A DNA stretch of 64,000 bases from a bacterium (GTDB lineage Bacteria; Vulcanimicrobiota; Xenobia; Xenobiales; JADMJV01). The notes beneath the pieces were generated by a model. It searched no databases, was not told the DNA's origin, and saw nothing but the letters and a program-made list of their open reading frames with translations. A program made the translations under genes and the position numbers. The stretch spans positions 175,609-239,608 of the forward strand of contig JAFEBA010000010.1 in NCBI GenBank assembly GCA_018266105.1, given 5' to 3'. Positions 1 through 64,000 of the stretch are shown here, one piece after another. How positions within the stretch are numbered: the first letter of the stretch is position 1; every line of letters begins with the position of its first letter.

Positions 1-69
1 GGAGACGAGGTTCGAACTCGCGACAACCAGCTTGGAAGGCTGATGCTCTACCAACTGAGCTACTCCCGC
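1..69 (-). tRNA. tRNA-Gly (anticodon TCC), 3' end cut by the window
   Basis: On the minus strand this reads as a tRNA. The acceptor 5' strand is GCGGGAG (69 to 63), the D-arm has the AGTTGGTAGA loop, the anticodon loop is CTTCCAA (38 to 32) with anticodon TCC at 36-34, and the T-arm is GCGAG-TTCGAAC-CTCGT. The matching 3' acceptor strand begins CTCC at the window edge, so only the last three paired bases, the discriminator and any CCA are missing. The TCC anticodon reads glycine GGA/GGG codons. Confidence 0.95.
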
Positions 70-256
70 ACATCTTACTACACCCCGGTGACCCGGAGCT
101 CTGTAATGCTGCTTTTCATACCATGCGTATTTAGGGTTGTCAACACTGATCTCTCGACAAGCACAGGAAACTGTTCAAAATCCTTGAAAATTGATCAAGC
201 TGTGTAACTTCGTCTGGTTCGGGGGAAGATGGGGGCACACGAATCGCGGAGGTCCA

Positions 257-688
257 ATGAAAGCTTATCAATACACCGCACTGGCGCTGGCTACAACCGG
301 AACGCTGTTGCTACCAGCCATGGCTGCTCGCCGCAAATCAGACCCGGGGCCCCATCCCCTGAAAATTTTAAAGATCGTCCAGGATGGCTCGTCCACTCAG
401 AGCATGAACGGGTCTTCGGGTCGTTACCACGTCTGGATGCAGAACACCACCGACCTGGCCGTGGATAAGGTCGAACTCCAAATGGAGCTTTGGTCCAAAA
501 CCGGTCGCCTGGAAGACACCGTCAAAAAGGATGTTGGCACGGTTGAATCCGGAGCCAAAAGCATGGTTGAGCTCAAGTACAACGTAATTGGCGAGACCAA
601 TCTGAAACCGCGTTTCTGGGTACTCTACAACGGCGGCAAAGAGGCCCCGATTCAGTTCGAGGTGGATGGTCCCAGCTGGAACTACTGA
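257..688 (+). CDS. small secreted protein, possible FxLYD-like beta-sandwich
   Basis: This encodes 143 residues. The start is the ATG at 257, four bases after a GGAGG (248-252); a longer frame opens upstream but its extra residues look non-coding. Residues 1-24 form a Sec signal peptide with a hydrophobic core and an AMA-A type cleavage site. The mature part alternates polar and hydrophobic residues in a pattern like FxLYD-type beta-sandwich domains ('NTTDLAVDKVELQMELW', then an acid- and Ser-rich stretch and a second set of strands). No catalytic motif is visible. The gene stands alone between the tRNA and a convergent minus-strand gene nine bases away. Its function is unknown; export is a reasonably safe inference. 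Confidence 0.7.
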   Translation: MKAYQYTALALATTGTLLLPAMAARRKSDPGPHPLKILKIVQDGSSTQSMNGSSGRYHVWMQNTTDLAVDKVELQMELWSKTGRLEDTVKKDVGTVESGAKSMVELKYNVIGETNLKPRFWVLYNGGKEAPIQFEVDGPSWNY

Positions 689-697
689 GCCCCAGGG

Positions 698-1408
698 CTA
701 CACGCCCAGGAGTCGCTTGAGCATCGAGAGCGCGTCCAGAACGCGCTCTTGTTGTGTACCGTCCAGCGTCAACTGCACGGTTTCTTTGCCCTCGTAATAT
801 TGTGGGTAAGACCCGATGCGCACGTCCGCGTAGGCCTCCACCACGGCAGTGAGAGGGAGCAAGATTTCCAGCTCGGTTTTCTGAAGGTCCAGCTTTTCGC
901 TATAGATTGGTTCAGATCGAAAGCGCTCGGCGATGGCCGAAAACTTCTTACGCACAATCGAGGGGACACCGGGAAAGAGATAGACATTGCCTACGATCAG
1001 CTGTGGGTATCGAGAGCCCTCGGGGTAGATCAGTTCGGACCCCTCGGGAATCCGGCACAGACGCGTGCGCTCAGGGCCAGCAGGCACGTTGTAGAGACGC
1101 TCCAGTAGAGCCTCCAGGCTGGGACTGTGCACCAGTGGCCGCTGCAGGGCTTGGGAGACGGCCGCGACGGTAACGTCATCGTGGGTCGGGCCCATACCGC
1201 CCGTGGTGAAGACATAATCATGTCGGTCGACCACCCAGCGCAGAGCCTCCACGATGTCTTCAATTTCATCGGGAACAAAAAGAACTCGCTTGACGTCCAC
1301 GCCAAGCCCGTAGAGCTGCTGGCTCAGGTAGCCGAGATTCTCGTCTTTCACCTTGCCAGACAACAGCTCCTGACCAATGATGACCAGAGCGGCGCTTGGA
1401 CACTGCAC
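698..1408 (-). CDS. CinA N-terminal (MoCF-type) domain protein
   Basis: This 236-residue protein matches the molybdopterin-binding (MoaB/MogA-like) fold that forms the N-terminal half of CinA. Seen directly: 'IGQELLSGKVKDEN' near residue 11 and the ligand-binding motif GGMGPTHDD at 70-78, both family hallmarks. The C-terminal NMN-deamidase domain of full CinA is absent, so nicotinamide mononucleotide deamidation should not be assumed. Stand-alone forms have been linked to nucleotide-pyrophosphatase-type activities, but this one cannot be assigned. The start is a GTG at 1408, six bases after the stop of the dehydrogenase gene, so it is probably the last gene of that operon. Confidence 0.8.
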   Translation of the reverse strand: MQCPSAALVIIGQELLSGKVKDENLGYLSQQLYGLGVDVKRVLFVPDEIEDIVEALRWVVDRHDYVFTTGGMGPTHDDVTVAAVSQALQRPLVHSPSLEALLERLYNVPAGPERTRLCRIPEGSELIYPEGSRYPQLIVGNVYLFPGVPSIVRKKFSAIAERFRSEPIYSEKLDLQKTELEILLPLTAVVEAYADVRIGSYPQYYEGKETVQLTLDGTQQERVLDALSMLKRLLGV

Positions 1409-1414
1409 TGCAGT

Positions 1415-2347
1415 TTAGGCTTTCACCTGGACCTTGGCCATGGTGTCGCGTAAAGCTTCGGCCGAGGCCGTGAGGGCGGCTTTTTCTTTGGGCCAGAGTT
1501 CCATCTCCAGCCGCTGTTCCACGCCCAGGCAACCCAAACGAGTGGGCACTGAGAGGCAGACGTCTCTGAGGCTATACTCGCCTTCGATCAGGGTCGAAAC
1601 GGGTAGGATGGCTTTGGTATCATAGGCCAGGGCCTTGATCACTTCCAGGATGGCCACGCCCACGGCGTAGCCGGCGCCGCCCTTCAGGGAGATCACTTCT
1701 GCGCCAGACTTGCGGGTGCGTTCGAAAATCTTCATCACGGCCGACTGATCATATTTGGGGAGACTGGTCAGAGGAACGCCATCCACGCAAGCGGTGGACC
1801 AGAGCGGAACCATGGAATCCCCGTGCTCGCCCAGGATGAGGGCCTGAAGTTGAGGAGCCGCCACCCCAAAATACTCGGCCAGCAATGAACGAAAGCGCAG
1901 GGTGTCGAGCACTGTGCCCAGCCCAATCACCCGTTGTTTGGGGAAGCCCGACTTCTCTACCGAGAGCTGAGTGAGGATATCCACGGGATTGGTCACAACG
2001 ATCAGGTGGCATTTGTTGCTCACCGAAACCTTGCGTAATTCCTCCAGAATACCCAGGAAGAGCTGCACATTGCGATTGATCAGGTCCAGCCGGCTCTCGT
2101 CGGGCTTGCGGCGCAGGCCGGCCGTGATGACCACCACGTCCGCCCCTTCCAGAGCCTGGTAGCCTCCGGCGTGGATGCGCTGAGGGGCAGTGTAGGCCGA
2201 GCCATGCAGCAGGTCCAGGGCCTGTCCGGCCGCGCCCTGTTGATTGGCGTCCACCAGCACCAGTTCACTGCCCACGCCCGCCATTTGCAGGGCGAAGGCC
2301 AGATTGGAGCCGACCAAGCCGGCACCGCCAATAATTCCGATCTTCAT
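1415..2347 (-). CDS. mdh: malate dehydrogenase of the lactate/malate dehydrogenase family
   Basis: This 310-residue enzyme is an NAD-dependent 2-hydroxyacid dehydrogenase of the LDH/MDH family. The Rossmann motif GGAGLVGS is at 7-14 and the acidic D33 favours NAD. The specificity loop reads TAGLRRKP (75-82): the residue that is Gln in lactate dehydrogenases is Arg80 here, which is the malate/oxaloacetate signature. The catalytic pair is D148 and H175 (GEHGDSMVP), and R86 is the second substrate arginine. It should interconvert malate and oxaloacetate in central metabolism. A strong ribosome site (AGAGGAG) precedes the ATG. It follows the ferredoxin reductase gene by 31 bases. Family membership is secure; malate rather than lactate rests on R80. 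Confidence 0.88.
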   Translation of the reverse strand: MKIGIIGGAGLVGSNLAFALQMAGVGSELVLVDANQQGAAGQALDLLHGSAYTAPQRIHAGGYQALEGADVVVITAGLRRKPDESRLDLINRNVQLFLGILEELRKVSVSNKCHLIVVTNPVDILTQLSVEKSGFPKQRVIGLGTVLDTLRFRSLLAEYFGVAAPQLQALILGEHGDSMVPLWSTACVDGVPLTSLPKYDQSAVMKIFERTRKSGAEVISLKGGAGYAVGVAILEVIKALAYDTKAILPVSTLIEGEYSLRDVCLSVPTRLGCLGVEQRLEMELWPKEKAALTASAEALRDTMAKVQVKA

Positions 2348-2378
2348 TGCCTTATCTCCTCTTGGCCGCGAACTTTGT

Positions 2379-3707
2379 TCAGCGAGCCGCCACTTCCTCT
2401 GACGAGTGCTTCAGCATGGCCGTCCGCTCTACGACCTTGACACGAGGCCGGCCCGACTCTTTGCCCAGATTCACTTCGTGATCATCCAGGCGCTTCCAGC
2501 CCGCAAAATCGACCCGACCGGCTGGTAAGTGTTCCTGTGGCTCGCGAGTGGGAGCCTTCAATTTGCCCGCCAGCGCGTCGCTCAAGAGGGCCTGCACGCT
2601 CTCCTTAGCGCAGGGTTTGTTGGTTCCGATCACGCCGCTGGGGCCGCGCTTGATCCAGCCAGCCACGTACAGGCCAGGCTGACCGACCACACGGCCACCT
2701 TCATTGCTGATCACGCCTTTGCCATCATCGAAGGGGAGGTCCGCCAGGGGCTGTCCTTTGTAGCCGATCGAACGAAAAATCGAACCAATGGCGAGAGTCT
2801 CGCGCTCACCGGTGTCCTTGGCGGAAAGCTTCTCGGTCAGCTGATTGCGTCCAAGCGTGAGGCTTTCAACCCGGTCGGTTCCGTGGATCTCCAACGGAGA
2901 GACGAGAAATCGCAACACCAGGCGCTTCTCTGCTCCAGGCCGAATGGTGGCCTGGGAGAGCAGTTCCAGCCGCTTGACCACGGCCTTGTCGTTCTCGGCC
3001 TCGTGGGCGGCCTGACTGTAAGCATCTAGCTTTAGCTCGTCACTGCGAATCTCAAAAGAAACGTCTTCCATTTCCACTAATTCGCGAAGTTCCGGGTTGG
3101 TAAAGGCCGCTTGCAGCGGTCCGCGTCGCGCCAGAATGTGGACCTCTTTGACGGCGCAATTCTTCAGTTCTTCTAACGCGTGGTCAGCGATATCGGTTTT
3201 GCTGAGACGGTCGTGGCCGGACAAAAGGATGCGCGCCACGTCGATGGCCACATTGCCCACGCCCACCACGGCCACCCGGGGCTGGTCGAGCAGGAACTTC
3301 CGCTCCCGGTAGTCGGGGTGGCCGTTGTACCAGGCTACGAAGTCGGTGGCCGAATCACTCCCTCTCAGCTCCTCGCCGGGAATACCCAGACGGCGATCGG
3401 TCTGGGCACCGACCGTAAAGAGGACGGCGTGGTAGGCCTGACGCATCCATTCCAGTTCCTTCTGACCGACGGTCACGTTCCCGTGAAAGTGCAGGCGCGG
3501 ATCTCGCATGATTTTTTCGAAGACGGCTGTGACATTCTTGATTTTCTGGTGGTCCGGGGCCACGCCATAGCGGACCAGGCCGTAGGGGGTCGGCAGAGCA
3601 TCGAAGAGGTCGATGTGGACTTCAAAGTCGGTGCTCTTCAAGAGTTCTTCGCAAGCGTAAAGCCCGGATGGTCCGGCTCCTACTACTGCGACACGTAAGT
3701 TGCTCAT
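2379..3707 (-). CDS. fprA: ferredoxin-NADP reductase, adrenodoxin-reductase/FprA type
   Basis: This 442-residue flavoprotein moves electrons between ferredoxin and NADP(H). The N-terminus carries the FAD dinucleotide fold (VGAGPSGLYACE) followed by the family stretch 'DALPTPYGLVRYGVAPDHQ'. A second nucleotide fold, 'VGVGNVAIDVARIL', binds NADP, and the segment near the C-terminus 'GWIKRGPSGVIGTNK' is the FprA/adrenodoxin-reductase signature. Length is normal for the family. The ATG is preceded by AGGGGG at eight bases. It lies between an acyl-CoA-synthetase-like gene (85-base gap) and malate dehydrogenase. Its redox partner is not encoded nearby. Confidence 0.92.
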   Translation of the reverse strand: MSNLRVAVVGAGPSGLYACEELLKSTDFEVHIDLFDALPTPYGLVRYGVAPDHQKIKNVTAVFEKIMRDPRLHFHGNVTVGQKELEWMRQAYHAVLFTVGAQTDRRLGIPGEELRGSDSATDFVAWYNGHPDYRERKFLLDQPRVAVVGVGNVAIDVARILLSGHDRLSKTDIADHALEELKNCAVKEVHILARRGPLQAAFTNPELRELVEMEDVSFEIRSDELKLDAYSQAAHEAENDKAVVKRLELLSQATIRPGAEKRLVLRFLVSPLEIHGTDRVESLTLGRNQLTEKLSAKDTGERETLAIGSIFRSIGYKGQPLADLPFDDGKGVISNEGGRVVGQPGLYVAGWIKRGPSGVIGTNKPCAKESVQALLSDALAGKLKAPTREPQEHLPAGRVDFAGWKRLDDHEVNLGKESGRPRVKVVERTAMLKHSSEEVAAR

Positions 3708-3792
3708 CGGGCTAACCCCCTGGTGAAGTTTGTGCGGCCTGTATTATTTTGCGCCGCTCACTTCTCCTGTGGGACCGCGGATTCAGATGGGT

Positions 3793-5403
3793 TCAATATG
3801 ACCCGTAAAGCGAGAGCCGGCTGACCTTTCCGAAGGGCGTACGCGGCAGCTGCGGCAGAAGCGTCCAAAGCTCCGGGCGCAACCAGTCTGGCAGCCGTAC
3901 CTGAACATACTGGCGGAGTTCATCCACGGAGATCTTCTTTCCGGGTCGCGGCACGACGAAGGCATGCAGTTTATCCACCATGCCGATCCCTCTCAGGTCG
4001 CGCGGGAACCCCGCCGGCCAGCCCAAAACGGCCACCTCTTGAACGGCCGGATGAAGGTGAATCACTTCCTCGATGCGGCGCGGGTAGACGAGGTTCTCCC
4101 CCACGTGGCAGCAGTCGGTCATGCGTCCCAGCAGGTAGGTGTAACCGTCGCTGTCGGTCACACCCAGATCGCCCGTGTGCAACCAGCCCTCGCGTAGTGC
4201 CTCGGCGGTGGCTTCGGGTTCTTCCCAATAGCCGGTCATCAGTTGAGGACCACGCACCACCAGTTCGCCAATCTCACCCGGTGGTAAAGGCATACCGGTG
4301 GAAAGACTGAGAATGCGACTCTCGGTTTCTGCCAGGGGCAATCCCACCGAACCCTGCTTGCGCAGTCCATCGATGGGGCTGGCGTGGGTGATCGGCCCGG
4401 CCTCGGTCAGTCCAAAGCCCTCGATCACCTGGGCCCGGGTCACCCGTTCAAAGCCCTCCTGAACCTCCACCGGCAGCGGGGCCGAGCCGCAGGCGCACAG
4501 GCGAATGGATTTGAATTGATAGCTACGCAAATTGGGAAGATTCAGCAAAGCTGCGTAAAGCGCTGGAGTTCCAGGAAAGAGCGTCGGATGAAAACGAGAA
4601 CTCAGGTCAGCCAGATGCTCCGGCTGCAGCGAACTGCTGAGAATCAACGTGCCCGCCATGTGCATTCCCAGATTCAAGACCCCGGTCAGGCCATAGGCAT
4701 GGCCCAAAGGTAGGGCCGCCAGCATGCGCTCTTTGCCGCGGTGCATATTCTTATCCCAAGCGGCCAACTGCATGGTGTTGGCCCATAGGGCTCGATGGGA
4801 TAAGACCACGCCCTTGGGAGTGCCGGTGGTGCCACCCGAGAAAATCAGAGCCGCTGAACGTTCACCGCCTTCCTGGAAAGGGGACTCGCTCGGGCTTGCT
4901 TCGCGCATACAGGCACGCCAGCGATGCACCCCACCGGGCAAGTTGGGTCGGCTTTTGGGCATCCGGAAGAGCCAGCCCACCTTGTTGCGCAGGTACTCCT
5001 TGCCGCTACTGAGAATGATATGTTCAACGCCGAGATTGCGGATGGAGTGAGCCAGCGTCTCATCCAGGCCGCTGCTGGTGATCACCACTCGCGGCCTGGT
5101 TTTGCGAAGTTGCTCGATGAGCAGAGGCGGGGGGATCAGCGGGCTACTGAGGCCGGCCACCGCACCAACCCACCAGATGGCCTGACAGGCGATCACAAAC
5201 TGCGGCCAATTGGGCAGGAGCAGAAAAACCCGATCACCGGGTTGAACACCCCAGGATTTCAAAAGCCCGGCCAGGGCTTTCACCTCTTGCAAGAGTTGCT
5301 GGTAGTTTAGCGATCCGCGTTCGCTCCAGACCGCAGCCCTGCGCGGGAAGTCCCGCTCCGCCTGAATAAGAAATTGGACCAGGTTGCTCTGGCTGATCAG
5401 CAT
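3793..5403 (-). CDS. AMP-forming acyl-CoA synthetase family enzyme
   Basis: This 536-residue protein belongs to the ANL adenylate-forming superfamily, which activates a carboxylic acid with ATP and usually passes it to CoA. The phosphate-binding loop is SGGTTGTPKG (189-198), the A5 motif is 'GFGLTEAGP', the ATP-ribose motif is 'HTGDLGVTDSDGYTYL', and the hinge is 'GRMTDCCHVGENLVYP'. The catalytic lysine is K526 in 'RTPFGKVSR'. The hinge region departs from the usual GRxKDxI form. The ATG at 5403 was chosen because the longer frame to 5514 would run into the GST gene and adds non-homologous residues. The substrate cannot be read from sequence; a fatty or aryl acid is likely. Confidence 0.85.
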   Translation of the reverse strand: MLISQSNLVQFLIQAERDFPRRAAVWSERGSLNYQQLLQEVKALAGLLKSWGVQPGDRVFLLLPNWPQFVIACQAIWWVGAVAGLSSPLIPPPLLIEQLRKTRPRVVITSSGLDETLAHSIRNLGVEHIILSSGKEYLRNKVGWLFRMPKSRPNLPGGVHRWRACMREASPSESPFQEGGERSAALIFSGGTTGTPKGVVLSHRALWANTMQLAAWDKNMHRGKERMLAALPLGHAYGLTGVLNLGMHMAGTLILSSSLQPEHLADLSSRFHPTLFPGTPALYAALLNLPNLRSYQFKSIRLCACGSAPLPVEVQEGFERVTRAQVIEGFGLTEAGPITHASPIDGLRKQGSVGLPLAETESRILSLSTGMPLPPGEIGELVVRGPQLMTGYWEEPEATAEALREGWLHTGDLGVTDSDGYTYLLGRMTDCCHVGENLVYPRRIEEVIHLHPAVQEVAVLGWPAGFPRDLRGIGMVDKLHAFVVPRPGKKISVDELRQYVQVRLPDWLRPELWTLLPQLPRTPFGKVSRLSLYGSY

Positions 5404-5449
5404 GGCCAGTGGTTTGTGCCCCGCGGCCAGGGATTCCTTTTGGTCGCTC

Positions 5450-6085
5450 TTAGTCGGCCATGGCGAAGTGGGCCAACTGCCCCTGGTGGGCTCGCTTGAA
5501 AGCCGGTCGAGCACAGAGACGGTCCACGTATTCGCGGATGGCGGGAAAGTCGCCAGCAGCCCGAACCTTGGGGATGCGGAGCGCGTCCGCCATCATGATA
5601 TCAGCCACCGTAAAGCGACCTGCGGCCAGCCATGGGCGTTGGCTGAGCACGTCCTGCATTCGGGTCAAACGCTGGAGCACCCAGCCCTCGAGCGGATTAT
5701 TGGCCTCCTCATTCAATCCAATGAACCACCACGGCACGGTCACCATTTCGATGGAATTGAGAGCGGCGATAGTCCACTGCAAAGTTTCCGCCTCGCCTTT
5801 CGGGTCGGTGGGCATGAGAATCTCGCTCTTGCGAGCCAGGTAAAGCAGGCAGGCACCGCTCTCAAACAGACTGATCTCCCCGTCCTCAAGGTAAGGCACC
5901 TGGCCAAAGGGCTGATGTGTGAAATGCTCCGGAGTGCGCTCCTGAAAGGGGACCGACCTGACCTGATAATTCAGGCCAGCCTCCTCGCAGGCCCAGCGTA
6001 GCCTAAAATCTCGAACGAAGCCGCGCGGCCCGGAGTCACCTCCGGGCACCCAATCAAAGGTCCAAATCGTCAGTTGCTCACTCAT
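5450..6085 (-). CDS. glutathione S-transferase family protein
   Basis: This 211-residue protein has the two-domain GST layout. The N-terminal thioredoxin-like half contains 'QPFGQVPYLEDGEISLFESGACLLYLA', in which the VPYL cis-proline and the E-S pair are the glutathione-binding signature; the C-terminal half is helical. The start at 6085 was taken because a TGGAG lies nine bases upstream; the reading frame stays open to 6115. No obvious catalytic Ser or Cys stands at the usual N-terminal position, where the sequence reads 'WTFDWVPGGDSGPRGF', so a conjugating role is uncertain. It sits 46 bases upstream of the AMP-ligase gene in the same direction. The substrate is unknown. Confidence 0.82.
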   Translation of the reverse strand: MSEQLTIWTFDWVPGGDSGPRGFVRDFRLRWACEEAGLNYQVRSVPFQERTPEHFTHQPFGQVPYLEDGEISLFESGACLLYLARKSEILMPTDPKGEAETLQWTIAALNSIEMVTVPWWFIGLNEEANNPLEGWVLQRLTRMQDVLSQRPWLAAGRFTVADIMMADALRIPKVRAAGDFPAIREYVDRLCARPAFKRAHQGQLAHFAMAD

Positions 6086-6139
6086 CGAAGGTCGCTCCAT
6101 TCTCGCATTCCGCAAACCTTATGTCAGGTCGATGAGAAT

Positions 6140-6700
6140 TTACAAGGCTCTGAAAGTTCCTTTGGCTGGCTGCTGCGGCCAGTCAATCACAGACAGACCC
6201 AGGTCCATGGGATCTTGAGTGAGGACCAGCGAGCCGGCTGGATGGGCGTTCCAACTCTGCTTCAGGTAACCCCACAAAGCAGGTTCTTGACTCGTGTAGA
6301 GTTTCCATAGAGGCTCGCCTAAACGAAGGATGGGCCAGCTGTCGAAGTTGGAACAGCAGCAGCCAACCGGTTGGAGGTCCTCGGGCTCGTAACGGGTCCA
6401 GGAAGCGGGGAGCTCGTCTTCGCAGGTCATCACCCAGTAATGCTCCTTTCGGCTTTGGCGCGGGCGGCCCACCGCGTACCAGCCCAGGCCGGGAGGGCCC
6501 AGCTGGCAGCCGTCCACGCACGGACAGCTGGCGATGCGCAACATTCGCAAAATCTGGTCGTCCCTAAACGGCCCCAGCATCTCCTGGCCACGCACCAGAA
6601 ACCAGTGGTCGGCGTAGGCTCGATAGGCCTGCACTGAAGGGTCGCGTTCCCACCCATAGCCATCGTTCCAGGCCCAGCGCTCATTGGCTCGAACTGCCAT
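6140..6700 (-). CDS. protein of unknown function directly after hisD
   Basis: I do not recognise this 186-residue protein. It is rich in Trp, with about ten tryptophans plus many Tyr and Cys. It has a cysteine cluster (CPCVDGC near residue 80 and GCCCSNFDSW near 135) but no signal peptide or membrane segment. The pattern resembles SMI1/KNR4-like or other cargo-type globular domains only vaguely, so I give no family. It starts eight bases after the hisD stop, with an AGGAG inside the end of hisD, so it is probably co-transcribed with, and perhaps translationally coupled to, the histidine operon. The clustered cysteines could bind a metal. Confidence 0.6.
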   Translation of the reverse strand: MAVRANERWAWNDGYGWERDPSVQAYRAYADHWFLVRGQEMLGPFRDDQILRMLRIASCPCVDGCQLGPPGLGWYAVGRPRQSRKEHYWVMTCEDELPASWTRYEPEDLQPVGCCCSNFDSWPILRLGEPLWKLYTSQEPALWGYLKQSWNAHPAGSLVLTQDPMDLGLSVIDWPQQPAKGTFRAL

Positions 6701-6708
6701 GGTCGAGA

Positions 6709-7986
6709 CTATGGCTCCTGATGGTTCAGGGGTTGATCGGTCAGTCGAGCGCGGGCGGCGGCCGCGTGGCCGTGCAGACCTTCCAGGTCAGCGAAGAGGG
6801 CTGTGTCCTGGCTCAATCGGGGCGAGGGGCCCGGGACGTGCAGCCAGCACTGGGGGCGCAGGAAGGTCAGTGGCGACAGGCCACCGGAAAAGCGGGCGCT
6901 CGTACCCGTGGGCAAGGTATGGTTGGGGCCAGCCATATAATCTCCGTAGGGCACCGTGCTGTGGTAGCCCAGGAACAACCCACCATAATGCTTCAGCCGG
7001 TCTTGCAGGGGCAGCGGATCGGCGACGGCCAGATGCAGGTGTTCGGGAGCCAGGCGATCCAGGGCGGCCAGGCAGGCTTCCAGGTCTTTGAGTCTCAACA
7101 GGGCGCTGCAATTCAACGACTGACGCAAAAAATCCGGATAGGAGCCCCGGGCCAGCTGGAACTGAATCTGTTCAGAAACCGCCTGCAGCAGGGCTTCGTC
7201 CCAACTGAGCAAGCAGCAGCGGGCATCCGGGTCGTGTTCGGCCTGGGCCAGCAGGTCCAGGGCCAGCCAGGCGGGCTCTGCCCCGCTGTCGGCCAGAATG
7301 GCCACCTCACTGGGTCCAGCCAGCATGTCAATGCCGATCACTCCCTGCAGCTGGCGCTTGGCCTCGGCCACGTAGGCATTACCCGGCCCAACCACCATAT
7401 CCACTCGAGGGATCGTCTCGGTCCCGTAAGCCAGAGCGGCCACGGCTTGAGCCCCACCCATTTGGTAAAAACTCTGAGCCCCGATCAGTTCACCGGCATA
7501 GAGCACGGCCGGGTGTGGACTGGGACAAACCAGCACAATCTCGACCACGCCCGCCGCTCGCGCAGCCAGACCGGTCATCAAAGCGCTCGACGGCAGCGGA
7601 TGGCGACCCCCTGGCGCGTAGCAGGCCACCCGGGCCACGGGCTGGAGACGCATTCCGCAGCTATACTCGCTCTGCTCGACCCGGACCGGGCCCAGGCTGG
7701 AGGCGACCGCTTCGTGGAAACGCCGGATGTTGGCGGCCGCCCGCTCCAGCACCTGACGCTCGTCTTCGCCCAGGGCAGCTGCTCCGGCCTGGCGTTCTTC
7801 GAGGGTCAGCAGCCGCGGCGGAGGATCGCCAAAACGCCGGGCCAGTTCGGCCAATGCCAGATCGCCTCGCTCGCGCACCTGATTCAGGATTTCTGAAACT
7901 CGTGACACCACCGTTGGGTCCTGACCGGCGCTGGCCACCGTGGAAATCCAGGTCCCGGCCTGAGCCCCGCTGAGCAGGGGGATCAT
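6709..7986 (-). CDS. hisD: histidinol dehydrogenase
   Basis: This 425-residue zinc enzyme catalyses the last two steps of histidine synthesis, oxidising histidinol to histidine with two NAD. Diagnostic segments are 'CYAPGGRHPLPSSALMT', 'VDMVVGPGNAYVAEAKR', 'IDMLAGPSEV', the catalytic 'LAPEHLHL' (Glu-His pair) and 'GPNHTLPTGTSARFSGGLS'. The ATG at 7986 overlaps the TGA of the preceding hisA-IE gene in an ATGA arrangement, which settles the start over a longer frame reaching 8025. In most his operons hisD is near the front; here it is the last recognised his gene. Confidence 0.95.
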   Translation of the reverse strand: MIPLLSGAQAGTWISTVASAGQDPTVVSRVSEILNQVRERGDLALAELARRFGDPPPRLLTLEERQAGAAALGEDERQVLERAAANIRRFHEAVASSLGPVRVEQSEYSCGMRLQPVARVACYAPGGRHPLPSSALMTGLAARAAGVVEIVLVCPSPHPAVLYAGELIGAQSFYQMGGAQAVAALAYGTETIPRVDMVVGPGNAYVAEAKRQLQGVIGIDMLAGPSEVAILADSGAEPAWLALDLLAQAEHDPDARCCLLSWDEALLQAVSEQIQFQLARGSYPDFLRQSLNCSALLRLKDLEACLAALDRLAPEHLHLAVADPLPLQDRLKHYGGLFLGYHSTVPYGDYMAGPNHTLPTGTSARFSGGLSPLTFLRPQCWLHVPGPSPRLSQDTALFADLEGLHGHAAAARARLTDQPLNHQEP

Positions 7987-9218
7987 CGCTGACGGCCTCC
8001 CAGCTCGGCCTCGATCTCTGACCACTCAATGCCTTCGCGCACGGCCAGGGTGCTCATGAAGTAGAGGGCGTCGGCGATCTCCCAGACCAGTTCACGGCGG
8101 TCCTTGTAGGTGGCCACCTCAAAGGCTTCCTCCATAATTTTGCGCTGCAGCAGCTTGGGGCTAGCCAAGAGTTTGGCGGTGTAAGAGCCTTCCACGGGAT
8201 GATCGCGTCGGTCTTGCAACCGTTGAAAAAGCCGATGCAACGAGAACTCAGGACTGAGCAGCGGTCCGCCAAAGCAGCTGTAGGATTGGCGATGACAGGC
8301 TCGCTCCTGCGGCTCCACCACAAACAGCAGCGCGTCACGGTCGCAGTCAGTGCGACAGGCCAGCAGCTTCTGGCGGTGTCCCGAGGTGGCTCCCTTCTCC
8401 CAGACCTCCTGACGCGAGCGACTGTAGTAGATGCCCAACCCCTCATTCAGAGCACGGCCTAAAGACTCGCGGCTGCTGTAGGCCAGCATCAGCACCTGGC
8501 CGGAGGGGTCCTGCACGATGGTGGGCAGCAACTCGACCTTGTCGAAATCCAGGCTGTTCACGATCACATCGGCCGGCTTGAAGGCCCCGGTATAAAGAGC
8601 CATGCCGACCTGCACGTCCATTCCCAGGCGTGAAATGGCGGCGATTTCCTGACCGGTGGCGATGCCGCCGGCCACCGTAACCGGATGAGGCAGTTCGGCC
8701 GCCAGGCTGCGCACCCGCTCGAGGTCCATGCCCTTCATCCCGCCCTCGTCTTCCACAAAGGTGCAAAGGAAGGAGCCGCAATGAGGAGCCAGTCGGCGGG
8801 CACGGTCGAGCACGGACTCTCCTGTGGACTGGGTCCAACCGTGGTCGACCACCTTGCCGTCAACTTGATCCAGGGCCACCATCACTCGTTCGGGAGGTAG
8901 CTGGCTAAGAAACTCGGGCGTGGCCGCCGTACCCACGATCAGCTGCCGGGCCCCGGCCCGCAAGAGTTGCTCGGCTCGAGCTTTGTCGCGAATGCCTCCA
9001 CCCACCCGAACCTGGGCCACCTGACAGATCCGTCGGATCAGGTCAAGGTTGTCGCCTTTGCCCATGGCCGCGTCCAGGTCGATCACGGCCACTTCCCCGT
9101 AGCGATTGAACTCGCGGGCCAGCTCCAGCGGGTCGGTGGGGCTGGTCAGAACGTGTTCCTTGCCCTGGCGGAGCTGGACCGCCTGACCTCCGATCAGATC
9201 GATGCTGCAAATCAGCAT
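7983..9218 (-). CDS. hisA-hisIE: HisA-HisI-HisE fusion (isomerase / cyclohydrolase / pyrophosphohydrolase)
   Basis: A single 411-residue frame carries three histidine-pathway activities. Residues 1-235 are HisA, the ProFAR isomerase barrel: '[14 protein letters not shown]' at the start, 'IDLDAAMG', and 'VTVAGGIATGQEI'. Residues 236-335 are HisI, the phosphoribosyl-AMP cyclohydrolase, with zinc/magnesium motif DCDRDALL and 'HRQSYSCFGG'. The last 75 or so residues are HisE, the phosphoribosyl-ATP pyrophosphohydrolase ('KIMEEAFEVATYKDR'). I see no internal stop or frameshift at either junction. The ATG at 9218 overlaps the end of hisF by seven bases. HisI-HisE fusions are common; joining HisA in front of them is not something I know as usual. 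Confidence 0.93.
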   Translation of the reverse strand: MLICSIDLIGGQAVQLRQGKEHVLTSPTDPLELAREFNRYGEVAVIDLDAAMGKGDNLDLIRRICQVAQVRVGGGIRDKARAEQLLRAGARQLIVGTAATPEFLSQLPPERVMVALDQVDGKVVDHGWTQSTGESVLDRARRLAPHCGSFLCTFVEDEGGMKGMDLERVRSLAAELPHPVTVAGGIATGQEIAAISRLGMDVQVGMALYTGAFKPADVIVNSLDFDKVELLPTIVQDPSGQVLMLAYSSRESLGRALNEGLGIYYSRSRQEVWEKGATSGHRQKLLACRTDCDRDALLFVVEPQERACHRQSYSCFGGPLLSPEFSLHRLFQRLQDRRDHPVEGSYTAKLLASPKLLQRKIMEEAFEVATYKDRRELVWEIADALYFMSTLAVREGIEWSEIEAELGGRQR

Positions 9219-9973
9219 GGGTAACGCACGCTCACTTTCCCGGCCAGACGCTCTTTGAGAGCCCGCACCGTCCATTCTCCCTCGTGAAAAATACTGGCAG
9301 CCAGAGCCGCATCGGCTTTGCCAAGTCTGAAAACGTCTGCAAAGCTGTCCGGGCCCGAACCGCCACCTGACGCGATGATGGGGATCGTCAGCGCTTCAGC
9401 AAAGGCTCTGGTCAATTCCAGATCAAAGCCCGCCCGCGTGCCATCCTGATCCCAAGAGGTCAGCAGAATCTCTCCAGCGCCCAAGTCTGCCGCCTGCCTC
9501 CCCCACTCCAAGGCGTCTCGACCTGAACTTCGCCGGCCCCCATGGGTGAGCACTTCCCAGCCGTTGGCCGCCCGGCGCGCATCAATGGCCACGATGCAGC
9601 ACTGAGAGCCGCAAGGTTGGGCAATCTCCCGTATAAGGTCGGGGCGCTCGACGGCGGCGGTATTGATGGAGATCTTGTCGGCTCCGCATCGCAGCAGGCG
9701 CTGAGCCGTTTCCAGACTGTTCACTCCCCCACCCACCGAAAAAGGAATGGAGAGATTGTCGGCCACCCGCTCGACCACCGAGAGCATGGTGATGCGTCCC
9801 TCATTGGATGCCGAGATATCCAGAAACATGAGTTCGTCGGCACCCTGTCGCTGATACATCAGCCCCAGTTCCACCGGGTCGCCCATGGCTCGCAAGTTTT
9901 GAAACTTAATGCCCTTGACGGTCTGCCCGTCGGCCACGTCCAGGCAGGGGATGATGCGATGGCAAAGCCCCAC
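9212..9973 (-). CDS. hisF: imidazole glycerol phosphate synthase, cyclase subunit
   Basis: This 253-residue beta/alpha barrel is the cyclase half of IGP synthase; it takes ammonia from HisH and forms IGP and AICAR. The start '[19 protein letters not shown]' is the classic HisF N-terminus with catalytic Asp, and the second catalytic Asp is in '[16 protein letters not shown]'. '[10 protein letters not shown]' is the second phosphate site. The start codon is GTG at 9973, sharing one base with the hisH stop (TAGTG), a sign of translational coupling between the two subunits. Confidence 0.95.
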
Positions 9974-10545
9974 TACAACTGCTCCTTCCAGTGTCGCAAC
10001 AACTGCTCGCCGAAGGCACCGCTTTTTTCAGGATGAAACTGGAAGGCGGTGAGGTTCTTCTGGCGGATGGCGGCACAAAAGAGCCCATGGTATTCGGCCT
10101 GATAGAGCACGGCCGTTGGGTCGACCGGCTGAGCATAGTAGCTATTCACGAAGTAGACGAATCCCTCAGGCCATCCCGACTGCCTGGCCTGCACATCGTT
10201 CCAGCCCATCTGGGGAACTTTGGGAGCCTGAAAGCGCACCACCTCGCCTTCAATCAGGCCCAGGCCCTCCACTCCTGGCGACTCCTGGCTGGACTGCAGG
10301 AGAATCTGCAGGCCCACGCAGATGCCCAAATAAGGTGTTCCTTCGCGCAGGATTTCGCCCAGGCGTAGCCTGACCTCGCTCAGGCCAGCCATCACCGCTC
10401 CAAAAGCTCCCACCCCGGGCAAAATCAGTGGGCGGTCGCCGCTGGGCTGAGTGACCAGGGCAAAGCTCCAGCCCAGTCGTTCCAGGCAGCGACGCAGGCT
10501 GCCTAAATTGCCGCCGCCGTAGTCGAGCAGCTCCAGTTCAGGCAT
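9973..10545 (-). CDS. hisH: imidazole glycerol phosphate synthase, glutaminase subunit
   Basis: This 190-residue class I glutamine amidotransferase supplies ammonia to HisF. The nucleophile lies in GICVGLQ (GxCxGxQ motif), and the His-Glu pair is in 'FQFHPEKSG' near the C-terminus. The N-terminal 'DYGGGNLGSLRRCLERLG' is typical of HisH. The ATG at 10545 overlaps the hisB stop by eight bases. Length is slightly short of the usual 200 residues but all catalytic parts are present. Confidence 0.94.
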   Translation of the reverse strand: MPELELLDYGGGNLGSLRRCLERLGWSFALVTQPSGDRPLILPGVGAFGAVMAGLSEVRLRLGEILREGTPYLGICVGLQILLQSSQESPGVEGLGLIEGEVVRFQAPKVPQMGWNDVQARQSGWPEGFVYFVNSYYAQPVDPTAVLYQAEYHGLFCAAIRQKNLTAFQFHPEKSGAFGEQLLRHWKEQL

Positions 10546-11131
10546 CGATCATGCCCTTGGTGCTCAGGATCTGGCCGTCGTCCAGACGCCGGCAGGCCGC
10601 CCGCAAGGCTCGCCCAAAGCCTTTCATGGCGGACTCGATCAGGTGGTGGTCGTTGTCCTGGCAGTGGCTGTGTACATGCAAGGCGGCCCGAGCACTGTCA
10701 GCCAGGCCTTTAAAGAAGTCGCGAAACAGGTTGGGGTCCAAGTTGCCGATGGCGTGGGGGCCAAACTGCAAGCCCCAGACCAGGGTGGGACGGCCACAAA
10801 GATCCAGGGCCACAGTGGTCAGGGTCCCGTCCATGGCGAAAGAAAAACATCCTGCCCGTTCAATGCCCTGGTAGCCGTGACCGAGTGCCTCGCGCAGGGC
10901 CTGGCCCAACACAATACCCGTGTCTTCCATCAAATGATGGGGATCGACCTCGATATCGCCCCGGGCCTTCAGCACCAGTCCGAAACGACCGTGACAGGCG
11001 AAAGCGTCCAGCATATGCGAAAAAAAGGGCACCGGCGTATCGATCTGGATCGCTCCCCCATCCACACAAAGCTTCAGATCGATGTCGGTTTCGCGGGTTT
11101 TGCGCACCACCGCCGCGCTGCGTACATTCAT
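10538..11131 (-). CDS. hisB: imidazoleglycerol-phosphate dehydratase
   Basis: This 197-residue monofunctional dehydratase turns IGP into imidazole-acetol phosphate. Metal-binding histidine motifs are visible: 'FFSHMLDAFACHGRF', 'DPHHLMEDTGIVLGQAL' and 'HVHSHCQDNDHHLIESAMK'. There is no N-terminal phosphatase domain of the E. coli HisB type, so the histidinol-phosphatase step must come from elsewhere (see the HAD domain of the neighbouring hisC fusion). The ATG overlaps the TGA of hisC-HAD as ATGA. Confidence 0.95.
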   Translation of the reverse strand: MNVRSAAVVRKTRETDIDLKLCVDGGAIQIDTPVPFFSHMLDAFACHGRFGLVLKARGDIEVDPHHLMEDTGIVLGQALREALGHGYQGIERAGCFSFAMDGTLTTVALDLCGRPTLVWGLQFGPHAIGNLDPNLFRDFFKGLADSARAALHVHSHCQDNDHHLIESAMKGFGRALRAACRRLDDGQILSTKGMIDA

Positions 11132-12816
11132 GCTGGATCCAGAAGGAAGAGTGCGGGTAGATCAGCGATCTTTTCGATGATGTAATCGGCTCCGGCTGAG
11201 CGCAGGCGTTCTGCCGACTGATTGGTGGTCACTCCCACGGCCGTCAATCCGGCCGCTTTGGCGGCGACCATGTCGTCCACGGAATTGCCGACATAGATGC
11301 CGCCGTGCAGGCGGTGGCGAGCCATGAGCACGTGCAGCCCGTCAGGATGAGGCTTGGGGCGCGTCACTTCGGCATCATCCTTGCAGAGCACATCCCGAAA
11401 GTGCGGAGCCAGTCGGGGCGCCCAGATGGGTTCGAACTCCTGGCGAGGGCGGCCGGTGTAAATAAAGAGCGGGTGGCGAGCGGCCAGATTCTGGAGATGA
11501 GCTTCCTCAAAGAGAGCTGTCTCCACCTGGTGGGCCAGTTGCAGATAGAGCTGCTGACCCTCGCGCTGTAGTTCTACGAGCGGTCGCTCTCGACCATCTC
11601 GGCGCAACAGCTCGAAGGCGGCATCCCAATCGTCGTTGTAGCCGCCCTCGGCCCGCAGCTCCAAGAGCTGTTCGCGCGAGCAACCGGTCAGGCGGCTGAT
11701 GCACGTGTCGTAGCTCTGAGAGGTGTCCACCAGAGTATCGTCCAGGTCAAAGATGATGGCGTAACCACGAGTGAACTCGGCCAGTAGATGCAGCAGTCTC
11801 TCCATTTCGGCTTCGCTGCCCACAGAAACTCGGACCGAACCGCTCATCTTGGGCAGGCTGGAACGATCCCGCACCAGCATCCCTCGATCATAAAGATAAG
11901 CGGAAAGTGCTTTGGAATTGAGTCCAGCCCAGATCAGGAAAAAATTGGCGGCCCCAGGGGTGGTGCGGTAGCCCAGTCCGTTGAGCACCTGCAGCGCGTA
12001 GTTCTTGCGCACCATCAGCGCATCGGCCTGCTGTTGGACAAGCTCGCTGCGAGGCAAGAAATCCAGCAGCGCGCGCACGGCCAGAGCATTGACGCTGTAT
12101 GGTGAACGCACCCTGCGCATCCATTCGATCAGCTGGGGATGAGCGGCCAGGAAACCCAGACGCAGACCAGCCATCCCCCAGGCTTTGGAGAAGGTGCGGC
12201 TCACGACCAGGTTAGGGTGGATTCTTACCAGCGGTAAGGCGGTTTGGCGGTAGTACTCGTAGTATGCCTCGTCGATGACGAACAGAGTTTCGGGAAAATC
12301 ACGCAACCAGGCTCGCAGGCGCTGGAGCGGCAGAACTGCCCCGGTCGGGTTATCCGGAGTGGCCAGAATGGCCATTTTGACCCCCCGGCGCAGGGCCGCC
12401 TCCATTCCCTCAAGGTCGAAACGAAGGTCCTGGCAATTGGGAACTTCCTCCAGCACGGCCTGGCAAAGCTGTAAATAATGGGGGATGAGAGCAAAGGTTG
12501 GTTGGGCCACCAGGGCCCGGTCCTGATCCGGCTCCACGAAGGTGAAGGCAGTGACGAACAAACCTTCGTCGCTGCCGTTGGTGATCAGCAGGTATTCTTC
12601 TGGTAATTCCAGATGCCGCGACAGGCCTTGCAGCAGGCGGGTGTATTCAGGATAGGTGGTCAACTCGCCGGCATCAAAATCAGGAAGATGCTCGGGGAAG
12701 CCTTGAGTGTTCTCGTTAAAGTCAAGACGCACGCGCGAGCGGCGTCCCTCCAGGGGCGGCAAGTAGGCTTTCATGGCCTGCACGGCGCGGCGCGCTTGAG
12801 GGAAAGGCTGGCTCAA
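11128..12816 (-). CDS. hisC: histidinol-phosphate aminotransferase fused to a HAD phosphatase
   Basis: A single 562-residue protein has two domains. Residues 1-350 are a class I/II aminotransferase of the HisC type: 'DFNENTQGFPEHLP' near the start, 'ATPDNPTGAVLPL', and the PLP lysine K211 in 'SRTFSKAWGMAGLRLGF'. Residues 351-562 are a haloacid-dehalogenase phosphatase: D357-x-D359 in 'IIFDLDDTLVDT', T454 in 'IYTGRP', K488 in 'RPKPHP', and the acidic 'GNSVDD' at 510-515. All four HAD motifs are intact. HisC makes histidinol phosphate and the next step needs a phosphatase, which is otherwise missing from this operon, so the HAD half is probably the histidinol phosphatase (inference). The TTG start at 12816 overlaps the hisG stop by four bases; an ATG at 12774 is the alternative. 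Confidence 0.9.
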   Translation of the reverse strand: MSQPFPQARRAVQAMKAYLPPLEGRRSRVRLDFNENTQGFPEHLPDFDAGELTTYPEYTRLLQGLSRHLELPEEYLLITNGSDEGLFVTAFTFVEPDQDRALVAQPTFALIPHYLQLCQAVLEEVPNCQDLRFDLEGMEAALRRGVKMAILATPDNPTGAVLPLQRLRAWLRDFPETLFVIDEAYYEYYRQTALPLVRIHPNLVVSRTFSKAWGMAGLRLGFLAAHPQLIEWMRRVRSPYSVNALAVRALLDFLPRSELVQQQADALMVRKNYALQVLNGLGYRTTPGAANFFLIWAGLNSKALSAYLYDRGMLVRDRSSLPKMSGSVRVSVGSEAEMERLLHLLAEFTRGYAIIFDLDDTLVDTSQSYDTCISRLTGCSREQLLELRAEGGYNDDWDAAFELLRRDGRERPLVELQREGQQLYLQLAHQVETALFEEAHLQNLAARHPLFIYTGRPRQEFEPIWAPRLAPHFRDVLCKDDAEVTRPKPHPDGLHVLMARHRLHGGIYVGNSVDDMVAAKAAGLTAVGVTTNQSAERLRSAGADYIIEKIADLPALFLLDPA

Positions 12817-13688
12817 GGAACGATTTTCTCCAGACGATATTCCAGGATGTCGGTGGCTCCACCCTGACGCAACTTGGGAATGAGGGTGGGGACGTCGCGC
12901 TTGGGCACGGCTACTTTCACGGCGAAGCCCTGGTCGCCATAGAGGGGCGAGACGGTGGGCGAACGCATGGCGGGCATTTGAGCCACCAGCGCTTCCAAAC
13001 GGTCGGCCGGCACATTCATTTCCAAAAGCACTCGCTGTTCGGCGTCCAGAGTGGAGCGCATCAGCATCACCATGCGCTCCAGTTTGTCCTTCTTCCAGGG
13101 GTCCTGGAGCACCGAGGTATGAACCACAAAGCGGGTGGTGGAGGTGAGTAAATCATCCACGATAGTCAGACGGTTGGAAACCAGGGTGGCGCCGGTGGAG
13201 GTGTTGTCCACAATCATATCGGCATCTTCCGGAGGCAGAGCCTCGGTGGCTCCAAAAGTCTTGATGAAGACGGCCTCGTAGCCTTTGTGTTGCAGGTAGC
13301 GCCGGGTCAGGCGTTCGTATTCGGAAGCGACCACCAGAGGAGTGGGCGGCTTGAAGGTGCCGTTCTCCACCAGATGCTCCGGTACGGCCGCCACCAGGCG
13401 CACAGGATTCAGTCCAAGGTCCATCAACTCGGTCAGACCAGAATCGGGGGGATCCAGTCCCAGTTCGACCATCCAGTCGTGGCCGACAAAGCCAGCATCA
13501 TGGCGACCCAACGAAACCAGCGAGGCGATATTCTGGGGTTTGAGCAGTTTGGCGGTGATCTCCGGGTCAGAGCAACTGGGACGATAGGAGCGGGCGCCGA
13601 AAGAGAAACGGGCTCCTACCGAAGCCAGTAGAGCGGTGGTGCTCTCCTGCAGGCGCCCTTTGGGAATAAGCAGGCTGAGTTGGTTCAT
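12813..13688 (-). CDS. hisG: ATP phosphoribosyltransferase, long form
   Basis: This 291-residue enzyme commits ATP and PRPP to histidine synthesis. The N-terminus 'LLIPKGRLQESTTALLASVG' and the PRPP site 'ADMIVDNTSTGATL' are diagnostic. The protein is the long form: about 75 C-terminal residues after the catalytic domain form the histidine-sensing regulatory domain, so no HisZ partner is needed and feedback inhibition is likely. It is the first gene of the operon, divergent from ribA with 60 bases between the two starts. I saw no histidine-rich leader peptide, attenuator or T-box in that gap. Confidence 0.95.
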   Translation of the reverse strand: MNQLSLLIPKGRLQESTTALLASVGARFSFGARSYRPSCSDPEITAKLLKPQNIASLVSLGRHDAGFVGHDWMVELGLDPPDSGLTELMDLGLNPVRLVAAVPEHLVENGTFKPPTPLVVASEYERLTRRYLQHKGYEAVFIKTFGATEALPPEDADMIVDNTSTGATLVSNRLTIVDDLLTSTTRFVVHTSVLQDPWKKDKLERMVMLMRSTLDAEQRVLLEMNVPADRLEALVAQMPAMRSPTVSPLYGDQGFAVKVAVPKRDVPTLIPKLRQGGATDILEYRLEKIVP

Positions 13689-13748
13689 GGAGCTGCGTTT
13701 GCCATCGCCGCAGGGTGTCCTGGCTTGAAATCAGAAGAAGAACTGACG
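13689..13748. promoter_or_regulatory. divergent promoter region between hisG and ribA
   Basis: The 60 bases between the hisG and ribA start codons must hold the leaders of both genes, and probably both promoters unless these begin inside the coding regions. I see no convincing -35/-10 pair, no leader peptide rich in histidine codons and no terminator-like hairpin. The AGAAGAAG at 13734-13741 serves as the ribA ribosome site. Confidence 0.4.
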
Positions 13749-14348
13749 ATGAGTGACTTGAGCGTCTGCAGAATGGCCAGTGCGCGGGTTCCCGTGGAGC
13801 AGGGAGAGTTTCAACTCCACCTCTACCGCAACAATCTGGATGGCCTGGACCATCTGGCCTTTGTTTTGGGAGATTTACAGGGGCAGCCGGGTGTGCTGAC
13901 CCGGATCCACTCGGAGTGCTTTACCGGTGACGTGCTGGGCTCGTTGCGTTGCGACTGCGGGCCCCAGCTACACGAATCGCTGGCCATGATTGCCCGTCGC
14001 GGCACAGGAGTGGTGGTTTACATGCGCCAGGAGGGTCGCGGGATTGGACTGCTGGAAAAGCTGCGGGCCTACAACCTGCAAGATGAAGGCTTCGACACAG
14101 TGGACGCCAATCTGAGGCTGGGCCACCCGGCGGATGCGCGCGATTATTCCACGGCCGCTCTCATTTTGCAGCATCTGGGGGTGACTTCGGTCGACCTGAT
14201 CACCAACAATCCCGACAAAATCGAGAGCATGCAGCAACTGGGGGTCAAGGTCGCTCAGCGTATCCCCCTGGTCGTGGAAGTTAATCCCGAGAGCCGGGAC
14301 TATATTCAGACCAAAATTTCTCGAATGCAGCACCTGGGTCCAGGCTAG
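13749..14348 (+). CDS. ribA: GTP cyclohydrolase II
   Basis: This 199-residue zinc enzyme opens GTP in the first step of riboflavin synthesis. The zinc cysteines are in 'HSECFTGDVLGSLRCDCGPQ', the active-site segment is 'YMRQEGRGIGLLEKLRAYN', and 'LITNNPDKIESMQQLGV' is the C-terminal signature. It lacks the RibB (DHBP synthase) half found in many bifunctional RibBA proteins. The ATG at 13749 has AGAAGAAG about eight bases upstream. It is a single-gene unit between the his operon and a convergent kinase gene eight bases downstream. Confidence 0.94.
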   Translation: MSDLSVCRMASARVPVEQGEFQLHLYRNNLDGLDHLAFVLGDLQGQPGVLTRIHSECFTGDVLGSLRCDCGPQLHESLAMIARRGTGVVVYMRQEGRGIGLLEKLRAYNLQDEGFDTVDANLRLGHPADARDYSTAALILQHLGVTSVDLITNNPDKIESMQQLGVKVAQRIPLVVEVNPESRDYIQTKISRMQHLGPG

Positions 14349-14356
14349 GAGCCACT

Positions 14357-15976
14357 TCAGTTGGGCAAAAAGACGGTGAAGGAAGACCCTTCGCCGGGGG
14401 TGCTGTGCAACTCCAGCGTGCCCCCGTGCAATTCTACCAGTTGTTTGCTGATGGCCAGGCCCAGCCCGCTGCTGTCCCGCCGCCGATGGTTGGAGGCCCG
14501 TGTAAACAAGGCGAAGATTGTGGCCTGAGCCTCGAGTGGAATGCCGATGCCGGAGTCTTCGACCAGGATGCGTACCCCGTTGATGACGCTTTGGGCCGAA
14601 ACCTGAACCCAGCCCTCGGATTTGTTGTATTTGACAGCATTGCTGACCAGATTGCTTAAAACCTGGCGCAATCGCACCGGATCGGCTCGAACCAGCAACT
14701 CAGGATCCACCTCCGGCTCGCGGATCTGGACCTTCTCTTGCTGAGCAAATTCGGAAAACTCATCAATGACCCGGTCCACGGTTTCACGCAGCCTGCAGGT
14801 CTGGGGCTCCACGCGCATGGCCTGCATACCCATGCGGGCCAGATCGTGCAGGTCGTTCGTCAGGTTGGACATGTGGCGGGCGCTTTCCACCACCCCGCGG
14901 GCCAGAGACTGCAGACGCGGATCGCTCACTTTGCGTTCCAGTAATTGGCTATAGGACATCACCCCCTGGATGGTGTTGCGCAAATCGTGCGTCACCACGG
15001 CCAGGAACTCATCCTTGATGCGATTGGACTCCTGTTCTTTCTGTAACCGCCAACTGCGCTGGATCATGGAGGCGATGTAGCCCGCGGCCAGTTCCAAAAG
15101 TTCCAGGTCGGATTCGAGGTAAGAATAGGGCCGAACCGACCAGAATTGAAGCACGCCGAAGGTGTTCTGGCGCTCGCTCAAGGGCACGGCGATCACCGAT
15201 CGCAGCGACCCACCTGGCATCCAGAGGTCCTGGCTGTGAGGGAAGCGCCGTTCCTGATGCAGGTCGTCGATGCGCAGACTGCGGTGGTGCAGACAGACAT
15301 AACCGCTAAGAGTGTCGCGCACCGGGAGTTCTTCAAAGGGTTCGCCCGGGGCAGCCGGTCCCCGGTGGGCTGCCGCCACCTTCAGAGAGGTATTGTCTGG
15401 CTGAAGAAACAGAATGAAGGCCTGGTCCACAGGCATCAGGGGACTCAGCGAGGCCAGTACCGAGTGCAGGATGGAATCGGTGTCGTCGGCCTGGGAGATG
15501 CGACGAACCAGGCTGACCAGACTGTCCAGACGGTGAGGCGCGGGCGTCGAACCTCCGCGGCGCACCCGCTGGGGAGCCAGATGCCGCATGAAGTAGCTCA
15601 TGAGATTGTGGTGAGAGAAAATGCCGACCAGGCGTCTGTCTTCCACCACCGGTAAGCAAGCGTGGCTTTCCAAGGATTTGACGGCCCGGGCGATGTCGTC
15701 CGAGGGGCGTAGAGGCTCCACCCACTGGCCGTGTTGGCGGGTTTCAGACTGGGCCAGGCTGGGCGAAAGCGGCACACCGGTGGAAAGCTGGGCCACCAAT
15801 CCAGGGGCGCTGAGCAAGCCTACAAAAGCGTCTCCCTCGAGAATGGGCAGGTTGCGCACGCGGTGCCGTATCATGGTGGCCAGAGACTCCTCCAGAGGAG
15901 TATCGGCGCTGGTTACGACGGGGTCTTTGGTCATCCACTCGGCAACAGACATGGGCGCGGTGTTTCCACAGTCCAA
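14357..15976 (-). CDS. CBS-GAF sensor histidine kinase
   Basis: This 539-residue kinase has a CBS pair (about residues 9-135; 'VAEWMTKDPVVTSADTPL' and 'CLPVVEDRRLVGIFSHHNL'), a GAF domain (about 150-310), a short coil, then a dimerisation domain with the phospho-acceptor in 'AVVTHDLRNTIQGVMSY', and an ATPase domain with N-box 'NLVSNAVKYN', G1 'VEDSGIGI' and G2 'SSGLGLAISKQL'. No transmembrane segment is present, so it is a soluble sensor; CBS pairs usually bind adenine nucleotides, suggesting an energy input. The TTG at 15976 is preferred because GAGGG stands eight bases before it; the ATG at 15952 lacks a ribosome site. No receiver gene is adjacent. Confidence 0.85.
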   Translation of the reverse strand: MDCGNTAPMSVAEWMTKDPVVTSADTPLEESLATMIRHRVRNLPILEGDAFVGLLSAPGLVAQLSTGVPLSPSLAQSETRQHGQWVEPLRPSDDIARAVKSLESHACLPVVEDRRLVGIFSHHNLMSYFMRHLAPQRVRRGGSTPAPHRLDSLVSLVRRISQADDTDSILHSVLASLSPLMPVDQAFILFLQPDNTSLKVAAAHRGPAAPGEPFEELPVRDTLSGYVCLHHRSLRIDDLHQERRFPHSQDLWMPGGSLRSVIAVPLSERQNTFGVLQFWSVRPYSYLESDLELLELAAGYIASMIQRSWRLQKEQESNRIKDEFLAVVTHDLRNTIQGVMSYSQLLERKVSDPRLQSLARGVVESARHMSNLTNDLHDLARMGMQAMRVEPQTCRLRETVDRVIDEFSEFAQQEKVQIREPEVDPELLVRADPVRLRQVLSNLVSNAVKYNKSEGWVQVSAQSVINGVRILVEDSGIGIPLEAQATIFALFTRASNHRRRDSSGLGLAISKQLVELHGGTLELHSTPGEGSSFTVFLPN

Positions 15977-16013
15977 AGGGAGTTCCCTCGGCGATCAGCG
16001 AACAGCCGCAGTC

Positions 16014-16796
16014 GTGGGTTGGGCGGAGCAGCGGCGCCAGGCCGAGGTCAAAGATGAACAGGGGCGGACACTGGAGCTCTCCTATGTCGATTTGCAGCCA
16101 GACCGTCCTCAGTGGGACACGCCCATGGTTTTCATTCACGGGGCGGCGGGGCACTTCAGTCAATGGAGCCATCAGCTGGACTTTTTCTCGGCCCGTTGTC
16201 GCTGTCTGGCTCTGGACCTGCGCGGCCATGGCCAGAGCCATCGACCGGATTGGTCCGACTATAGCGCGGAAGTATTTGCCGACGACGTCCTGATGATCCT
16301 CGAGCATGCCCGAGTAGACGGTCCCATCATCCTGGTGGGACACTCCTTCGGTGGCGCTGTAGCCACTGTGTTCACGCTACGACATCCGGAGAGGGTGGCC
16401 AAGCTGGCTCTGCTCAGCACCACCGGCACGCTGGCCCTGGGTCTGCACGTGTTGGCTCTCATGAAGATGCCCGCCTTTCTGCTCAACCCAATCCAGAAGT
16501 ATTTCCAAAAGCGGGTTGGCGCCCCTGTTCCGGTGCTGAAGAAGCTTGTGCCCAAGGTGGATGCCTGGGACGGCTGGGACCTCTATCCTCAGATCTCGGT
16601 GCCTACGCTGGTTATGTGTGGAGAGCTGGATAAATTGACCAAGCCGAAGCAGGTACGGCGAATGGCCGAGGCCATTCCTCAGGTTCACTATGAAGGGATT
16701 GGCTTTTCCGCCCACCTGCCCCAACTGGAACGGCCGCAGCGCGTGAATGAAGCCTTGTTGACCTTCGTGCGCGGCCAGTCGGAGCGTCCCTTTTAG
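16014..16796 (+). CDS. alpha/beta hydrolase
   Basis: This is an alpha/beta-hydrolase of about 260 residues. The oxyanion segment is 'VFIHGAAGHFSQW', the nucleophile is the Ser of 'LVGHSFGGAVA', the acid is in 'MCGELDKLTKPKQV', and the histidine is in 'FSAHLPQLERPQRV'. The complete triad suggests an active esterase or related hydrolase; the substrate is unknown. The start is uncertain: GTG at 16014 is listed, while an ATG at 15951 and a GTG at 15960 in the same frame would overlap the divergent kinase start. Its stop TAG shares a base with the GTG of the next gene, so the two are probably translated as a pair. Confidence 0.82.
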   Translation: MGWAEQRRQAEVKDEQGRTLELSYVDLQPDRPQWDTPMVFIHGAAGHFSQWSHQLDFFSARCRCLALDLRGHGQSHRPDWSDYSAEVFADDVLMILEHARVDGPIILVGHSFGGAVATVFTLRHPERVAKLALLSTTGTLALGLHVLALMKMPAFLLNPIQKYFQKRVGAPVPVLKKLVPKVDAWDGWDLYPQISVPTLVMCGELDKLTKPKQVRRMAEAIPQVHYEGIGFSAHLPQLERPQRVNEALLTFVRGQSERPF

Positions 16797-18523
16797 TGGC
16801 TCAGGCCGACTGCAAGAGCCTGAATGACTATCTGGCCACCTTTTACGAAGGTGCTCAGCTTGACAGCACCGGACAATTTTCCCTGGACCTGGTTAGCCGG
16901 GCTCGCAAAACGGCGGCTTTCCAGCTGGCGCAGCCCGAGCTCTTCGTCATTCCACTCATGATGGCGGCCTGGCTGGGCGGTTCACGGCGCTTTGAGCTAA
17001 TTCCCCATGTGCACGGTTTCGATCTGAGCTTTGATGGGACCATCTGCGCGTCGGACGAGATCACTCAGGTGCAGGGCTGTCTCGAGAACCGCCTACCTGA
17101 CCCCGCTCAGGATCGACTGCGGCATCTGCACCTGGCCTTGCGCCTCGCCCGCGAGCTGAATGTCGACTTGATCAGCTTGGAAATTCCCAACTCTCCCGGC
17201 CTGGCCTGGGTCAAGGGAGACCTGCAGCTCGAATCACCCGGGCAGGTGCAGCGCCTGAGCCTTCGCCAGCGCCAGAACCCGCTGGCACGTCTTTTTGGCT
17301 CTCGCCTGATCAAAATCCGCGAGACGGTGAGAAAGGTCATTGCCAGTCGCAGCCTGCTGTCACGGGCCTGGCAGCCTGGCCTGGCCAGACTGGACATTGG
17401 CCGCACTGACGGCCACGGGTCCCTGGGTTGCCTTCTCCCGCAGGATTCGAGCCTGAGCGGCCAACTGGCTTTGCTTGGCTGGGCTGAGCCCAGCCAAGCC
17501 TGGTTTGTCCACCACGGCGTGCTGTTTCCCATGCCCCTCCCGCGTCGCAGTCTTCGCCTCCCCTATCGTTTGCTGCTGGATACGCCTCAGGCCGTCCCCG
17601 ACTTAAGCTATAGCCGCCTGATTGAGAACGAGTCAATGCAAAGTTTGCTGCGCCTGATCCCAGGTTGGTTAGGCGAACTGGACTGGGCCTATCTGCTTTT
17701 GTCCAACCTCGGCAGCGACGCGGCCGCCGAGGTCTGTTGGGATATGCGTCAGCGAGCTCTGCATGGGGTGGCGGCCCCTCGGGTGGAGTGGGCGCCGGAT
17801 TCGGGAGTGGTCGAGGCGTCGCGGCTGGCGCAGGGGCGGAACTTCCATCAAGCGGCGCGAGCTTACTCCCGTCTTCAGTACCTGCCGGTCTGCCTGGATC
17901 CGGAGGCTCCTCCTGAACTGGACAGCGGATCTGCTCTTTTCATCAAACCCAGTGGCCGAGACGAAATCCTGGACCGAACCTACCCCCGTCAACAAGAGTT
18001 CGTTTGTTGGGATGGCCGAGCCGTGCCGCTTGAAGTCAGTTCTTACCAACTGCTGCTAGAATCAGAGTTTTTACAGATCTCTCGACTGCGCGACGGCTTG
18101 CAGCTCGGCTTAAATCTGCAGCCTCAGCGCTACCCTGGAACGGTCTGGTTGTATGAAGTCACCGCTTCCATTCGTCTGCGCGCCCTTGGGCCCGGCACGG
18201 CTCCCGCCGGCCTGCCGGTAGGGGTCACGCTGGCCACAACCGGTCCGGTTCAAAACTGGGAGGTCGGGTTGCAGGAAGCCCTGCGCCAGGCGTGGCTGGA
18301 TCCGCGCACGGAACAAGACCGCACCCGCCACTCCCTGGTTCTGGAGCACTGGTTGCTGGCGGCCGCCAATCCAAAGCTGCGAGACCAATTGGAGCTGAGT
18401 TCCGCCTGGGCCTGGAATCAACAAGGCAAGCAGGTTTTCTTGTCCGACTTGCGTCCCGGACAGATCGAGGGATTGCTTTTGAGCGCCGCCGTCCAGAAGT
18501 TGCTACCTGTCATCTGGCGGTGA
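16796..18523 (+). CDS. large unknown protein with faint HSP90/GHKL-like N-terminus
   Basis: The protein has 575 residues, no signal peptide and no membrane segment. I do not recognise it securely. The first 150 residues ('GQFSLDLVSRARKTAAFQLA', then 'LMMAAWLGGSRRFEL', then 'DLSFDGTICASDEI') follow the order seen in divergent HSP90-like GHKL proteins: a Lys/Gln helix, an N-box helix, strands and a D-x-x-x-DG turn. The key N-box asparagine and the glycine-rich ATP lid are not evident, so it may have lost nucleotide binding. Residues 360-430 contain a TPR-like 'GRNFHQAARAYSRLQYLP'. It begins with GTG overlapping the hydrolase stop (TAGTG) and ends just before a bidirectional terminator. Confidence 0.55.
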   Translation: MAQADCKSLNDYLATFYEGAQLDSTGQFSLDLVSRARKTAAFQLAQPELFVIPLMMAAWLGGSRRFELIPHVHGFDLSFDGTICASDEITQVQGCLENRLPDPAQDRLRHLHLALRLARELNVDLISLEIPNSPGLAWVKGDLQLESPGQVQRLSLRQRQNPLARLFGSRLIKIRETVRKVIASRSLLSRAWQPGLARLDIGRTDGHGSLGCLLPQDSSLSGQLALLGWAEPSQAWFVHHGVLFPMPLPRRSLRLPYRLLLDTPQAVPDLSYSRLIENESMQSLLRLIPGWLGELDWAYLLLSNLGSDAAAEVCWDMRQRALHGVAAPRVEWAPDSGVVEASRLAQGRNFHQAARAYSRLQYLPVCLDPEAPPELDSGSALFIKPSGRDEILDRTYPRQQEFVCWDGRAVPLEVSSYQLLLESEFLQISRLRDGLQLGLNLQPQRYPGTVWLYEVTASIRLRALGPGTAPAGLPVGVTLATTGPVQNWEVGLQEALRQAWLDPRTEQDRTRHSLVLEHWLLAAANPKLRDQLELSSAWAWNQQGKQVFLSDLRPGQIEGLLLSAAVQKLLPVIWR

Positions 18524-18527
18524 TCAA

Positions 18528-18561
18528 AAAAAGGGAGCCGGTGGAAACCGACTCCCTTTCT
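18528..18561. terminator. bidirectional intrinsic terminator
   Basis: A 13-base stem AAAGGGAGCCGGT pairs with ACCGACTCCCTTT across a GGAA tetraloop, with one mismatched pair. It is flanked by A-runs on the left and T-rich sequence on the right, so it can act on both strands. It sits between two convergent genes that end at 18523 and 18578. Confidence 0.85.
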
Positions 18562-18577
18562 TGCATCGTGTCTGGTT

Positions 18578-20410
18578 TTAGCGACGCCAGAGCAACTGGC
18601 CATCCTGGCCGTAGACGCTCATATTGTCGATGTTGCCGTCGGTGCGGATGACCGTGCCGCCGGTACCACGTTGGTAGAGTACGTTTCCGTCGGAACCCAT
18701 GATGGTGATGTTCTCGGCACCCGCGTTGATACGCGCGTTCTGGGTGGAGAACCAGTGCGAGCCACCATTCATCGTGACATTGTCGTTGCCAGCGGTGACG
18801 TTGTAGACCATGTTTCCGCTGCCGTTGCCGTTCATCACGATGGTGTCATTGCCCGCGCCGCCGGTGACGTTCATATTGGTGGAGCCACCACCAGCATTGA
18901 CGGTCACGCGGTTATTGCCGGCGCCGTTGAGCACCACATTCTGATTGGTGGTGGAGAACATGCCGCCGCCACCATTTAAAGTGACGGTGTTGTTCCCACC
19001 GGTGGCCGTAACCGTCTGGTTGCCGTCACCGAAGGTGGAGCCATTCTGGACCACCCGGTTATTGCCCACGCCGACGTTGACGGTCTGATTGTTCCCTCCG
19101 ATGATGCCGCCGTTCTGCTGGATATCGTTGTTGCCGTGGCCGGCATTGACCACCTGGGTGCTGTTGCCGCCAGCGTTCTGAGTCACCAGATTGTCACCGC
19201 TGCCCAGGTTGGTTACCTGAGTGGAGTTGCGGGCAGCGTCCTGGGTCACCACGTTATCGCCGTGGCGAGCGTTGGTGATCTGAGTGGAATTGCTGCTGGC
19301 GTTCTGGTTGACGGTGTTGTTGCCGCTGCCCAGATTGGTGGTTTGCAGGGCGTTGACCGAGCCATCCTGGACCACGGTGTTGTTGCCGTGGCCGGCGCTA
19401 ACGTTCTGGTCGGCATTGCGGCCGGCTTCCTGCCGAACCACGTTGGTGCCGTTGCCGGCCACCGTGTTCTGGTTGGCGTTGGCGCCGGCTTCCTGGCGAA
19501 CCACGTTATCGCCCTGACCAAGAATGGTCGTCTGACGGTCGTTGTTCATGCCGCCCACCTGGGTGACGCGATTATCACCGTCGCCGCCGGTGGTGACCTG
19601 GCGGTTTCCATAGAGGCCGCCAATCTGAGCAATGTTGTTGTTGCCGTTGCCGGCTTCAGCCAGTTGGTCGGCCTTGCCCCATCCGCCGCGCTGACGAATC
19701 GTGTTGTCGCCGTTGCCGGTGTAAACCGTCTGCAAATTCTCGCCGAGGGTGCCGCCGTTTTGCACAATGGTGTTGTGACCGTTGCCGCCGTAAACGGTCT
19801 GGGGTCCGCCCAGCAAGCCCTGGTTCTGGCGAATGTCCTGGTTGCGCCAGTAGCTGCCATTCACCACCTGCGGGTTGTTGTTCAAATAGTCGTTCTGACG
19901 AATGACCGGGCGGGAGTCCACCGGGAAGTCGGGGCGACGCCAGGGGTAGGGCATCGGCTGCTGATAGCTGGGCATCGGGGGCATTTGAGGCCAGCTGGGC
20001 TGAGGGCAGAAGGGCATCGGGCCCTGAAACTGCTGGGGAAAGCCCATCATCGGGTTCATTGGGCCCATCTGACCGGGCATCATCATCCCGGGGTTCATCA
20101 TGCCCGGGTTCATCATGCCAGGCATTCCGCCGCCCATCATCATCATCATCATTTGTTGCATCATCTGCATCATGCACTGCATCTGCATCTGCATGCGCTG
20201 CTGCTGGGCTGCCATCATTCCAGCCTGAAAACCCTGGGAATACGGGTCACCACCCATGCCCGGACCATAGGGCATCTGAGGCATGCCCAGCAGGGCATTA
20301 CAGCCGCACATTCCGTAGCCGGCCTGAGCAGCCTGGGCCTGACGCATCTGCATGATAAACATCTGCTGGTCGGCCGCTGCCTGGTTAAAGTTGGTGATGT
20401 TGGTTGCCAA
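18578..20410 (-). CDS. Met-rich protein with curlin-like Asn/Gln/Gly repeats
   Basis: This 610-residue protein is strikingly biased. Residues 65-122 hold about 27 methionines in 58 positions, including a run of six and repeats of NPGMM; residues 123-165 are Pro/Met/Gln-rich. From about 196 to 570 there are about 17 tandem units of 21-26 residues with the pattern N-G-G...Q-T-V..G-x-G-N-N-x-V-x-Q. The Q-x-G-x-x-N step recalls curlin repeats of CsgA-type amyloids. A beta-solenoid or amyloid fold is inferred. No signal peptide, TM helix or sortase motif is visible. The TTG start is supported by GGGAGG (20419-20424) eight bases upstream. Composition is unlike all neighbours. Confidence 0.85.
   Translation of the reverse strand: MATNITNFNQAAADQQMFIMQMRQAQAAQAGYGMCGCNALLGMPQMPYGPGMGGDPYSQGFQAGMMAAQQQRMQMQMQCMMQMMQQMMMMMMGGGMPGMMNPGMMNPGMMMPGQMGPMNPMMGFPQQFQGPMPFCPQPSWPQMPPMPSYQQPMPYPWRRPDFPVDSRPVIRQNDYLNNNPQVVNGSYWRNQDIRQNQGLLGGPQTVYGGNGHNTIVQNGGTLGENLQTVYTGNGDNTIRQRGGWGKADQLAEAGNGNNNIAQIGGLYGNRQVTTGGDGDNRVTQVGGMNNDRQTTILGQGDNVVRQEAGANANQNTVAGNGTNVVRQEAGRNADQNVSAGHGNNTVVQDGSVNALQTTNLGSGNNTVNQNASSNSTQITNARHGDNVVTQDAARNSTQVTNLGSGDNLVTQNAGGNSTQVVNAGHGNNDIQQNGGIIGGNNQTVNVGVGNNRVVQNGSTFGDGNQTVTATGGNNTVTLNGGGGMFSTTNQNVVLNGAGNNRVTVNAGGGSTNMNVTGGAGNDTIVMNGNGSGNMVYNVTAGNDNVTMNGGSHWFSTQNARINAGAENITIMGSDGNVLYQRGTGGTVIRTDGNIDNMSVYGQDGQLLWRR
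18701..19825 (-). repeat. about 17 tandem coding repeats of 63-78 bases
   Basis: This stretch encodes the solenoid units of the protein above. Units such as 'NGGTLGENLQTVYTGNG' and 'DGSVNALQTTNLGSG' recur with 21-residue spacing in the centre and slightly longer spacing at both ends. The DNA copies are diverged at third positions, so selection appears to act on the protein pattern and this is not a recent DNA expansion. It is not a CRISPR: there is no constant repeat with unique spacers. Confidence 0.85.
20135..20152. repeat. (CAT)6 microsatellite inside the Met-rich segment
   Basis: Six uninterrupted CAT triplets on the plus strand encode the run of six methionines on the minus strand. Further CAT and TGCAT runs flank it. 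Such a triplet repeat can change length without breaking the frame. Confidence 0.9.
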
Positions 20411-20473
20411 AGGGTTCGCCTCCCGATTTTTGTGTGCAACTTAGTAAAACAAAAACACCGGAGAAATCCCACT

Positions 20474-20511
20474 GACAACTTGTCAAAGTTGTAACAAGTG
20501 CGTTACAACTT
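20474..20511. promoter_or_regulatory. palindromic operator candidates between divergent genes
   Basis: Two inverted repeats lie in the 129-base gap between the Met-rich gene and the divergent zinc-ribbon gene. GACAA-C-TTGTC spans 20474-20484, and a perfect 10-base pair AAGTTGTAAC (20486-20495) / GTTACAACTT (20502-20511) is separated by six bases. A TTGACA reads on the minus strand across the gap between them (20487 to 20482) and could be a -35 element. The arrangement suits a dimeric repressor controlling both genes; the regulator is not identified. Confidence 0.5.
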
Positions 20512-20539
20512 AAGTTAATTTTAAGCGAGAGTACCCCCC

Positions 20540-21880
20540 TTGTATTCTGATCCTTTACTCGTGACATGCGCCCAGGCCTACCTGGACGGCCAGGGAGGAC
20601 TACCCGAAGTGCTGGATTGCGCTGAGAGAACGCGCCAGTCGGTCGAGGAACACTCTCAGCAAATGCAGACGCGCCTGCAACAAGAAGCCCCCCACGTGCT
20701 GGCCATGATTCAGCCCGAATTGCAAGCCTGGCGCGAATCCTGCGGCGACTTTCTCCAATGGACTCGAGTGGCGAGCGAGAGCGGGGGCAGCAGTGCGCCT
20801 CTAGAATCGCTTTGCTCGGGCTTGCCGGTCTCTTCTCGGCGGCTCCAGTTTGATGGCTTTCGACTGGACCACGCGATTTGGGTCAGCCGAGGGCCCAGCA
20901 CGTTCGCTCCCATTAACCGCCTGCTGGCGGCCGCGGCCCAGGGCTTTCAACTGGACCTGCTGTGTCAGCAAGAAGCAGAGCTGCTCAACCACGGCCTGAC
21001 CTCCCTGCTGGAGGGCTACCCCTCCGAACTGCATCCCCACCTGGCACCCTGTCTGGAAAGCATCCTGGACTGGATGGATCAGCCCCCGACGGCCGAACAA
21101 TTGCCGGAGTGGACGGCCGAGGGGGAGCAACTGGGTAAGGAGTTGGCCCGCTTTGATCTGGCATTTTTGCTGAGGGGGTATTCTGGCGCTCCCACCACCT
21201 ATCCCCCCCTCAATCTGGCCTTGAACGCTTGCTGGCTCCAGCAACAAGGCTTCGTGGCACCTGAATTAACCCAGTTCCTGCTCCAGGACGCGATCCGGCA
21301 GGTCGGTGCCCTGCCCCCTCCGGACGAGGGAGAATTGCCGGAAATCTTCGAGGACATGGAATCTCTGCTGGGACAATTGCTCAAGCAATGCCAGCGCGGC
21401 GAAGACCTGACCGCCTTGCATCAGGCAACCTCTGAGGTAGCCCAGGAATTTCAAGAAGCTCTGGCTGACAAACCCGAAAGCGAGCAGGCCCGTTGCTCGG
21501 TCTGTCATCAAGCCCAGCCCTTGGGCACCCGCCGCTGCTCTCTTTGCGGAAGTACTCTCAGCGCCAGTGCCTCCGCGGACGAGGTTCCTCAAGACCGACT
21601 GGAGCGGATGCTGGCGCTGGCCGAGGCACTCATGCAGGATTCGGAGTGCTCCCAGGCCCTGGACCAGGAATTGCAAAGCTACCGTCGCGATATGCAAAGG
21701 GCCCGTCAATTCAGAGAAGAGGTTTATTCGGAAATCCTCGACCAGTTTGAGAACGGCCTGGCTGCTCTTGAGGAGCACCTCCAAGAACCCGATCGGAGCC
21801 TTTTGAACGAGGGCAGCGCCCAGTTGCGCGAAGCCGAGAGCCGTCTCAAGCGCTGGCGCGAAGAGAATCCTGGCGCTTGA
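20540..21880 (+). CDS. unknown protein with central zinc ribbon
   Basis: This encodes 446 residues with no signal peptide or membrane segment. Most of it is Gln/Glu/Leu-rich helix. At about 316-337 there is a four-cysteine knuckle pair (CSVCHQAQPLGTRRCSLCGS), a typical small zinc ribbon. After the ribbon a long amphipathic, probably coiled-coil region (about 350-440) runs to the C-terminus. I cannot name a family. The TTG start at 20540 has a GAGAG eight bases upstream; a GTG at 20561 is the alternative. It is divergent from the curlin-like gene and shares its palindromic control region, so a linked role, such as handling or controlling that protein, is possible but unproven. Confidence 0.6.
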   Translation: MYSDPLLVTCAQAYLDGQGGLPEVLDCAERTRQSVEEHSQQMQTRLQQEAPHVLAMIQPELQAWRESCGDFLQWTRVASESGGSSAPLESLCSGLPVSSRRLQFDGFRLDHAIWVSRGPSTFAPINRLLAAAAQGFQLDLLCQQEAELLNHGLTSLLEGYPSELHPHLAPCLESILDWMDQPPTAEQLPEWTAEGEQLGKELARFDLAFLLRGYSGAPTTYPPLNLALNACWLQQQGFVAPELTQFLLQDAIRQVGALPPPDEGELPEIFEDMESLLGQLLKQCQRGEDLTALHQATSEVAQEFQEALADKPESEQARCSVCHQAQPLGTRRCSLCGSTLSASASADEVPQDRLERMLALAEALMQDSECSQALDQELQSYRRDMQRARQFREEVYSEILDQFENGLAALEEHLQEPDRSLLNEGSAQLREAESRLKRWREENPGA

Positions 21881-21983
21881 ACCGATCCAGTACTGCAGTC
21901 CCGCCTAAAAAGTACTGTCAACAGCCTCCAATCCCGAACCTCTGGCCTTACTTTAGATACATAACTCACGAAACGAGGCCAAA

Positions 21984-22616
21984 ATGCTAAAAGTTCTGAT
22001 TGCTGACGATCATCCTCTGGTGCGCTCGGGTGTGCGCGCCACTCTCGAACAGAGCGAAGGAGTCCAGGTATTGGGCGAGGCCCACGACTACAGCGAAGCC
22101 AGAACTCTGGCCCACAAGACCAGGCCGGACGTGATCATCCTGGATGTTCAAATGCCGGGTGGCAAAGCCGAGGAATTCGTGCGCTCGATGCACCAGGAAT
22201 TGCCCCAGACCAAAGTGCTCATTCTGAGCAGCCATACCGAAGGCCCGATTGTGCGGGGCTTGATGAAGGCCAAGGTGGCGGGCTATATGCTCAAGGATGA
22301 GGCGCCCGAACATTTGCTGCAGGCCATGCGCGTGCTGGGCGGAGGCGCGACCTGGTTCAGTCACGGAATTATGGATAAGCTGATGGAGCAGCACGAGGAG
22401 GATCCGCTGGTCGGTCTGACTCCCCGTGAGCGTCAGGTCTTGGGATATGTGGCCGAAGGGCGTGATAACGCGGGAATTGCCGAGGAGCTTTGCCTGGCCG
22501 AGCAGACCGTGCGCAATGTGGTGAGCAGTATTTATTCTAAGATCGGAGTGGCCTCGCGCGTGGAGGCAGTGGTCTGGGTCCGCGATCGAGGCTTGTTTGA
22601 GGAGCAATGCGCCTGA
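21984..22616 (+). CDS. NarL/LuxR-type response regulator
   Basis: This 210-residue two-domain regulator has a receiver (1-120) with acidic pair 'IADDHP', phospho-acceptor Asp in 'VIILDVQMPGGKAEEF', the Thr/Ser-type switch 'LILSSHTEG' and Lys in 'YMLKDEAPEHLL'. The DNA-binding HTH covers about 143-205 ('LTPRERQVLGYVAEGRDNAGI'). The ATG has GAGG five bases upstream. An inverted repeat CAGTACT / AGTACTG at 21888-21894 and 21911-21917 lies about 70 bases before the start and may be a binding site. No partner kinase is adjacent; one of the orphan kinases in this window could serve. Confidence 0.92.
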   Translation: MLKVLIADDHPLVRSGVRATLEQSEGVQVLGEAHDYSEARTLAHKTRPDVIILDVQMPGGKAEEFVRSMHQELPQTKVLILSSHTEGPIVRGLMKAKVAGYMLKDEAPEHLLQAMRVLGGGATWFSHGIMDKLMEQHEEDPLVGLTPRERQVLGYVAEGRDNAGIAEELCLAEQTVRNVVSSIYSKIGVASRVEAVVWVRDRGLFEEQCA

Positions 22617-22672
22617 CCAACTGAAGAGGGCAGCAGGGAAGCTGGAATGCATCGCGTAAGCGGCTAGCCGCG

Positions 22673-24121
22673 GTGCAAAGCATCTTTTTTGACTTCACCC
22701 CGGATGCCGGGACACTGGCCTTGCTGGTCCTGGCGGTCGCTTTTGCCCTTTTTTACCAGGCCGTCAACGGTTTTCACGACACCGCCAACGCGGTGGCCAC
22801 GGTGGTCTATACCCGGTCCATGCGAGCCACGCCGGCTGTTGTTCTGTCCGGTTTTTGCAACCTGGTGGGCGTGCTGCTCAGCGGTGTGGGTGTGGCCTAC
22901 GCTATCGTCAATCTTTTGCCAGTCGAACTGATCGTCGGAGAAACCCACGGTCAGTTCGCCGTCGTTTTTGCGGTTCTTACGGGCGCCCTGATCTGGAATC
23001 TGGGCACTTGGTATTTGGGGATCCCGGCCTCCAGCTCGCACACTCTGATTGGTTCGGTGCTGGGCGTAGGTCTGACCCACGCCTGGATGTCCGGCCAGGG
23101 CGCTGCTTCCGGTTTACGTTGGAGCCAGGTCTACAACGTCTTTACGGCCCTGTTGATGTCGCCTTTAATCGGGTTCGCCGCCACCGGCCTGATGCTCATC
23201 TTGCTCAAACGCACGGTTAAGAATCCCAGGCTCTTTGAGGCTCCCAAAGGCGAAGACCCACCTCCCACCATGATCAGAGCTTTGATCATCGGTAGCTGCG
23301 CCGGAGTCAGTTTCGCCCACGGCAGCAACGATGGTCAAAAGGGCATGGGCCTGATGATGTTGATCCTGATGGGCATCGCTCCGTTTAGCTTCTCCGTGAA
23401 TATGCAGGCCACGCCCGCTCAGGTGCGTCGCGTGGTTGAGACCACCATCGAGGGCAAGAAGGTCATCGAAACCCATCTGGCTGCACCGATGCCCTCGCCG
23501 GAGGATCCACGCCTGCCGGAAGAGGAGCGCTACCGCAAGCGCCTTCGAGAAATTGTGCGAGATATGGATGGAGCGGTGGATACCCTTCAGACGGTGGAGC
23601 AAATCTCTCAGGTGCCAGGACCCGAGCGCTTTCCCCTGCGCAAAGAGCTGTTGGTCGCCTACCGTTCGGCTTATTCACTGCGAAAGAGCCGCGAGTTGTT
23701 CATGACCCCCGAAGAATTTGCGACCATGAAGACCTATGAGCACGCGGTCCGCGACCTGATCGAGTACGTCAGCGGTTGGGTTAAGGTTTCGGTAGCGCTT
23801 GCCCTTGGCTTTGGCACAATGATTGGTTGGAAGCGTGTGGCCGTCACCGTGGGTGAGAAGATCGGCAACCAGCCCATGACCTATGCTCAAGGTCTATCCG
23901 CCCAGGTGGTGGCGATGTTGACGATCGGCGCCGGAGATATTCTGGGTCTCCCGGTCAGCACCACTCATGTGCTTTCTTCGGGAGTGGCCGGTTCGATGGT
24001 GGCCAACGGCTCGGGCCTGCAGCGCAAAACTCTGCTCAACATTATGCTGGCCTGGGTGCTCACGCTCCCGGCCAGCATGGCCCTTTCAGCCGTAGCCTAC
24101 CTTATTTTTCGCCAGTTCTAG
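22673..24121 (+). CDS. pit: PiT-family inorganic phosphate transporter
   Basis: This 482-residue membrane protein belongs to the PiT family, which imports phosphate with H+ or Na+ as metal-phosphate. The two family signature repeats are 'YQAVNGFHDTANAVATVVY' near residue 25 and 'GLPVSTTHVLSSGVAGSMV' near 425, with 'FAHGSNDGQKGMGLMM' in the middle. About ten hydrophobic segments surround a soluble cytoplasmic loop of roughly 130 residues (about 245-375). The GTG at 22673 is used because no upstream start fits; its ribosome site is weak. The usual PhoU-like accessory gene is not next to it. The LuxR-type regulator gene 56 bases upstream may share its transcript. Confidence 0.92.
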   Translation: MQSIFFDFTPDAGTLALLVLAVAFALFYQAVNGFHDTANAVATVVYTRSMRATPAVVLSGFCNLVGVLLSGVGVAYAIVNLLPVELIVGETHGQFAVVFAVLTGALIWNLGTWYLGIPASSSHTLIGSVLGVGLTHAWMSGQGAASGLRWSQVYNVFTALLMSPLIGFAATGLMLILLKRTVKNPRLFEAPKGEDPPPTMIRALIIGSCAGVSFAHGSNDGQKGMGLMMLILMGIAPFSFSVNMQATPAQVRRVVETTIEGKKVIETHLAAPMPSPEDPRLPEEERYRKRLREIVRDMDGAVDTLQTVEQISQVPGPERFPLRKELLVAYRSAYSLRKSRELFMTPEEFATMKTYEHAVRDLIEYVSGWVKVSVALALGFGTMIGWKRVAVTVGEKIGNQPMTYAQGLSAQVVAMLTIGAGDILGLPVSTTHVLSSGVAGSMVANGSGLQRKTLLNIMLAWVLTLPASMALSAVAYLIFRQF

Positions 24122-24149
24122 GAGCCTGGCCGGAAACTCAATGCCGGGG

Positions 24150-24929
24150 CTAGAGCTGGGCCAGCAGCAGGTGTAGATCGGCCAGGTGACCCAGTGCCTG
24201 CCTGGTCGGTCCGTGCTCCTCCAGACTGATCTCCAGTACCCGCTCACCTTTGCTCAGCAGCAAGAGTCGCCGCCAGGGCTCGCCGGTCGAATTGAACACG
24301 CCCTCCAGCTTCCAGCCGTTTGTGCCCACCTGCACCAGTCGGTCTGCCAGCTCGCTGGGATCCACTTTGTAACCCCAGCTTGGATAAGCTTGCTTGAGTC
24401 TCGCGAGCTGCTGCTCAAAGCTTTCGAACATGGTTTGCGCACCGCAAAGGCGTGCCGTGATGCGAGTTCCGAAGCGTTCCCAGCTGGCGCTCAAGCCTGT
24501 ATCGGAGCGGGACTCCAACCAGGAACCTTTGAGGCGAACTCGGGAGTGGATGGGGGCGAGTTCATCCGAGACCGGCGTGTTGGTCAGGCCCGTTTCGCTA
24601 TCGTAGGTCAGGCGAGAGGGTAAACCCAGGCGCGCGAAACCATCCCAACGATCGCTTAAGCGGAAATGGTTCTCCTCAACACGGTATTCCCAGTCGGTTG
24701 AGCCGTCTACCCGGAGCGGAATCTTCTGCAAATAGTTTCCCTCAAGCAACTGCAACTGAGCGGGATAGCGCCCCTCGTTGTCGGCCGCCCACATTTCCAG
24801 GGCGGTGGCGATGTTCTTCAACTTGCTGCGGGTGGATGCCAGCACGGCAAGCTCTCGATCCATCGACTGAGCGGATGCCCCACCCCATACCGCAAGCGAG
24901 ATGACCATTGCGTAAAACATCTTTTTCAT
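24150..24929 (-). CDS. secreted protein with GspG-like segment, no pilin leader
   Basis: This encodes 259 residues. The ATG at 24929 has AGGAG eight bases upstream and is followed by a Sec signal peptide (1-20, cut near GASA-Q). Just after it comes 'KNIATALEMWAADNEGRYP', which closely follows the segment after the helix in GspG-type major pseudopilins, with Tyr-Pro and downstream 'YLQKIPLRVDG'. Unlike a pseudopilin it has a cleaved-type signal and no G-F-T/S-L-x-E prepilin site. The remainder is a polar globular region that I do not recognise. A periplasmic protein derived from a pseudopilin head is the simplest reading. Confidence 0.7.
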   Translation of the reverse strand: MKKMFYAMVISLAVWGGASAQSMDRELAVLASTRSKLKNIATALEMWAADNEGRYPAQLQLLEGNYLQKIPLRVDGSTDWEYRVEENHFRLSDRWDGFARLGLPSRLTYDSETGLTNTPVSDELAPIHSRVRLKGSWLESRSDTGLSASWERFGTRITARLCGAQTMFESFEQQLARLKQAYPSWGYKVDPSELADRLVQVGTNGWKLEGVFNSTGEPWRRLLLLSKGERVLEISLEEHGPTRQALGHLADLHLLLAQL

Positions 24930-25002
24930 ACCTGACTCTCCTCTGGTCGCCACTCTATCGATGGCTGACAGATTTGAAGAGATGGTCAGTCTGAAAAAAG
25001 TT

Positions 25003-25119
25003 TTAGCCAGCCAGACCCTTTGTCCATTCTGAACTGAAAGGCCCGTGCAGGTAGTAAGCCAGCCACAGAAACAAGAAGCCAAGCACCAGGTAGATGGATT
25101 CTTCTTTGGAGTATCTCAT
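25003..25119 (-). CDS. 38-residue single-span membrane peptide (putative)
   Basis: A short frame from ATG 25119 to TAA 25003 encodes a charged start (MRYSKEES), a hydrophobic span of about 14-16 residues (IYLVLGFLFLWLAYYL) and a short polar tail ending GLAG. This is the normal layout of bacterial one-span micropeptides. A GGAG stands two bases before the ATG, closer than ideal. It lies in the 250-base gap between an OmpR-type regulator and a secreted protein gene, in the same direction as both. The function is unknown; such peptides often sit beside sensors or transporters. The evidence is the membrane-span pattern only. Confidence 0.45.
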   Translation of the reverse strand: MRYSKEESIYLVLGFLFLWLAYYLHGPFSSEWTKGLAG

Positions 25120-25162
25120 GGCTCCAGTCTAGACCCGCCCTCTGAGGATAGCCTGAGCTCTT

Positions 25163-25180
25163 GGTGAGAATTTGCTCACC
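25163..25180. promoter_or_regulatory. 18-base inverted repeat downstream of the OmpR-type regulator
   Basis: GGTGAG and CTCACC are perfect inverted arms around AATTTG, three bases after the regulator's stop and about 45 bases before the micropeptide start. There is no T-run, so a terminator is unlikely. It looks like an operator for the two downstream genes. The spacing is two bases wider than a CRP site. Confidence 0.35.
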
Positions 25181-25182
25181 CA

Positions 25183-25857
25183 TCACCAGCGCAGGGTGTA
25201 GCCCACCCCGCGCACGGTATGCAATAGCCTCGGCTGGTCACAGGCCTCCAGCTTTTCCCTCAGTTGTCGCACATAGACATCGATGACATTCGAGTCGCCC
25301 AGGTGGTCGTGCCCCCACACCGCCTCTAAAATTTGTTCGCGCGTCAAAACCTGGCGAGCGTGACGCAGCAAATAATGCAGCAGGCCAAACTCGCGCGGGG
25401 TGAGGGAGACGGGGTGGCCGTCAGAAAAAACTTCGCGAGTGACTTCGTTCAAACTCAGGCCGGCCAGGGTCAAGAGGTCCTCGTTTGTCCCGCTCACCAG
25501 TTGAGACCGGCGCAACAGGGCGCGAACTCGCGCCAGCAATTCCTCTACCGCGAATGGCTTCACCAGATAGTCATCTGCTCCACAAGCCAGGCCCTGCACG
25601 CGATCCTGAACGCTGTCCCGAGCGGTTAGCATCAAAATTGGAACAGCACTGTGTCGGCGTAACTGCTCTGCCACCTCGAAGCCGTTCGGTTCGGGGATCA
25701 TAACATCCAAAATCACCACCTGGGGATTGAGCAGACGCACCTGTTCAAGCACCTGATCGCCACGGTCAGCCGTTTCTACAGTGAAACCCTCAAAGGTCAG
25801 ACGTCTTCGGATGGAAGCCTGCACGGCCGGATCGTCCTCGACCAATAAAACTCGCAT
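25183..25857 (-). CDS. OmpR/PhoB-type response regulator
   Basis: This 224-residue regulator has a receiver with 'LLVEDDPAVQASIRRRL', phospho-acceptor in 'VVILDVMIPEPNGFEV', 'LMLTARD' and 'YLVKPFAVEEL', followed by a winged helix ('LTPREFGLLHYLLRHARQVL' and 'VYVRQLREKLE'). The start at 25857 removes 29 unlikely residues of the longer frame. No kinase of the matching membrane type is adjacent; the soluble hybrid kinase 67 bases upstream is the nearest candidate. The direct repeat ATGAG at 25902 and 25913 (11-base period) in front of the gene looks like an autoregulatory site. Confidence 0.93.
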   Translation of the reverse strand: MRVLLVEDDPAVQASIRRRLTFEGFTVETADRGDQVLEQVRLLNPQVVILDVMIPEPNGFEVAEQLRRHSAVPILMLTARDSVQDRVQGLACGADDYLVKPFAVEELLARVRALLRRSQLVSGTNEDLLTLAGLSLNEVTREVFSDGHPVSLTPREFGLLHYLLRHARQVLTREQILEAVWGHDHLGDSNVIDVYVRQLREKLEACDQPRLLHTVRGVGYTLRW

Positions 25858-25901
25858 CCAGACAGTCTTCTGACCGCTGCAGGCGGCCCCTGTCGAGGGA
25901 A

Positions 25902-25917
25902 ATGAGAGTTTGATGAG
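25902..25917. promoter_or_regulatory. 11-base-period direct repeat before an OmpR-type regulator
   Basis: The pentamer ATGAG (CTCAT on the coding strand) occurs at 25902-25906 and 25913-25917, one helical turn apart, in the gap between the hybrid kinase stop and the regulator start. OmpR-family regulators usually bind such direct repeats. The short length of the unit keeps the confidence low. Confidence 0.3.
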
Positions 25918-25924
25918 GGCTTGA

Positions 25925-27697
25925 TTAAACTCCCAGCACTTCACGCACCGATTCCAGCAGTCGCTGAGCCTCCACCGGCTTTTCCAGGAAGCTGTCGGCT
26001 TGATCTTCCGGATCTTCCACCACGCTCCCGAAGCCAGAGGTAAGAATCACGCGCATCTCCGGTCTTCGTGCCCGCAGCAGGCGAGCCAGCTCGGGTCCTT
26101 TCAGGCCAGGCATCATCACATCGCTGAGCAGGAGGTCCAGGCTCCCCTGATGATCTTCTTCCAATCGAAGAGCCTCACTGGCATCCGCCGCCTGCAGGAC
26201 CTGATAGCCCTGGCGCTCCAGCAGAGAGACGAAGACCTGGCGCACGGATTGTGTATCTTCGGCGACCAGAATCGTTCGGTTGCGGCCCTGACCGCTGGGA
26301 GGACGGGGCTTGCGCTCGGTTTGTATGACACCTTCTCCGGGGGGCCAGCAAATCCAGAAGGTAGATCCCTTGCCCGGTTCGCTCTCCAGCGCGACTGTGG
26401 CCTGACTTTGCTGTAAAATGCTGTAGACGGTTGAGAGACCGAGACCGGTCCCTTTTCCCGGCTCTTTGGTGGTAAAAAATGGCTCGAAGATGTGCGACTT
26501 CACCTCCGGCGACATCCCTTCTCCCTGGTCGCTCACCGCCAGTCGGACCCTATCCTGGTCGTTGTCAGTCAGGATCAAAATGGTCCCCCCCGAAGGCATG
26601 GCGTCGCGGGCGTTGATGACCAGATTCATAAGAATCTGGGCGAAGTGGGTGCGGTCGAGCAGAATCGTATCGGGACAGGCGCGGCACTGCACATCCAGTC
26701 TCACATCAGGCCCTAGCAGACGGCGCAACATCAAGAGGAGCTCTTCCACCCCGTGATTGATGCCCATGACCTCCGGAGTGGCCGCCTGACGTCTCCCCAC
26801 GATCAGCAACTGACGAGTAAGAGCGGCTCCGCGCCGGGCGGCTCGCAGGACCTCTTCAAAACAGCCGGCCGCCTCGCCGCTGGGATTGAGCTCTTCCTGA
26901 GCGATTTCCGTAAATCCGATAATCGTGGAAAGAAGGTTGTTAAAATCGTGGGCAATGCCCCCTGCAAGACGTCCCATCGCCTCCATTTTCTGGGACTGCT
27001 GTAGTTGAGACTCCAGATGCTTGACGGCGGTCATATCCGTCAACATGCCCAGCACCTGTCCATCGGGTAAGCAAGCGAGGTTTAGATTGGCCCAGATGCT
27101 TCTGGTTCCGGTGTTGATTTGCTTGAGAACCGGGCCTTCGGGTAAGCAGGGCTCAAAATCAAAGAGCTTACAGCCCTCGAGCGGCCCTCCGTAGATCTCC
27201 TCCAGTCGGCGATTGCAAAAGACGACCTCTCCCGTCGAGTTGGCGATAAAGATTCCTTCGGAAGCCTTCTCGACGATCTGCTCGTAGCGCTTTTGCACTT
27301 GCCGCAGGGCTCCGCGGTCCGAGAAATCTTGCAGGGCCCGACGAATGGCCGCACTCAGACGGTTCAGGTTACGCTTCATCACGTAATCATGGGCCCCCGC
27401 CTTGAGACAAGCGACGGCCGCTTCCTCGCCGATCGTGCCTGAAACCAGTAAGAACGGCACCTCAAGGCCCACCTGACGATAGAGCCGCAAGGCTTCAAGG
27501 CCATTGAAGCCCGGTAGATTGTAGTCGGAGAGAATCACGTCGCAGTTGCCCTGCTCCAGAGCGCGTTGAAAGGATTCCAACGAGTCTACCCGTTCGATGT
27601 CGACGCGTAGCCCTTCGGCCTCCATCAGAAGCTGCAACAAATCTGCATCGTTCCGGTCGTCTTCCAGGAGCAGAATGCGCACGCTCGGCTCAGACAC
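25925..27697 (-). CDS. hybrid histidine kinase (REC-PAS-HisKA-HATPase-REC)
   Basis: This 590-residue soluble protein has, in order: a receiver (1-125, D58 in '[10 protein letters not shown]'), a PAS domain (about 135-230), a kinase core with H250 in '[17 protein letters not shown]' and N-box '[11 protein letters not shown]', the ATP lid '[15 protein letters not shown]' (to about 450), and a C-terminal receiver (475-590, D526 in '[10 protein letters not shown]'). The HDFNN form is typical of PAS-linked NtrB-like kinases in hybrid systems. The GTG start overlaps the stop of the phosphatase gene by eight bases. It is the fifth gene of the signalling operon that starts at 33443. Confidence 0.9.
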
Positions 27698-28883
27698 TTT
27701 GATAGCCCTGCAAAATCAATAGAGTGATGTCATCAGAGGGTTCAGCATTTCCCACGAAGGCCTCCAAACTGTTGCGTAGCTCCGAGACGATCTCGGCGGA
27801 AGCATGGTTGGACAGGGTCCGCAACCGCTCCAGCAAGCGCTCTTCGCCATATTGCTGATTTCCGGAATCGCAGGCCTCGGTGACTCCATCGGTGTAGAAG
27901 ACCAGCGATTGACCGGGTTTCAGCTGCAAGATTTGATTGCTAAATTCAGCCTCTTCAGTCAGACCCAAGGCGGGGCCCCCCTCAAATTCCAAGGACTGGG
28001 AGACCGGGCCCGGTCCCACCAGGACTGGATGTTCGTGCCCGCCTCGGGCCAGTAAGATTGTGCCCGTGTCCAGGCTGAGTAGTCCGCATATCATCGTAAC
28101 AAACATACAGGCAGGATTTTCTTGGCACAGCTCTTCGTTGAGCAGGCGCAAAAGGGAAGCCGGATCGCTGCTCCGAGGGCCCCAGGTGCGAACCAGGGTT
28201 CGCACTCGGACCATAAAGAGAGCAGCCGGGACGCCCTTGTCGGAAACGTCTCCTAGGAGAAAAAACAGCGAGCGCTTGTCCAGGAAAAAGTAGTCAAAGA
28301 GGTCGCCGCCCACGGCTCGAGCCGCTTGCAGGTAAGTGGCCAGGCGACAACCCAATCCCCGGTGATCCGCGAAAAGACGTGCCGGCAGCATGGACTGCTG
28401 GAGGCGGCTGGCCACATCCAGTTCGGCCTGCAGGCGCTGGCGCGCGCTTTCCGCCGCCAACAGTTCCTGTGTGCGCCGTTCCACTTCGGACTCGAGGTGG
28501 TCACGATGACGTTTCAGTTCCAACTGGTTATGAACCCGGGCTCTCACCAACTCGGCGTGAAATGGCTTGGTAATGTAGTCCACCGCGCCCAGCCGCAGAC
28601 CCCGTTCCTCATCCCCCACATCGTTGAGCCCGGTCACAAAGATGATGGGAATAGTCCGGGTCTCGGGGTCATCCTTCAGTAAGCGGCAGACTTCATAGCC
28701 GTCCATGCCGGGCATGAGCACGTCCAGAAGTAGCAGGTCCGGCCGAGGATGGGCGCGGGCAAAATCCAGGGCCTTGGCCCCGCTGGTGGCCGCCAGAAGA
28801 TCGCACGTCCCCTTTAGATGGGCCATCAAAATCCGGATGTTCTCGGGCGTATCATCCACGATCAGGACTCTGGGTCGGTTCAT
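27690..28883 (-). CDS. receiver-PP2C phosphatase (RsbU-like) regulator
   Basis: This encodes 397 residues. The receiver (1-120) has D54 in 'LLLDVLMPGMDG'. A coiled linker (about 125-170) leads to a PP2C/SpoIIE-type serine phosphatase (about 175-395), with metal-site motifs 'AVGGDLFDYFFL', 'LLGDVSDKGVPAALFM', 'GGHEHPVLV', 'LVFYTDGVTEA' and 'SDDITLLIL'. The linker 'ASRLQQSMLP' is the RsbU/SigB-pathway hallmark. Known relatives dephosphorylate RsbV-type STAS proteins to free SigB; the rsbV-rsbW-sigB genes lie about 9 kb away on the other strand. It overlaps both operon neighbours (ATGA upstream). Confidence 0.93.
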   Translation of the reverse strand: MNRPRVLIVDDTPENIRILMAHLKGTCDLLAATSGAKALDFARAHPRPDLLLLDVLMPGMDGYEVCRLLKDDPETRTIPIIFVTGLNDVGDEERGLRLGAVDYITKPFHAELVRARVHNQLELKRHRDHLESEVERRTQELLAAESARQRLQAELDVASRLQQSMLPARLFADHRGLGCRLATYLQAARAVGGDLFDYFFLDKRSLFFLLGDVSDKGVPAALFMVRVRTLVRTWGPRSSDPASLLRLLNEELCQENPACMFVTMICGLLSLDTGTILLARGGHEHPVLVGPGPVSQSLEFEGGPALGLTEEAEFSNQILQLKPGQSLVFYTDGVTEACDSGNQQYGEERLLERLRTLSNHASAEIVSELRNSLEAFVGNAEPSDDITLLILQGYQSV

Positions 28884-29935
28884 GATTCACCTCGATAACC
28901 TTGAAGAACTTCCATAAAGCGAGCTTGCACAGCCAGCAGGGCGTCCACCAGCGCGGGTTCGAAGTGAAATCCACTCTGAGATTGGATGATCTCCAGGGCC
29001 TCCTGGTGACTCATTGCATCCTTATAGCATCGCTTGCTGGTCAAAGCGTCGTAGACATCGGCCACGGCCATAATTCGAGCGGCCAGCGGGATCTGAGTGC
29101 CCATCAGTTGATCGGGGTAGCCACTCCCATCCCATTTCTCGTGGTGAGAGCGGGCAATCTCCAGGCCAAACTTAAGAAACTCGTTATGAGGATGGACCTG
29201 GGTGACCGAAGCCAGCGTTTCCGCTCCTCGCAACGTGTGAGTCTTCATAATCTCGAACTCTTCCTGAGTCAGCTTGCCGGGTTTCTTCAGGATTCCGTCA
29301 GGGATGGCCACCTTTCCAATATCGTGAAGGGGGCTGGCTTGAAAGATCCGGTGTACGAAGTCGGCGTCAATCAACTCCGGGTAGCTTCCGCTCTCCTTCA
29401 GGTGAGTGGCCAGCAGACGGCAATACTGGCGGGTTCGCTCCAGGTGAGTGCCGGTCTCGTCATCGCGAGATTCAGCCAGCTTGGACATGGCGAAAATCGT
29501 GGTGATGTGGGAGTTCAGCATCTCCCGAACCTGCTCTTGAACCATTTGTTCAAGGCGATCGCGATGGGATTTGAGTTCTAAATGGTTCTGGATCCGAGCG
29601 CGCACGATATTGATACGGAAAGGTTTGGTGATATAGTCCAGTGCGCCCAGGGCCAGTCCGCGGGCCTCGTCCTTCTCGTCGGTCTGGGCCGTCACAAAAA
29701 TTACCGGAACAGCCGATGTGCGCACGTCTTGTCGAAGGGCTTCCAGGACTTGGTAGCCATCCATCCCGTCCATCACAACATCGAGCAGGATCAGGTCGGG
29801 TGGACTTTGGCGAGCCAGTTCCAGGCCGCGGTCGCCTCGGGTTGCGGCAGTGATCGAATAGGAGTCCTTGAGGCCCTCCAACAACACGTGAATGTTGGCG
29901 GGGGTGTCGTCAATAATCAGCAGTCTGGCTTTCAT
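28880..29935 (-). CDS. receiver-HD-GYP response regulator (c-di-GMP phosphodiesterase)
   Basis: This encodes 351 residues: a receiver (1-120, D52 in 'LILLDVVMDGMDG'), a coiled linker, then an HD-GYP domain (about 150-345) with 'LHDIGKVAIPDGIL', 'MKTHTLRGAETL', 'HHEKWDGSGYPDQLMG' and 'RIMAVADVYDALTSKRCYK'. All HD metal ligands and the GYP motif are present, so hydrolysis of cyclic di-GMP controlled by phosphorylation of D52 is expected. Starts and stops overlap by four bases with both operon neighbours. The likely kinase is the 1036-residue hybrid encoded just upstream. Confidence 0.93.
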   Translation of the reverse strand: MKARLLIIDDTPANIHVLLEGLKDSYSITAATRGDRGLELARQSPPDLILLDVVMDGMDGYQVLEALRQDVRTSAVPVIFVTAQTDEKDEARGLALGALDYITKPFRINIVRARIQNHLELKSHRDRLEQMVQEQVREMLNSHITTIFAMSKLAESRDDETGTHLERTRQYCRLLATHLKESGSYPELIDADFVHRIFQASPLHDIGKVAIPDGILKKPGKLTQEEFEIMKTHTLRGAETLASVTQVHPHNEFLKFGLEIARSHHEKWDGSGYPDQLMGTQIPLAARIMAVADVYDALTSKRCYKDAMSHQEALEIIQSQSGFHFEPALVDALLAVQARFMEVLQGYRGES

Positions 29936-32900
29936 AGTAGCTCGTCCACCAGGGCTCGAGCCTGATCGATTTCAAATTCTTCCATCCAGACCTTGAGTTG
30001 GACCGCCTGGGCGGAGAGCGCGGTTCCCTCCATTTCTTGGAAAACTTCTTCCAGGGTCACAAAGGCTTCGCCCAGATCCTGATCCAGAAGTTGACGTAGA
30101 CGGGCGAGCAAAGCGGCTACCCGAGCATGATTTAACACTTTGCCCGACTTGTGTGAAATGAACTCCTGATGCTCGAGTGCCTTAATACTCTCAAGCACGC
30201 GCTGGAGCTCGCAGCCAACCTCGTCCACGCTGGTTCGCCCTTCTTCCAGTGCCCGGCAACCAGCGGCAAGCACCTCGGCCCCTAGATTGCCAGCCGCGCC
30301 CTTCAGGGTGTGCACCAGGGCTTTGAGCTCCTGGCCCTCCGCAAGTTTCAGGCGTTCGCTCACGCTCTGTTGTCGGCGGGCGAATTGGAGCAAGAGCGAT
30401 CGGTAAAGGCGACGGTTTCCACCCAATCTGTGCAGCCCGGCCTGACAATCGACGCCCTCAATTGCGGGAAAATCCAGGTCCTCCGGCAGGCACTCCCCCG
30501 TCGGCACAGTCCCCGGCTGCAGATAACGGCGCAGGAGCTGCGATAAAACCTCCGGGTTGATGGGCTTGGATAGATAGTCATCCATGCCGGCGGCCAGGCA
30601 CCGTTCGCGGTCTTCCTGACGGGCGTTGGCGGTCATGGCCAAGATCGGCAGGCGGTGCCCTTCGGCTCGAGCTCGACGGGTCGCTTCCAGCCCGTCCATC
30701 TCCGGCATCTGTAAGTCCATGATCACCAGGTCGAAAGACTCACGCTCGAGAGCTTCCAGGGCCTCCTGCCCGGTGGCGGCCAGGGTAACGCGAAGGCCAA
30801 ACAATCTGAGAATCTCACGTGCCACTTCCTGATTGATGTCGTTGTCCTCAACTAGCAATACGTGCGCGTCCGCAAATTGGATGTTGCCAGCGGCCAGAGA
30901 CCGATTGTTGCTGGCCCGCTGCTGAGCCGCCTCAATGGATTGATGGAACAAGGACTCATTCACGGGCTTGGCCAGAACGCCATCAAATCCGAGGCGAAAA
31001 GCTTGAGTCAGGGATTCAGGGCGACTCAACATCAGAAAGATGCAGTCCTTCAATCCGTCGTGGAGCTTCAGGCATTGGAAGATTTCCTCCAGTTGCTCCA
31101 GTCGGCCGTCCAGAACCACGGCGTCAAAACAGGCCTCGGGTGAAAGATAGAGGGCCTGCTCGGCAGATTTCAGTAATTGGTATGTGCAGCCCAGCCGGGT
31201 CAGCACGGTTTGAAAGTTTTGACGTGAGGCTTCGTTCTGCTCCAGTACCAGCACGCGCAGGCCCTCCAATCGGCGACTGCCCTGGCGAGAAGCGGGCTTT
31301 CCGAAACGAGCCGTAAAGGTGAAGCAACTGCCCTGACCTGCAGCCGACTCAACCTGGATGGCCCCCCCCAGTAGTTCGACGAATCTCTTGGTGATGAAGA
31401 GGCCCAGCCCGGTTCCGCCGTAGATGCGAGTGGTGGAACTGTCTGCCTGACTGAAGGGCACAAAAGTCCGCTCCAGTTGTTGAGGAGTCATGCCGATACC
31501 GGTGTCTCGAATGCGAAACTCCAGCAGCACGGTGGAGTCGTCCTGGCTCCGGCGGGTGACCTCCACTTTAATCTCGCCATGGGGAGTGAATTTGACGGCG
31601 TTGCTGCACAGGTTCATCAAGACCTGGGTCAGTCTGAGAGAATCGCCACGAAGGCTTCGCGGCAATCCCGGCTGAACGTCAAATTCATAATGTAGCCCGG
31701 GCTTGTCTTTGCACCAAACGGAAAACATATGCTGTAACTGGTCCAGCACCGCCTCCAGCTCGAAGTCGTCGATTTCCAGGTGCAACTGACCGGCTTCGAT
31801 TTTGGAGAAATCCAACACATCGTTGATGATTCGCAGCAGCCCCTGGGCTGCACGCTCTAGCTTTTCAAGGTAGTCCAGTTGCCGGTGGCGCTCGGGGCTC
31901 TGACGGGCAAGGTGCAGTAAGCCAATAATGCCGTTCAACGGAGTGCGGATCTCGTGCGACATGGTGGCAAGAAAGGTTGACTTGGCCCTGTTTGCGTTCT
32001 CCGCTGCCTCCATGGCTGCTTGCAGCGCCTGTTGGATATTCTTCTGCGCGGTCAGGTTATGGCAACTGTAGAGCAGATGGCTCTTGCCTTCAAATAGGAT
32101 CGGAGTCACGCTCACCTCCACCCGCACGCTCTCGCCATCCAGCCTGTGGAGGGAGCTTTCGAAAGAACCATTGTTTTGAGTTTCCTCCAGGAGCTCGTCC
32201 AGCCGACGGCCCAGCACCTGCTGTTCGTGAAGGGCGCCGAGCAGGTCTAGCGCGGCGGGATTGCAGCGAACCAAGGTCCCCTCACCAATCACCAGCATGG
32301 CGGCCGGGGTGGCCTGAAAAAGACCCTGCAGATTCTGATCCGACTGCCGTTGCTGTTCTGCGGCGGAGGTGACTTCTCGCGTGACGGCCACCACGGTTCC
32401 CTCCGGAAGTGGATTGAGATAGACTTCCAGCACCCTGCGCTGTCCGTCGGGTGACTGAAAGCCCAATTCTCGAGTCACACTCACTCCCTGGAGAGCTTGG
32501 TCGAACATGGGCTTGACGGCCTTCTCGAAGATCGCCGCTCCCCAGATCTCGGCCAGAGATTTGCCCAGCACCTCCTCACGCCTGAACCCGTGTGCTCGGC
32601 ACCAGGCCGGGTTGACCGAAAGATAGCGGTAGCTTCGGTCCAAACAGGCGATCCCCGGTTCTTGTGTTTCATGGAGATATTCGAAGCGCGCACCGCGGGG
32701 TCGGAGGTCCCCGCCAAAGTGCAGGTAACCAAGCACATCCTGATTGTGACAGAGGCCGTATTCAAAGACCGGCAGGCCATCCAGGCTGTAGCTGGCCTGG
32801 TAGGCGGTCTGACTGGATATCGCCTCCGCCACGCGTTTGTGCAAAGCCTGACGCTGAGCGGAGGCGATGCGCCGATCGTAACCTTGTCCCAGCAATTCTC

Positions 32901-33042
32901 GTAGGGAGCAATGTACCTGGGCATGAATTCCGGAACTAAGATACTCCATTCCGAAGTCAAATTCTCCGGAACGACGAAAAACCACCAGAGGCAGGCTCTT
33001 GAGCGTATCGAATAGCAAGGACTGCCCCAATTCAGTTTCCAT
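29932..33042 (-). CDS. giant hybrid histidine kinase (PAS-PAS-HisKA-HATPase-REC-REC-HPt)
   Basis: This encodes 1036 residues with no membrane segment. Two PAS domains (about 120-225 and 235-335) follow an unassigned N-terminal region. The kinase core has H363 in 'MSHEIRTPLNGIIGLL', N-box 'NLCSNAVKFTPHG' and lid 'GGTGLGLFITKRFVELLGG'. The first receiver (594-708) keeps D645, but the acidic pair has become E-Q-N-E, so it may be a pseudoreceiver. The second (726-840) is intact, with D776 in 'DLVIMDLQMPEMDG'. A C-terminal HPt domain has H911 in 'VHTLKGAAGNLGA'. This is a complete phosphorelay in one chain, probably passing phosphate to the receivers of the next genes. It starts 38 bases after the broken STAS gene. 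Confidence 0.93.
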   Translation of the reverse strand: METELGQSLLFDTLKSLPLVVFRRSGEFDFGMEYLSSGIHAQVHCSLRELLGQGYDRRIASAQRQALHKRVAEAISSQTAYQASYSLDGLPVFEYGLCHNQDVLGYLHFGGDLRPRGARFEYLHETQEPGIACLDRSYRYLSVNPAWCRAHGFRREEVLGKSLAEIWGAAIFEKAVKPMFDQALQGVSVTRELGFQSPDGQRRVLEVYLNPLPEGTVVAVTREVTSAAEQQRQSDQNLQGLFQATPAAMLVIGEGTLVRCNPAALDLLGALHEQQVLGRRLDELLEETQNNGSFESSLHRLDGESVRVEVSVTPILFEGKSHLLYSCHNLTAQKNIQQALQAAMEAAENANRAKSTFLATMSHEIRTPLNGIIGLLHLARQSPERHRQLDYLEKLERAAQGLLRIINDVLDFSKIEAGQLHLEIDDFELEAVLDQLQHMFSVWCKDKPGLHYEFDVQPGLPRSLRGDSLRLTQVLMNLCSNAVKFTPHGEIKVEVTRRSQDDSTVLLEFRIRDTGIGMTPQQLERTFVPFSQADSSTTRIYGGTGLGLFITKRFVELLGGAIQVESAAGQGSCFTFTARFGKPASRQGSRRLEGLRVLVLEQNEASRQNFQTVLTRLGCTYQLLKSAEQALYLSPEACFDAVVLDGRLEQLEEIFQCLKLHDGLKDCIFLMLSRPESLTQAFRLGFDGVLAKPVNESLFHQSIEAAQQRASNNRSLAAGNIQFADAHVLLVEDNDINQEVAREILRLFGLRVTLAATGQEALEALERESFDLVIMDLQMPEMDGLEATRRARAEGHRLPILAMTANARQEDRERCLAAGMDDYLSKPINPEVLSQLLRRYLQPGTVPTGECLPEDLDFPAIEGVDCQAGLHRLGGNRRLYRSLLLQFARRQQSVSERLKLAEGQELKALVHTLKGAAGNLGAEVLAAGCRALEEGRTSVDEVGCELQRVLESIKALEHQEFISHKSGKVLNHARVAALLARLRQLLDQDLGEAFVTLEEVFQEMEGTALSAQAVQLKVWMEEFEIDQARALVDELL

Positions 33043-33080
33043 GTCCGAATAATATAGACCAGAGTTTTTTTGTTGTCACG

Positions 33081-33443
33081 CTAAATTTGCTTCGGAATCC
33101 CATTCAGGCACTGCTCGAGTTCGAACAGGCTTGAGAATAGCTCTTCAGGTGAGAAGGCTTTGGTGATATCCAGTATCCTTTTTACGGCAGGCTGAACGTG
33201 CAGCAGCAACATTTGCCCTCCGTTGACACGCAGGCGCTTTCGAGCTTGCAGAAAGCATCGGAGTCCGGCGCTACTGATATAGACAAGGTTTTGCAAGTCT
33301 AAGATTTTTACAGGATGTTGCTGGGGTTCGAGCGTGTCCAAAAGGCTTTCCATCAAACCTCAGGTATGGGTGTCCAGTCTTCCCGCCGGCCGAATTGAAA
33401 TTCGACCTTTTTCGATATTCACAATCTCGATACTGAGTAACAT
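33081..33443 (-). pseudogene. STAS-domain anti-anti-sigma factor interrupted by in-frame TGA
   Basis: From ATG 33443 (AAAGG about nine bases upstream) the frame encodes a normal STAS start, 'GRISIRPAGRLDTHT', and hits TGA at 33362-33360. Without any frame change it continues 'GLMESLLDTLEPQQHPVKIL' and on to 'VYISSAGLRCFLQARKRL' and ends at 33081, completing a STAS domain of about 120 residues. The serine expected to be phosphorylated is in 'YISSAGL'. Only the TGA separates the halves. The second half alone could start at TTG 33356 or ATG 33353, preceded by a GAGG, but would lack the first strands. A nonsense mutation, readthrough or a sequencing error are all possible. Confidence 0.85.
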
Positions 33444-33674
33444 CTTTCGGGACCTTTCGTGTTCGTATTTTTGGGTAAAATCTGGCACCCGGTCTGTTAA
33501 TTGGGCACAAACAATAAAGTATCCTATGCAGGATTCCCAGGTCCACTCGGAAGTTTCAGGCAGGACCCTCTGAAGCGGGTTCGTATGCTAGGCTGACGTG
33601 AACCCAGGGCGCGCTTCCGGCTTTGCAAACAGTGCTGGGGGCGCCGCCGTGGCGCAATATATTGGAGGACCCTC
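33444..33674. other. 231-base divergent intergenic region
   Basis: This gap separates the STAS-led signalling operon (minus) from the proline dehydrogenase operon (plus). It holds a GGAGG ribosome site near 33664 for the dehydrogenase and an inverted repeat GGGTTC / GAACCC (33577-33582 and 33600-33605). I see no clear sigma-70 promoter. On the minus strand GTTTGT and GGGTGC stand 16 bases apart, only loosely like a SigB-type promoter. Confidence 0.4.
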
Positions 33675-34586
33675 ATGATTCGGCCGTTGCTGCATTTTCT
33701 GTCAGGTAGCCGTTTGGCCAAGAAGTTTGTGCTGAACTTTCCGCTGGCTCGCAAGGTTGCCCGACGCTACGTTGCCGGTGAACGGCTGGAAGATGCCCTG
33801 AACGTGACTCGGCAGCTCAGTCAGCAGGGTCTGCTGGTGGCACTCGATCTTCTGGGCGAAAACGCGGTGCGCAAGGCCGATGCCGACAAAGCGACCGAAG
33901 ACTACCTGGTGATGGTGGAACGGGTAGGGGCCTCAGGCCTTTCCTGCTACTTCTCGCTCAAACTCACACAGCTTGGCCTGGATCAGGGCGTCGATGTGGC
34001 CGTTGCGAACCTCAGTCGTATCCTGGAGAAGGCCAAAGCCCACCACCTCTTCGTTCGAATCGATATGGAAGGCTCCAAATACACCGAACAGACCGTAGAG
34101 GTGTTCCGTCGCGCTCGGGAACAGTTCGACAATGTCGGGATCGTGATTCAAGCCTACTTACGACGGTCCAAGTCCGACATCGCCATGATTAACCGTCTGG
34201 GAGGCCGAGTCCGGCTGTGTAAAGGCGCCTATGCTGAGCCGCCATCGGTTGCCTATCAGACTCGGCCCGAGGTCACACGCAACATGAAGGACCTTATGTA
34301 CGACTTGATGCGCGATGGCCACTACCCGGCGATCGCCTCTCATGATGAGCAGGTCATTCAGGAGACCTTGCGCACGGTGAAAGAATACGGCATCAGTCCG
34401 GACAAGTTTGAGTTTCAGATGCTCTACGGAATTCGCAGCCAACGTCAGCTGGAACTGAAGAGGCAGGGTTACAACGTGCGCGTTTATGTTCCGTTTGGCT
34501 CAGACTGGTATCCCTACTTTATGCGACGTCTGGCTGAGCGTCCGGCCAATCTGGTCTTCTTTCTGACTGCGCTTTTTAGGGGTTGA
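33675..34586 (+). CDS. proline dehydrogenase
   Basis: This 303-residue FAD enzyme oxidises proline to pyrroline-5-carboxylate and is membrane-associated in known relatives. It is the short monofunctional PRODH (PutB/FadM type). Diagnostic parts are 'FVRIDMEGSKYTEQTVEVF', 'VGIVIQAYLRRSKSDI', 'RLGGRVRLCKGAYAEP' and the C-terminal 'YVPFGSDWYPYFMRRLAERP', which is the substrate-binding helix with the paired arginines. The ATG follows GGAGG. The P5C dehydrogenase that completes the pathway is not in this window. The next gene begins within three bases of the stop, so they form an operon. Confidence 0.95.
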   Translation: MIRPLLHFLSGSRLAKKFVLNFPLARKVARRYVAGERLEDALNVTRQLSQQGLLVALDLLGENAVRKADADKATEDYLVMVERVGASGLSCYFSLKLTQLGLDQGVDVAVANLSRILEKAKAHHLFVRIDMEGSKYTEQTVEVFRRAREQFDNVGIVIQAYLRRSKSDIAMINRLGGRVRLCKGAYAEPPSVAYQTRPEVTRNMKDLMYDLMRDGHYPAIASHDEQVIQETLRTVKEYGISPDKFEFQMLYGIRSQRQLELKRQGYNVRVYVPFGSDWYPYFMRRLAERPANLVFFLTALFRG

Positions 34587-34588
34587 GT

Positions 34589-35620
34589 GTGAGCGACAAC
34601 CCTCTGGCTGCTCCCCCACCCTTACTCCCGGCTCCGACCCCTCGCAAGTCGGGACGCGTCTGGTTCTTTCTAACTCTGATTGTCTCGCTGCTGTTGATCT
34701 TGAGCCTCTTTGGCAATCTGGTTCTGGCGCTGGCCTTGGGAGGCGATGACGCAGGCGCGGAGGTCAAAGGCTTCAGTCAATCGCTGGTGGACGGAGACAA
34801 GAGCGAAGAGGATTTCATTGCCATTGTGCCCGTGCAAGGCATGATTATGGAACCCCCTTCGGATAACCCCGGCAAGGGCAGCCTGGGAGCCATGGTCAAA
34901 CTGCTCAAGCAACTGGAAAAACAGGAACATCTGAAAGGTGTGCTGTTGGTTGTGGATAGCCCCGGAGGTGGGGTCACGGCCTCTGACCGTATGTACGAGG
35001 AGCTCAAACACTTCAAGGAGACCAAGAAAGTCCCCGTGGTTGCGGTCTTTGAAGATGTGGCCGCTTCGGGAGGCTACTACGTCGCGATGGCTTCTGACCA
35101 CATTCTTGCTCATCCCACCACCATCACGGGTTCGATTGGCGTAATTTCGCATTTTTATAACTTTACAGACCTGATGGGCAAGGTTGGCGTGGATGTCAAT
35201 ACCATCAAATCTCTTAACTGGGAGGGCAAGGAGTCCTTTAAAGACATCGGTTCGCCGTACCGCAAGATGAAGCCAGAAGAGCGCAAGCTGATGCAGGAGC
35301 TGATCACGGAGATGTGGGAGAGATTCACCAGCGTGGTGGCCGAAGGTCGGAAAGGTAAATTGACCCTGGCTGAGGTGCGCAAACTGGCCGACGGCCGCGT
35401 TTTCTCAGGGGGAGCAGCACTCAAGGCAAAGCTGGTGGACCAGGTCGGATACTCTCGCGATGCCTACGCCGAAATTCGCAAACGTTGTGGCAATCAGAAA
35501 GCCAAAATCGTCCGATATCTCCCTGAAAAAAGCTGGGAAGATCTGTTCACCGCCCAGGCTCTGGTGCCCAAGGTGGAGTTGCCCAGCAGCGGTGTCTTTT
35601 ACTTGTGGGAAGCCCACTGA
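34589..35620 (+). CDS. sppA: signal peptide peptidase SppA (S49 family)
   Basis: This 343-residue membrane-anchored serine protease clears cleaved signal peptides. A cytoplasmic Pro-rich stretch and one membrane span (about 24-50) precede the S49 domain. The nucleophile is S160 in 'EDVAASGGYYVAMASD'; the general-base lysine should be in the following 'TIKSLNWEGKESFKDIG' stretch (K208 or K214). 'SPGGGVTASD' and 'GSIGVISHFYN' are family motifs. The length matches short SppA. The GTG at 34589 is favoured over the TTG at 34583 because AGGGG then has a six-base spacing. Its 3' end overlaps the ABC ATPase gene by 16 bases. Confidence 0.93.
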   Translation: MSDNPLAAPPPLLPAPTPRKSGRVWFFLTLIVSLLLILSLFGNLVLALALGGDDAGAEVKGFSQSLVDGDKSEEDFIAIVPVQGMIMEPPSDNPGKGSLGAMVKLLKQLEKQEHLKGVLLVVDSPGGGVTASDRMYEELKHFKETKKVPVVAVFEDVAASGGYYVAMASDHILAHPTTITGSIGVISHFYNFTDLMGKVGVDVNTIKSLNWEGKESFKDIGSPYRKMKPEERKLMQELITEMWERFTSVVAEGRKGKLTLAEVRKLADGRVFSGGAALKAKLVDQVGYSRDAYAEIRKRCGNQKAKIVRYLPEKSWEDLFTAQALVPKVELPSSGVFYLWEAH

Positions 35621-36264
35621 TCGAACTGCGCCAGTTGGCGCTGAAGTTTTCCGGCTCGACGATCTTTGAAAACCTCAACTGGACCTTCGAAGAGCCCTGC
35701 TGGACTGCTTTGATGGGTCCCTCCGGGTCGGGCAAGACATCACTGATTCATATGATTGCTGGCCTGGAAAAGCCAACTTCAGGCGAAGTTCTGGTCCTGG
35801 GGCGTTCTCTAGCCAGCTTGAATGATCGGGAACTGTCGGTTCATCGACAGACGGTGGTCGGTATGGCCTTTCAATCTTTTCATTTGCAGTCAGACCGAAC
35901 GGCTCTGGAGAACATGCTGCTGCCGCTCTACTTTAGCGACGGGGATTTTTCGGCCGGTCGACAGCGGGCCGAGCAATTGTGCGCGGCTCTGGATCTGAGT
36001 GCCCATCTGAAGTCTCCGGTGCGGCAATTGTCAGGTGGCCAGCGCCAGCGTCTGGCTCTGGCCCGAGCCCTGATGAACCGCCCACGCATTCTGCTGGCGG
36101 ATGAGCCCATCGGCAATCTGGATGCCGAGAATGCGGGGCGGGTGCTTCAGCTTCTGCGCTCGGAACGAGAACGGGGCATGAACTTGTTAGTGGTTACCCA
36201 TGATGATTTTTTGCTGCACGGGGTGGACCAGGTCTTGCATCTAGAAAATGGTGTCCTGGCTTGA
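35605..36264 (+). CDS. ABC transporter ATPase, LolD/MacB/FtsE type
   Basis: This 219-residue ATPase has Walker A 'GPSGSGKTS', Q-loop 'VVGMAFQSFHLQ', signature 'LSGGQRQRLALARAL', Walker B 'ILLADEPIGNLD' and the H-loop 'VVTHDD'. The compact form with 'GNLD' after Walker B is typical of the LolD/MacB/FtsE group that works with FtsX-like permeases on lipoprotein or peptide traffic; it does not act in import. The GTG start lies inside the 3' end of sppA. It is followed directly by its permease, overlapping by four bases. Confidence 0.92.
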   Translation: MGSPLIELRQLALKFSGSTIFENLNWTFEEPCWTALMGPSGSGKTSLIHMIAGLEKPTSGEVLVLGRSLASLNDRELSVHRQTVVGMAFQSFHLQSDRTALENMLLPLYFSDGDFSAGRQRAEQLCAALDLSAHLKSPVRQLSGGQRQRLALARALMNRPRILLADEPIGNLDAENAGRVLQLLRSERERGMNLLVVTHDDFLLHGVDQVLHLENGVLA

Positions 36265-37505
36265 AGCGCGCTTCCTTATTGCAGCTGGCCTTTTCCGATC
36301 CACGCGAATCTCTACGCAAGACATGGCCGCTTTTGTTTGGCCTGGTGTTTGGCATCGCCACCTGGGTGGTGCTCACCGGCTTCACTCATGGCGCCAGCGA
36401 ATGGCTACGGGAGCGCGTGGGAGGCACTTTGCCCAATCGGGTCCGGGTCAGCCCCTCACGCTCGTCTTTTGGCCCCCTTGCACTGGGAAGCAACATGAAC
36501 GAGCAGACGGTAACGGATTGCAAGAAGATCCCAGGAGTGGAAGCCGTCTATCGCCAGGCCCATTATCCAGGACCGGCTCGAATGTATGCTCATTTTCACA
36601 CCCAGAACATGGTTACGGATATGATCCTGGATGGGGTGGACGAAGCTCAGGTGGCCGAGCAACTCCCGGACCCTTCCAAATTCGTGGATTCCACCACCTC
36701 AATGGTGCCCGTGGTCATCCCCCGCATCATGCTTGACGTCCTCAATGCAGGTATCTCCTCTCACACCACTTTGCCCAATCTGAGTGAGCAGGCTCTGGTG
36801 GGCCAGGTTTTTCAGATGACGGTGGGAGTCTCTTCCTTTGCTCCCGGGGAAGCGACCAACTTAAATTGCACGATTGTTGGAGTCAGTGACCAGCTCGGTC
36901 CCAATGGTCCGACCGTGCCCATGGCCTGGCTGCTGCGCAATGCCAAAAGGCCGGTCGAGTATCACACTTTGACCCTGAAACTGTCTCCCAATGCCAACCT
37001 GGACGCGGTGCTCCGCGAGACGGAGAAGCTTCATCTGGTTGCGCCAGACCTGGAAACGGCCCGAAAGATCGGTCAGGCTTCAATGTTGGCACAGGCCCTG
37101 GCTGCTGCTTTCGCTCTGGCCATTCTGCTGGTGGCCGGTGTGGGTATCGCTTCCGGTTTCACCGTCAAGGTTCAGGTTGAGCAGGCCGACATCGGACTTT
37201 ATCGCAGCCTGGGTGCCAGTCGCCGCGACATCATCTCTCTCTATTTGGTGCGAGCTCTCTGGCTCGGTATCCGGGGCGCCACCCTGGGGGTCATCCTGGG
37301 CCTGGTGGTTGGGCAAGTCGGTGCCACCCTGATTCTCTCTTTGTTGCCCAAGGCGCTGGCTGAGGGAGTGACTTTATTCGCCCCGTCCTTTGTAAATCTG
37401 ATGCTGGCGATGCTCGTGACGCCTGCCGTTCCGGTGGTTGCAGCCTGGATTCCGGCCCGGCAGGCGGCCTCTTTGGAACCTGGACGGATTTTGAGGGGTC
37501 ATTAA
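36261..37505 (+). CDS. FtsX-like ABC transporter permease
   Basis: This 414-residue MacB/LolC-type permease has one membrane span near the N-terminus (about 20-40, 'LLFGLVFGIATWVVLTG'), then a periplasmic domain of about 220 residues, then three spans (about 275-300, 320-350, 370-395). The last cytoplasmic segment carries the coupling helix 'YRSLGASRRDIISLYL', typical of the FtsX family. The start is TTG overlapping the ATPase stop (TTGA). With the ATPase it forms an exporter or mechanotransmission pump; the substrate is unknown and no MacA-like partner is nearby. Confidence 0.9.
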   Translation: MKRASLLQLAFSDPRESLRKTWPLLFGLVFGIATWVVLTGFTHGASEWLRERVGGTLPNRVRVSPSRSSFGPLALGSNMNEQTVTDCKKIPGVEAVYRQAHYPGPARMYAHFHTQNMVTDMILDGVDEAQVAEQLPDPSKFVDSTTSMVPVVIPRIMLDVLNAGISSHTTLPNLSEQALVGQVFQMTVGVSSFAPGEATNLNCTIVGVSDQLGPNGPTVPMAWLLRNAKRPVEYHTLTLKLSPNANLDAVLRETEKLHLVAPDLETARKIGQASMLAQALAAAFALAILLVAGVGIASGFTVKVQVEQADIGLYRSLGASRRDIISLYLVRALWLGIRGATLGVILGLVVGQVGATLILSLLPKALAEGVTLFAPSFVNLMLAMLVTPAVPVVAAWIPARQAASLEPGRILRGH

Positions 37506-37586
37506 CGGAGGATTCCCATACCTCCAGTCGAAGCCGCGACAGGCTAATAGGGCTCCCACGCTGAGCCCTTTCAGGAGGATTTGACA

Positions 37587-37940
37587 GTGGATATCAAGGT
37601 TAACACCAGAGTGCTGAACGACAAGGCTCAGGCTGTCGAGGTTCAAGGCGAGATCGACGTCTACACCTCGCCGCGTGTGAAAGAGACCATCAACGAGTTG
37701 ATCGAAAAGGGGCACTATCAACTGGTGATCAACCTGGAGGGCGTTCGCTATATCGACTCCACCGGTCTCGGTGTGCTCATCGGCGCTCTGAAGAAAGTCC
37801 GCGAGCACAGCGGACGCATTCTACTGGTTTGCACCAATCCGCAAATCAAGAAAATTTTCAACATCACCGGCTTGGTCAAGATTTTCGAGATCTTCAAGGA
37901 TGAGGACGAGGCTCTGCAGATCCTGGCTAACGCGGGTTAA
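37587..37940 (+). CDS. rsbV: anti-anti-sigma factor, RsbV/SpoIIAA type
   Basis: This 117-residue STAS-domain protein has the phosphorylation site S58 in 'RYIDSTGLGVLIGALKKVRE'. When unphosphorylated, such proteins bind the anti-sigma kinase RsbW and free the sigma factor. GTG at 37587 is preferred over TTG 37581 because AGGAGG (37573-37578) is then eight bases away. It is the first gene of a three-gene unit with rsbW and sigB, in canonical order. A small hairpin (AGGGCTC / GAGCCCT, 37549-37569) lies just before the ribosome site. Confidence 0.93.
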   Translation: MDIKVNTRVLNDKAQAVEVQGEIDVYTSPRVKETINELIEKGHYQLVINLEGVRYIDSTGLGVLIGALKKVREHSGRILLVCTNPQIKKIFNITGLVKIFEIFKDEDEALQILANAG

Positions 37941-37949
37941 AGAGTCAGC

Positions 37950-38348
37950 GTGTCCGATACCAAACTCTGGAACATCCAGCTGCGGGTTCCAGCCGAACCT
38001 GAATTTCTCGGAATCGTGCGCCTGGCTTGCGCGGGCATCGCCCATCGCTTGGGCCTGGATCACGAAGTGTCCGAGGATTTTAAGTTGGCAGCAACCGAAG
38101 CCTGCGGCCATTTGCTGAACCTGGGCTCACAGGAAATCGAGATTAGTTGGGATATTTCCAGTGACTCGGTGGCCCTTCAGGTAACGACCGTCGGCGAACT
38201 CGACGCGGAACTGGCTGACGACGAAGCCGATCTGGAATGGAAAGAGATCGGTCTCTTGTTGATCAAGTCGGTCATGGACGAAGTGTTGGAAACGACCTCT
38301 CCTCCCGGTTTGCGTCTGGTCAAGAAAACTGAAATCAACGATGACTGA
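37950..38348 (+). CDS. rsbW: RsbW-like anti-sigma factor with degenerate ATP site
   Basis: This 132-residue protein has the size and position of RsbW/SpoIIAB. The N-box helix is 'DFKLAATEACGHLLNLGS' and the last strand is 'SPPGLRLVKKTE'-like ('TSPPGLRLVKK'). The G1 box (D-x-G-x-G) expected after the third strand is missing: the sequence reads 'VTTVGELDAELADDEADLEW'. A partial lid follows ('EIGLLLIKSVMDEV'). It probably still binds the sigma factor, but kinase activity on RsbV is doubtful. It is nine bases after rsbV and overlaps sigB by eight bases, which supports a matched stoichiometry. Confidence 0.82.
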   Translation: MSDTKLWNIQLRVPAEPEFLGIVRLACAGIAHRLGLDHEVSEDFKLAATEACGHLLNLGSQEIEISWDISSDSVALQVTTVGELDAELADDEADLEWKEIGLLLIKSVMDEVLETTSPPGLRLVKKTEINDD

Positions 38349-39165
38349 AGAAAAGTCGGGCGAGTCCCGCTGGGACCGCGAGCGGGCCCGGCAGTTGCTG
38401 GCGAGTTACGCCACCGACAGGGACCCTAAGGTCAAAGACGAGTTGGTTGCTCAGCATCTCAACCTGGTTCGTTATTTGGCCGGCAAATTCAGCAATCGTG
38501 GTGAGAACCTGGAAGATCTGGTGCAGGTGGGCTGTCTCGGCCTGATCAAAGCGATCGAGCGCTTCGATCCGGAGCGAGGCACCGAGTTTACCACCTACGC
38601 CACTCCCACCATTGTGGGCGAGATTAAACGACACTTCCGCGACAAGGGCTGGGCCATCAAGGTGCCACGCCGACTTCAGGAGTTCAATGCTTCGGTGGCC
38701 AAAACCACTGAGGAATTGACCTCGGCTCTGGGTCGTGTACCCTCGCCCGATGAAATCGCAAAAAAGCTTGAGGTCAGTCCCGAGGATGTCTTGGAAGCCC
38801 AAGAGCTGGGCCAGTCCTACAACTTGCTATCCATCGATAGCGAACTGGACGCGGACGACAGTCGTAAGACCAGTTCGCTTCTGGACTACCTGGGTCGAGA
38901 CGATTTCCAACTTGAGCAGGTGGAAGACCGACTGGCGTTGCACCGTGCTTTTTCGAGCTTGCCGTCACGAGAACGCTTGTTGATGTATTTGCGCTTCTTC
39001 GAGAACCGTTCTCAGAGTGAGGTCGCGAAGGTCTTGAATATCAGCCAGATGCACGTATCCAGGCTGCAGGCGAGATCGTTGGAGACCATGCGCCAGGCTT
39101 TAAGCCAACAAAGGAATCGTGGCGAACGAAGTGGAAAGCGCCGCAAGTCACGAAAACAGCCCTGA
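38341..39165 (+). CDS. sigB: RNA polymerase sigma factor, SigB/SigF type
   Basis: This 274-residue group 3 sigma-70 factor has region 2 around 'QHLNLVRYLAGKFSNRGENL' and 'LVQVGCLGLIKAIERFDPER', region 3 'RDKGWAIKVPRRLQEFNASV', and region 4 with HTH 'SQSEVAKVLNISQMHVSRLQ'. The 'EEDLVQVG' to 'FTTYATPTIVGEIKRHFRD' layout is that of SigB/SigF stress or sporulation sigmas. The C-terminus has a lysine/arginine-rich tail. The ATG lies inside the end of rsbW (eight-base overlap), the usual arrangement for a sigma factor held by its anti-sigma partner. A strong terminator follows. Confidence 0.95.
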   Translation: MTEEKSGESRWDRERARQLLASYATDRDPKVKDELVAQHLNLVRYLAGKFSNRGENLEDLVQVGCLGLIKAIERFDPERGTEFTTYATPTIVGEIKRHFRDKGWAIKVPRRLQEFNASVAKTTEELTSALGRVPSPDEIAKKLEVSPEDVLEAQELGQSYNLLSIDSELDADDSRKTSSLLDYLGRDDFQLEQVEDRLALHRAFSSLPSRERLLMYLRFFENRSQSEVAKVLNISQMHVSRLQARSLETMRQALSQQRNRGERSGKRRKSRKQP

Positions 39166-39187
39166 AATCGACTAGACAGAATTGACC

Positions 39188-39222
39188 AAAAACCCAGGCC
39201 CTGCCTGGGTTTTTGTGTTTTC
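39188..39222 (+). terminator. intrinsic terminator of the rsbV-rsbW-sigB operon
   Basis: AAAAACCCAGGC (39188-39199) pairs over 12 bases with GCCTGGGTTTTT (39203-39214) across a three-base loop and is followed by a T-rich run. It lies 22 bases after the sigma-gene stop. Confidence 0.93.
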
Positions 39223-39412
39223 ACCAGGAATTTGTTTCGACTATTTCCAGCAAGAAATTCACTTACTCACGGTATACATTTTGTCTACCGACAGAAAATT
39301 TTGTTCGGTCTTCGAAAAACTCAAGGAAGGCTTGCAGAGCGAACCCCTGGTCGATCTCCTGCCAAGCGAAAGTCAATTGAACTATACTGTGAGTATTGAT
39401 TTGACGAAAAAG

Positions 39413-39426
39413 CGAATAACTGTTCG
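39413..39426. promoter_or_regulatory. LexA-box-like palindrome upstream of lexA
   Basis: CGAATAACTGTTCG differs in two positions from the Gram-positive type SOS box CGAACRNRYGTTCG. It lies 74 bases before the lexA-like start and just ahead of a TTGCGC-N17-TATACT promoter candidate. Autoregulation by the downstream repressor is the obvious reading. Confidence 0.55.
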
Positions 39427-39499
39427 AGGAAGATTGATTGCGCCCCATATAGCGACGTGATATACTCCACGAACCACAGACACAGAAGGGGAGGCAGCA

Positions 39500-40078
39500 A
39501 TGCCCGGATCTACTCAGAGTAAGACTCGTCTCAGTCGACGCCAGCAGCAGATCCTCGAATATATCCGTGAGTCTGTGATTTCACGGGGGTTTCCCCCCTC
39601 CATTCGTGAAATTGGCGAAGCCGTGGGCTTGTCCTCAAGTTCCACCGTGCATAGCCATCTGAAGAGTTTGGAAACCAAGGGCTTTCTTCGTCGCAATCCT
39701 TCCAAGCCGCGCAGCATCGAGCTTCTCGATGGACCGCGGGTTGGCGGAGTGCGCATGGTTGAGATTCCAGTATCCGACCCGCAGCACGCCGATGGTCCTA
39801 AGAAAACCATCTCCTTGCCTCTTGATCTGGTGGGCGACCAAGAGTCGTTCCTATACCAGATCAAAGAGCCATACCGAAACGAGAATATCGTCCCCGGGGA
39901 CTTAGTCATCGTTAACCGTAACAACGGAGCGATGAATGGGGAATTGGTACTGGAAAGACAAGGGCAAGAGCTTCGCCTGACTCGGTGGAGCGAAGGGCCG
40001 GCACCAGCCAGTGAACCCGTTCACGACTCGGTGGTCGGCAGAGTGGTGGGAGTCATTCGAAGGTTTAACAACGGCTGA
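39500..40078 (+). CDS. lexA: LexA-family repressor lacking the self-cleavage residues
   Basis: This encodes 192 residues. The DNA-binding winged helix is normal LexA: 'RLSRRQQQILEYIRESV', 'GFPPSIREIGEAVGLSSSST' and 'HLKSLETKGFLRR'. The C-terminal half follows the S24 fold ('VPGDLVIVNRNNGAMNGELV', 'VVGRVVGVIRRF'), but the autoproteolysis parts are gone. The G-D/M-S-M serine position reads E-P-Y-R (Tyr125), the lysine of the T-V-K-R motif is Thr161, and no Ala-Gly cleavage site is found near residues 88-100. It should dimerise and bind an SOS-like operator but not be inactivated by RecA-stimulated cleavage. GGGGAGG lies about eight bases before the ATG. A UUCG terminator follows. Confidence 0.88.
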   Translation: MPGSTQSKTRLSRRQQQILEYIRESVISRGFPPSIREIGEAVGLSSSSTVHSHLKSLETKGFLRRNPSKPRSIELLDGPRVGGVRMVEIPVSDPQHADGPKKTISLPLDLVGDQESFLYQIKEPYRNENIVPGDLVIVNRNNGAMNGELVLERQGQELRLTRWSEGPAPASEPVHDSVVGRVVGVIRRFNNG

Positions 40079-40089
40079 GACGAGGAGTG

Positions 40090-40120
40090 CCGGGGGGATT
40101 CGTCCCCCCGGTTCTGTTTT
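40090..40120 (+). terminator. intrinsic terminator after lexA (UUCG tetraloop)
   Basis: CCGGGGGGA (40090-40098) and TCCCCCCGG pair perfectly over nine bases around a TTCG loop, and the T-rich stretch TTCTGTTTT follows. It stands 12 bases after the lexA stop. Confidence 0.95.
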
Positions 40121-40196
40121 GTACGGCCTTTTTTGGGTAGGAATCAAGCGACGGGCGGTTAACGCTTAGGGAAGACTTCGATTAGAGGGACCCGCT

Positions 40197-41864
40197 GTGC
40201 TTGAGAGCAGTCTGACCCCAGAAACCAGCATTTACACTTTCATCGCCAACAACCCGCTTTTTTACAGCTTGCCGGGCGAGGTGATCGAATCCATCGCCGA
40301 TAAAGTTCAGGAAAAGACTTTCGGCGTCGGCGAAGCGATCTTTGAAGAAGGCAAGCTGGGTGATTCTTTTTATATCGTGCGCAAGGGCCAGGTGCGGGTA
40401 ACCAAGCTGCAAGGCGGCGATGAAATGGTGCTCTCGGAGCTGGGCGAGGGTGAAGGCTTTGGTGAGATGGCTCTGCTAATCGACCAGCCCCGTACGGCTA
40501 CGGTCAAGGCCCTTTCGGAAGTCAACTTACTGGTTCTCAATCGTGAGGACTTTACCGTTCTGACCCGCACTCTACCAGCTCTAGCTGAAAAGATGAACAA
40601 ACTGCTGACCGAGCGCGTGACCTTACTCGACAGCACCATCGTCTCCGAAGAGACACGCGGAAAGTTTCGCGCTTCCCGCAACTTCCAACTGGATTACTCG
40701 TCGCTTGAGCTGCTCATGAAGCTCAACGAGGCGGCTGGCGGGCGAGCTCAGGTCGAGCATTGCAAGGAATGTGGCCAGTTGGCGCGCGAGATGAGCAAGA
40801 TGCTCTGCCCGATGGTCTCCGAGGAAATTTTGTTCGCCGGCTACCTGCACGAAATCGGGAAGGTTTCCTTACCGAGCGAATTGGTGCTCAAAGAGCGCAG
40901 CGGTCAGGAGCTGACTGAGGAAGAGCGCGAGCGCTTCTCGGTCATCTTTGAGGTGGCGGTCTCCATTTTGCAGCCCAACCCGAGCCTGTATAAGGCTGTA
41001 GACTTCCTATCCAAGTTGGGCTGCGACAAATATACGGATATGCCGCTGGAAGCCCAGATCTTGAAGGTCGCGGATGACTTCCTGCACTACTCCAGTCCCA
41101 GTTATCACAATCTGGGAGTGGAGAAAGCCCTCAAGCAGGTCCAGGCCGGTAGCGGCACCCGTTACAACCCCAGGGCGGTTGCCGCCCTGGAGAAAAACAT
41201 TCGAAAATTCACAGAGGTTCGGGTAGACAGTCAGCTTTCCATCTTGCGTATGATGGTGCTGGCTCTGGACCGCAAAGACAACTACACCTACCGGCACTCA
41301 TTGGACGTGCGCGACATGGCTCTGCGCATCGTGCATAGACTGGGACTCGATCGTCGTGCCCAGGAATACACCCGAATCGGTGCGGAGATGCACGACGTCG
41401 GCAAAATCTATGTGGATGAGTCCATCCTCAACGCCCCGCGCAAGCTCACCGATGAAGAATTCGCTATCATGAAAACCCACGCCGCCCTCTCTTCCGAGTT
41501 TCTCTACGACATCCCCGGGATGGACGAACTGGCGGCCATTGTGCGTGCTCACCACGAAAAGTTTGATGGTTCTGGCTATCCAGATGGTCTCGCGGGCGAG
41601 AACATTCCTTACCTGGCCAGAATTATGACGATTGCCGACGTTTGGAGCGCACTCACCACGCCACGCGTCTACCGACTCAACAAGGATGGCTCGCGCAAAG
41701 CCTTTGGCCCCGCCAAGGCTCTCTCAATCATGGACGAGATGAACCAGAACCGCCACTTCGATCCAGAGTTGTTTGAGGTGTTCCGTGTCATCGTCAGTGA
41801 GATCATTGAGGAGATCGGGCCGGATGGCGACTTGATCGAATGGAAACAGCGGGGCTCCACTTAG
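40197..41864 (+). CDS. cyclic-nucleotide-binding protein with tandem HD-GYP domains
   Basis: This encodes 555 residues. An N-terminal cNMP-binding barrel (about 10-135: 'EAIFEEGKLGDSFYIVRKGQ', 'GEGFGEMALLIDQPRTATV') is followed by two HD-GYP units. The first (about 160-320) is degenerate: H-E-I-G-K replaces H-D-I-G-K and the GYP motif is lost. The second (about 340-545) is intact: 'MHDVGKIYVDESILNAP', 'MKTHAALSSEFL', 'HHEKFDGSGYPDGLAGE' and 'RIMTIADVWSALTT'. The likely role is cyclic di-GMP hydrolysis gated by cAMP, cGMP or another ligand. The GTG start has GAGGG seven bases upstream. It is a single-gene unit after the lexA terminator. Confidence 0.9.
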   Translation: MLESSLTPETSIYTFIANNPLFYSLPGEVIESIADKVQEKTFGVGEAIFEEGKLGDSFYIVRKGQVRVTKLQGGDEMVLSELGEGEGFGEMALLIDQPRTATVKALSEVNLLVLNREDFTVLTRTLPALAEKMNKLLTERVTLLDSTIVSEETRGKFRASRNFQLDYSSLELLMKLNEAAGGRAQVEHCKECGQLAREMSKMLCPMVSEEILFAGYLHEIGKVSLPSELVLKERSGQELTEEERERFSVIFEVAVSILQPNPSLYKAVDFLSKLGCDKYTDMPLEAQILKVADDFLHYSSPSYHNLGVEKALKQVQAGSGTRYNPRAVAALEKNIRKFTEVRVDSQLSILRMMVLALDRKDNYTYRHSLDVRDMALRIVHRLGLDRRAQEYTRIGAEMHDVGKIYVDESILNAPRKLTDEEFAIMKTHAALSSEFLYDIPGMDELAAIVRAHHEKFDGSGYPDGLAGENIPYLARIMTIADVWSALTTPRVYRLNKDGSRKAFGPAKALSIMDEMNQNRHFDPELFEVFRVIVSEIIEEIGPDGDLIEWKQRGST

Positions 41865-41892
41865 AGGGCCGAAGCCTGCTGGAAGCTGCCTG

Positions 41893-42819
41893 TTACTGAG
41901 TTAGCTTCTGGTAGCCCCAGCGGCCCAAGTCAGCCATGTAGCTTCCAAGGATCAGGGCCGAGCCAACCGGGGCTCCGAAACCCGTCGCGATCATGGCTGC
42001 GCCGGCGATCTTGGCGCCGCCACTCACGGTGTCGAAGGTGTCGCCCTTTTTAAACCCTTCGTAAGCCTGTAAGGCGCCGCCCAGTGCAGGGGCTGCGCGA
42101 CCGGCCACCTTGGTGGCGACCTCTGTTCCTTTGAGTCCGGCCCCTGCCAGAGTGGTCAGGGCCGCACTGTTCCCGGCCTGCAGGGCTGCTTCCCCATAGT
42201 TCCCAGCTTTGGCGCTGTCGTAGGCCATCTTGCCGAAGGCCACGCCACCCATCACGCTGGCGGCGGGATTGAGTGGACGCAGCGCACTCGAGCCCACGCT
42301 GGCAACCTGCTGGGCTTTGAGAGCGCCGCCTGCCTTCTCGGCCACTTCAGCGGTGTGGCGGGCCTGGGCAGTAGCCCAACCTGCGTCATCAAAGTTCTTG
42401 GCCAGACCGGCCTTGGAGTTAGGAGCAGGGTGGTCACCGACTTCCTTGCCTGGCAGGGGAGGGCCGGACGGGGCGGTCGCAACCGGCTTCTCCCCGACCC
42501 TGGGCTCAGGCGGTGCAGCCGGGGCGGCGGGTGCCGGAGCGACACGCGGGGCAGGATCAGAAGGAGCCGGTTTTGCGCCGACCTGGGGAGCTTGAGGAGC
42601 GGCCATCGCCCAAGACCCGAAGTTGGGAACGTTGCCGTTTGCTTTGACCCCCAGGTCCCTGCTCAGCGATACAGAGTCTTTCGGCTTCTGAACCTGACTG
42701 GCGGGCTTGGAGGCAGGCTTGCTGGTCGCGGATTTCACCGAGGAACTGGATTTTGTCTTGGTGCTGCTGCTGGTTTTGTGACTGCCGCTGCTGCTCGTTG
42801 GTTTGGAGCTGACGTTCAT
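41893..42819 (-). CDS. low-complexity Ser/Pro/Ala protein with glycine-rich hydrophobic tail
   Basis: This encodes 308 residues of unrecognised family. Residues 1-50 are Ser/Thr/Lys-rich and disordered, followed by a 'KPKDSVSLSRDLG' motif (about 46-57). Residues 75-130 are a Pro/Ala linker ending in 'NSKAGLAKNFDDAGWATAQ'. The last 150 residues form hydrophobic Gly/Ala helices ('VMGGVAFGKMAYDSAKAG', 'GGAKIAGAAMIATGFGAP') that could insert in a membrane or oligomerise. There is no Sec signal. GGAGG precedes the ATG. It is divergent from the lipase-like gene. The layout resembles exported or effector-like proteins, but no secretion system is shown. Confidence 0.6.
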   Translation of the reverse strand: MNVSSKPTSSSGSHKTSSSTKTKSSSSVKSATSKPASKPASQVQKPKDSVSLSRDLGVKANGNVPNFGSWAMAAPQAPQVGAKPAPSDPAPRVAPAPAAPAAPPEPRVGEKPVATAPSGPPLPGKEVGDHPAPNSKAGLAKNFDDAGWATAQARHTAEVAEKAGGALKAQQVASVGSSALRPLNPAASVMGGVAFGKMAYDSAKAGNYGEAALQAGNSAALTTLAGAGLKGTEVATKVAGRAAPALGGALQAYEGFKKGDTFDTVSGGAKIAGAAMIATGFGAPVGSALILGSYMADLGRWGYQKLTQ

Positions 42820-42969
42820 CGGTTTCCTCCGCGTGGTTTGTTAGATTCAGTGTATCCTCCCCCACCCAGGGCAAATGAACGGAGAGTTAACAGGTCGTGA
42901 GCAATGTTTCCAGCTTGTTGCCACTTGTTACAGCCTTGTTACCACCTGGACGCGGCGGCCTGGTAGAAA

Positions 42970-42995
42970 GTTAACCGACAGGCAGCCAAGGGATC
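42970..42995 (+). promoter_or_regulatory. possible SigB-type promoter of the lipase-like gene
   Basis: GTTAAC (42970-42975), a 14-base spacer and GGGATC (42990-42995) lie 26-51 bases before the ATG. This is a partial match to SigB promoters (GTTTAA, 12-15 bases, GGGWAW), with four of six bases in each box. It would place the lipase under the sigma factor encoded at 38.3 kb. Confidence 0.25.
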
Positions 42996-43020
42996 CGCCT
43001 GGTTGGTTAAACTGGGAAGC

Positions 43021-44064
43021 ATGAAAATTGCCAGTCTTCCGCCATTAGCCAACCGGAGCCGGTCCACTTTACGCAACTCTCAGGAGGAGGAGGATCGTCG
43101 TATCGGAACCGAGCTGGTTGCCGGTGGCACGATCTATCAGGCCCACACAGAGCGAGCGCAGGCTTTTGAAAAGCTGATGACTCCGCTGGTCGACCAGCCC
43201 AATGTCAAGATGGACCGCCCTCTCTTGATTTCGCCAGGTTGGAACACGGATTTGCACAAATTCGACTATCTGGCTCGCAAGCTGCTGGCTTCGGGTGAGA
43301 ACGGTGACTATGCGGTCTACTTGAAGGAGGGAGCGGCTTACCGCGACCCTGAAGCCACTCAACCCCTGGAATTGGCCGAAATTCCCAAAAACATCAAGGT
43401 CTTCGTCAATATTTGGGATGAACTCAACAGCCCACCTTCCATCACCGCTCCCCAGCTAAAAGAGAACCTCGCCTTGCTGCAACAGGCGGTGGGACCGGAC
43501 AAAGTAGACGTGATTGCCTACAGCATGGGGGGTCTCGCCACGCGCAATTACCTCGATCAAGGGGGCCGTGGAATCCGAAACTTGATGATCTTGGGAACTC
43601 CCAATCAAGGCAGTCGCTTCGGCCAGCTGGCCGGCCAGGCCCTGGACCGGAACATCACATGGGCTCTGGATTATTGCGGCATTAAGCCCTCCGACCGTCC
43701 CGCGATGGCCTGGACGGCGGCGGATTCACCCGAGAACCTCGACCTGGCTTCGCGATGGCCGCAGCAGCGAGCCGCCGTGGAGAATCTTAGAATCGTGGGC
43801 GCCAGCGAGGAGCCTACTCCGGCTGTGGGTGACAGTCCTTATGTTCAGGGGGATGGCATTGTGGAGCCGGAGCGTCTCAGGATGCCCGAAGCGGACGTGC
43901 GCGTGCTCCATGGTCACCCCTTCTATCATCACGGCGCGCTACCCCATGCATCGGGTGTTTTTGCTGAAATGAGGGAGTTTTTCGGCTGGGACCAGGCGGC
44001 CGGAACGTTGGACCTGCCTCCCCTGCCCCCCCCTCACCTGGATACCCCTTACGGGAAGATGTAA
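43021..44064 (+). CDS. lipase-like alpha/beta hydrolase
   Basis: This encodes 347 residues. The oxyanion motif is 'RPLLISPGWNTD', the nucleophile is S168 in 'DVIAYSMGGLATRNYL', the acid is probably in 'QGDGIVEPERL', and the histidine is among 'HHGALPH'. 'LMILGTPNQGSRFGQLAG' is typical of triacylglycerol lipases and PGAP1-like esterases. No Sec signal is present; it begins 'MKIASLPPLANRSRS', resembling the start of the 1540-residue AAA+ protein (MKIGSFFPNRP). A GGGA sits close to the ATG. It is followed 43 bases later by a coiled-coil protein, probably the same transcript. The substrate is unknown. Confidence 0.8.
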   Translation: MKIASLPPLANRSRSTLRNSQEEEDRRIGTELVAGGTIYQAHTERAQAFEKLMTPLVDQPNVKMDRPLLISPGWNTDLHKFDYLARKLLASGENGDYAVYLKEGAAYRDPEATQPLELAEIPKNIKVFVNIWDELNSPPSITAPQLKENLALLQQAVGPDKVDVIAYSMGGLATRNYLDQGGRGIRNLMILGTPNQGSRFGQLAGQALDRNITWALDYCGIKPSDRPAMAWTAADSPENLDLASRWPQQRAAVENLRIVGASEEPTPAVGDSPYVQGDGIVEPERLRMPEADVRVLHGHPFYHHGALPHASGVFAEMREFFGWDQAAGTLDLPPLPPPHLDTPYGKM

Positions 44065-44107
44065 TTTTCAAGGAAATTTGAGGAGTAGGAGGCAAACTAA
44101 CCGAGTT

Positions 44108-44947
44108 ATGGCAGATTCGAACCTCAACATCGCGCGTATTGTTACCACTCCCATCCCGACCGCTCCAGTGGCCATCGCCAAGGCTACGGTGACAGAAAAG
44201 GGTGTGACCGACGAGGTGGTGCTGACGCCCACCCAGTTGAAAGCCGAAGCCATCGCTCTGAAGAATGAATCACTGGCCGAGACCGGAGCCGCTGTAAACA
44301 GCGATCGTCAGGGAGACAGCAAAAAAGCCGAAGCCGTCGAGGATTCCCGGCAGGCAAGCGTTGCTGAATTCGAAGCCAAGAAGACCGACAAGGCGGCCGA
44401 CTCGGCTGCGGGCGAGGCGGCCGTCGCCTCGGCTGAAGAAGCCGAGAATGCCGGCAAAGCCCAGGATGCCAGGTGGAAAGCCGAAGCCAAGCAGGCTGAA
44501 GCTGACCTGGAGCGACAGAAAGCGGAACTTCTGCAAGCCAGGGGTGACGAGTTGCTGGCCAGCGACGACCTGGAAAAGTTTAACGAGGGAGTCTACCTCT
44601 TGGGGCTGGCAGACTCAGGATTTGAAACCGCCCATAATTTGCGGGATGAAGCTGTGCATCTGGCTTCTAACGTGCAAGCATCCCTCGATCTGGCCAAATC
44701 CGCCCACGACCGGGCCGCCAGCAAGAGTGATGAAGCCAGAAAGTTGCGTGATGATGGCCAGAAAGGCCACCAGCAAGCGGTCGAAGAGACTGAACTATCC
44801 GGTCGTGCCCTTGAGGCAGCCAACGCCCTGAAGTTAGATGCCAGCGAACGTCGCAAGGTGGCTGAGCGCCTGATGGCCGAGGCCACCGTCGACAATGAAT
44901 TGGCCGAGCTCGGACAAAAGGTTCAGAACGGATTTCTGCTCCGCTAG
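44108..44947 (+). CDS. Ala/Glu-rich coiled-coil protein
   Basis: This encodes 279 residues. After about 50 residues of Thr/Pro-rich sequence, almost all the rest is predicted helix with heptad spacing, rich in Ala, Glu, Lys and Asp (for example 'EAKQAEADLERQKAELLQAR' about 135-155). There are no cysteines, signal peptide or membrane segments. I do not recognise a family; a scaffold or filament role is possible. The ATG at 44108 is used although the AGGAGG is 15 bases away; TTG 44078 is an alternative start. It lies downstream of the lipase-like gene and convergent with a pilin-like operon, with seven bases between stops. Confidence 0.6.
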   Translation: MADSNLNIARIVTTPIPTAPVAIAKATVTEKGVTDEVVLTPTQLKAEAIALKNESLAETGAAVNSDRQGDSKKAEAVEDSRQASVAEFEAKKTDKAADSAAGEAAVASAEEAENAGKAQDARWKAEAKQAEADLERQKAELLQARGDELLASDDLEKFNEGVYLLGLADSGFETAHNLRDEAVHLASNVQASLDLAKSAHDRAASKSDEARKLRDDGQKGHQQAVEETELSGRALEAANALKLDASERRKVAERLMAEATVDNELAELGQKVQNGFLLR

Positions 44948-44954
44948 TCCAGCC

Positions 44955-46637
44955 TTAAAGAACTCGCCAGCACATCGGGGCTAAACGGCGCCGGTCATTC
45001 GGCAAGCCTTTGGTTAGCGTGTCAAGATAGGCAGGGTCATAGGTCATATTGATCTTGTCGGTGTTCGCCATCTTGATTTTGCCGTTTCGAGCGACCAGTG
45101 CCCCCGTCAGCCGAACCTCTTGAAGGACTGAATTATCCGTGGTCAGCACTTCGAAGTTGTTCTTTGCATACACCAGCCCGGTAAGCTTAACCCCCTGGCG
45201 ACCGGTTGCATCCACGGTGACGTTGCCCCCACTCCAAAAGACCAGGGGGTCGGTGGTGGTGGCCGTCAGATCAGCGTCGGCCCGAAAGAAGATATCCTTC
45301 TCAGCCGCGATCGCTCCGTGCCCGACGACCTTTCCGTCCACAGTCATGTTTCCCTTGACGTTGAGGAAAGTCATGCTGCCGCTGGAAGAGAACTTGATAT
45401 CCGTATCCGGTTTGGGCAATTGAGGGGTGAAAGGATTGCCGTTGGCATCCACCCCCGTTCCATATCCCACGCTAAAGCTACCATTCACTTCGAGTTGTTG
45501 AGAGCCAGTCATACTGAAGTCCAGAGTGGAAAAATCGAATGTAAATCCGGGTGCAAAGGTGGCCGTGCCGCTCACCATCGTGCCCGTGGCCGGCGGTTTG
45601 ACGCCGCCGCTATCGGCAACGGCGTTCAAACCGGCCTGATCGTAAAAGACCTGAGGACTCCCTCCGCCCTCAGGTATATAGGTGACCGCGCGGATGGCCT
45701 TTTGAGGCTGGTCGACCATATCCACCTTGGGCGGTAACAGCAAACGGGGCGTTACGACTTTTTTTATTGGGGTCGCCAGAGTTTCGGTCACATAATAACG
45801 GCCGGGCGGAATCGATACCGCGGCCGTCTGAGGAACCTTGAGGTCGCTCAACTTCAAGTCATATATATTGTAATTCTTGGTGGACCGAGCCGCCGCGGTC
45901 GCGTTGGTGCTGCCGAAAAAAGCCTTGGCATTGCCCGAGTCAACGGCTGTGTCTTGAGCATAGATCTCTTTTTTTGACCACAGCGTCCCGGGGATCGTGC
46001 TGCCGACATCGCTGATGAACTTAGTACTCTCGGTTGTTCCCGCTCGGAGCACGTCATTGGTGTGGATCTCGTCGTTGGATCGCACCCAATTGCGCATCTT
46101 GTCGCGACTGTGAACCTCCCAGGCTTTGTTGCCACGCATGTCGATCATGCCGTTGCTTGAGGCGGCCGCATCGTAAAGGGGCTCCCCGACCATAAGCATC
46201 TCCAGGCCCGACTGAAATCCCCGAACCTCACCCCAAGCTGTGACCACAACAGAATCTTTGGGGACCGCGGCCAGTCCATTGGCTGCGGGTAGGCCCGAGG
46301 CCTGGCCCAACTGGTTCCTGATGGTGAGCCGAAAACTGCGCCCGTCTTTAAACTCTCCCAGCAGTCCTGAGGCGGTCTGGCGAACGGTGAGCGAACCCAT
46401 CACCTCGGGATAGCCAGTGAAGGGTCCCCGACCCCACGTTTGATTTTGCTCTAACTTGAAGCGCGCGTAACTGAGACCCGACTCTGCCGCCAGTTGAGCC
46501 TCCAGGCGGGCCTCCGCAGCTCGACCCAGGCTGAAGTTGTCCTGGTTGACGACGAAAAAGGCGCCAACCATCATGGTCAGGATCACGGTCGAAAATAGAA
46601 CGATGACGAGTGCCAGTGCCCGCTTGTTTTTTCGCAT
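44955..46637 (-). CDS. large PilX-like surface protein
   Basis: This encodes 560 residues. The N-terminus 'NKRALALVIVLFSTVILTMM' is a PilX-like membrane/prepilin helix followed by 'EAQLAAESGLSYARFKLEQN', the classic minor-pilin stretch after the helix. The long extracellular part is rich in Thr/Gly/Ser strands. The C-terminal 110 residues share a pattern with the 718-residue protein at 55-57 kb ('L-x-G-x-VYA', then 'L-x-G-x-LVA', then 'TYDP-x-Y'). It is the third gene of a pilin-like set (164, 229 and 560 residues). It is larger than ordinary minor pilins, so an adhesin head is plausible. GGCGGAG abuts the ATG. Confidence 0.78.
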   Translation of the reverse strand: MRKNKRALALVIVLFSTVILTMMVGAFFVVNQDNFSLGRAAEARLEAQLAAESGLSYARFKLEQNQTWGRGPFTGYPEVMGSLTVRQTASGLLGEFKDGRSFRLTIRNQLGQASGLPAANGLAAVPKDSVVVTAWGEVRGFQSGLEMLMVGEPLYDAAASSNGMIDMRGNKAWEVHSRDKMRNWVRSNDEIHTNDVLRAGTTESTKFISDVGSTIPGTLWSKKEIYAQDTAVDSGNAKAFFGSTNATAAARSTKNYNIYDLKLSDLKVPQTAAVSIPPGRYYVTETLATPIKKVVTPRLLLPPKVDMVDQPQKAIRAVTYIPEGGGSPQVFYDQAGLNAVADSGGVKPPATGTMVSGTATFAPGFTFDFSTLDFSMTGSQQLEVNGSFSVGYGTGVDANGNPFTPQLPKPDTDIKFSSSGSMTFLNVKGNMTVDGKVVGHGAIAAEKDIFFRADADLTATTTDPLVFWSGGNVTVDATGRQGVKLTGLVYAKNNFEVLTTDNSVLQEVRLTGALVARNGKIKMANTDKINMTYDPAYLDTLTKGLPNDRRRLAPMCWRVL

Positions 46638-46643
46638 CTCCGC

Positions 46644-47333
46644 CTACAATCTAGGCCAGGTGTTCTCGGCCTTGAATCGGAAAACCACTTCGGCGGCCTC
46701 AGCCAGGCTGCGGCGACCGTTCTGGGTGTGACCCTGCTCACCCCGAAGCCCAAGTCTGACCAGGATCACCTGATCTGCATCATTCTTCGTTACTGCAAAC
46801 TGATGGACGTCCTGAGTCCAGGTCTTGCTGGTGCCCAACTGTGCCTTGACGCTCGGGAGCATCTTATAGGATAGCACAGAGTTGTTGAAATCGTCCAATT
46901 CTTGCTGAAGCACCCCTGGAGCGCACATCGGGACGCTTGAAGAGACATCGTAGCTGATCAACTGACCCCGCGGCACCTGTTTGGTGGCAGTATAGACTGT
47001 GTATCCATTCCAAACCGGCTGACCGGTCACGGCGTCGTAGGAACTGGTATGGGCCAGGCAGATCGAATCGCGCGCGACCGTAATCGTACCCGGCTCCAGG
47101 TTCACATTGACGGTGTCGCTGTTCACGCTCAGGGTATGAAAACTGGTCTGTCGGATATCTCGAGCCAATCGGGTCGAAATTCGCCGTAGTTGACCCTGCA
47201 AAGACTGTCTGACCATACCAAGCTGGAAGCTGTTGCTGCAGGTATTGAAGAGGACAAACATCACGCCGGAAATCAGCATTAAGAGGGAGAGGGCAATCAC
47301 CAGTTCCAGGACGCTGAATCCTCGGCGACTCAT
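46644..47333 (-). CDS. prepilin-type minor pilin (PilW/GspJ-like)
   Basis: This 229-residue protein has a short leader and a type III signal: 'RRGFSVLELVIALSLLMLIS', cleavage after Gly followed by F-S-V-L-E with the conserved Glu at +5. The helix runs on into 'GQLRRISTRLARDIRQTSF', typical of PilW/GspJ-type minor pilins. The C-terminal strand region has two cysteines. It needs a prepilin peptidase (PilD), which is not in this window. The ATG overlaps the preceding TGA as ATGA and its stop is six bases before the PilX-like gene. Confidence 0.9.
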   Translation of the reverse strand: MSRRGFSVLELVIALSLLMLISGVMFVLFNTCSNSFQLGMVRQSLQGQLRRISTRLARDIRQTSFHTLSVNSDTVNVNLEPGTITVARDSICLAHTSSYDAVTGQPVWNGYTVYTATKQVPRGQLISYDVSSSVPMCAPGVLQQELDDFNNSVLSYKMLPSVKAQLGTSKTWTQDVHQFAVTKNDADQVILVRLGLRGEQGHTQNGRRSLAEAAEVVFRFKAENTWPRL

Positions 47334-47824
47334 TTCATGTTGCTCACGTAGACCAGACGCGAGAGCCGGACGGACTGGCGGCCATAGTCTCGACGGTTGC
47401 CGACAGACCTGGACTGATCCATCCAGTAAACGGCCACGGTAACCTCATAGATATCGCCCATCTCGACCGCGTCGGGCGGCAGGCTGGGCTGAGTGAAAGC
47501 ACATTCGGTCACGAACTCAGCGGTCGTACGGGGGTCCCGGTTGATGACTCCCTGGTTTCCCATCAAGGTCGGCCAGGTGGAGGGAGAGGCATCATTAACC
47601 TGACTCAAGACGGACTCCGCTATCCCCAAGGCGATAGATGAATCCAACCCCTTGGTCGAGGACTGAAAAAGCCTTAAGAAGAGGCCGATCAGAAACACGA
47701 TGAAGACCAGCAAGAGGGCCATGGCCAGCACGACTTCCCCCAGAGTATACCCTCGCACGTTTCTAAAGTTCGACAGCCTGATCAGCCAGCCTGCCAGGGA
47801 AAAAAGGGGCGTTACAGCCTGCAA
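47330..47824 (-). CDS. prepilin-type minor pilin (PilV/GspI-like)
   Basis: This encodes 164 residues. The leader of about 25 residues ends at 'NVRGYTLGEVVLAMALLLVF', with Gly cleavage followed by Y-T-L-G-E and a membrane helix. 'LGIAESVLSQVNDA' after the helix resembles PilV/GspI. The TTG at 47824 is the only upstream start in frame; a GTG nearer the site would leave almost no leader. It follows the stop of the giant AAA+ gene by 17 bases and opens the three-gene pilin set that ends at 44955. Confidence 0.85.
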   Translation of the reverse strand: MQAVTPLFSLAGWLIRLSNFRNVRGYTLGEVVLAMALLLVFIVFLIGLFLRLFQSSTKGLDSSIALGIAESVLSQVNDASPSTWPTLMGNQGVINRDPRTTAEFVTECAFTQPSLPPDAVEMGDIYEVTVAVYWMDQSRSVGNRRDYGRQSVRLSRLVYVSNMK

Positions 47825-47841
47825 TGACCGCTGTGCTAGAA

Positions 47842-50800
47842 TCAGGCTTCTTGTTCGACCATCCGAGTTTCTTTGGTCACTTCATCCCAGGGTTTCTTGA
47901 GTGAGTGCTGGATCTTCCAGTCCATGCTCTCCCCGATGTAAGCACAGCTCGGACTGTTGATGCCTCCGCAGTAAGGACAGTGATATTCGAAGTGTTTGAT
48001 CACGCTTTCCACAGTGACCAGCTTGCGCACTTTAACTTTGACTGCTTCTAGCTTTTTAACGGCCTCTTCGGGCTCCACGCCCATCTTTTCGCTGAGCTTT
48101 TTGATGTAATCGCTGTTTACATCCGCTTCCTGGCGCTTCTGCTCAGCGGGGTCTGTGTTGAAGCGGGCTGCAAACTCCTGGTCGACGGCCGCTTGGGCGG
48201 CCAGCAATTGCTGGTCGGCGGCGTTGATTTGATCCCCACCGTCGTTTTCTTTCGGTTTGGCTGCGGTCTGAGTTTGCACAGCCGAAGCTATGGAAGGCTC
48301 CGGTTCATCGGGTTTCACGTATTTGGCTGTGCCAACCGATGCGCCCTTTTCCTTCATCAACGACGCAAAGCCGCGCTCGATCGCTTCGGGCGTGATTTCC
48401 TTGGCGGTGACCTGACGGCCAGCCTTCTTGGCCTCCATGAAGCCCGTCTTCTGCTGCTGAATAATGGCGTTCGCTAACTTTCGCACATCGCCGCCACTGG
48501 CCCAGTTGGGCGCGTTGCGCAGCTGTTCCATGCGCTGAGCAAGCAGTTCTTCCGTGCCCGCACTGAAGCCCAGCCCTTTGGCCTCGATCTGTTTGCCCAG
48601 AGCTTTTATAGCCGACTGGGGCGTCATCGCTTCCAGAGTGAAACGGTGGCCAAAGCGGCGCTGTAAGCCTGGATCGATAGCAAGAAAATCGTTGATGCGG
48701 TCCGGGTAGTCAGCCACCGCAAGAATGAATCTCCCGCGATTGTCCTCCATTTCTTTCAGCATAGTCTTGACGGCGTCTGCTTTGAACGCTTCGGGCGCAC
48801 GAGCCAGGCCGCCCACTTCGTCGATGAAGCCCCCCTGTCCCCACATGCTCTCGAAAAGCTTCTTGACCTTATCGGTGGTCTGGCCCACAAAACCGGCCTG
48901 CAATTCCGCCCCCTGAGTCTCGGTGAGATCGGGGCTGGGCACGATGTCGTAAGAGGCCATCAGTTTGGTAAGCAGACGGGCAAGTGTGGTCTTGCCAGTG
49001 CCAGGCGGCCCGTCGATAATGAAGTAGGGCTCAAAGCTCTGCAACGGATCCGCGCCCGTTTCTTTGTCGAACTCAATCGAAGTGCAGATATCGCGCAACT
49101 GAGATTTGACCTCGTCCAGGCCCTCGAGCGCGTCGATCTCTTTCCAGACATCCTCAGGCTTGAGTTTCTTTTCTTCCGCGAAATCCTCGGGTGCCAGAGC
49201 CATCAACTGAGCCTTCGTCAGGTCGCCTTCTACCTGAGAAAGACGGGTGCTCTGCTTCTTGGTTGCCACCTCTACCATCGAATTGACCGAGCCCGCGTTA
49301 CCGAAGTGCTTCATTTTGCGACGTTCCACCTCAAGGCGGTCCAGGGCGGCCTTGCGGGTTTCGTCATCCATCACGCGGTCTTTGCCCTTGGCCACCTTGT
49401 CCAGGATCTGGCCAAGTTCCTCGCGATTATAGTCATCGAAAGGAATCGGAGTGAAGCGGCGCTCCGCGCCGTCGTCCACATCGCGGATCAGGTCTTTCAT
49501 CTCGCCCTTATAGCCGGCTCCGATGAACACCGTATCAGCGTATTCGGTGCTGCCCAGATACGGAATCATGGCTCGGAAGGCTCGCTTGCCATCAGCCGTG
49601 TCCTTCAACTGGTGCATCTCATCCACGAAAATGACCGCGCCCTTGTTCTCCTCAAACAGTTTCTTCACGTTCTGCTCGGGAGTGCCATTGGCCATCAGGT
49701 CCTGAACTCGAACCTCCACCACCTTGGGATTCTTCAGATAGCCGACCTTGTGCAGAGCCTCGCCGAACAGCTTGGCCACCGTGGTTTTGCCGGTGCCCGG
49801 ATTGCCCTCAAAAAGCAGATTGAGACGCGGCCGCTCGCTGTTTAGTCCGTGGGCCTCCTGCTGCTTGCTCAATTTCAGCTGAGACAACACCGCCTTCAAT
49901 TCTTTCTTGGCGCCCGTCAGACCGATCAGGCCCTCGAGCTCCATCAGCGGATCCTTCTCCTTGGGCAGTTTGGCCTGCTGCACATCGCTGACCGTGACGC
50001 GCGTGCCGGCCTGAGGCGAGCGCTGCAAATACTCGATCAGCTTGGTGCTGCGCTCGGTTTGAGCCGTTTTGATGCACTGCCAGAGGGTGTTGGCCTGAGC
50101 CACGCCGCCATCCTTGGCGCGAGCGGCCACGGTGGCCCTGGCTTCCTCGCTTAGCTGATAGCCCTCCGACTTGGCGGTGGTAGCCACAAAATCGGCCATC
50201 TGGGCCGGGGTGAGCGGCTTGCTCTGAAAGCGCTGGCGAACCATGGTCGGCAGACTGCCGCGTAACTTATCCAGGTCCGGTCCACTGCCCTGAAGCAGCA
50301 GCGGGGTCTGACCGCCAAAGCGCTCCAAATACTTCTTGAGCACGCCAAACCCGGGGCTGTCCGGCTTGATTTGATCCAACTCGTTCAGATAGAGGAAGCT
50401 GCCGCGACCCGACTGAATCTGGCTTTCCAGCAACTTCTCCAGCTGGTCCGGATCCTTGTTGAACATCGCGGCCGGAATCTTGACCAGCGACTCGTCGGCC
50501 GACAGACGCGGCTGGTCCGGGCTGCGCATCTGGCGAAGATTCTCACCCAGAGCTCCGGCCAGAGCCTCCAGATTGTGATCACTGCTGCCCTCCAGCTCGA
50601 AGGTATAAGGCAGAATGGTCTTGGAGTTGAGATTGGAGACGCGATTGATGTCTTCCAGCTTCTTCAGCTCACCCAGGGGATCACCGGAAATATTCACGAT
50701 CGGCTGGGGAATCTGCTCCTGCTGCATCTGAACCAGAGGAGCCGTATTCAGTTGCCCCTTGAAAAACGGCTGCTTCTCGAAAGCCTTGGTGGTCAGTGGA

Positions 50801-52464
50801 AATTCGCGACTGGTGCGCTCGCGGTCCAGCTGATAGCGGGCGAAAAGCTCAGCCGTGAAGTTTTCCTGACTCTGCAATCTAGTGGGTAGCTTGTCTTTCT
50901 CCGCCTTGAAAGCGTCCGCCAGGTCTCCCTGGACATGGGCCGGGTTGCCGCCCTTGGCGCCGATCACCTGATCATAGGCTTTGCCGATCTCGCGCAGCAG
51001 GGAGATGGGCTCCATCCGAAGCTGGCCGTCTGTCCACTGAGTGCGCACTGTGATGCGCGGAGCCTGACCTTTTTCAGCGATGTGGGCGCCCTCGGCCATA
51101 TCGGCCAGCTCTTTGGTGGTCTCATTGTCGACCATACGCCCCTGGAGTCCGGCCTCGGCATTGGAGACACGCTGGCGAGTTACGGTGATGGTGTAGTTGG
51201 CACCGGCCAGGTCCTTGAGCTGGTCCACGTGCAGACTGTTGAGGGTTTTGGCCAGCAGCTGAGCATCTTCGGCGCCCGCCGGCGGCTCAATGCGTAACAG
51301 TTTGCCGATCAATTCCTCCCGCTCTTTCCTGGCCTCGGGCGTGGCCCCCGCATAGCTGATCGGTTGCTCTTCCTTGGTGGCGAAGGTCTCCCCAAAGGTC
51401 AGGTTGGGTCCGATGCCCTCGGTCAATTTGAGCCAGGTGCCCGGGTTGGCTCCGACCAGGCGCTCTTCTGGACTCAGAGACTTACCTTCCAGAGCCGAGT
51501 TCAGGCTGGACTGAATCTGAGGCCATTCCATCGGAAAGGCCTGATTGGCCAGTTGTCCCGGGCTGGGGATGGGTTCGCCGTTGGCCAGAGCCGCCGCCAG
51601 CTTCTCGTCCAGGCTGGCGCCCCAACGCGGCTTCAGGTCCTTGAGCAGTTCATTCTGCACGGCCTTCAGCTCGGGGTTCTTGGGAAGCTCAGTATTGGCA
51701 TCCCCACCACGTGTTTGAGCAATCTCGTTCAAGGCCGAATAAGCCTGCGTGAAGTTAGTGAACTTCTGTTCGCTCCCCGCCGGATTCAGCAGGGTCTTCT
51801 GAGCCCGCTGTTGCTGCAAGTCGGTTCCGTTCTCGTGGATGCTCTCCAGGAACATCCGGCCCACTTCAGCGCCCGCTTTGGCGTCCATCGACTTCATCAG
51901 ATGGCGCCCTACCTGGGCCAGCATCACTCCCACCGGGCTGCCCATTGCGTTAGCCATAGCGGTCAACGCAATGGGAATCGTGGCTGCTGCCTGTTGAGGA
52001 GGAAGCTTGTTGATGGCCGCTTCGGTGGCTTTGACCACAGCCTTCTCTTCAGGCGTGTTGCTGACGTTCCAGGTCAGACGAAAGGTGCCTTGCTTGCCCC
52101 CATTGGCTGGGGCGGCCACCGGGGCCGGGGTCTGGGGAGGGGTGGGCTGAGCTGGTGGGGAGGGCTGAGCTGGAGGATTCGGGCTGGGCTTCAGGCCCGA
52201 CGTACCCATTTGAGAGGCGGCGACCGCACCGGCCACACCGGCCAAACTTCCCATCACCGCGCCGGCCATCAGGCCGGAACCCAACGCCAGCCCTGCCTGA
52301 TTTTGCATCATCTGGTTCAAGCGCAACTGCTGTGCAGTCTGAGTCGAACTGGACTGCTGCGTTCCCGAAGTCTGGAATCTGTCCGCTGGCGAAGCAGCTG
52401 GTGCTGAGGGCCGCGCGGGGGTTGAGGTTACGGGTCGGTTCGGGAAGAAGCTACCGATTTTCAT
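47842..52464 (-). CDS. giant CbbX/EccA-type AAA+ ATPase
   Basis: This encodes 1540 residues. The N-terminus (1-50) is Ser/Pro-rich with 'PADRFQTSG'; a Gly/Ala hydrophobic stretch (57-84) could span a membrane; a Pro-rich linker follows (90-122). A helical region (123-590) has no family I know. Residues 600-750 look like a degenerate AAA module: a Walker B-like 'FLYLNELDQI' but no Walker A. Two CbbX/CfxQ-family AAA+ modules follow: GNPGTGKTT (887-895) with D948-E949, and GPPGTGKTT (1152-1160) with D1215-E1216. A C-terminal Cys motif (C1496, C1499, C1507) may bind zinc. EccA of type VII secretion is in the same family; the link is only by domain. Confidence 0.85.
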   Translation of the reverse strand: MKIGSFFPNRPVTSTPARPSAPAASPADRFQTSGTQQSSSTQTAQQLRLNQMMQNQAGLALGSGLMAGAVMGSLAGVAGAVAASQMGTSGLKPSPNPPAQPSPPAQPTPPQTPAPVAAPANGGKQGTFRLTWNVSNTPEEKAVVKATEAAINKLPPQQAAATIPIALTAMANAMGSPVGVMLAQVGRHLMKSMDAKAGAEVGRMFLESIHENGTDLQQQRAQKTLLNPAGSEQKFTNFTQAYSALNEIAQTRGGDANTELPKNPELKAVQNELLKDLKPRWGASLDEKLAAALANGEPIPSPGQLANQAFPMEWPQIQSSLNSALEGKSLSPEERLVGANPGTWLKLTEGIGPNLTFGETFATKEEQPISYAGATPEARKEREELIGKLLRIEPPAGAEDAQLLAKTLNSLHVDQLKDLAGANYTITVTRQRVSNAEAGLQGRMVDNETTKELADMAEGAHIAEKGQAPRITVRTQWTDGQLRMEPISLLREIGKAYDQVIGAKGGNPAHVQGDLADAFKAEKDKLPTRLQSQENFTAELFARYQLDRERTSREFPLTTKAFEKQPFFKGQLNTAPLVQMQQEQIPQPIVNISGDPLGELKKLEDINRVSNLNSKTILPYTFELEGSSDHNLEALAGALGENLRQMRSPDQPRLSADESLVKIPAAMFNKDPDQLEKLLESQIQSGRGSFLYLNELDQIKPDSPGFGVLKKYLERFGGQTPLLLQGSGPDLDKLRGSLPTMVRQRFQSKPLTPAQMADFVATTAKSEGYQLSEEARATVAARAKDGGVAQANTLWQCIKTAQTERSTKLIEYLQRSPQAGTRVTVSDVQQAKLPKEKDPLMELEGLIGLTGAKKELKAVLSQLKLSKQQEAHGLNSERPRLNLLFEGNPGTGKTTVAKLFGEALHKVGYLKNPKVVEVRVQDLMANGTPEQNVKKLFEENKGAVIFVDEMHQLKDTADGKRAFRAMIPYLGSTEYADTVFIGAGYKGEMKDLIRDVDDGAERRFTPIPFDDYNREELGQILDKVAKGKDRVMDDETRKAALDRLEVERRKMKHFGNAGSVNSMVEVATKKQSTRLSQVEGDLTKAQLMALAPEDFAEEKKLKPEDVWKEIDALEGLDEVKSQLRDICTSIEFDKETGADPLQSFEPYFIIDGPPGTGKTTLARLLTKLMASYDIVPSPDLTETQGAELQAGFVGQTTDKVKKLFESMWGQGGFIDEVGGLARAPEAFKADAVKTMLKEMEDNRGRFILAVADYPDRINDFLAIDPGLQRRFGHRFTLEAMTPQSAIKALGKQIEAKGLGFSAGTEELLAQRMEQLRNAPNWASGGDVRKLANAIIQQQKTGFMEAKKAGRQVTAKEITPEAIERGFASLMKEKGASVGTAKYVKPDEPEPSIASAVQTQTAAKPKENDGGDQINAADQQLLAAQAAVDQEFAARFNTDPAEQKRQEADVNSDYIKKLSEKMGVEPEEAVKKLEAVKVKVRKLVTVESVIKHFEYHCPYCGGINSPSCAYIGESMDWKIQHSLKKPWDEVTKETRMVEQEA

Positions 52465-52544
52465 GTTGTTGCCATTCTGTTAACACGGCCTTAAAACCTG
52501 TGTTCGTAGGCGAATCTTAGTACTTTCCCCGGCGAGGCAAAGCG

Positions 52545-52925
52545 CTATTTCGGCTGACTGCCCAGCTCGATGCGTTCCACCGTTTGCAGCAGAGACTGCA
52601 CCGTCTGACCTTTGCCCACCACACCGACCACGGTCGAGAGCTTGGGAACCTGACCGCAGGCCTCACCCAGTAGCAGAACCTTCATCTGGGGCTCGGTGCG
52701 ATTCAAGAAGGCCAGCCAGTTGGAGGTGGCCAGACCCCCCATCCGACTGTCCAGGATTAACAACTGGGGATGGCAGGAGCCCACCAGTTGCAGAGTCTCG
52801 GCCGGGTCACTGCTTTCGGCCACGACTTCGTAGCGGCCCACCTGGGCCAGTGCGGCGCAAATATCCAGTCGGACGATCGGATACTCGTGAGCCACGACGA
52901 TTTTATAGGTGTCCAGCATAAGCAA
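52545..52925 (-). CDS. stand-alone degenerate receiver domain
   Basis: This 126-residue protein has a receiver fold and no output domain. The phospho-acceptor Asp is kept in 'QLLILDSRMGG' and a Lys near the end in 'VVGKGQTVQSLL', but the acidic pair reads H-E ('IVVAHEYPIVR'), so phosphorylation is doubtful. TTG at 52925 is favoured, since GAGG is eight bases upstream; ATG 52919 is the alternative. It is 80 bases upstream of the giant AAA+ gene in the same direction, and divergent from an OmpR-type regulator. It could be a protein-protein switch. Confidence 0.7.
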   Translation of the reverse strand: MLMLDTYKIVVAHEYPIVRLDICAALAQVGRYEVVAESSDPAETLQLVGSCHPQLLILDSRMGGLATSNWLAFLNRTEPQMKVLLLGEACGQVPKLSTVVGVVGKGQTVQSLLQTVERIELGSQPK

Positions 52926-53093
52926 GTTGATAGCCTCGACCCTCCTGAAAATTTCCCCCGCCTGGTGGCTGGGGCGGTTGGGCGGGCGCTGCGCCTCCTC
53001 CCAACCGCCCCGGTTCAGGGCACCGGGACCCTCCCAAACCGGCTTCCTTGGTTGCACTATAGGCAAGAAAAGCGACGGAACATCAAACCGATT

Positions 53094-53111
53094 GCGTACG
53101 ATTCGCGTACG
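53094..53111. promoter_or_regulatory. GCGTACG direct repeat before an OmpR-type regulator
   Basis: GCGTACG occurs at 53094-53100 and 53105-53111 with an 11-base period, ending 14 bases before the ATG of the regulator. One-turn-spaced direct repeats are the standard binding site of OmpR/PhoB-family dimers. The position so near the start suggests negative autoregulation. Confidence 0.5.
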
Positions 53112-53125
53112 GAAAGGGTCTGGGG

Positions 53126-53851
53126 ATGAATGCCGAAGGCCGTTTGAACGTGAAAGAAACTCATTGCGGAAGAGTCCTGGTGGTCGAGGATGACCTGCGG
53201 GTGGCGGAAATGATCCGATTCGCTCTGGAGTCAGCCAACTTTCAGATGGTGCACGTGGACGACGGCCGGGTCGGACTGGAGCAGGCCGTATCCGGTCAGT
53301 TTGACGTCATCTTGCTGGACATTCGCCTGCCCGGAATGGACGGCTATTCCATCTGCCGAGAAGCCCAGAAACAAGTCACCACACCCATCATGATGCTGAG
53401 CGACCGGCGTGAAGACCTGGACAAGGTGCTGGGTCTGGAGACCGGAGCGGACGACTACCTGGGCAAACCCTTCAACCCCCTGGAACTGGTGGCCCGAGTC
53501 AGAGCCTTGCAACGCCGCAAACGCCTGGGCGCCCCGGAAGTGGCCAGCGAAGATCGCCTGCAGTTGGGCCATCTCCAAATCACCCCTTCTTCCCGCCAGG
53601 TGACCATCCAGGGCCAGCCCGTCCATCTCACCGCCACCGAATTCGAAGTGCTGGTGACCATGGCCCGGCGTCCGGGTCGCGTCTTTACGCGTCAAGACCT
53701 GATCGATCTATGCTGGGGCTCGGATTGGGTGGGCTTTGAAAAAACCGTGGACGTTCACCTCAGGCGCATGCGCAAGAAGTTTAGCGAATGGACCGATCAC
53801 GACTACATCAAATCCGTTCGAGGCGTGGGTTACCGACTCGAACCGGGCTAA
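53126..53851 (+). CDS. OmpR/PhoB-type response regulator
   Basis: This encodes 241 residues: a receiver with 'VLVVEDDLRVAEMI', phospho-acceptor in 'VILLDIRLPGMDGYSI', and 'YLGKPFNPLELVARVRAL', then a winged helix ('LTATEFEVLVTMARRPGRVF', 'DVHLRRMRKKFSEW', 'RGVGYRLEPG'). All phosphorylation residues are present, but the conserved Thr/Ser switch position reads 'MMLSDR'. No cognate kinase is adjacent. Its stop is three bases from the convergent pilin gene. Confidence 0.93.
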   Translation: MNAEGRLNVKETHCGRVLVVEDDLRVAEMIRFALESANFQMVHVDDGRVGLEQAVSGQFDVILLDIRLPGMDGYSICREAQKQVTTPIMMLSDRREDLDKVLGLETGADDYLGKPFNPLELVARVRALQRRKRLGAPEVASEDRLQLGHLQITPSSRQVTIQGQPVHLTATEFEVLVTMARRPGRVFTRQDLIDLCWGSDWVGFEKTVDVHLRRMRKKFSEWTDHDYIKSVRGVGYRLEPG

Positions 53852-53854
53852 ACT

Positions 53855-54589
53855 CTAGTTGCCGGTGGCCACGCTAAACTGCTGAGCCACCGTAAACGGC
53901 CCCTGAGACAGCGGCACATTGCCCAGAGCCAGCTTCCGCCGGGCTTCAGCCACACTTACTGCCCGCAGCTCGATAATCCACATGGGAGCCCCCCGGATCA
54001 CCCGCAATTGAAGCAATTGATCACAGACGACCTGCTGATTGGGGCCCAGAGCGTAGGTGGTGGGCTGCGTAAGCCAGCTGGTCCAGCCCGAGTTAATGGT
54101 CGAGGAAGCCGGGTCAACACGTCGGACCAGCCACTTGAACGGGTGCTGTTGCTCATATCCCTGGGCATCGGCCGCACCCGCCACCACCGTATTTCCGCCC
54201 GGATTCGGCCGATTCGGGATCACCCCATAGTAGGTGATCTGGCTGGCGAAATTTGGGCTTCCATCGGCCTGCACCGACCAGTTGGCCCCGCTGGTGCCAG
54301 CATCCGAAGAAAGAAAGGTCAGGGCATCGCTGTCTTTTCCAGGGGGCAAATGGGGCGGCACGGCCGCCACCGCCCACTGATTGGCCTTGCTTCCCGAATT
54401 GGCCAGGTCTCGCTGCAGACTGGCTTTGGCCTTGAGGATGTTGCGCATCGCCTCATCCTTGCCACCCGCCTTTCGCCAGATGTCACCCACATCGCGAAAG
54501 GCCGTCACCATCAAAATCGAGACCAGCGCGAAAATGCTGCAGGCCAGCGTCAACTCCACAATGGTGAAAGCTCGCTGGCTACTGCGCAT
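53855..54589 (-). CDS. prepilin-type minor pilin (PilW/GspJ-like), second set
   Basis: This encodes 244 residues from ATG 54589 (a longer frame reaches 54835 but overlaps the previous gene). The signal is 'SSQRAFTIVELTLACSIFAL', in which Ala replaces the usual Gly before the cleavage point and Glu+5 is kept. The C-terminal region is strand-rich. The order in this set is PilX-like, PilV/GspI-like, PilW-like, all overlapping. It is the last gene of the set, convergent with the OmpR-type regulator. Confidence 0.82.
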   Translation of the reverse strand: MRSSQRAFTIVELTLACSIFALVSILMVTAFRDVGDIWRKAGGKDEAMRNILKAKASLQRDLANSGSKANQWAVAAVPPHLPPGKDSDALTFLSSDAGTSGANWSVQADGSPNFASQITYYGVIPNRPNPGGNTVVAGAADAQGYEQQHPFKWLVRRVDPASSTINSGWTSWLTQPTTYALGPNQQVVCDQLLQLRVIRGAPMWIIELRAVSVAEARRKLALGNVPLSQGPFTVAQQFSVATGN

Positions 54590-55004
54590 ACAGAATCCGC
54601 GCCACTTCAACCACCTGGCGACCTTGTCCGGCCGCTCCCGCCTGACCGCCCTGCCAGGTCGTATTGACCGCGCAACGGAAGAGGCCCGGAGCGGCCGTGC
54701 CCAGACTGGTGATATACACCTGAGTGGTGAAATTATTGGATCCAATCTGGGTTGTGTCCTGTTGATAAGGGCTGCTGAAAGAACTCTGAGCCCAGAACGG
54801 GTCAGTGGCCGGGGGCAGCCCATAGACAAACTCATCCAGGACCTGATTGGCTCGGGCCTCGGCCACCACTGTGTCAGAGGACTTGCTGTTGCTGCGCAAA
54901 GCCGAAATAGCCAGCGCGATCAGGGACAGAATGACCACCACGCACAACCCAAGTGAGAGTAAAACCTCCGCCAGAGTCATGCCTTTTCTTAGAACTGATG
55001 CCAC
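54579..55004 (-). CDS. prepilin-type minor pilin (PilV/GspI-like), second set
   Basis: This 141-residue protein has a short leader and the signal 'RKGMTLAEVLLSLGLCVVVI': Gly cleavage, M-T-L-A-E, then a helix. 'VAEARANQVLDEFVYGLPPA' following it is PilV/GspI-like. It starts with GTG at 55004, overlapping the PilX-like stop by 16 bases, and overlaps the next pilin gene by 11 bases. No known partner fixes its function; it probably belongs to a type IV pilus or pseudopilus tip. Confidence 0.88.
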   Translation of the reverse strand: MASVLRKGMTLAEVLLSLGLCVVVILSLIALAISALRSNSKSSDTVVAEARANQVLDEFVYGLPPATDPFWAQSSFSSPYQQDTTQIGSNNFTTQVYITSLGTAAPGLFRCAVNTTWQGGQAGAAGQGRQVVEVARILYAQ

Positions 55005-57145
55005 GAAAGGACCTTCATCGAGAATGGACCGGCCGGAGCCAGGCCGGCCACATAGCTGGGATCATAGGTGATGTCAACGCTGCCTGCGGTGATCGTGACG
55101 TTTCCGGTTCCGGCCGTGGAGCTCCCGGCCGGATCTCCTCCGTAGGCCACCAGGCTGCCCTTTAAAGTGAAGGGCCCCGTGCTGCTCCCGGAGCCATCGG
55201 CCGCCAGCACGGTCACGTCTTTCCAAGCGTAGACCACGCCCTGCAATTTGACCGAGTGGAAGGTGCCGCCCGCGGTTGCATCCAGATCATAAGCGTCCAC
55301 CGTAATGCTCCCCTGGGCGTACAGATTCAGTCCCAACTGAGTTCCCGAGCTGGAATTAAAGTCCGTGCTGGTCCCGATCAGGTGAATATCGCCTTTGGAA
55401 ACCAGGGCCGAGCCGTTGCTGGCGATCTGAGCACCGATGGTGATGTCACCATCGTTGGCCAGCATCACGCCACTGCTTCCGCCCTGCAGCTTGAGCTCCA
55501 AGTCCTTGGGTTTGAGACCGGCGCTGGCTGCAGCCGGGGGAGTTGCGGGGGGAGCAGGCATAGAAGCCGCGGTGGCAGTCTGCAATCCCGCGAATTCAGC
55601 AGGTGCTGCCGCGTTCAAAACGTTGCTGATATTGGCGCCAACCTGCCAGATATAGGCCTGAGTGGGCGGTGTAGGCAGAGTGTTGGGTATCAACAACCGG
55701 CCTCCCCCGGAAACCGAGTATTCCGTATAAGGGACAGAGGTGGTAGCATAACCGCTGGAATTACTGCGGCTACCCGAGGCACTGGAGTTGGCCAAAGTCA
55801 GCCTGGGATTGGCCGAGGCCATGGCCTGCCAGGCTGCAAGCGTGGCCGTATCCAACGGCATCTTATTGCTATAGTTAGAATTAAAGTACTGGGCCAGGAT
55901 ATCGGGGGTGGTCAAGACGGGAGACGTCGGCGGTGTGGTTGCAGCGATTCCTCCGTAAGTTGCCGATTGGGGCGCTCCCCCGTCCGGAACTAAGGCAAAT
56001 CCTGTGAGTGCGCCCGAGGGACTTATCTGCAAGTCCTTGGTCAGGGTAATACTTACCTTAGGGTTGCCGGAGGTGACCGCGATTGTCATACCCGCCGGAG
56101 TTGGCACTGCGGTTCCCGGGGGCTTGGGACTGGCAGCCACATAGTCTTTGTATTCCATGTTGACATACAGCAGATGACCTGTTGCGTCCACCAGGTAGGT
56201 CCCGGCCTGCAAGCCGATGGGACTGGAAGGCACCCGGACCTTACTGGCGGGTATCCGGTAGAGACCGGTAGCGTCTTCGCTCTTCACGGTGACGCCGGAC
56301 AGAGTTCCACTGATCGTCTGGCTTCCGGCGTGCATCAACTCCCCTAAAGGGGAGGTCACTCCCGCGTTCACAGTCAAATTCGACTTGGTGCGCATGCGCG
56401 CCGGCGCGCCGCCGGTGGCGTTCAACTGAACCACCGAACTGGAGGTCAAAAGCAAATTCCCGGCCGCCATCACGGCCGCGTCGGTGATCGGCTGATTGTT
56501 GCCAAGCTTCAGCACAACCTGAGCCACCCGCTTGTGATAGGCCCCGATGAAGTTCTGAGGCGTGCCCGCGTTCAGCGAGACATTGCGCCCGCTGGCCCCC
56601 TCGATGCTGACCACCATGGCCGTGCTGGGCACCGTCAACTGAGGAGCCCCCGTCCAGGGCGAAGAACTGGAACTTGAGGTCAGGCTCTGAGCCACCGGTA
56701 AGGGCCGGCTGTTTGAGCCGGTCAGATTATTACAGCTGCAATAAGGAAAATCCGTCCAGGCCGTGCTGGGATCGTTCATTCCATCGCTGTCCGGGGCCGA
56801 ACTGGCCGCTCCGTCCTGATAATTGAAGCGAATACGAAAGCGACTCCAGCTAGAGCCTTCGGCCACCCAGCCCACCACCTGACCTTCGCCCTCTCTGACG
56901 TACAGCCCCGGGGCGGTGAAGGTCTGGGCTACGGCAGCGTTCCAGCGGGGGTCCTGACTGATGCGGCTGCGCACCCAGTCCAAGCCGGAACGGGTGGCCC
57001 GGTCCGAGGCGGTCAGGCCGCTGTCAGCCGCGCTGCGCGCCAAACTGGCCGGGGCCAGAGAAATCGCGGCGGTGGCGAACATCAACGTCAGCATGCTGAA
57101 GAGCAACACTGAGACCAGCATGATCGCCCGACGAGATTTTCTCAT
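54989..57145 (-). CDS. very large PilX-like surface protein
   Basis: This encodes 718 residues. The N-terminal membrane segment is 'RKSRRAIMLVSVLLFSMLTL' and the helix continues into 'SDRATRSGLDWVRSRI', like PilX minor pilins. The rest is Ser/Gly/Thr/Ala-rich strand sequence with Pro-Ala linkers, suited to a surface adhesin. The C-terminal module ('LQGVVYAWKDVTVLAADG', 'GSLVAYGGDP', 'ITYDPSYVAGLAP') is shared with the 560-residue protein at 45-46.6 kb. ATG 57145 has AAGGG ten bases upstream. It is the first gene of the second pilin set, 61 bases after the aspartyl protease gene starts the other unit. Confidence 0.78.
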   Translation of the reverse strand: MRKSRRAIMLVSVLLFSMLTLMFATAAISLAPASLARSAADSGLTASDRATRSGLDWVRSRISQDPRWNAAVAQTFTAPGLYVREGEGQVVGWVAEGSSWSRFRIRFNYQDGAASSAPDSDGMNDPSTAWTDFPYCSCNNLTGSNSRPLPVAQSLTSSSSSSPWTGAPQLTVPSTAMVVSIEGASGRNVSLNAGTPQNFIGAYHKRVAQVVLKLGNNQPITDAAVMAAGNLLLTSSSVVQLNATGGAPARMRTKSNLTVNAGVTSPLGELMHAGSQTISGTLSGVTVKSEDATGLYRIPASKVRVPSSPIGLQAGTYLVDATGHLLYVNMEYKDYVAASPKPPGTAVPTPAGMTIAVTSGNPKVSITLTKDLQISPSGALTGFALVPDGGAPQSATYGGIAATTPPTSPVLTTPDILAQYFNSNYSNKMPLDTATLAAWQAMASANPRLTLANSSASGSRSNSSGYATTSVPYTEYSVSGGGRLLIPNTLPTPPTQAYIWQVGANISNVLNAAAPAEFAGLQTATAASMPAPPATPPAAASAGLKPKDLELKLQGGSSGVMLANDGDITIGAQIASNGSALVSKGDIHLIGTSTDFNSSSGTQLGLNLYAQGSITVDAYDLDATAGGTFHSVKLQGVVYAWKDVTVLAADGSGSSTGPFTLKGSLVAYGGDPAGSSTAGTGNVTITAGSVDITYDPSYVAGLAPAGPFSMKVLSWHQF

Positions 57146-57206
57146 AGATATCAAGCCCTTCCTGACCGGTCCCCCACTCTTTAGAATAGCATAAAATGAG
57201 CAAATG

Positions 57207-58163
57207 TTAAGGTTTTGCGAAAATCAACTCCGAATTCGGCAGGTCAAACGTCACCACGTAACGCTGCAGAAACTCCTGTCCCAGCACGCCCTCGGCCTGC
57301 AGTTTGCGAAAAACCACCGGCAGCTTTTCCTGGGTCAATGAGGGGTTATCGGCCAGCTCCACCTTTCCCATCCGGCTGGCGAAACTGCGATAGCGCAATC
57401 CATTCTGATCGGTGGTCTCACTCTCGGTGATATTGGCGCCGGTGTCGTCCACCTTCAGGGTAAACATCAGCTTTGAATCCAACATCAGGTTCTCGCAGGA
57501 CGTATCCACCTGCACCCAGGCCTTGGGCGGCTCCGGCGGGCCCCCACTAAATCCCGACAGCAGACCGGCCAGACCGCCGGGCTTGGCCGGCTCAGGCGGG
57601 CGCTCCTTGAGCATCAAAGATACGGATGCCACCACAGCTTCATCCGATAGCCGGCACTCCACCTTGTTTCCCTTGGCCTTGCGCTTGGACAAAGAATCAG
57701 AATCCTCCAGCACCAGCCTCTGATTGGCGTAATCCAGAGTAAATGGATGGTTCCTGAAGTAGGCCAGCGAAAGAATGCCGTCCACTTTAGTCTCGCCATC
57801 GTTGCCGACAAAGCAGCGCGGCTCGCCGATCAGCACCTCCTGATCGCTCTCGTTCTGATTGCCCAGGGTCAGGCTGGGGAGTCTGGCCTGACTGAACTCT
57901 AACTCTCCCCCCGTGACCGGCTTCAACTTGGTGCTGGAGCCCGGCTCAATGCCCAGTTTCTTGGCCAGCTGCGGGCTGATCAGATTAAATCCCAGACCTG
58001 TGTCCAGCAGAAACTCCGCCTGCGTTTCGCCGACCTTGACCGGCAGCAGCACGGCTCGTTTCTTTCCCAGACGAAAAGGCACGGTCGCGGACGTATCATC
58101 AGCCAGAGCCAGGCCCGCTCCGATAGCCACAGCACAACTTAAGTAGACGAAAAATTTTCTCAC
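57207..58163 (-). CDS. secreted retropepsin-like aspartyl protease
   Basis: This encodes 318 residues. A Sec signal peptide (1-22, cut near LALA-D) precedes a retroviral-type aspartyl protease fold with the active-site motif 'AEFLLDTGLGFNLIS'. The second half ('EGVLGQEFLQRYVVTFDLP') is the usual C-terminal GxxF/Y-type strand of TIGR-type bacterial aspartyl protease domains. A proline-rich insert (about 190-215) separates two lobes. It probably acts in the periplasm or at the surface. The GTG start at 58163 has AAGG seven bases upstream. It lies between the pilin set and the subtilase; the substrate is unknown. Confidence 0.85.
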   Translation of the reverse strand: MRKFFVYLSCAVAIGAGLALADDTSATVPFRLGKKRAVLLPVKVGETQAEFLLDTGLGFNLISPQLAKKLGIEPGSSTKLKPVTGGELEFSQARLPSLTLGNQNESDQEVLIGEPRCFVGNDGETKVDGILSLAYFRNHPFTLDYANQRLVLEDSDSLSKRKAKGNKVECRLSDEAVVASVSLMLKERPPEPAKPGGLAGLLSGFSGGPPEPPKAWVQVDTSCENLMLDSKLMFTLKVDDTGANITESETTDQNGLRYRSFASRMGKVELADNPSLTQEKLPVVFRKLQAEGVLGQEFLQRYVVTFDLPNSELIFAKP

Positions 58164-58202
58164 TCGAGCGCCTTCTGTCCAGCCTCGAGCCTCCCTCCAG
58201 GC

Positions 58203-59939
58203 TTAAGACTGCTCAGGAATATTGACCCGCAGAGGCACCCGCTTGATGACCGTGCCGGCCGAACGCCCCCAGAACATCAGGGGATAGCTCAGGGTTCGAT
58301 TCGAGTTCACTGCGGGCCGGCGCAGGGCCAGCTGGAAGGTACGGGTCTCTCCGGCCGGAACGGCGGCGAACGAGGAGGGCGTGATGGTGACAAACGACTG
58401 CGAATCGCCCAGAATGTCCAGGCTTAAGGTGACCGGACCACCATTGGCGGGAGCGGTCACATCAATGGTGCCGCTCTCATTGGCTCCGGCCGGAAGAGTG
58501 AAGTTGAGCTCAGGTGAGCGGGTCACTCCCTGCAGCCGACTGGCTTCCATCGCGGCCGTACCGAAGTCCAGCATGCGCAGATTGCCTACCTGCTGGGTAA
58601 CGGTGGCGCTGGCCGTCTCGATGAGAATCTGGCGCGCCTCAATGGCCATCAAGTCCGGGTTGATATTCATCAGGGCCGCGCCGCTGCCGGCCGTAAGCGG
58701 GTTGGCGTAGGAACAACCATCGTGCAGCTCTTTGTTGGCCAGCGTGCGCCCCACCCCAACCTGTTCACCCGGGGCGACCAGGGTTAAGACTCGCCCCTCG
58801 CGCGAAAACGAGGAGACGGCCTTGTTGGAATTTGTGGCGCCGGTGATCAGAGCGTGGGTGCGGAAAGGCTGGTCGGACGACTTGGAGTTAGCCGGCAAGA
58901 AGCGATTGTCGTTTTTGGGGCGGAACTGGCCATTGTTGCCCTCGCCGTCGTTGCCGGTGGCGAAGCAAAGCACCGCGTCTTTACGAGCGGCCAGGTCCAG
59001 CACGTTCAGAAAGCCCGAGCGAAATTCTTCCTCGGGACCGTAGTAGGACTGCTCCGAGGTCGGGTTGGTGGGCGCATCCGGCCCCAATGACAGGGTCACC
59101 CAGCGGCAGCCCTGATTGAGAGCCGTTTCGGCCCCCAGCACACCATCAAAAACAAAGCCAGCCTGCGCCGCGCCCAGCGCCTTGACTTCATACAGGGGAC
59201 TGTTCCAGCAAACCCCGACGGTCGGGTTGGCGGTGCTTCCTCCCCCATCGCCGGCCGCAAAAGCCGACACGATCGTGCCGTGTTTGATGGGACCATCGGT
59301 GTCGCGCGCCGTGAGCGGACGATTCTCGCTGTCCACCACCGCCACAATGCGATTGGCGGCGAAGGCGTTCTGGTCGAAGTCAAAGCCCCCGTCCACCACG
59401 CCGATGCGCGGACTGGTGCCATTGCGATTAAATAACCCCCAACCCAGCCGGGCGTTGATGTGGTCCACCCAGAAATTGCCGTTGAAGGTGGCCGGGGTCG
59501 GGTCGACGGGTGCGGCCGCATCGGCATTGATGGTCTGATTGACGGTGACCTCGTCCACGGCCGGGTCGGCTTCCAGGGTATTGATGGCGGCCAGCAGGTC
59601 GCTCCCCACCGGGAAACCTAACTGAAGCACAAAAGATTCGGGCGCGTCGCCCACCACCCGGGCCCCCAGGCCGGCGATCAGGTTCAACAGGCTGGCGATC
59701 TGGTCTTCGCTGGCGTCTTCGTTCACCACCACCAGCAACTGGTTGGCGCCGGCCGGAACGACTGCTCCATTCAGCACCAGTTTGACCGTACTGCTGGGAG
59801 CCTGCGAGCGGGCAGCCGAGAACACGGTGGCTGCGGCGCTGCTGTTGCCCTGTCCGTTGAATCCGGTTAATTGGGAGCTTGAGCTCCCCCCACAGCCCAC
59901 CAGAATCAGTGCCATCCCTGCCCAAATCGATCTTGCCAC
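58203..59939 (-). CDS. subtilisin-like S8 protease lipoprotein
   Basis: This encodes 578 residues. With GTG 59939 as start (GAGG nine bases upstream) the N-terminus is a clean lipoprotein signal, 'MALILVGCGGSS' with C16 as the lipidated cysteine; the upstream ATG 59981 lacks a ribosome site. An inhibitor-I9-like propeptide follows (about 65-140, 'LLVVVNEDASEDQIASLL'). The catalytic triad is D183 ('IGVVDGGFDFD'), H220 ('KHGTIVSAFAAG') and S410 ('DGCSYANPLTAGSG', in place of GTSMAxP), with oxyanion N330. A beta-sandwich domain (about 450-575) follows. It is an anchored extracellular serine protease. Confidence 0.92.
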   Translation of the reverse strand: MARSIWAGMALILVGCGGSSSSQLTGFNGQGNSSAAATVFSAARSQAPSSTVKLVLNGAVVPAGANQLLVVVNEDASEDQIASLLNLIAGLGARVVGDAPESFVLQLGFPVGSDLLAAINTLEADPAVDEVTVNQTINADAAAPVDPTPATFNGNFWVDHINARLGWGLFNRNGTSPRIGVVDGGFDFDQNAFAANRIVAVVDSENRPLTARDTDGPIKHGTIVSAFAAGDGGGSTANPTVGVCWNSPLYEVKALGAAQAGFVFDGVLGAETALNQGCRWVTLSLGPDAPTNPTSEQSYYGPEEEFRSGFLNVLDLAARKDAVLCFATGNDGEGNNGQFRPKNDNRFLPANSKSSDQPFRTHALITGATNSNKAVSSFSREGRVLTLVAPGEQVGVGRTLANKELHDGCSYANPLTAGSGAALMNINPDLMAIEARQILIETASATVTQQVGNLRMLDFGTAAMEASRLQGVTRSPELNFTLPAGANESGTIDVTAPANGGPVTLSLDILGDSQSFVTITPSSFAAVPAGETRTFQLALRRPAVNSNRTLSYPLMFWGRSAGTVIKRVPLRVNIPEQS

Positions 59940-60009
59940 CTGAAGCGTCCTCTTTTGCTCGAAATGCGGAGAGTCTACCATGGGAGGGAAGGTATATTTG
60001 AACCAATCC

Positions 60010-61053
60010 TCAGGTGGCCTGGACCAGAGACAAGATGCGGTCCGGGAGTTCCAGCAAAGGGTAAGCGGCGTCGGCCAAACCGGCCTCGATCACGCTGCGG
60101 GGCATGCCATAAATCACGCAAGAAGACTCGTGTTCGGCCAGTACTCGCCCGCCCTGAGCCTTGACCCAGCCGCTGCCCGCCTTCCCATCCTCGCCCATTC
60201 CCGTCAGCACCACGGCCAGCACGTTGGAGCCATAGACCTCGGCCGCCGACTGAAAGAGAATGTCCACCGAAGGCCGATGCAGCAAGCCCGAGGGCTGCAG
60301 GTCCAGCTCGCAGCAGACCTGGCCCATACGGCGTCGCAGTCGCAGGTGAAAGCCGGCCTGGGCCAGCACCACCCTGCCTGGCTGCAGGTAAAGCCCGGCA
60401 GAAGCTTCCTTGACCTCCAGTTGAGAAATCTCATCCAGCTTGCCGGCGAAAGGACCGGTGTAACCCACAGGCATGTGCACAACGGCTGCAATCGGCCAGG
60501 GGAAATTGCCCGGCAGCTGGGAGAGCAAATAGCGCAGAGCCTGAGGACCCCCGGTGGAGAGCCCCAGCACCAGCACGCCCGGACCGGAAGCCGGCTCCTG
60601 CAGCGGAGCCGGCGGGGCGAAGGCCTCCAGAGGAGCCAGACGCGCTCGCGGTACCCGCCCCGCCGCCAGAACCTTATCCACCAGCTCCTGCTGAATCTCC
60701 AGCACTTTCTCGCTGGCCAGACCGGTAGGCTTACGCACAAACTCGACCGCCCCGGACTCCAGAGCCTGAGCGGCCAGGTAGCCCTCCTCGCTGGCGATGC
60801 TGACCACCACGAAAGCCACAGGGCGACGGCGCATCTGCTCGCGCATGAACTCCACCCCGTCCATCATGGGCATGTTCAGATCCACCGTCACCACATCCGG
60901 CTGCAGACGCTCCACGCAATCGAGTGCGTCCACACCGTCGCGGGCGAAGCCCACCACTTCCAGCTCTAGACTGGAACGCAGCATCTGCGTAATCACCTTG
61001 CGCAGATAGGCCGAGTCGTCCACCACCAGGACCCGAATAGGAGCTTCAGCCAT
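60010..61053 (-). CDS. cheB: chemotaxis response regulator methylesterase CheB
   Basis: This encodes 347 residues: a receiver (1-125; D58 in 'VVTVDLNMPMMDGVEFM') and a methylesterase domain (about 165-345) with the Ser of 'LGLSTGGPQALRYLL', His of 'AAVVHMPVGYTGPFA' and Asp of 'TGMGEDGKAG'. It removes methyl groups, or deamidates glutamines, on the receptor encoded in the same operon. ATG 61053 overlaps the CheR stop by eight bases. It is the last gene of the operon. CheA and CheW are not in the window. Confidence 0.95.
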   Translation of the reverse strand: MAEAPIRVLVVDDSAYLRKVITQMLRSSLELEVVGFARDGVDALDCVERLQPDVVTVDLNMPMMDGVEFMREQMRRRPVAFVVVSIASEEGYLAAQALESGAVEFVRKPTGLASEKVLEIQQELVDKVLAAGRVPRARLAPLEAFAPPAPLQEPASGPGVLVLGLSTGGPQALRYLLSQLPGNFPWPIAAVVHMPVGYTGPFAGKLDEISQLEVKEASAGLYLQPGRVVLAQAGFHLRLRRRMGQVCCELDLQPSGLLHRPSVDILFQSAAEVYGSNVLAVVLTGMGEDGKAGSGWVKAQGGRVLAEHESSCVIYGMPRSVIEAGLADAAYPLLELPDRILSLVQAT

Positions 61054-61885
61054 GGTCGGGCTTCCGATAGAACACGGACCCTCCACACTCGCCGAACTCC
61101 AGGGCCGGCGCAAATCGCAATAAACTCTCGGAAGTGCCCACGAACAGGCAGCCTCCCGGAGCGAGAGCCGAGACCAGCCGCTCGATCAGCCGCGGGATAC
61201 GTTCTTCCTTAAAGTAGAGCATCACGTTGCGACAGAAAATGAAATCGCACTTGGGCATGCGGGCAAATTCAGCTTCCTCCACCAAATTCAAGCGGCGCAG
61301 CGAGACGCGGCCGGCCACGGCCGGCCGCAAAGCCCAGCGCTCCTGCGGCAGTTCTTCAAAGTGCCGCTCCAGCCAGTTGCGCGGCAACAGCCGAACGGAG
61401 CGCTGCCGGTAAATGGCCTGGCGGGCCGCCTCCAGTACCCGTCGGTCCAGGTCGGTGGCCATCACCTCGATGTCGCGCCAGGCAAACAACCCTGCCTCCA
61501 GCAGAGCCAGCACCATGGAATAAGGCTCCTCGCCGCTGGCGCAAGCGGCGTGCCAGATGCGCAGCGTCTGACCGGGCCGACGCTCCGGGGCCAGCTTCTG
61601 CGCCACCGCCTGGATGGCTTCCGATTCGCGCCAAAAATAGGTCTCATTGACCGTGATGGCCGTCTCCAGCTGTCGCCATTCCTCGTCCGAATGCGGATCG
61701 TAGCGCAGCAAATAGTAATAGTCCAGGTAGGTCAGCAGACCCAGTTCGGCCAAACGGTTTTCAAGTTTCAAGGCCAGCAGCGGCAGATTGGGGTCGCTGA
61801 AAAAGTTACCCGTGCGCTCCTCGATCAGATCGCGAAGCAACTGCAAAGACTGGCGGGCCGCCGGCGTGTTTAACAAAGAACTCAT
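61046..61885 (-). CDS. cheR: chemotaxis methyltransferase CheR
   Basis: This 279-residue protein methylates receptor glutamates using S-adenosylmethionine. The N-terminal helical domain has 'LRDLIEERTGNFF'; the catalytic domain has 'AITVNETYFWRESEA', the SAM-binding 'HAACASGEEPYSMVLAL', and 'CDFIFCRNVMLYFKEE'. 'GGCLFVGTSESLLRF' is the family C-terminal motif. ATG 61885 overlaps the HEAT-repeat gene by four bases, and it is followed by cheB with an eight-base overlap. Confidence 0.95.
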   Translation of the reverse strand: MSSLLNTPAARQSLQLLRDLIEERTGNFFSDPNLPLLALKLENRLAELGLLTYLDYYYLLRYDPHSDEEWRQLETAITVNETYFWRESEAIQAVAQKLAPERRPGQTLRIWHAACASGEEPYSMVLALLEAGLFAWRDIEVMATDLDRRVLEAARQAIYRQRSVRLLPRNWLERHFEELPQERWALRPAVAGRVSLRRLNLVEEAEFARMPKCDFIFCRNVMLYFKEERIPRLIERLVSALAPGGCLFVGTSESLLRFAPALEFGECGGSVFYRKPDHG

Positions 61886-63615
61886 GACAATCGCTCGGCA
61901 AAACCGCGAAGGGCCTGGTCCGCGTCCAGCAAAGCCAGCGGTCGCAATCGCTCAGGCTCCCGCAGCAAAGCCTCGCGCCTGACCCACGGATCGGGGTCGG
62001 ACCAGCTGACGGACGGGGCCAGTTGCTTCCACTGCTGCTGGCTCAAATCCAACCCCAACAGTAGCGCGGCATTCGGTCCGGCGGCCAGAGACTCGAATGT
62101 GTCCGGCAACTCGGCTAATACTCGCTGCTGGTCCTGAGGCCGAGGACTGGCCGCCAGCAATTGTAGCTCCCCCGCCTCGGCCACCCGATCCCACTGACCC
62201 AGACTGGCCAGCGCCTCCAGGGCCGCCTCACTTACGTCCGGCTCGGCGTCCTCAAGCAAGGCCGGCAATCGGGCCAGAGCCGCCTGGGCGTCCACCCGGG
62301 CCAGCGCGCGCGCGGCTTCGGCCCGCAGGGGCGGGCGAGCATCCGTCAAAAACTCCGCCAACCACTTGCTGCCCACTCCCCAACTCCCCAGCGTTCGGCA
62401 CAGATAGATCGACCACCAGAAATCCTGGGGACGCGGTAGCGACTGCAACAAAGGCAGGCCGCGCCGGGCCGGGATCTCGGCCAGTCGGCGCACTGCCAGA
62501 GCGGCCTCAGCCGGCCCACCCGAGCGCAAAGCAGCCGCCAGCAAGAGCTCATCGCTGCAGCCCTCGAGCACTTCGCAGCGCGCCCGTTCCTCCGATTCCA
62601 TCTGCCACCAGCCCAGCAAATCCTCAGCCTGAAACAGGCCCGCCTGCATCAGCCAGCTGGCCGAGGCGGCCCGCAAACCAGGCGAATCGCAACCTAACCA
62701 GCCACGCAAAACGGCCTCCGGACACCCCAGGCGCAGCCCCTGCTGCACCAACAATCGCCGCACTCGCGGTCCCGCCTCGGGCAGAGCGGCCAGAATGGCG
62801 CCCAGGCCCGATTCGCCTTCCAGCAGTGGCAGCACTCGATCCGGCTCTTCTGGCAGGAGTCGGGCCAGGGCGGCCTGGTCACGGCTGCGGCAGGCCTCTT
62901 CCAGGGGAATCAGCTCGGGCAGGGCCCCGTGCTGTTCCAGCAGCTGCCTCTGAGCGGGCTCCAGCCTCAGCGGCTGTTCGCACAGTAGCCGCCGCAGGGC
63001 GGCAACCACTTCTTCCTCCGCCTGCCGGCTCAAGCACTGCAACAACGGCTGCAGGGCCAGCGGGTGGCCGATGCGGGCCAGCGCGCCGGCCGCGCCGCCC
63101 ATCAAGATGGGCTCTTCCAAAAGCAGGGTCAGCTCCGGCAAGGCCCGAGGGTCGCCGATCGCACCCAGAGCTTCCACGGCTGCGAAAGCCAGAAAGGCGT
63201 CCGCGCCCCGCGCCAGTTCAACCAGCTCCGGCACGGCTGTGCGGGCCCCCTGCTGACCCAGAGCTTCGATTGCGTGGTAACGCACGTTGGTATCCGGATC
63301 GTTGAGCATCTGCCTCAACATGGGCACGCCCAGCGGCGGCTCTAACTGGCCTAACACCACGGCGGCCGCCTGGCGAACCTCGCTGAGAGAATGACTCAGC
63401 AGCGGCCGCAGCCGGTCCAGAGCCGGGCGCCCTAGCGCCACCAGCGTCTGCAGCGCCCCGTTGAGCACGCCCAGATCCAACGACTCGTGCTGGATCAATT
63501 GCACAAGTTGCTCGGCCGTGGCCGCCCGTTCCTGGTCGCGGCCGGCTGCCAGGCGGTTCACCGCCTGCTTGCGGGCCCGCCAATCCTGGTGAAGCGCGGA
63601 GAGTTCCTGGCTCAC
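61882..63615 (-). CDS. HEAT-repeat protein in a chemosensory operon
   Basis: This 577-residue soluble alpha-solenoid has roughly a dozen HEAT/PBS-lyase-like helical pairs, for example 'VRYHAIEALGQQGARTAVPE' near 110 and 'AFAAVEALGAIGDPRALPEL' near 145, and again near 430-470 and 540. The G-D-P-R-A step between helices is the PBS-lyase-type HEAT hallmark. No catalytic site is visible; such solenoids are usually scaffolds. It starts with GTG in the frame overlapping the receptor stop (GTGA) and overlaps cheR. A role as adaptor between receptor and CheR/CheB is inferred from position only. Confidence 0.85.
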   Translation of the reverse strand: MSQELSALHQDWRARKQAVNRLAAGRDQERAATAEQLVQLIQHESLDLGVLNGALQTLVALGRPALDRLRPLLSHSLSEVRQAAAVVLGQLEPPLGVPMLRQMLNDPDTNVRYHAIEALGQQGARTAVPELVELARGADAFLAFAAVEALGAIGDPRALPELTLLLEEPILMGGAAGALARIGHPLALQPLLQCLSRQAEEEVVAALRRLLCEQPLRLEPAQRQLLEQHGALPELIPLEEACRSRDQAALARLLPEEPDRVLPLLEGESGLGAILAALPEAGPRVRRLLVQQGLRLGCPEAVLRGWLGCDSPGLRAASASWLMQAGLFQAEDLLGWWQMESEERARCEVLEGCSDELLLAAALRSGGPAEAALAVRRLAEIPARRGLPLLQSLPRPQDFWWSIYLCRTLGSWGVGSKWLAEFLTDARPPLRAEAARALARVDAQAALARLPALLEDAEPDVSEAALEALASLGQWDRVAEAGELQLLAASPRPQDQQRVLAELPDTFESLAAGPNAALLLGLDLSQQQWKQLAPSVSWSDPDPWVRREALLREPERLRPLALLDADQALRGFAERLS

Positions 63616-64000
63616 TCCTCCTCGACCAGGGTCTTAAATTCTTGCCGCTCGTCCAGCATTTCTTCCATCGACTCCAGCACGTCCTGAATGGAAGTGTATT
63701 GCTCCCGATTGGCCCGGCTGATCAGCTCCACCTGGCGGTTCACGCTGTGGGTGGCGGCGGCCATCTCGCGGCTGGCCCGAGTCTGCTCCAACATGGCTCG
63801 ACGCAATTGCTCGGATTGCCTGCGCATCTCCTGGACAGCCGTCACGATCTGCTGAGCGGCCGAACTTTGCTCCACCGTGGCCCGAGTGACCTGGCTCATC
63901 AACTGGCCCACATTGCCAGCCTCCCGCCCCAGCCGCTCAGTATCGGGAGCGATCTGCTGAATGGCGCGCGCCGTCGACTGGGAGCTGCGCCGCATCTGAT
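63612..64000 (-). CDS. methyl-accepting chemotaxis protein, C-terminal end (window truncates the rest)
   Basis: Only the last 129 or so residues are present; the frame is open to the window edge. The sequence is a continuous coiled coil with heptad repeats ('VTRATVEQSSAAQQIVTAVQ', 'EQTRASREMAAATHSVNRQV') typical of the receptor's methylation and bundle helices after the tip hairpin. The end 'EMLDERQEFKTLVEEE' lacks the CheR/CheB-tethering pentapeptide (NWETF-like). The protein interaction tip and sensor parts are outside. It is the first gene visible of the che operon on the minus strand; the next gene overlaps by four bases. Confidence 0.8.
   Translation of the reverse strand, partial: QMRRSSQSTARAIQQIAPDTERLGREAGNVGQLMSQVTRATVEQSSAAQQIVTAVQEMRRQSEQLRRAMLEQTRASREMAAATHSVNRQVELISRANREQYTSIQDVLESMEEMLDERQEFKTLVEEE

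Follow-up and report, generated by a model that had tools for sequence, protein, structure and literature searches.

We analyzed a window of 64,000 nucleotides of bacterial DNA in which a reverse-strand gene encodes a protein with a short N-terminal module, a methionine-rich arm, a repeat body, and a C-terminal cap domain. The gene, its parts, and its surroundings are laid out as follows (residue numbers are those of the protein).

18578 to 20410, minus strand: the whole solenoid gene, 610 aa, with a TTG start
18581 to 18850, minus strand: C-terminal cap domain (residues 521 to 610), conserved across part of the phylum, with 14 invariant columns
18851 to 19906, minus strand: predicted beta-solenoid (residues 169 to 520), with 13 clear repeats from residue 212 and the consensus [DN]N-x-[VI]-x-Q-x-[AG]-G
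19907 to 20044, minus strand: Pro/Gln/Met-rich linker (residues 123 to 168), predicted to be disordered in the full-length AlphaFold2 model
20045 to 20218, minus strand: Met-rich arm (residues 65 to 122), a low-confidence helix at residues 56 to 89 and then disorder
20324 to 20407, minus strand: ITNFNQQAxDQQM module (residues 2 to 29), a low-confidence predicted helix with sites in five congeneric genomes
20419 to 20424, minus strand: putative ribosome-binding site GGGAGG, the same in three orthologues
20473 to 20485, no strand assigned: palindrome TGACAAGTTGTCA, a probable operator
20489 to 20508, no strand assigned: palindrome TTGTAAC-N6-GTTACAA, a probable operator
20540 to 21880, plus strand: divergent neighbor of 446 aa with a zinc-ribbon-like CxxC...CxxC pattern, conserved beside the solenoid gene

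Conservation and regulation of the locus

Full-length orthologues of the solenoid protein, 72 to 77% identical, occur in three congeners named Candidatus Eremiobacterota. Purifying selection acts on the gene: dN/dS against the orthologues, counted only where dS was unsaturated, is 0.1 to 0.3 depending on the region. Given this identity and these ratios, the open reading frame at 18578 to 20410 is a real gene. Its TTG start is supported as well, since the GGGAGG that precedes it also stands ahead of the GTG starts of the three orthologues. On the opposite strand, an open frame of 452 aa at 19136 to 20494 (plus strand), rich in His, Val, and Ala, seems to arise simply from the composition of the repeats. 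Rfam revealed no structured RNA at the locus, and a search for viral or plasmid relatives returned none.

The two palindromes are adjacent, lie in the intergenic region between the solenoid gene and the divergent 446-aa gene, and are kept in four of four species. The first, TGACAAGTTGTCA, is identical upstream of the same gene in three congeners and absent from every other locus examined; the second is expected only 0.04 times per window, even allowing two mismatches. Because the palindromes are retained in four species and occur at no other gene among the loci examined, the solenoid gene is probably regulated, with positions 20473 to 20508 as probable operators. A two-mismatch copy of TTGTAAC-N6-GTTACAA (expected, 0.04) is found at 42925 to 42944, between divergent genes at 41893 to 42819 (minus strand) and 43003 to 44064 (plus strand).

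The 446-aa neighbor, for which no significant Pfam match was found, is 61 to 62% identical and adjacent at three other loci (L033, L034, and L035). A 575-aa neighbor is likewise conserved beside the orthologues, as are histidine kinase and hydrolase genes in the two orthologue loci long enough to show them. No secretion genes adjoin the solenoid gene at this locus.

Repeats, predicted fold, and the question of curlin

An earlier note on this DNA had reported 27 methionines in a stretch of 58 residues. The count is exact for the Met-rich arm, whereas 2,000 shuffles of the same composition averaged 9 and never exceeded 15. The window genome encodes a second Met-arm protein (L117:265-1839, contig G000 C90; 524 aa), which has a Met/Pro-rich arm and is encoded near a gene for a module protein. 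By eye its C-terminus is cysteine-protease-like, and it has no library match.

Repetition in the body of the protein is strong. Over residues 165 to 610, identity at lag 21 exceeds that of shuffled sequences with z = 10.8, and about 40% of residues are identical in the core. Thirteen anchored tandem units of 21 to 26 aa span residues 212 to 498 and give way to a degenerate tail; their full pattern is [DN]N-x-[VI]-x-Q-x-[AG]-G...Q...G-x-G. The earlier note had described about 17 repeats with Q-x-G-x-x-N spacing. Tandem repeats of that length are indeed present, but the count falls to 13 clear units plus the tail, and the proposed spacing occurs at chance level (2 instances in the body versus a shuffle mean of 1.2). 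Instead, the body is enriched in N-x-[VIL]-x-Q (13 instances versus a shuffle mean of 1.2 and a maximum of 6) and in the glutamine spacings Q-x12-Q and Q-x20-Q, not the Q-x10-Q of curlin.

Using an alignment of only four sequences, AlphaFold2 modeled residues 160 to 610 with a mean pLDDT of 88.2 and a pTM of 0.85. The model has about 40 strands, or roughly one per 11 residues, which amounts to two strands per 21- to 23-aa repeat, the same number as in CsgA by prediction. When the full-length protein was modeled, the solenoid recurred, preceded by low-confidence helices at residues 2 to 30 (pLDDT of about 40) and 56 to 89 and by disorder to about residue 165. These predictions support the earlier inference of a beta-solenoid, and they make the repeats a confidently modeled fold in place of a disordered region. 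Foldseek searches against the PDB and viral models yielded no match at E ≤ 0.001 (best values, 0.35 and 0.086). The PDB entries ranked highest were CsgA (8c50, E = 0.35), the S-layer protein RsaA, and RTX domains, none of them significant; low TM-scores are uninformative for long solenoids. A profile search also returned mainly designed Pizza propellers (E = 3e-4 and worse), which we ruled to be compositional matches that share N, T, and V. No sequence relatives of known structure were found for the cap domain or for the 80-aa family described below.

AlphaFold2 gives confident but unrealistic solenoids, mainly for near-perfect repeats (PMC11795689). This bias, together with the shallow alignment and the missing significant fold match, would be consistent with disordered, low-complexity repeats that the program has folded artificially. 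That the repeats are imperfect (at lag 21, about 40% of residues are identical) and hold their V/I and N/Q positions from one species to the next lowers this risk without removing it. An artifact is further opposed by the spaced N-x-[VI]-x-Q kernel, which is retained across species, by the V/I anchors, by purifying selection, and by a cap that is conserved and nonrepetitive. We therefore consider an artifact very unlikely.

The earlier note had also called the repeats close to curlin units. Curlin repeats are defined by X6-Q-X10-Q spacing and an N-x-Psi-x-Psi-x-Q kernel (PMC10192328). In the window protein, Q-x10-Q occurs once (shuffle mean, 2.9) and the kernel once (shuffle mean, 1.15). The protein has no Pfam match at E ≤ 1, and the curlin repeat family PF07012 was not found anywhere in the genome. 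CsgG (PF03783) is likewise missing from the genome, which is about 95% complete, whereas an E. coli control was positive; the note's observation that no CsgG-like gene was present thus holds well beyond the window. Membership in the curli family is refuted by this combination of Pfam results, spacing, and genome content, and what survives of the resemblance is the number of strands per repeat and the N/Q-rich rungs. Even with these two features, and with CsgA first among the PDB fold matches at an E value of 0.35, it is extremely unlikely that the protein is a genuine curli subunit bearing an atypical arm, which would also have to do without a Sec signal.

A cap-domain family across the phylum

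The window protein belongs to a cap-domain solenoid family that we define here by a match to the C-terminal cap profile together with G/N-rich rungs. Of the phylum's 148 genomes, 18 encode members, which are scattered over three families within the same order and three more families. The cap profile was built from 12 rows, the window sequence among them, and matched the window gene with an E value of 1.5e-29. Because that sequence sat in the profile, the homology of the cap rests on the 14 invariant columns and on single-sequence hits (E down to 3e-16). The earlier note had suggested a search for homologues with the same arm, and such homologues do exist in other genera and families: a Met-rich arm with 14 to 21 Met per 60 residues recurs in many cap-family relatives, including some from distant families. 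In addition to curli, the solenoid family may represent another, independent way of arriving at N/Q-laddered solenoids.

No Sec signal was recognizable by hydropathy scan in the cap-family relatives, and none of the homologues falls within a surface-layer family that has a name. In one of the families, some members (e.g., L012) begin with a glycine-zipper stretch whose hydropathy is similar to that of signal peptides. Cap-family N-termini from other genera contain 0.8 charged residues per 25, versus 5.4 for 40 genes of the window (P = 2e-7), a low charge that holds for the whole proteins and not for the N-terminus alone. Three congeners carry a shorter second paralogue of the family (L023, L025, and L026) that lacks the module and has a regular series of GGWGND rungs; it was not found in the window genome. 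A genome of the sister genus (G005) contains six cap-domain matches, with L131 and L013 among its loci. The L131 protein has a Met-rich arm and rungs that are higher in N/Q than RTX-like ones.

Most of the rung-bearing relatives have 5 to 35 GGxGND rungs in place of GxGDN. The protein could accordingly be an RTX-like substrate of type I secretion, in which the cap would hold the export signal and the repeats would descend from GGxGND rungs that once bound Ca and have ceased to do so in this genus. Conservation in these proteins is at the cap end, their N-termini being different, and L013 matches the NCBIfam family Ca_rpt_SMc04171 at E = 7e-10, although far below that family's cutoff. The genome also encodes HlyD-like adaptor proteins, but none of the 27 matches exceeds the type I family cutoff, and 13 of 14 controls are positive for the family. 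Searches for RTX nonapeptides (PF00353; GGxGxDxUx) gave no Pfam match in the window protein (E ≤ 1) or in four relatives, which have no Pfam match at an E value of 0.1. Furthermore, the repeat unit is about 11 residues rather than 9, the window protein contains a single GGxGND, and secretion genes are absent beside its gene. On balance, type I export seems quite improbable.

A module shared within the genus

When the genome was searched with the window protein, we recovered the protein itself and three loci that match its first 29 to 69 residues only, with 47 to 79% identity. The shared element is a 28-residue module with the consensus xxNITNFNQQAMDQQMxIxDMRQAQSxQ. At E ≤ 0.001 (profile hits from 1e-17 to 1e-3), each of four congeners has it in about 11 to 16 proteins and a fifth has it in 2, with no match at this threshold in the other genera searched. 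There are one to three copies per protein (three in L120), located at the N-terminus, internally (L121 and L122), or near the C-terminus (L116). The attached bodies are mostly unrelated and include an EF-hand protein (Pfam E = 1e-6), a subtilase (Pfam E = 3e-9), Gln-rich and Gly/Phe-rich proteins, and one protein with subthreshold PG-binding/LysM matches. Several paralogues of 80 to 90 aa per genome combine the module with a very conserved body (ADENDRANVAKLLTSINDITFGIQKDK; contigs G000 C76, C3, and C103, corresponding to L044, L039, and L049, and their orthologues). They are 72 to 98% identical to one of their number and have no significant library match. In another module protein (L121:2623-4293, from congener G003), two module copies are followed by a C-terminal region that by eye resembled an ADP-ribosyltransferase, a reading that we set aside for want of Pfam or PDB support. 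The module thus ties the solenoid to about ten, and at least ten, other proteins of the genus, a connection that lay beyond the view of the earlier note.

That note had reported no export signal, and a simple hydropathy scan (not SignalP) agrees that the window protein has no Sec signal. A Sec-like N-terminus was found in none of 12 module proteins scanned. For a candidate new export route, the shared N-terminal module is the best lead. One specific version is that the module is a type III (flagellar-gate) export signal. The window genome has three full FlhA-type genes, two of them inside flagellar gene sets, and cap-family N-termini are N/T/Q/I-rich and nearly uncharged, broadly in line with what has been reported of type III substrates (PMC3338616). 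However, the module is also found internally and at the C-terminus, and, unlike the phylum-wide export gate, it is confined to one genus, which makes this version unlikely. We dropped co-occurrence as an argument for type III export, because 134 of the phylum's 148 genomes have FlhA and its co-occurrence with the cap family is uninformative at that base rate.

In four genomes, a flagellar operon ends about 3.5 kb before one 80-aa module gene. We rejected an injectisome beside the 80-aa gene, since the operon at G000 C76 is flagellar by reading (FlgB, FlgC, FliE, FliF, FliG, and others). Cargo of a contractile injection system was likewise rejected; the phage-type sheath PF04984 is absent from the genome. 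In addition to the three full FlhA genes, about 14 further matches to the FHIPEP/FlhA cytoplasmic domain occur in the window genome (L163 to L169; G000 C60, C88, C103, C117, C132, C50, and C11). Of the matches inspected, each either stands alone or is joined to additional sequence, and some have zinc-finger-like parts.

Because the module can be internal or C-terminal and is present in one to three copies, a docking helix fits better than a classical type III signal. From its sequence distribution, the module would look like a docking or sorting tag. We favor, as plausible though short of probable, an extracellular or surface-exposed structural protein (a fiber, an adhesin, or a matrix component) in which a predicted capped solenoid of Asn/Gln/Gly rungs would be held on a flexible Met/Pro/Gln-rich arm. 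Such a protein would leave the cytoplasm, or dock at its site, without the Sec pathway. Its N-terminal helical module would be the shared tag through which the 11 to 16 or so proteins of each genome reach the same partner, either an export apparatus or a polymer built from the highly conserved 80-residue module proteins. We infer the extracellular location, the tag function, and the partner, while the fold itself is a prediction. The explanation is weakened by one congener (G004), because it has a solenoid homologue without the module.

Alternatively, the module helix could join module proteins and the 80-residue paralogues together in a filament or compartment of the cytoplasm, with the solenoid as a spacer or part of a shell. 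An intracellular scaffold of this kind would suit the missing Sec signal, a module that is not strictly N-terminal and may be multicopy, and paralogues as highly conserved as a housekeeping structural part. Subtilases and Ca-binding EF-hand proteins, however, are usually extracellular, and the known Asn/Gln/Gly solenoids of this kind (curli, RTX, and ice-binding proteins) are extracellular, and we regard a scaffold as somewhat unlikely.

Returning to the extracellular structural protein, we tentatively suggest that this genus has an undescribed system for sorting or assembling proteins, with the module as its recognition tag. Independently of Sec, the helix might recruit about 11 to 16 unrelated proteins to one exporter or polymer, among them a solenoid fiber that resembles curli without being related to it. 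A literature search found nothing on a secretion tag in Eremiobacterota or on Met-rich beta-solenoids. The phylum has very few cultured members. Should the module prove to be a tag for sorting or assembly, it would define a lineage-specific, Sec-independent pathway that is testable with a single 28-residue peptide. The solenoid family, whose Met-rich arm recurs in distant relatives, should be of use for research on biofilm matrices and functional amyloids.

Comparison with known systems

Docking tags such as encapsulation peptides and dockerins are, like the module, short helical elements common to otherwise unrelated proteins, although no sequence relation of the module to any library was found. 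With flagellar and type III substrates, the proteins have in common the lack of a Sec signal, charge-poor N-termini in the cap family, and export gates in the genome; they differ in that the module is genus-specific and can be internal, C-terminal, or multicopy. The RTX beta-roll (PF00353) and Ca_rpt_SMc04171 resemble the family in the GGxGND rungs of relatives from other genera and in the lack of an N-terminal Sec signal. Unlike these families, the window protein has units of about 11 residues instead of 9, lacks a Pfam match and a type I operon in the vicinity, and carries Asn where most Ca-binding Asp would be. A further comparison is with CsgA (PF07012; 8c50), which has repeats of 21 to 23 aa with two strands each, N/Q-rich rungs, and a solenoid like the one predicted here. 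In contrast to CsgA, the window protein has the kernel N-x-Psi-x-Q rather than N-x-Psi-x-Psi-x-Q, lacks Q-x10-Q and a Sec signal, and comes from a genome without CsgG. It also adds a Met-rich arm, a shared module, and a C-terminal cap.
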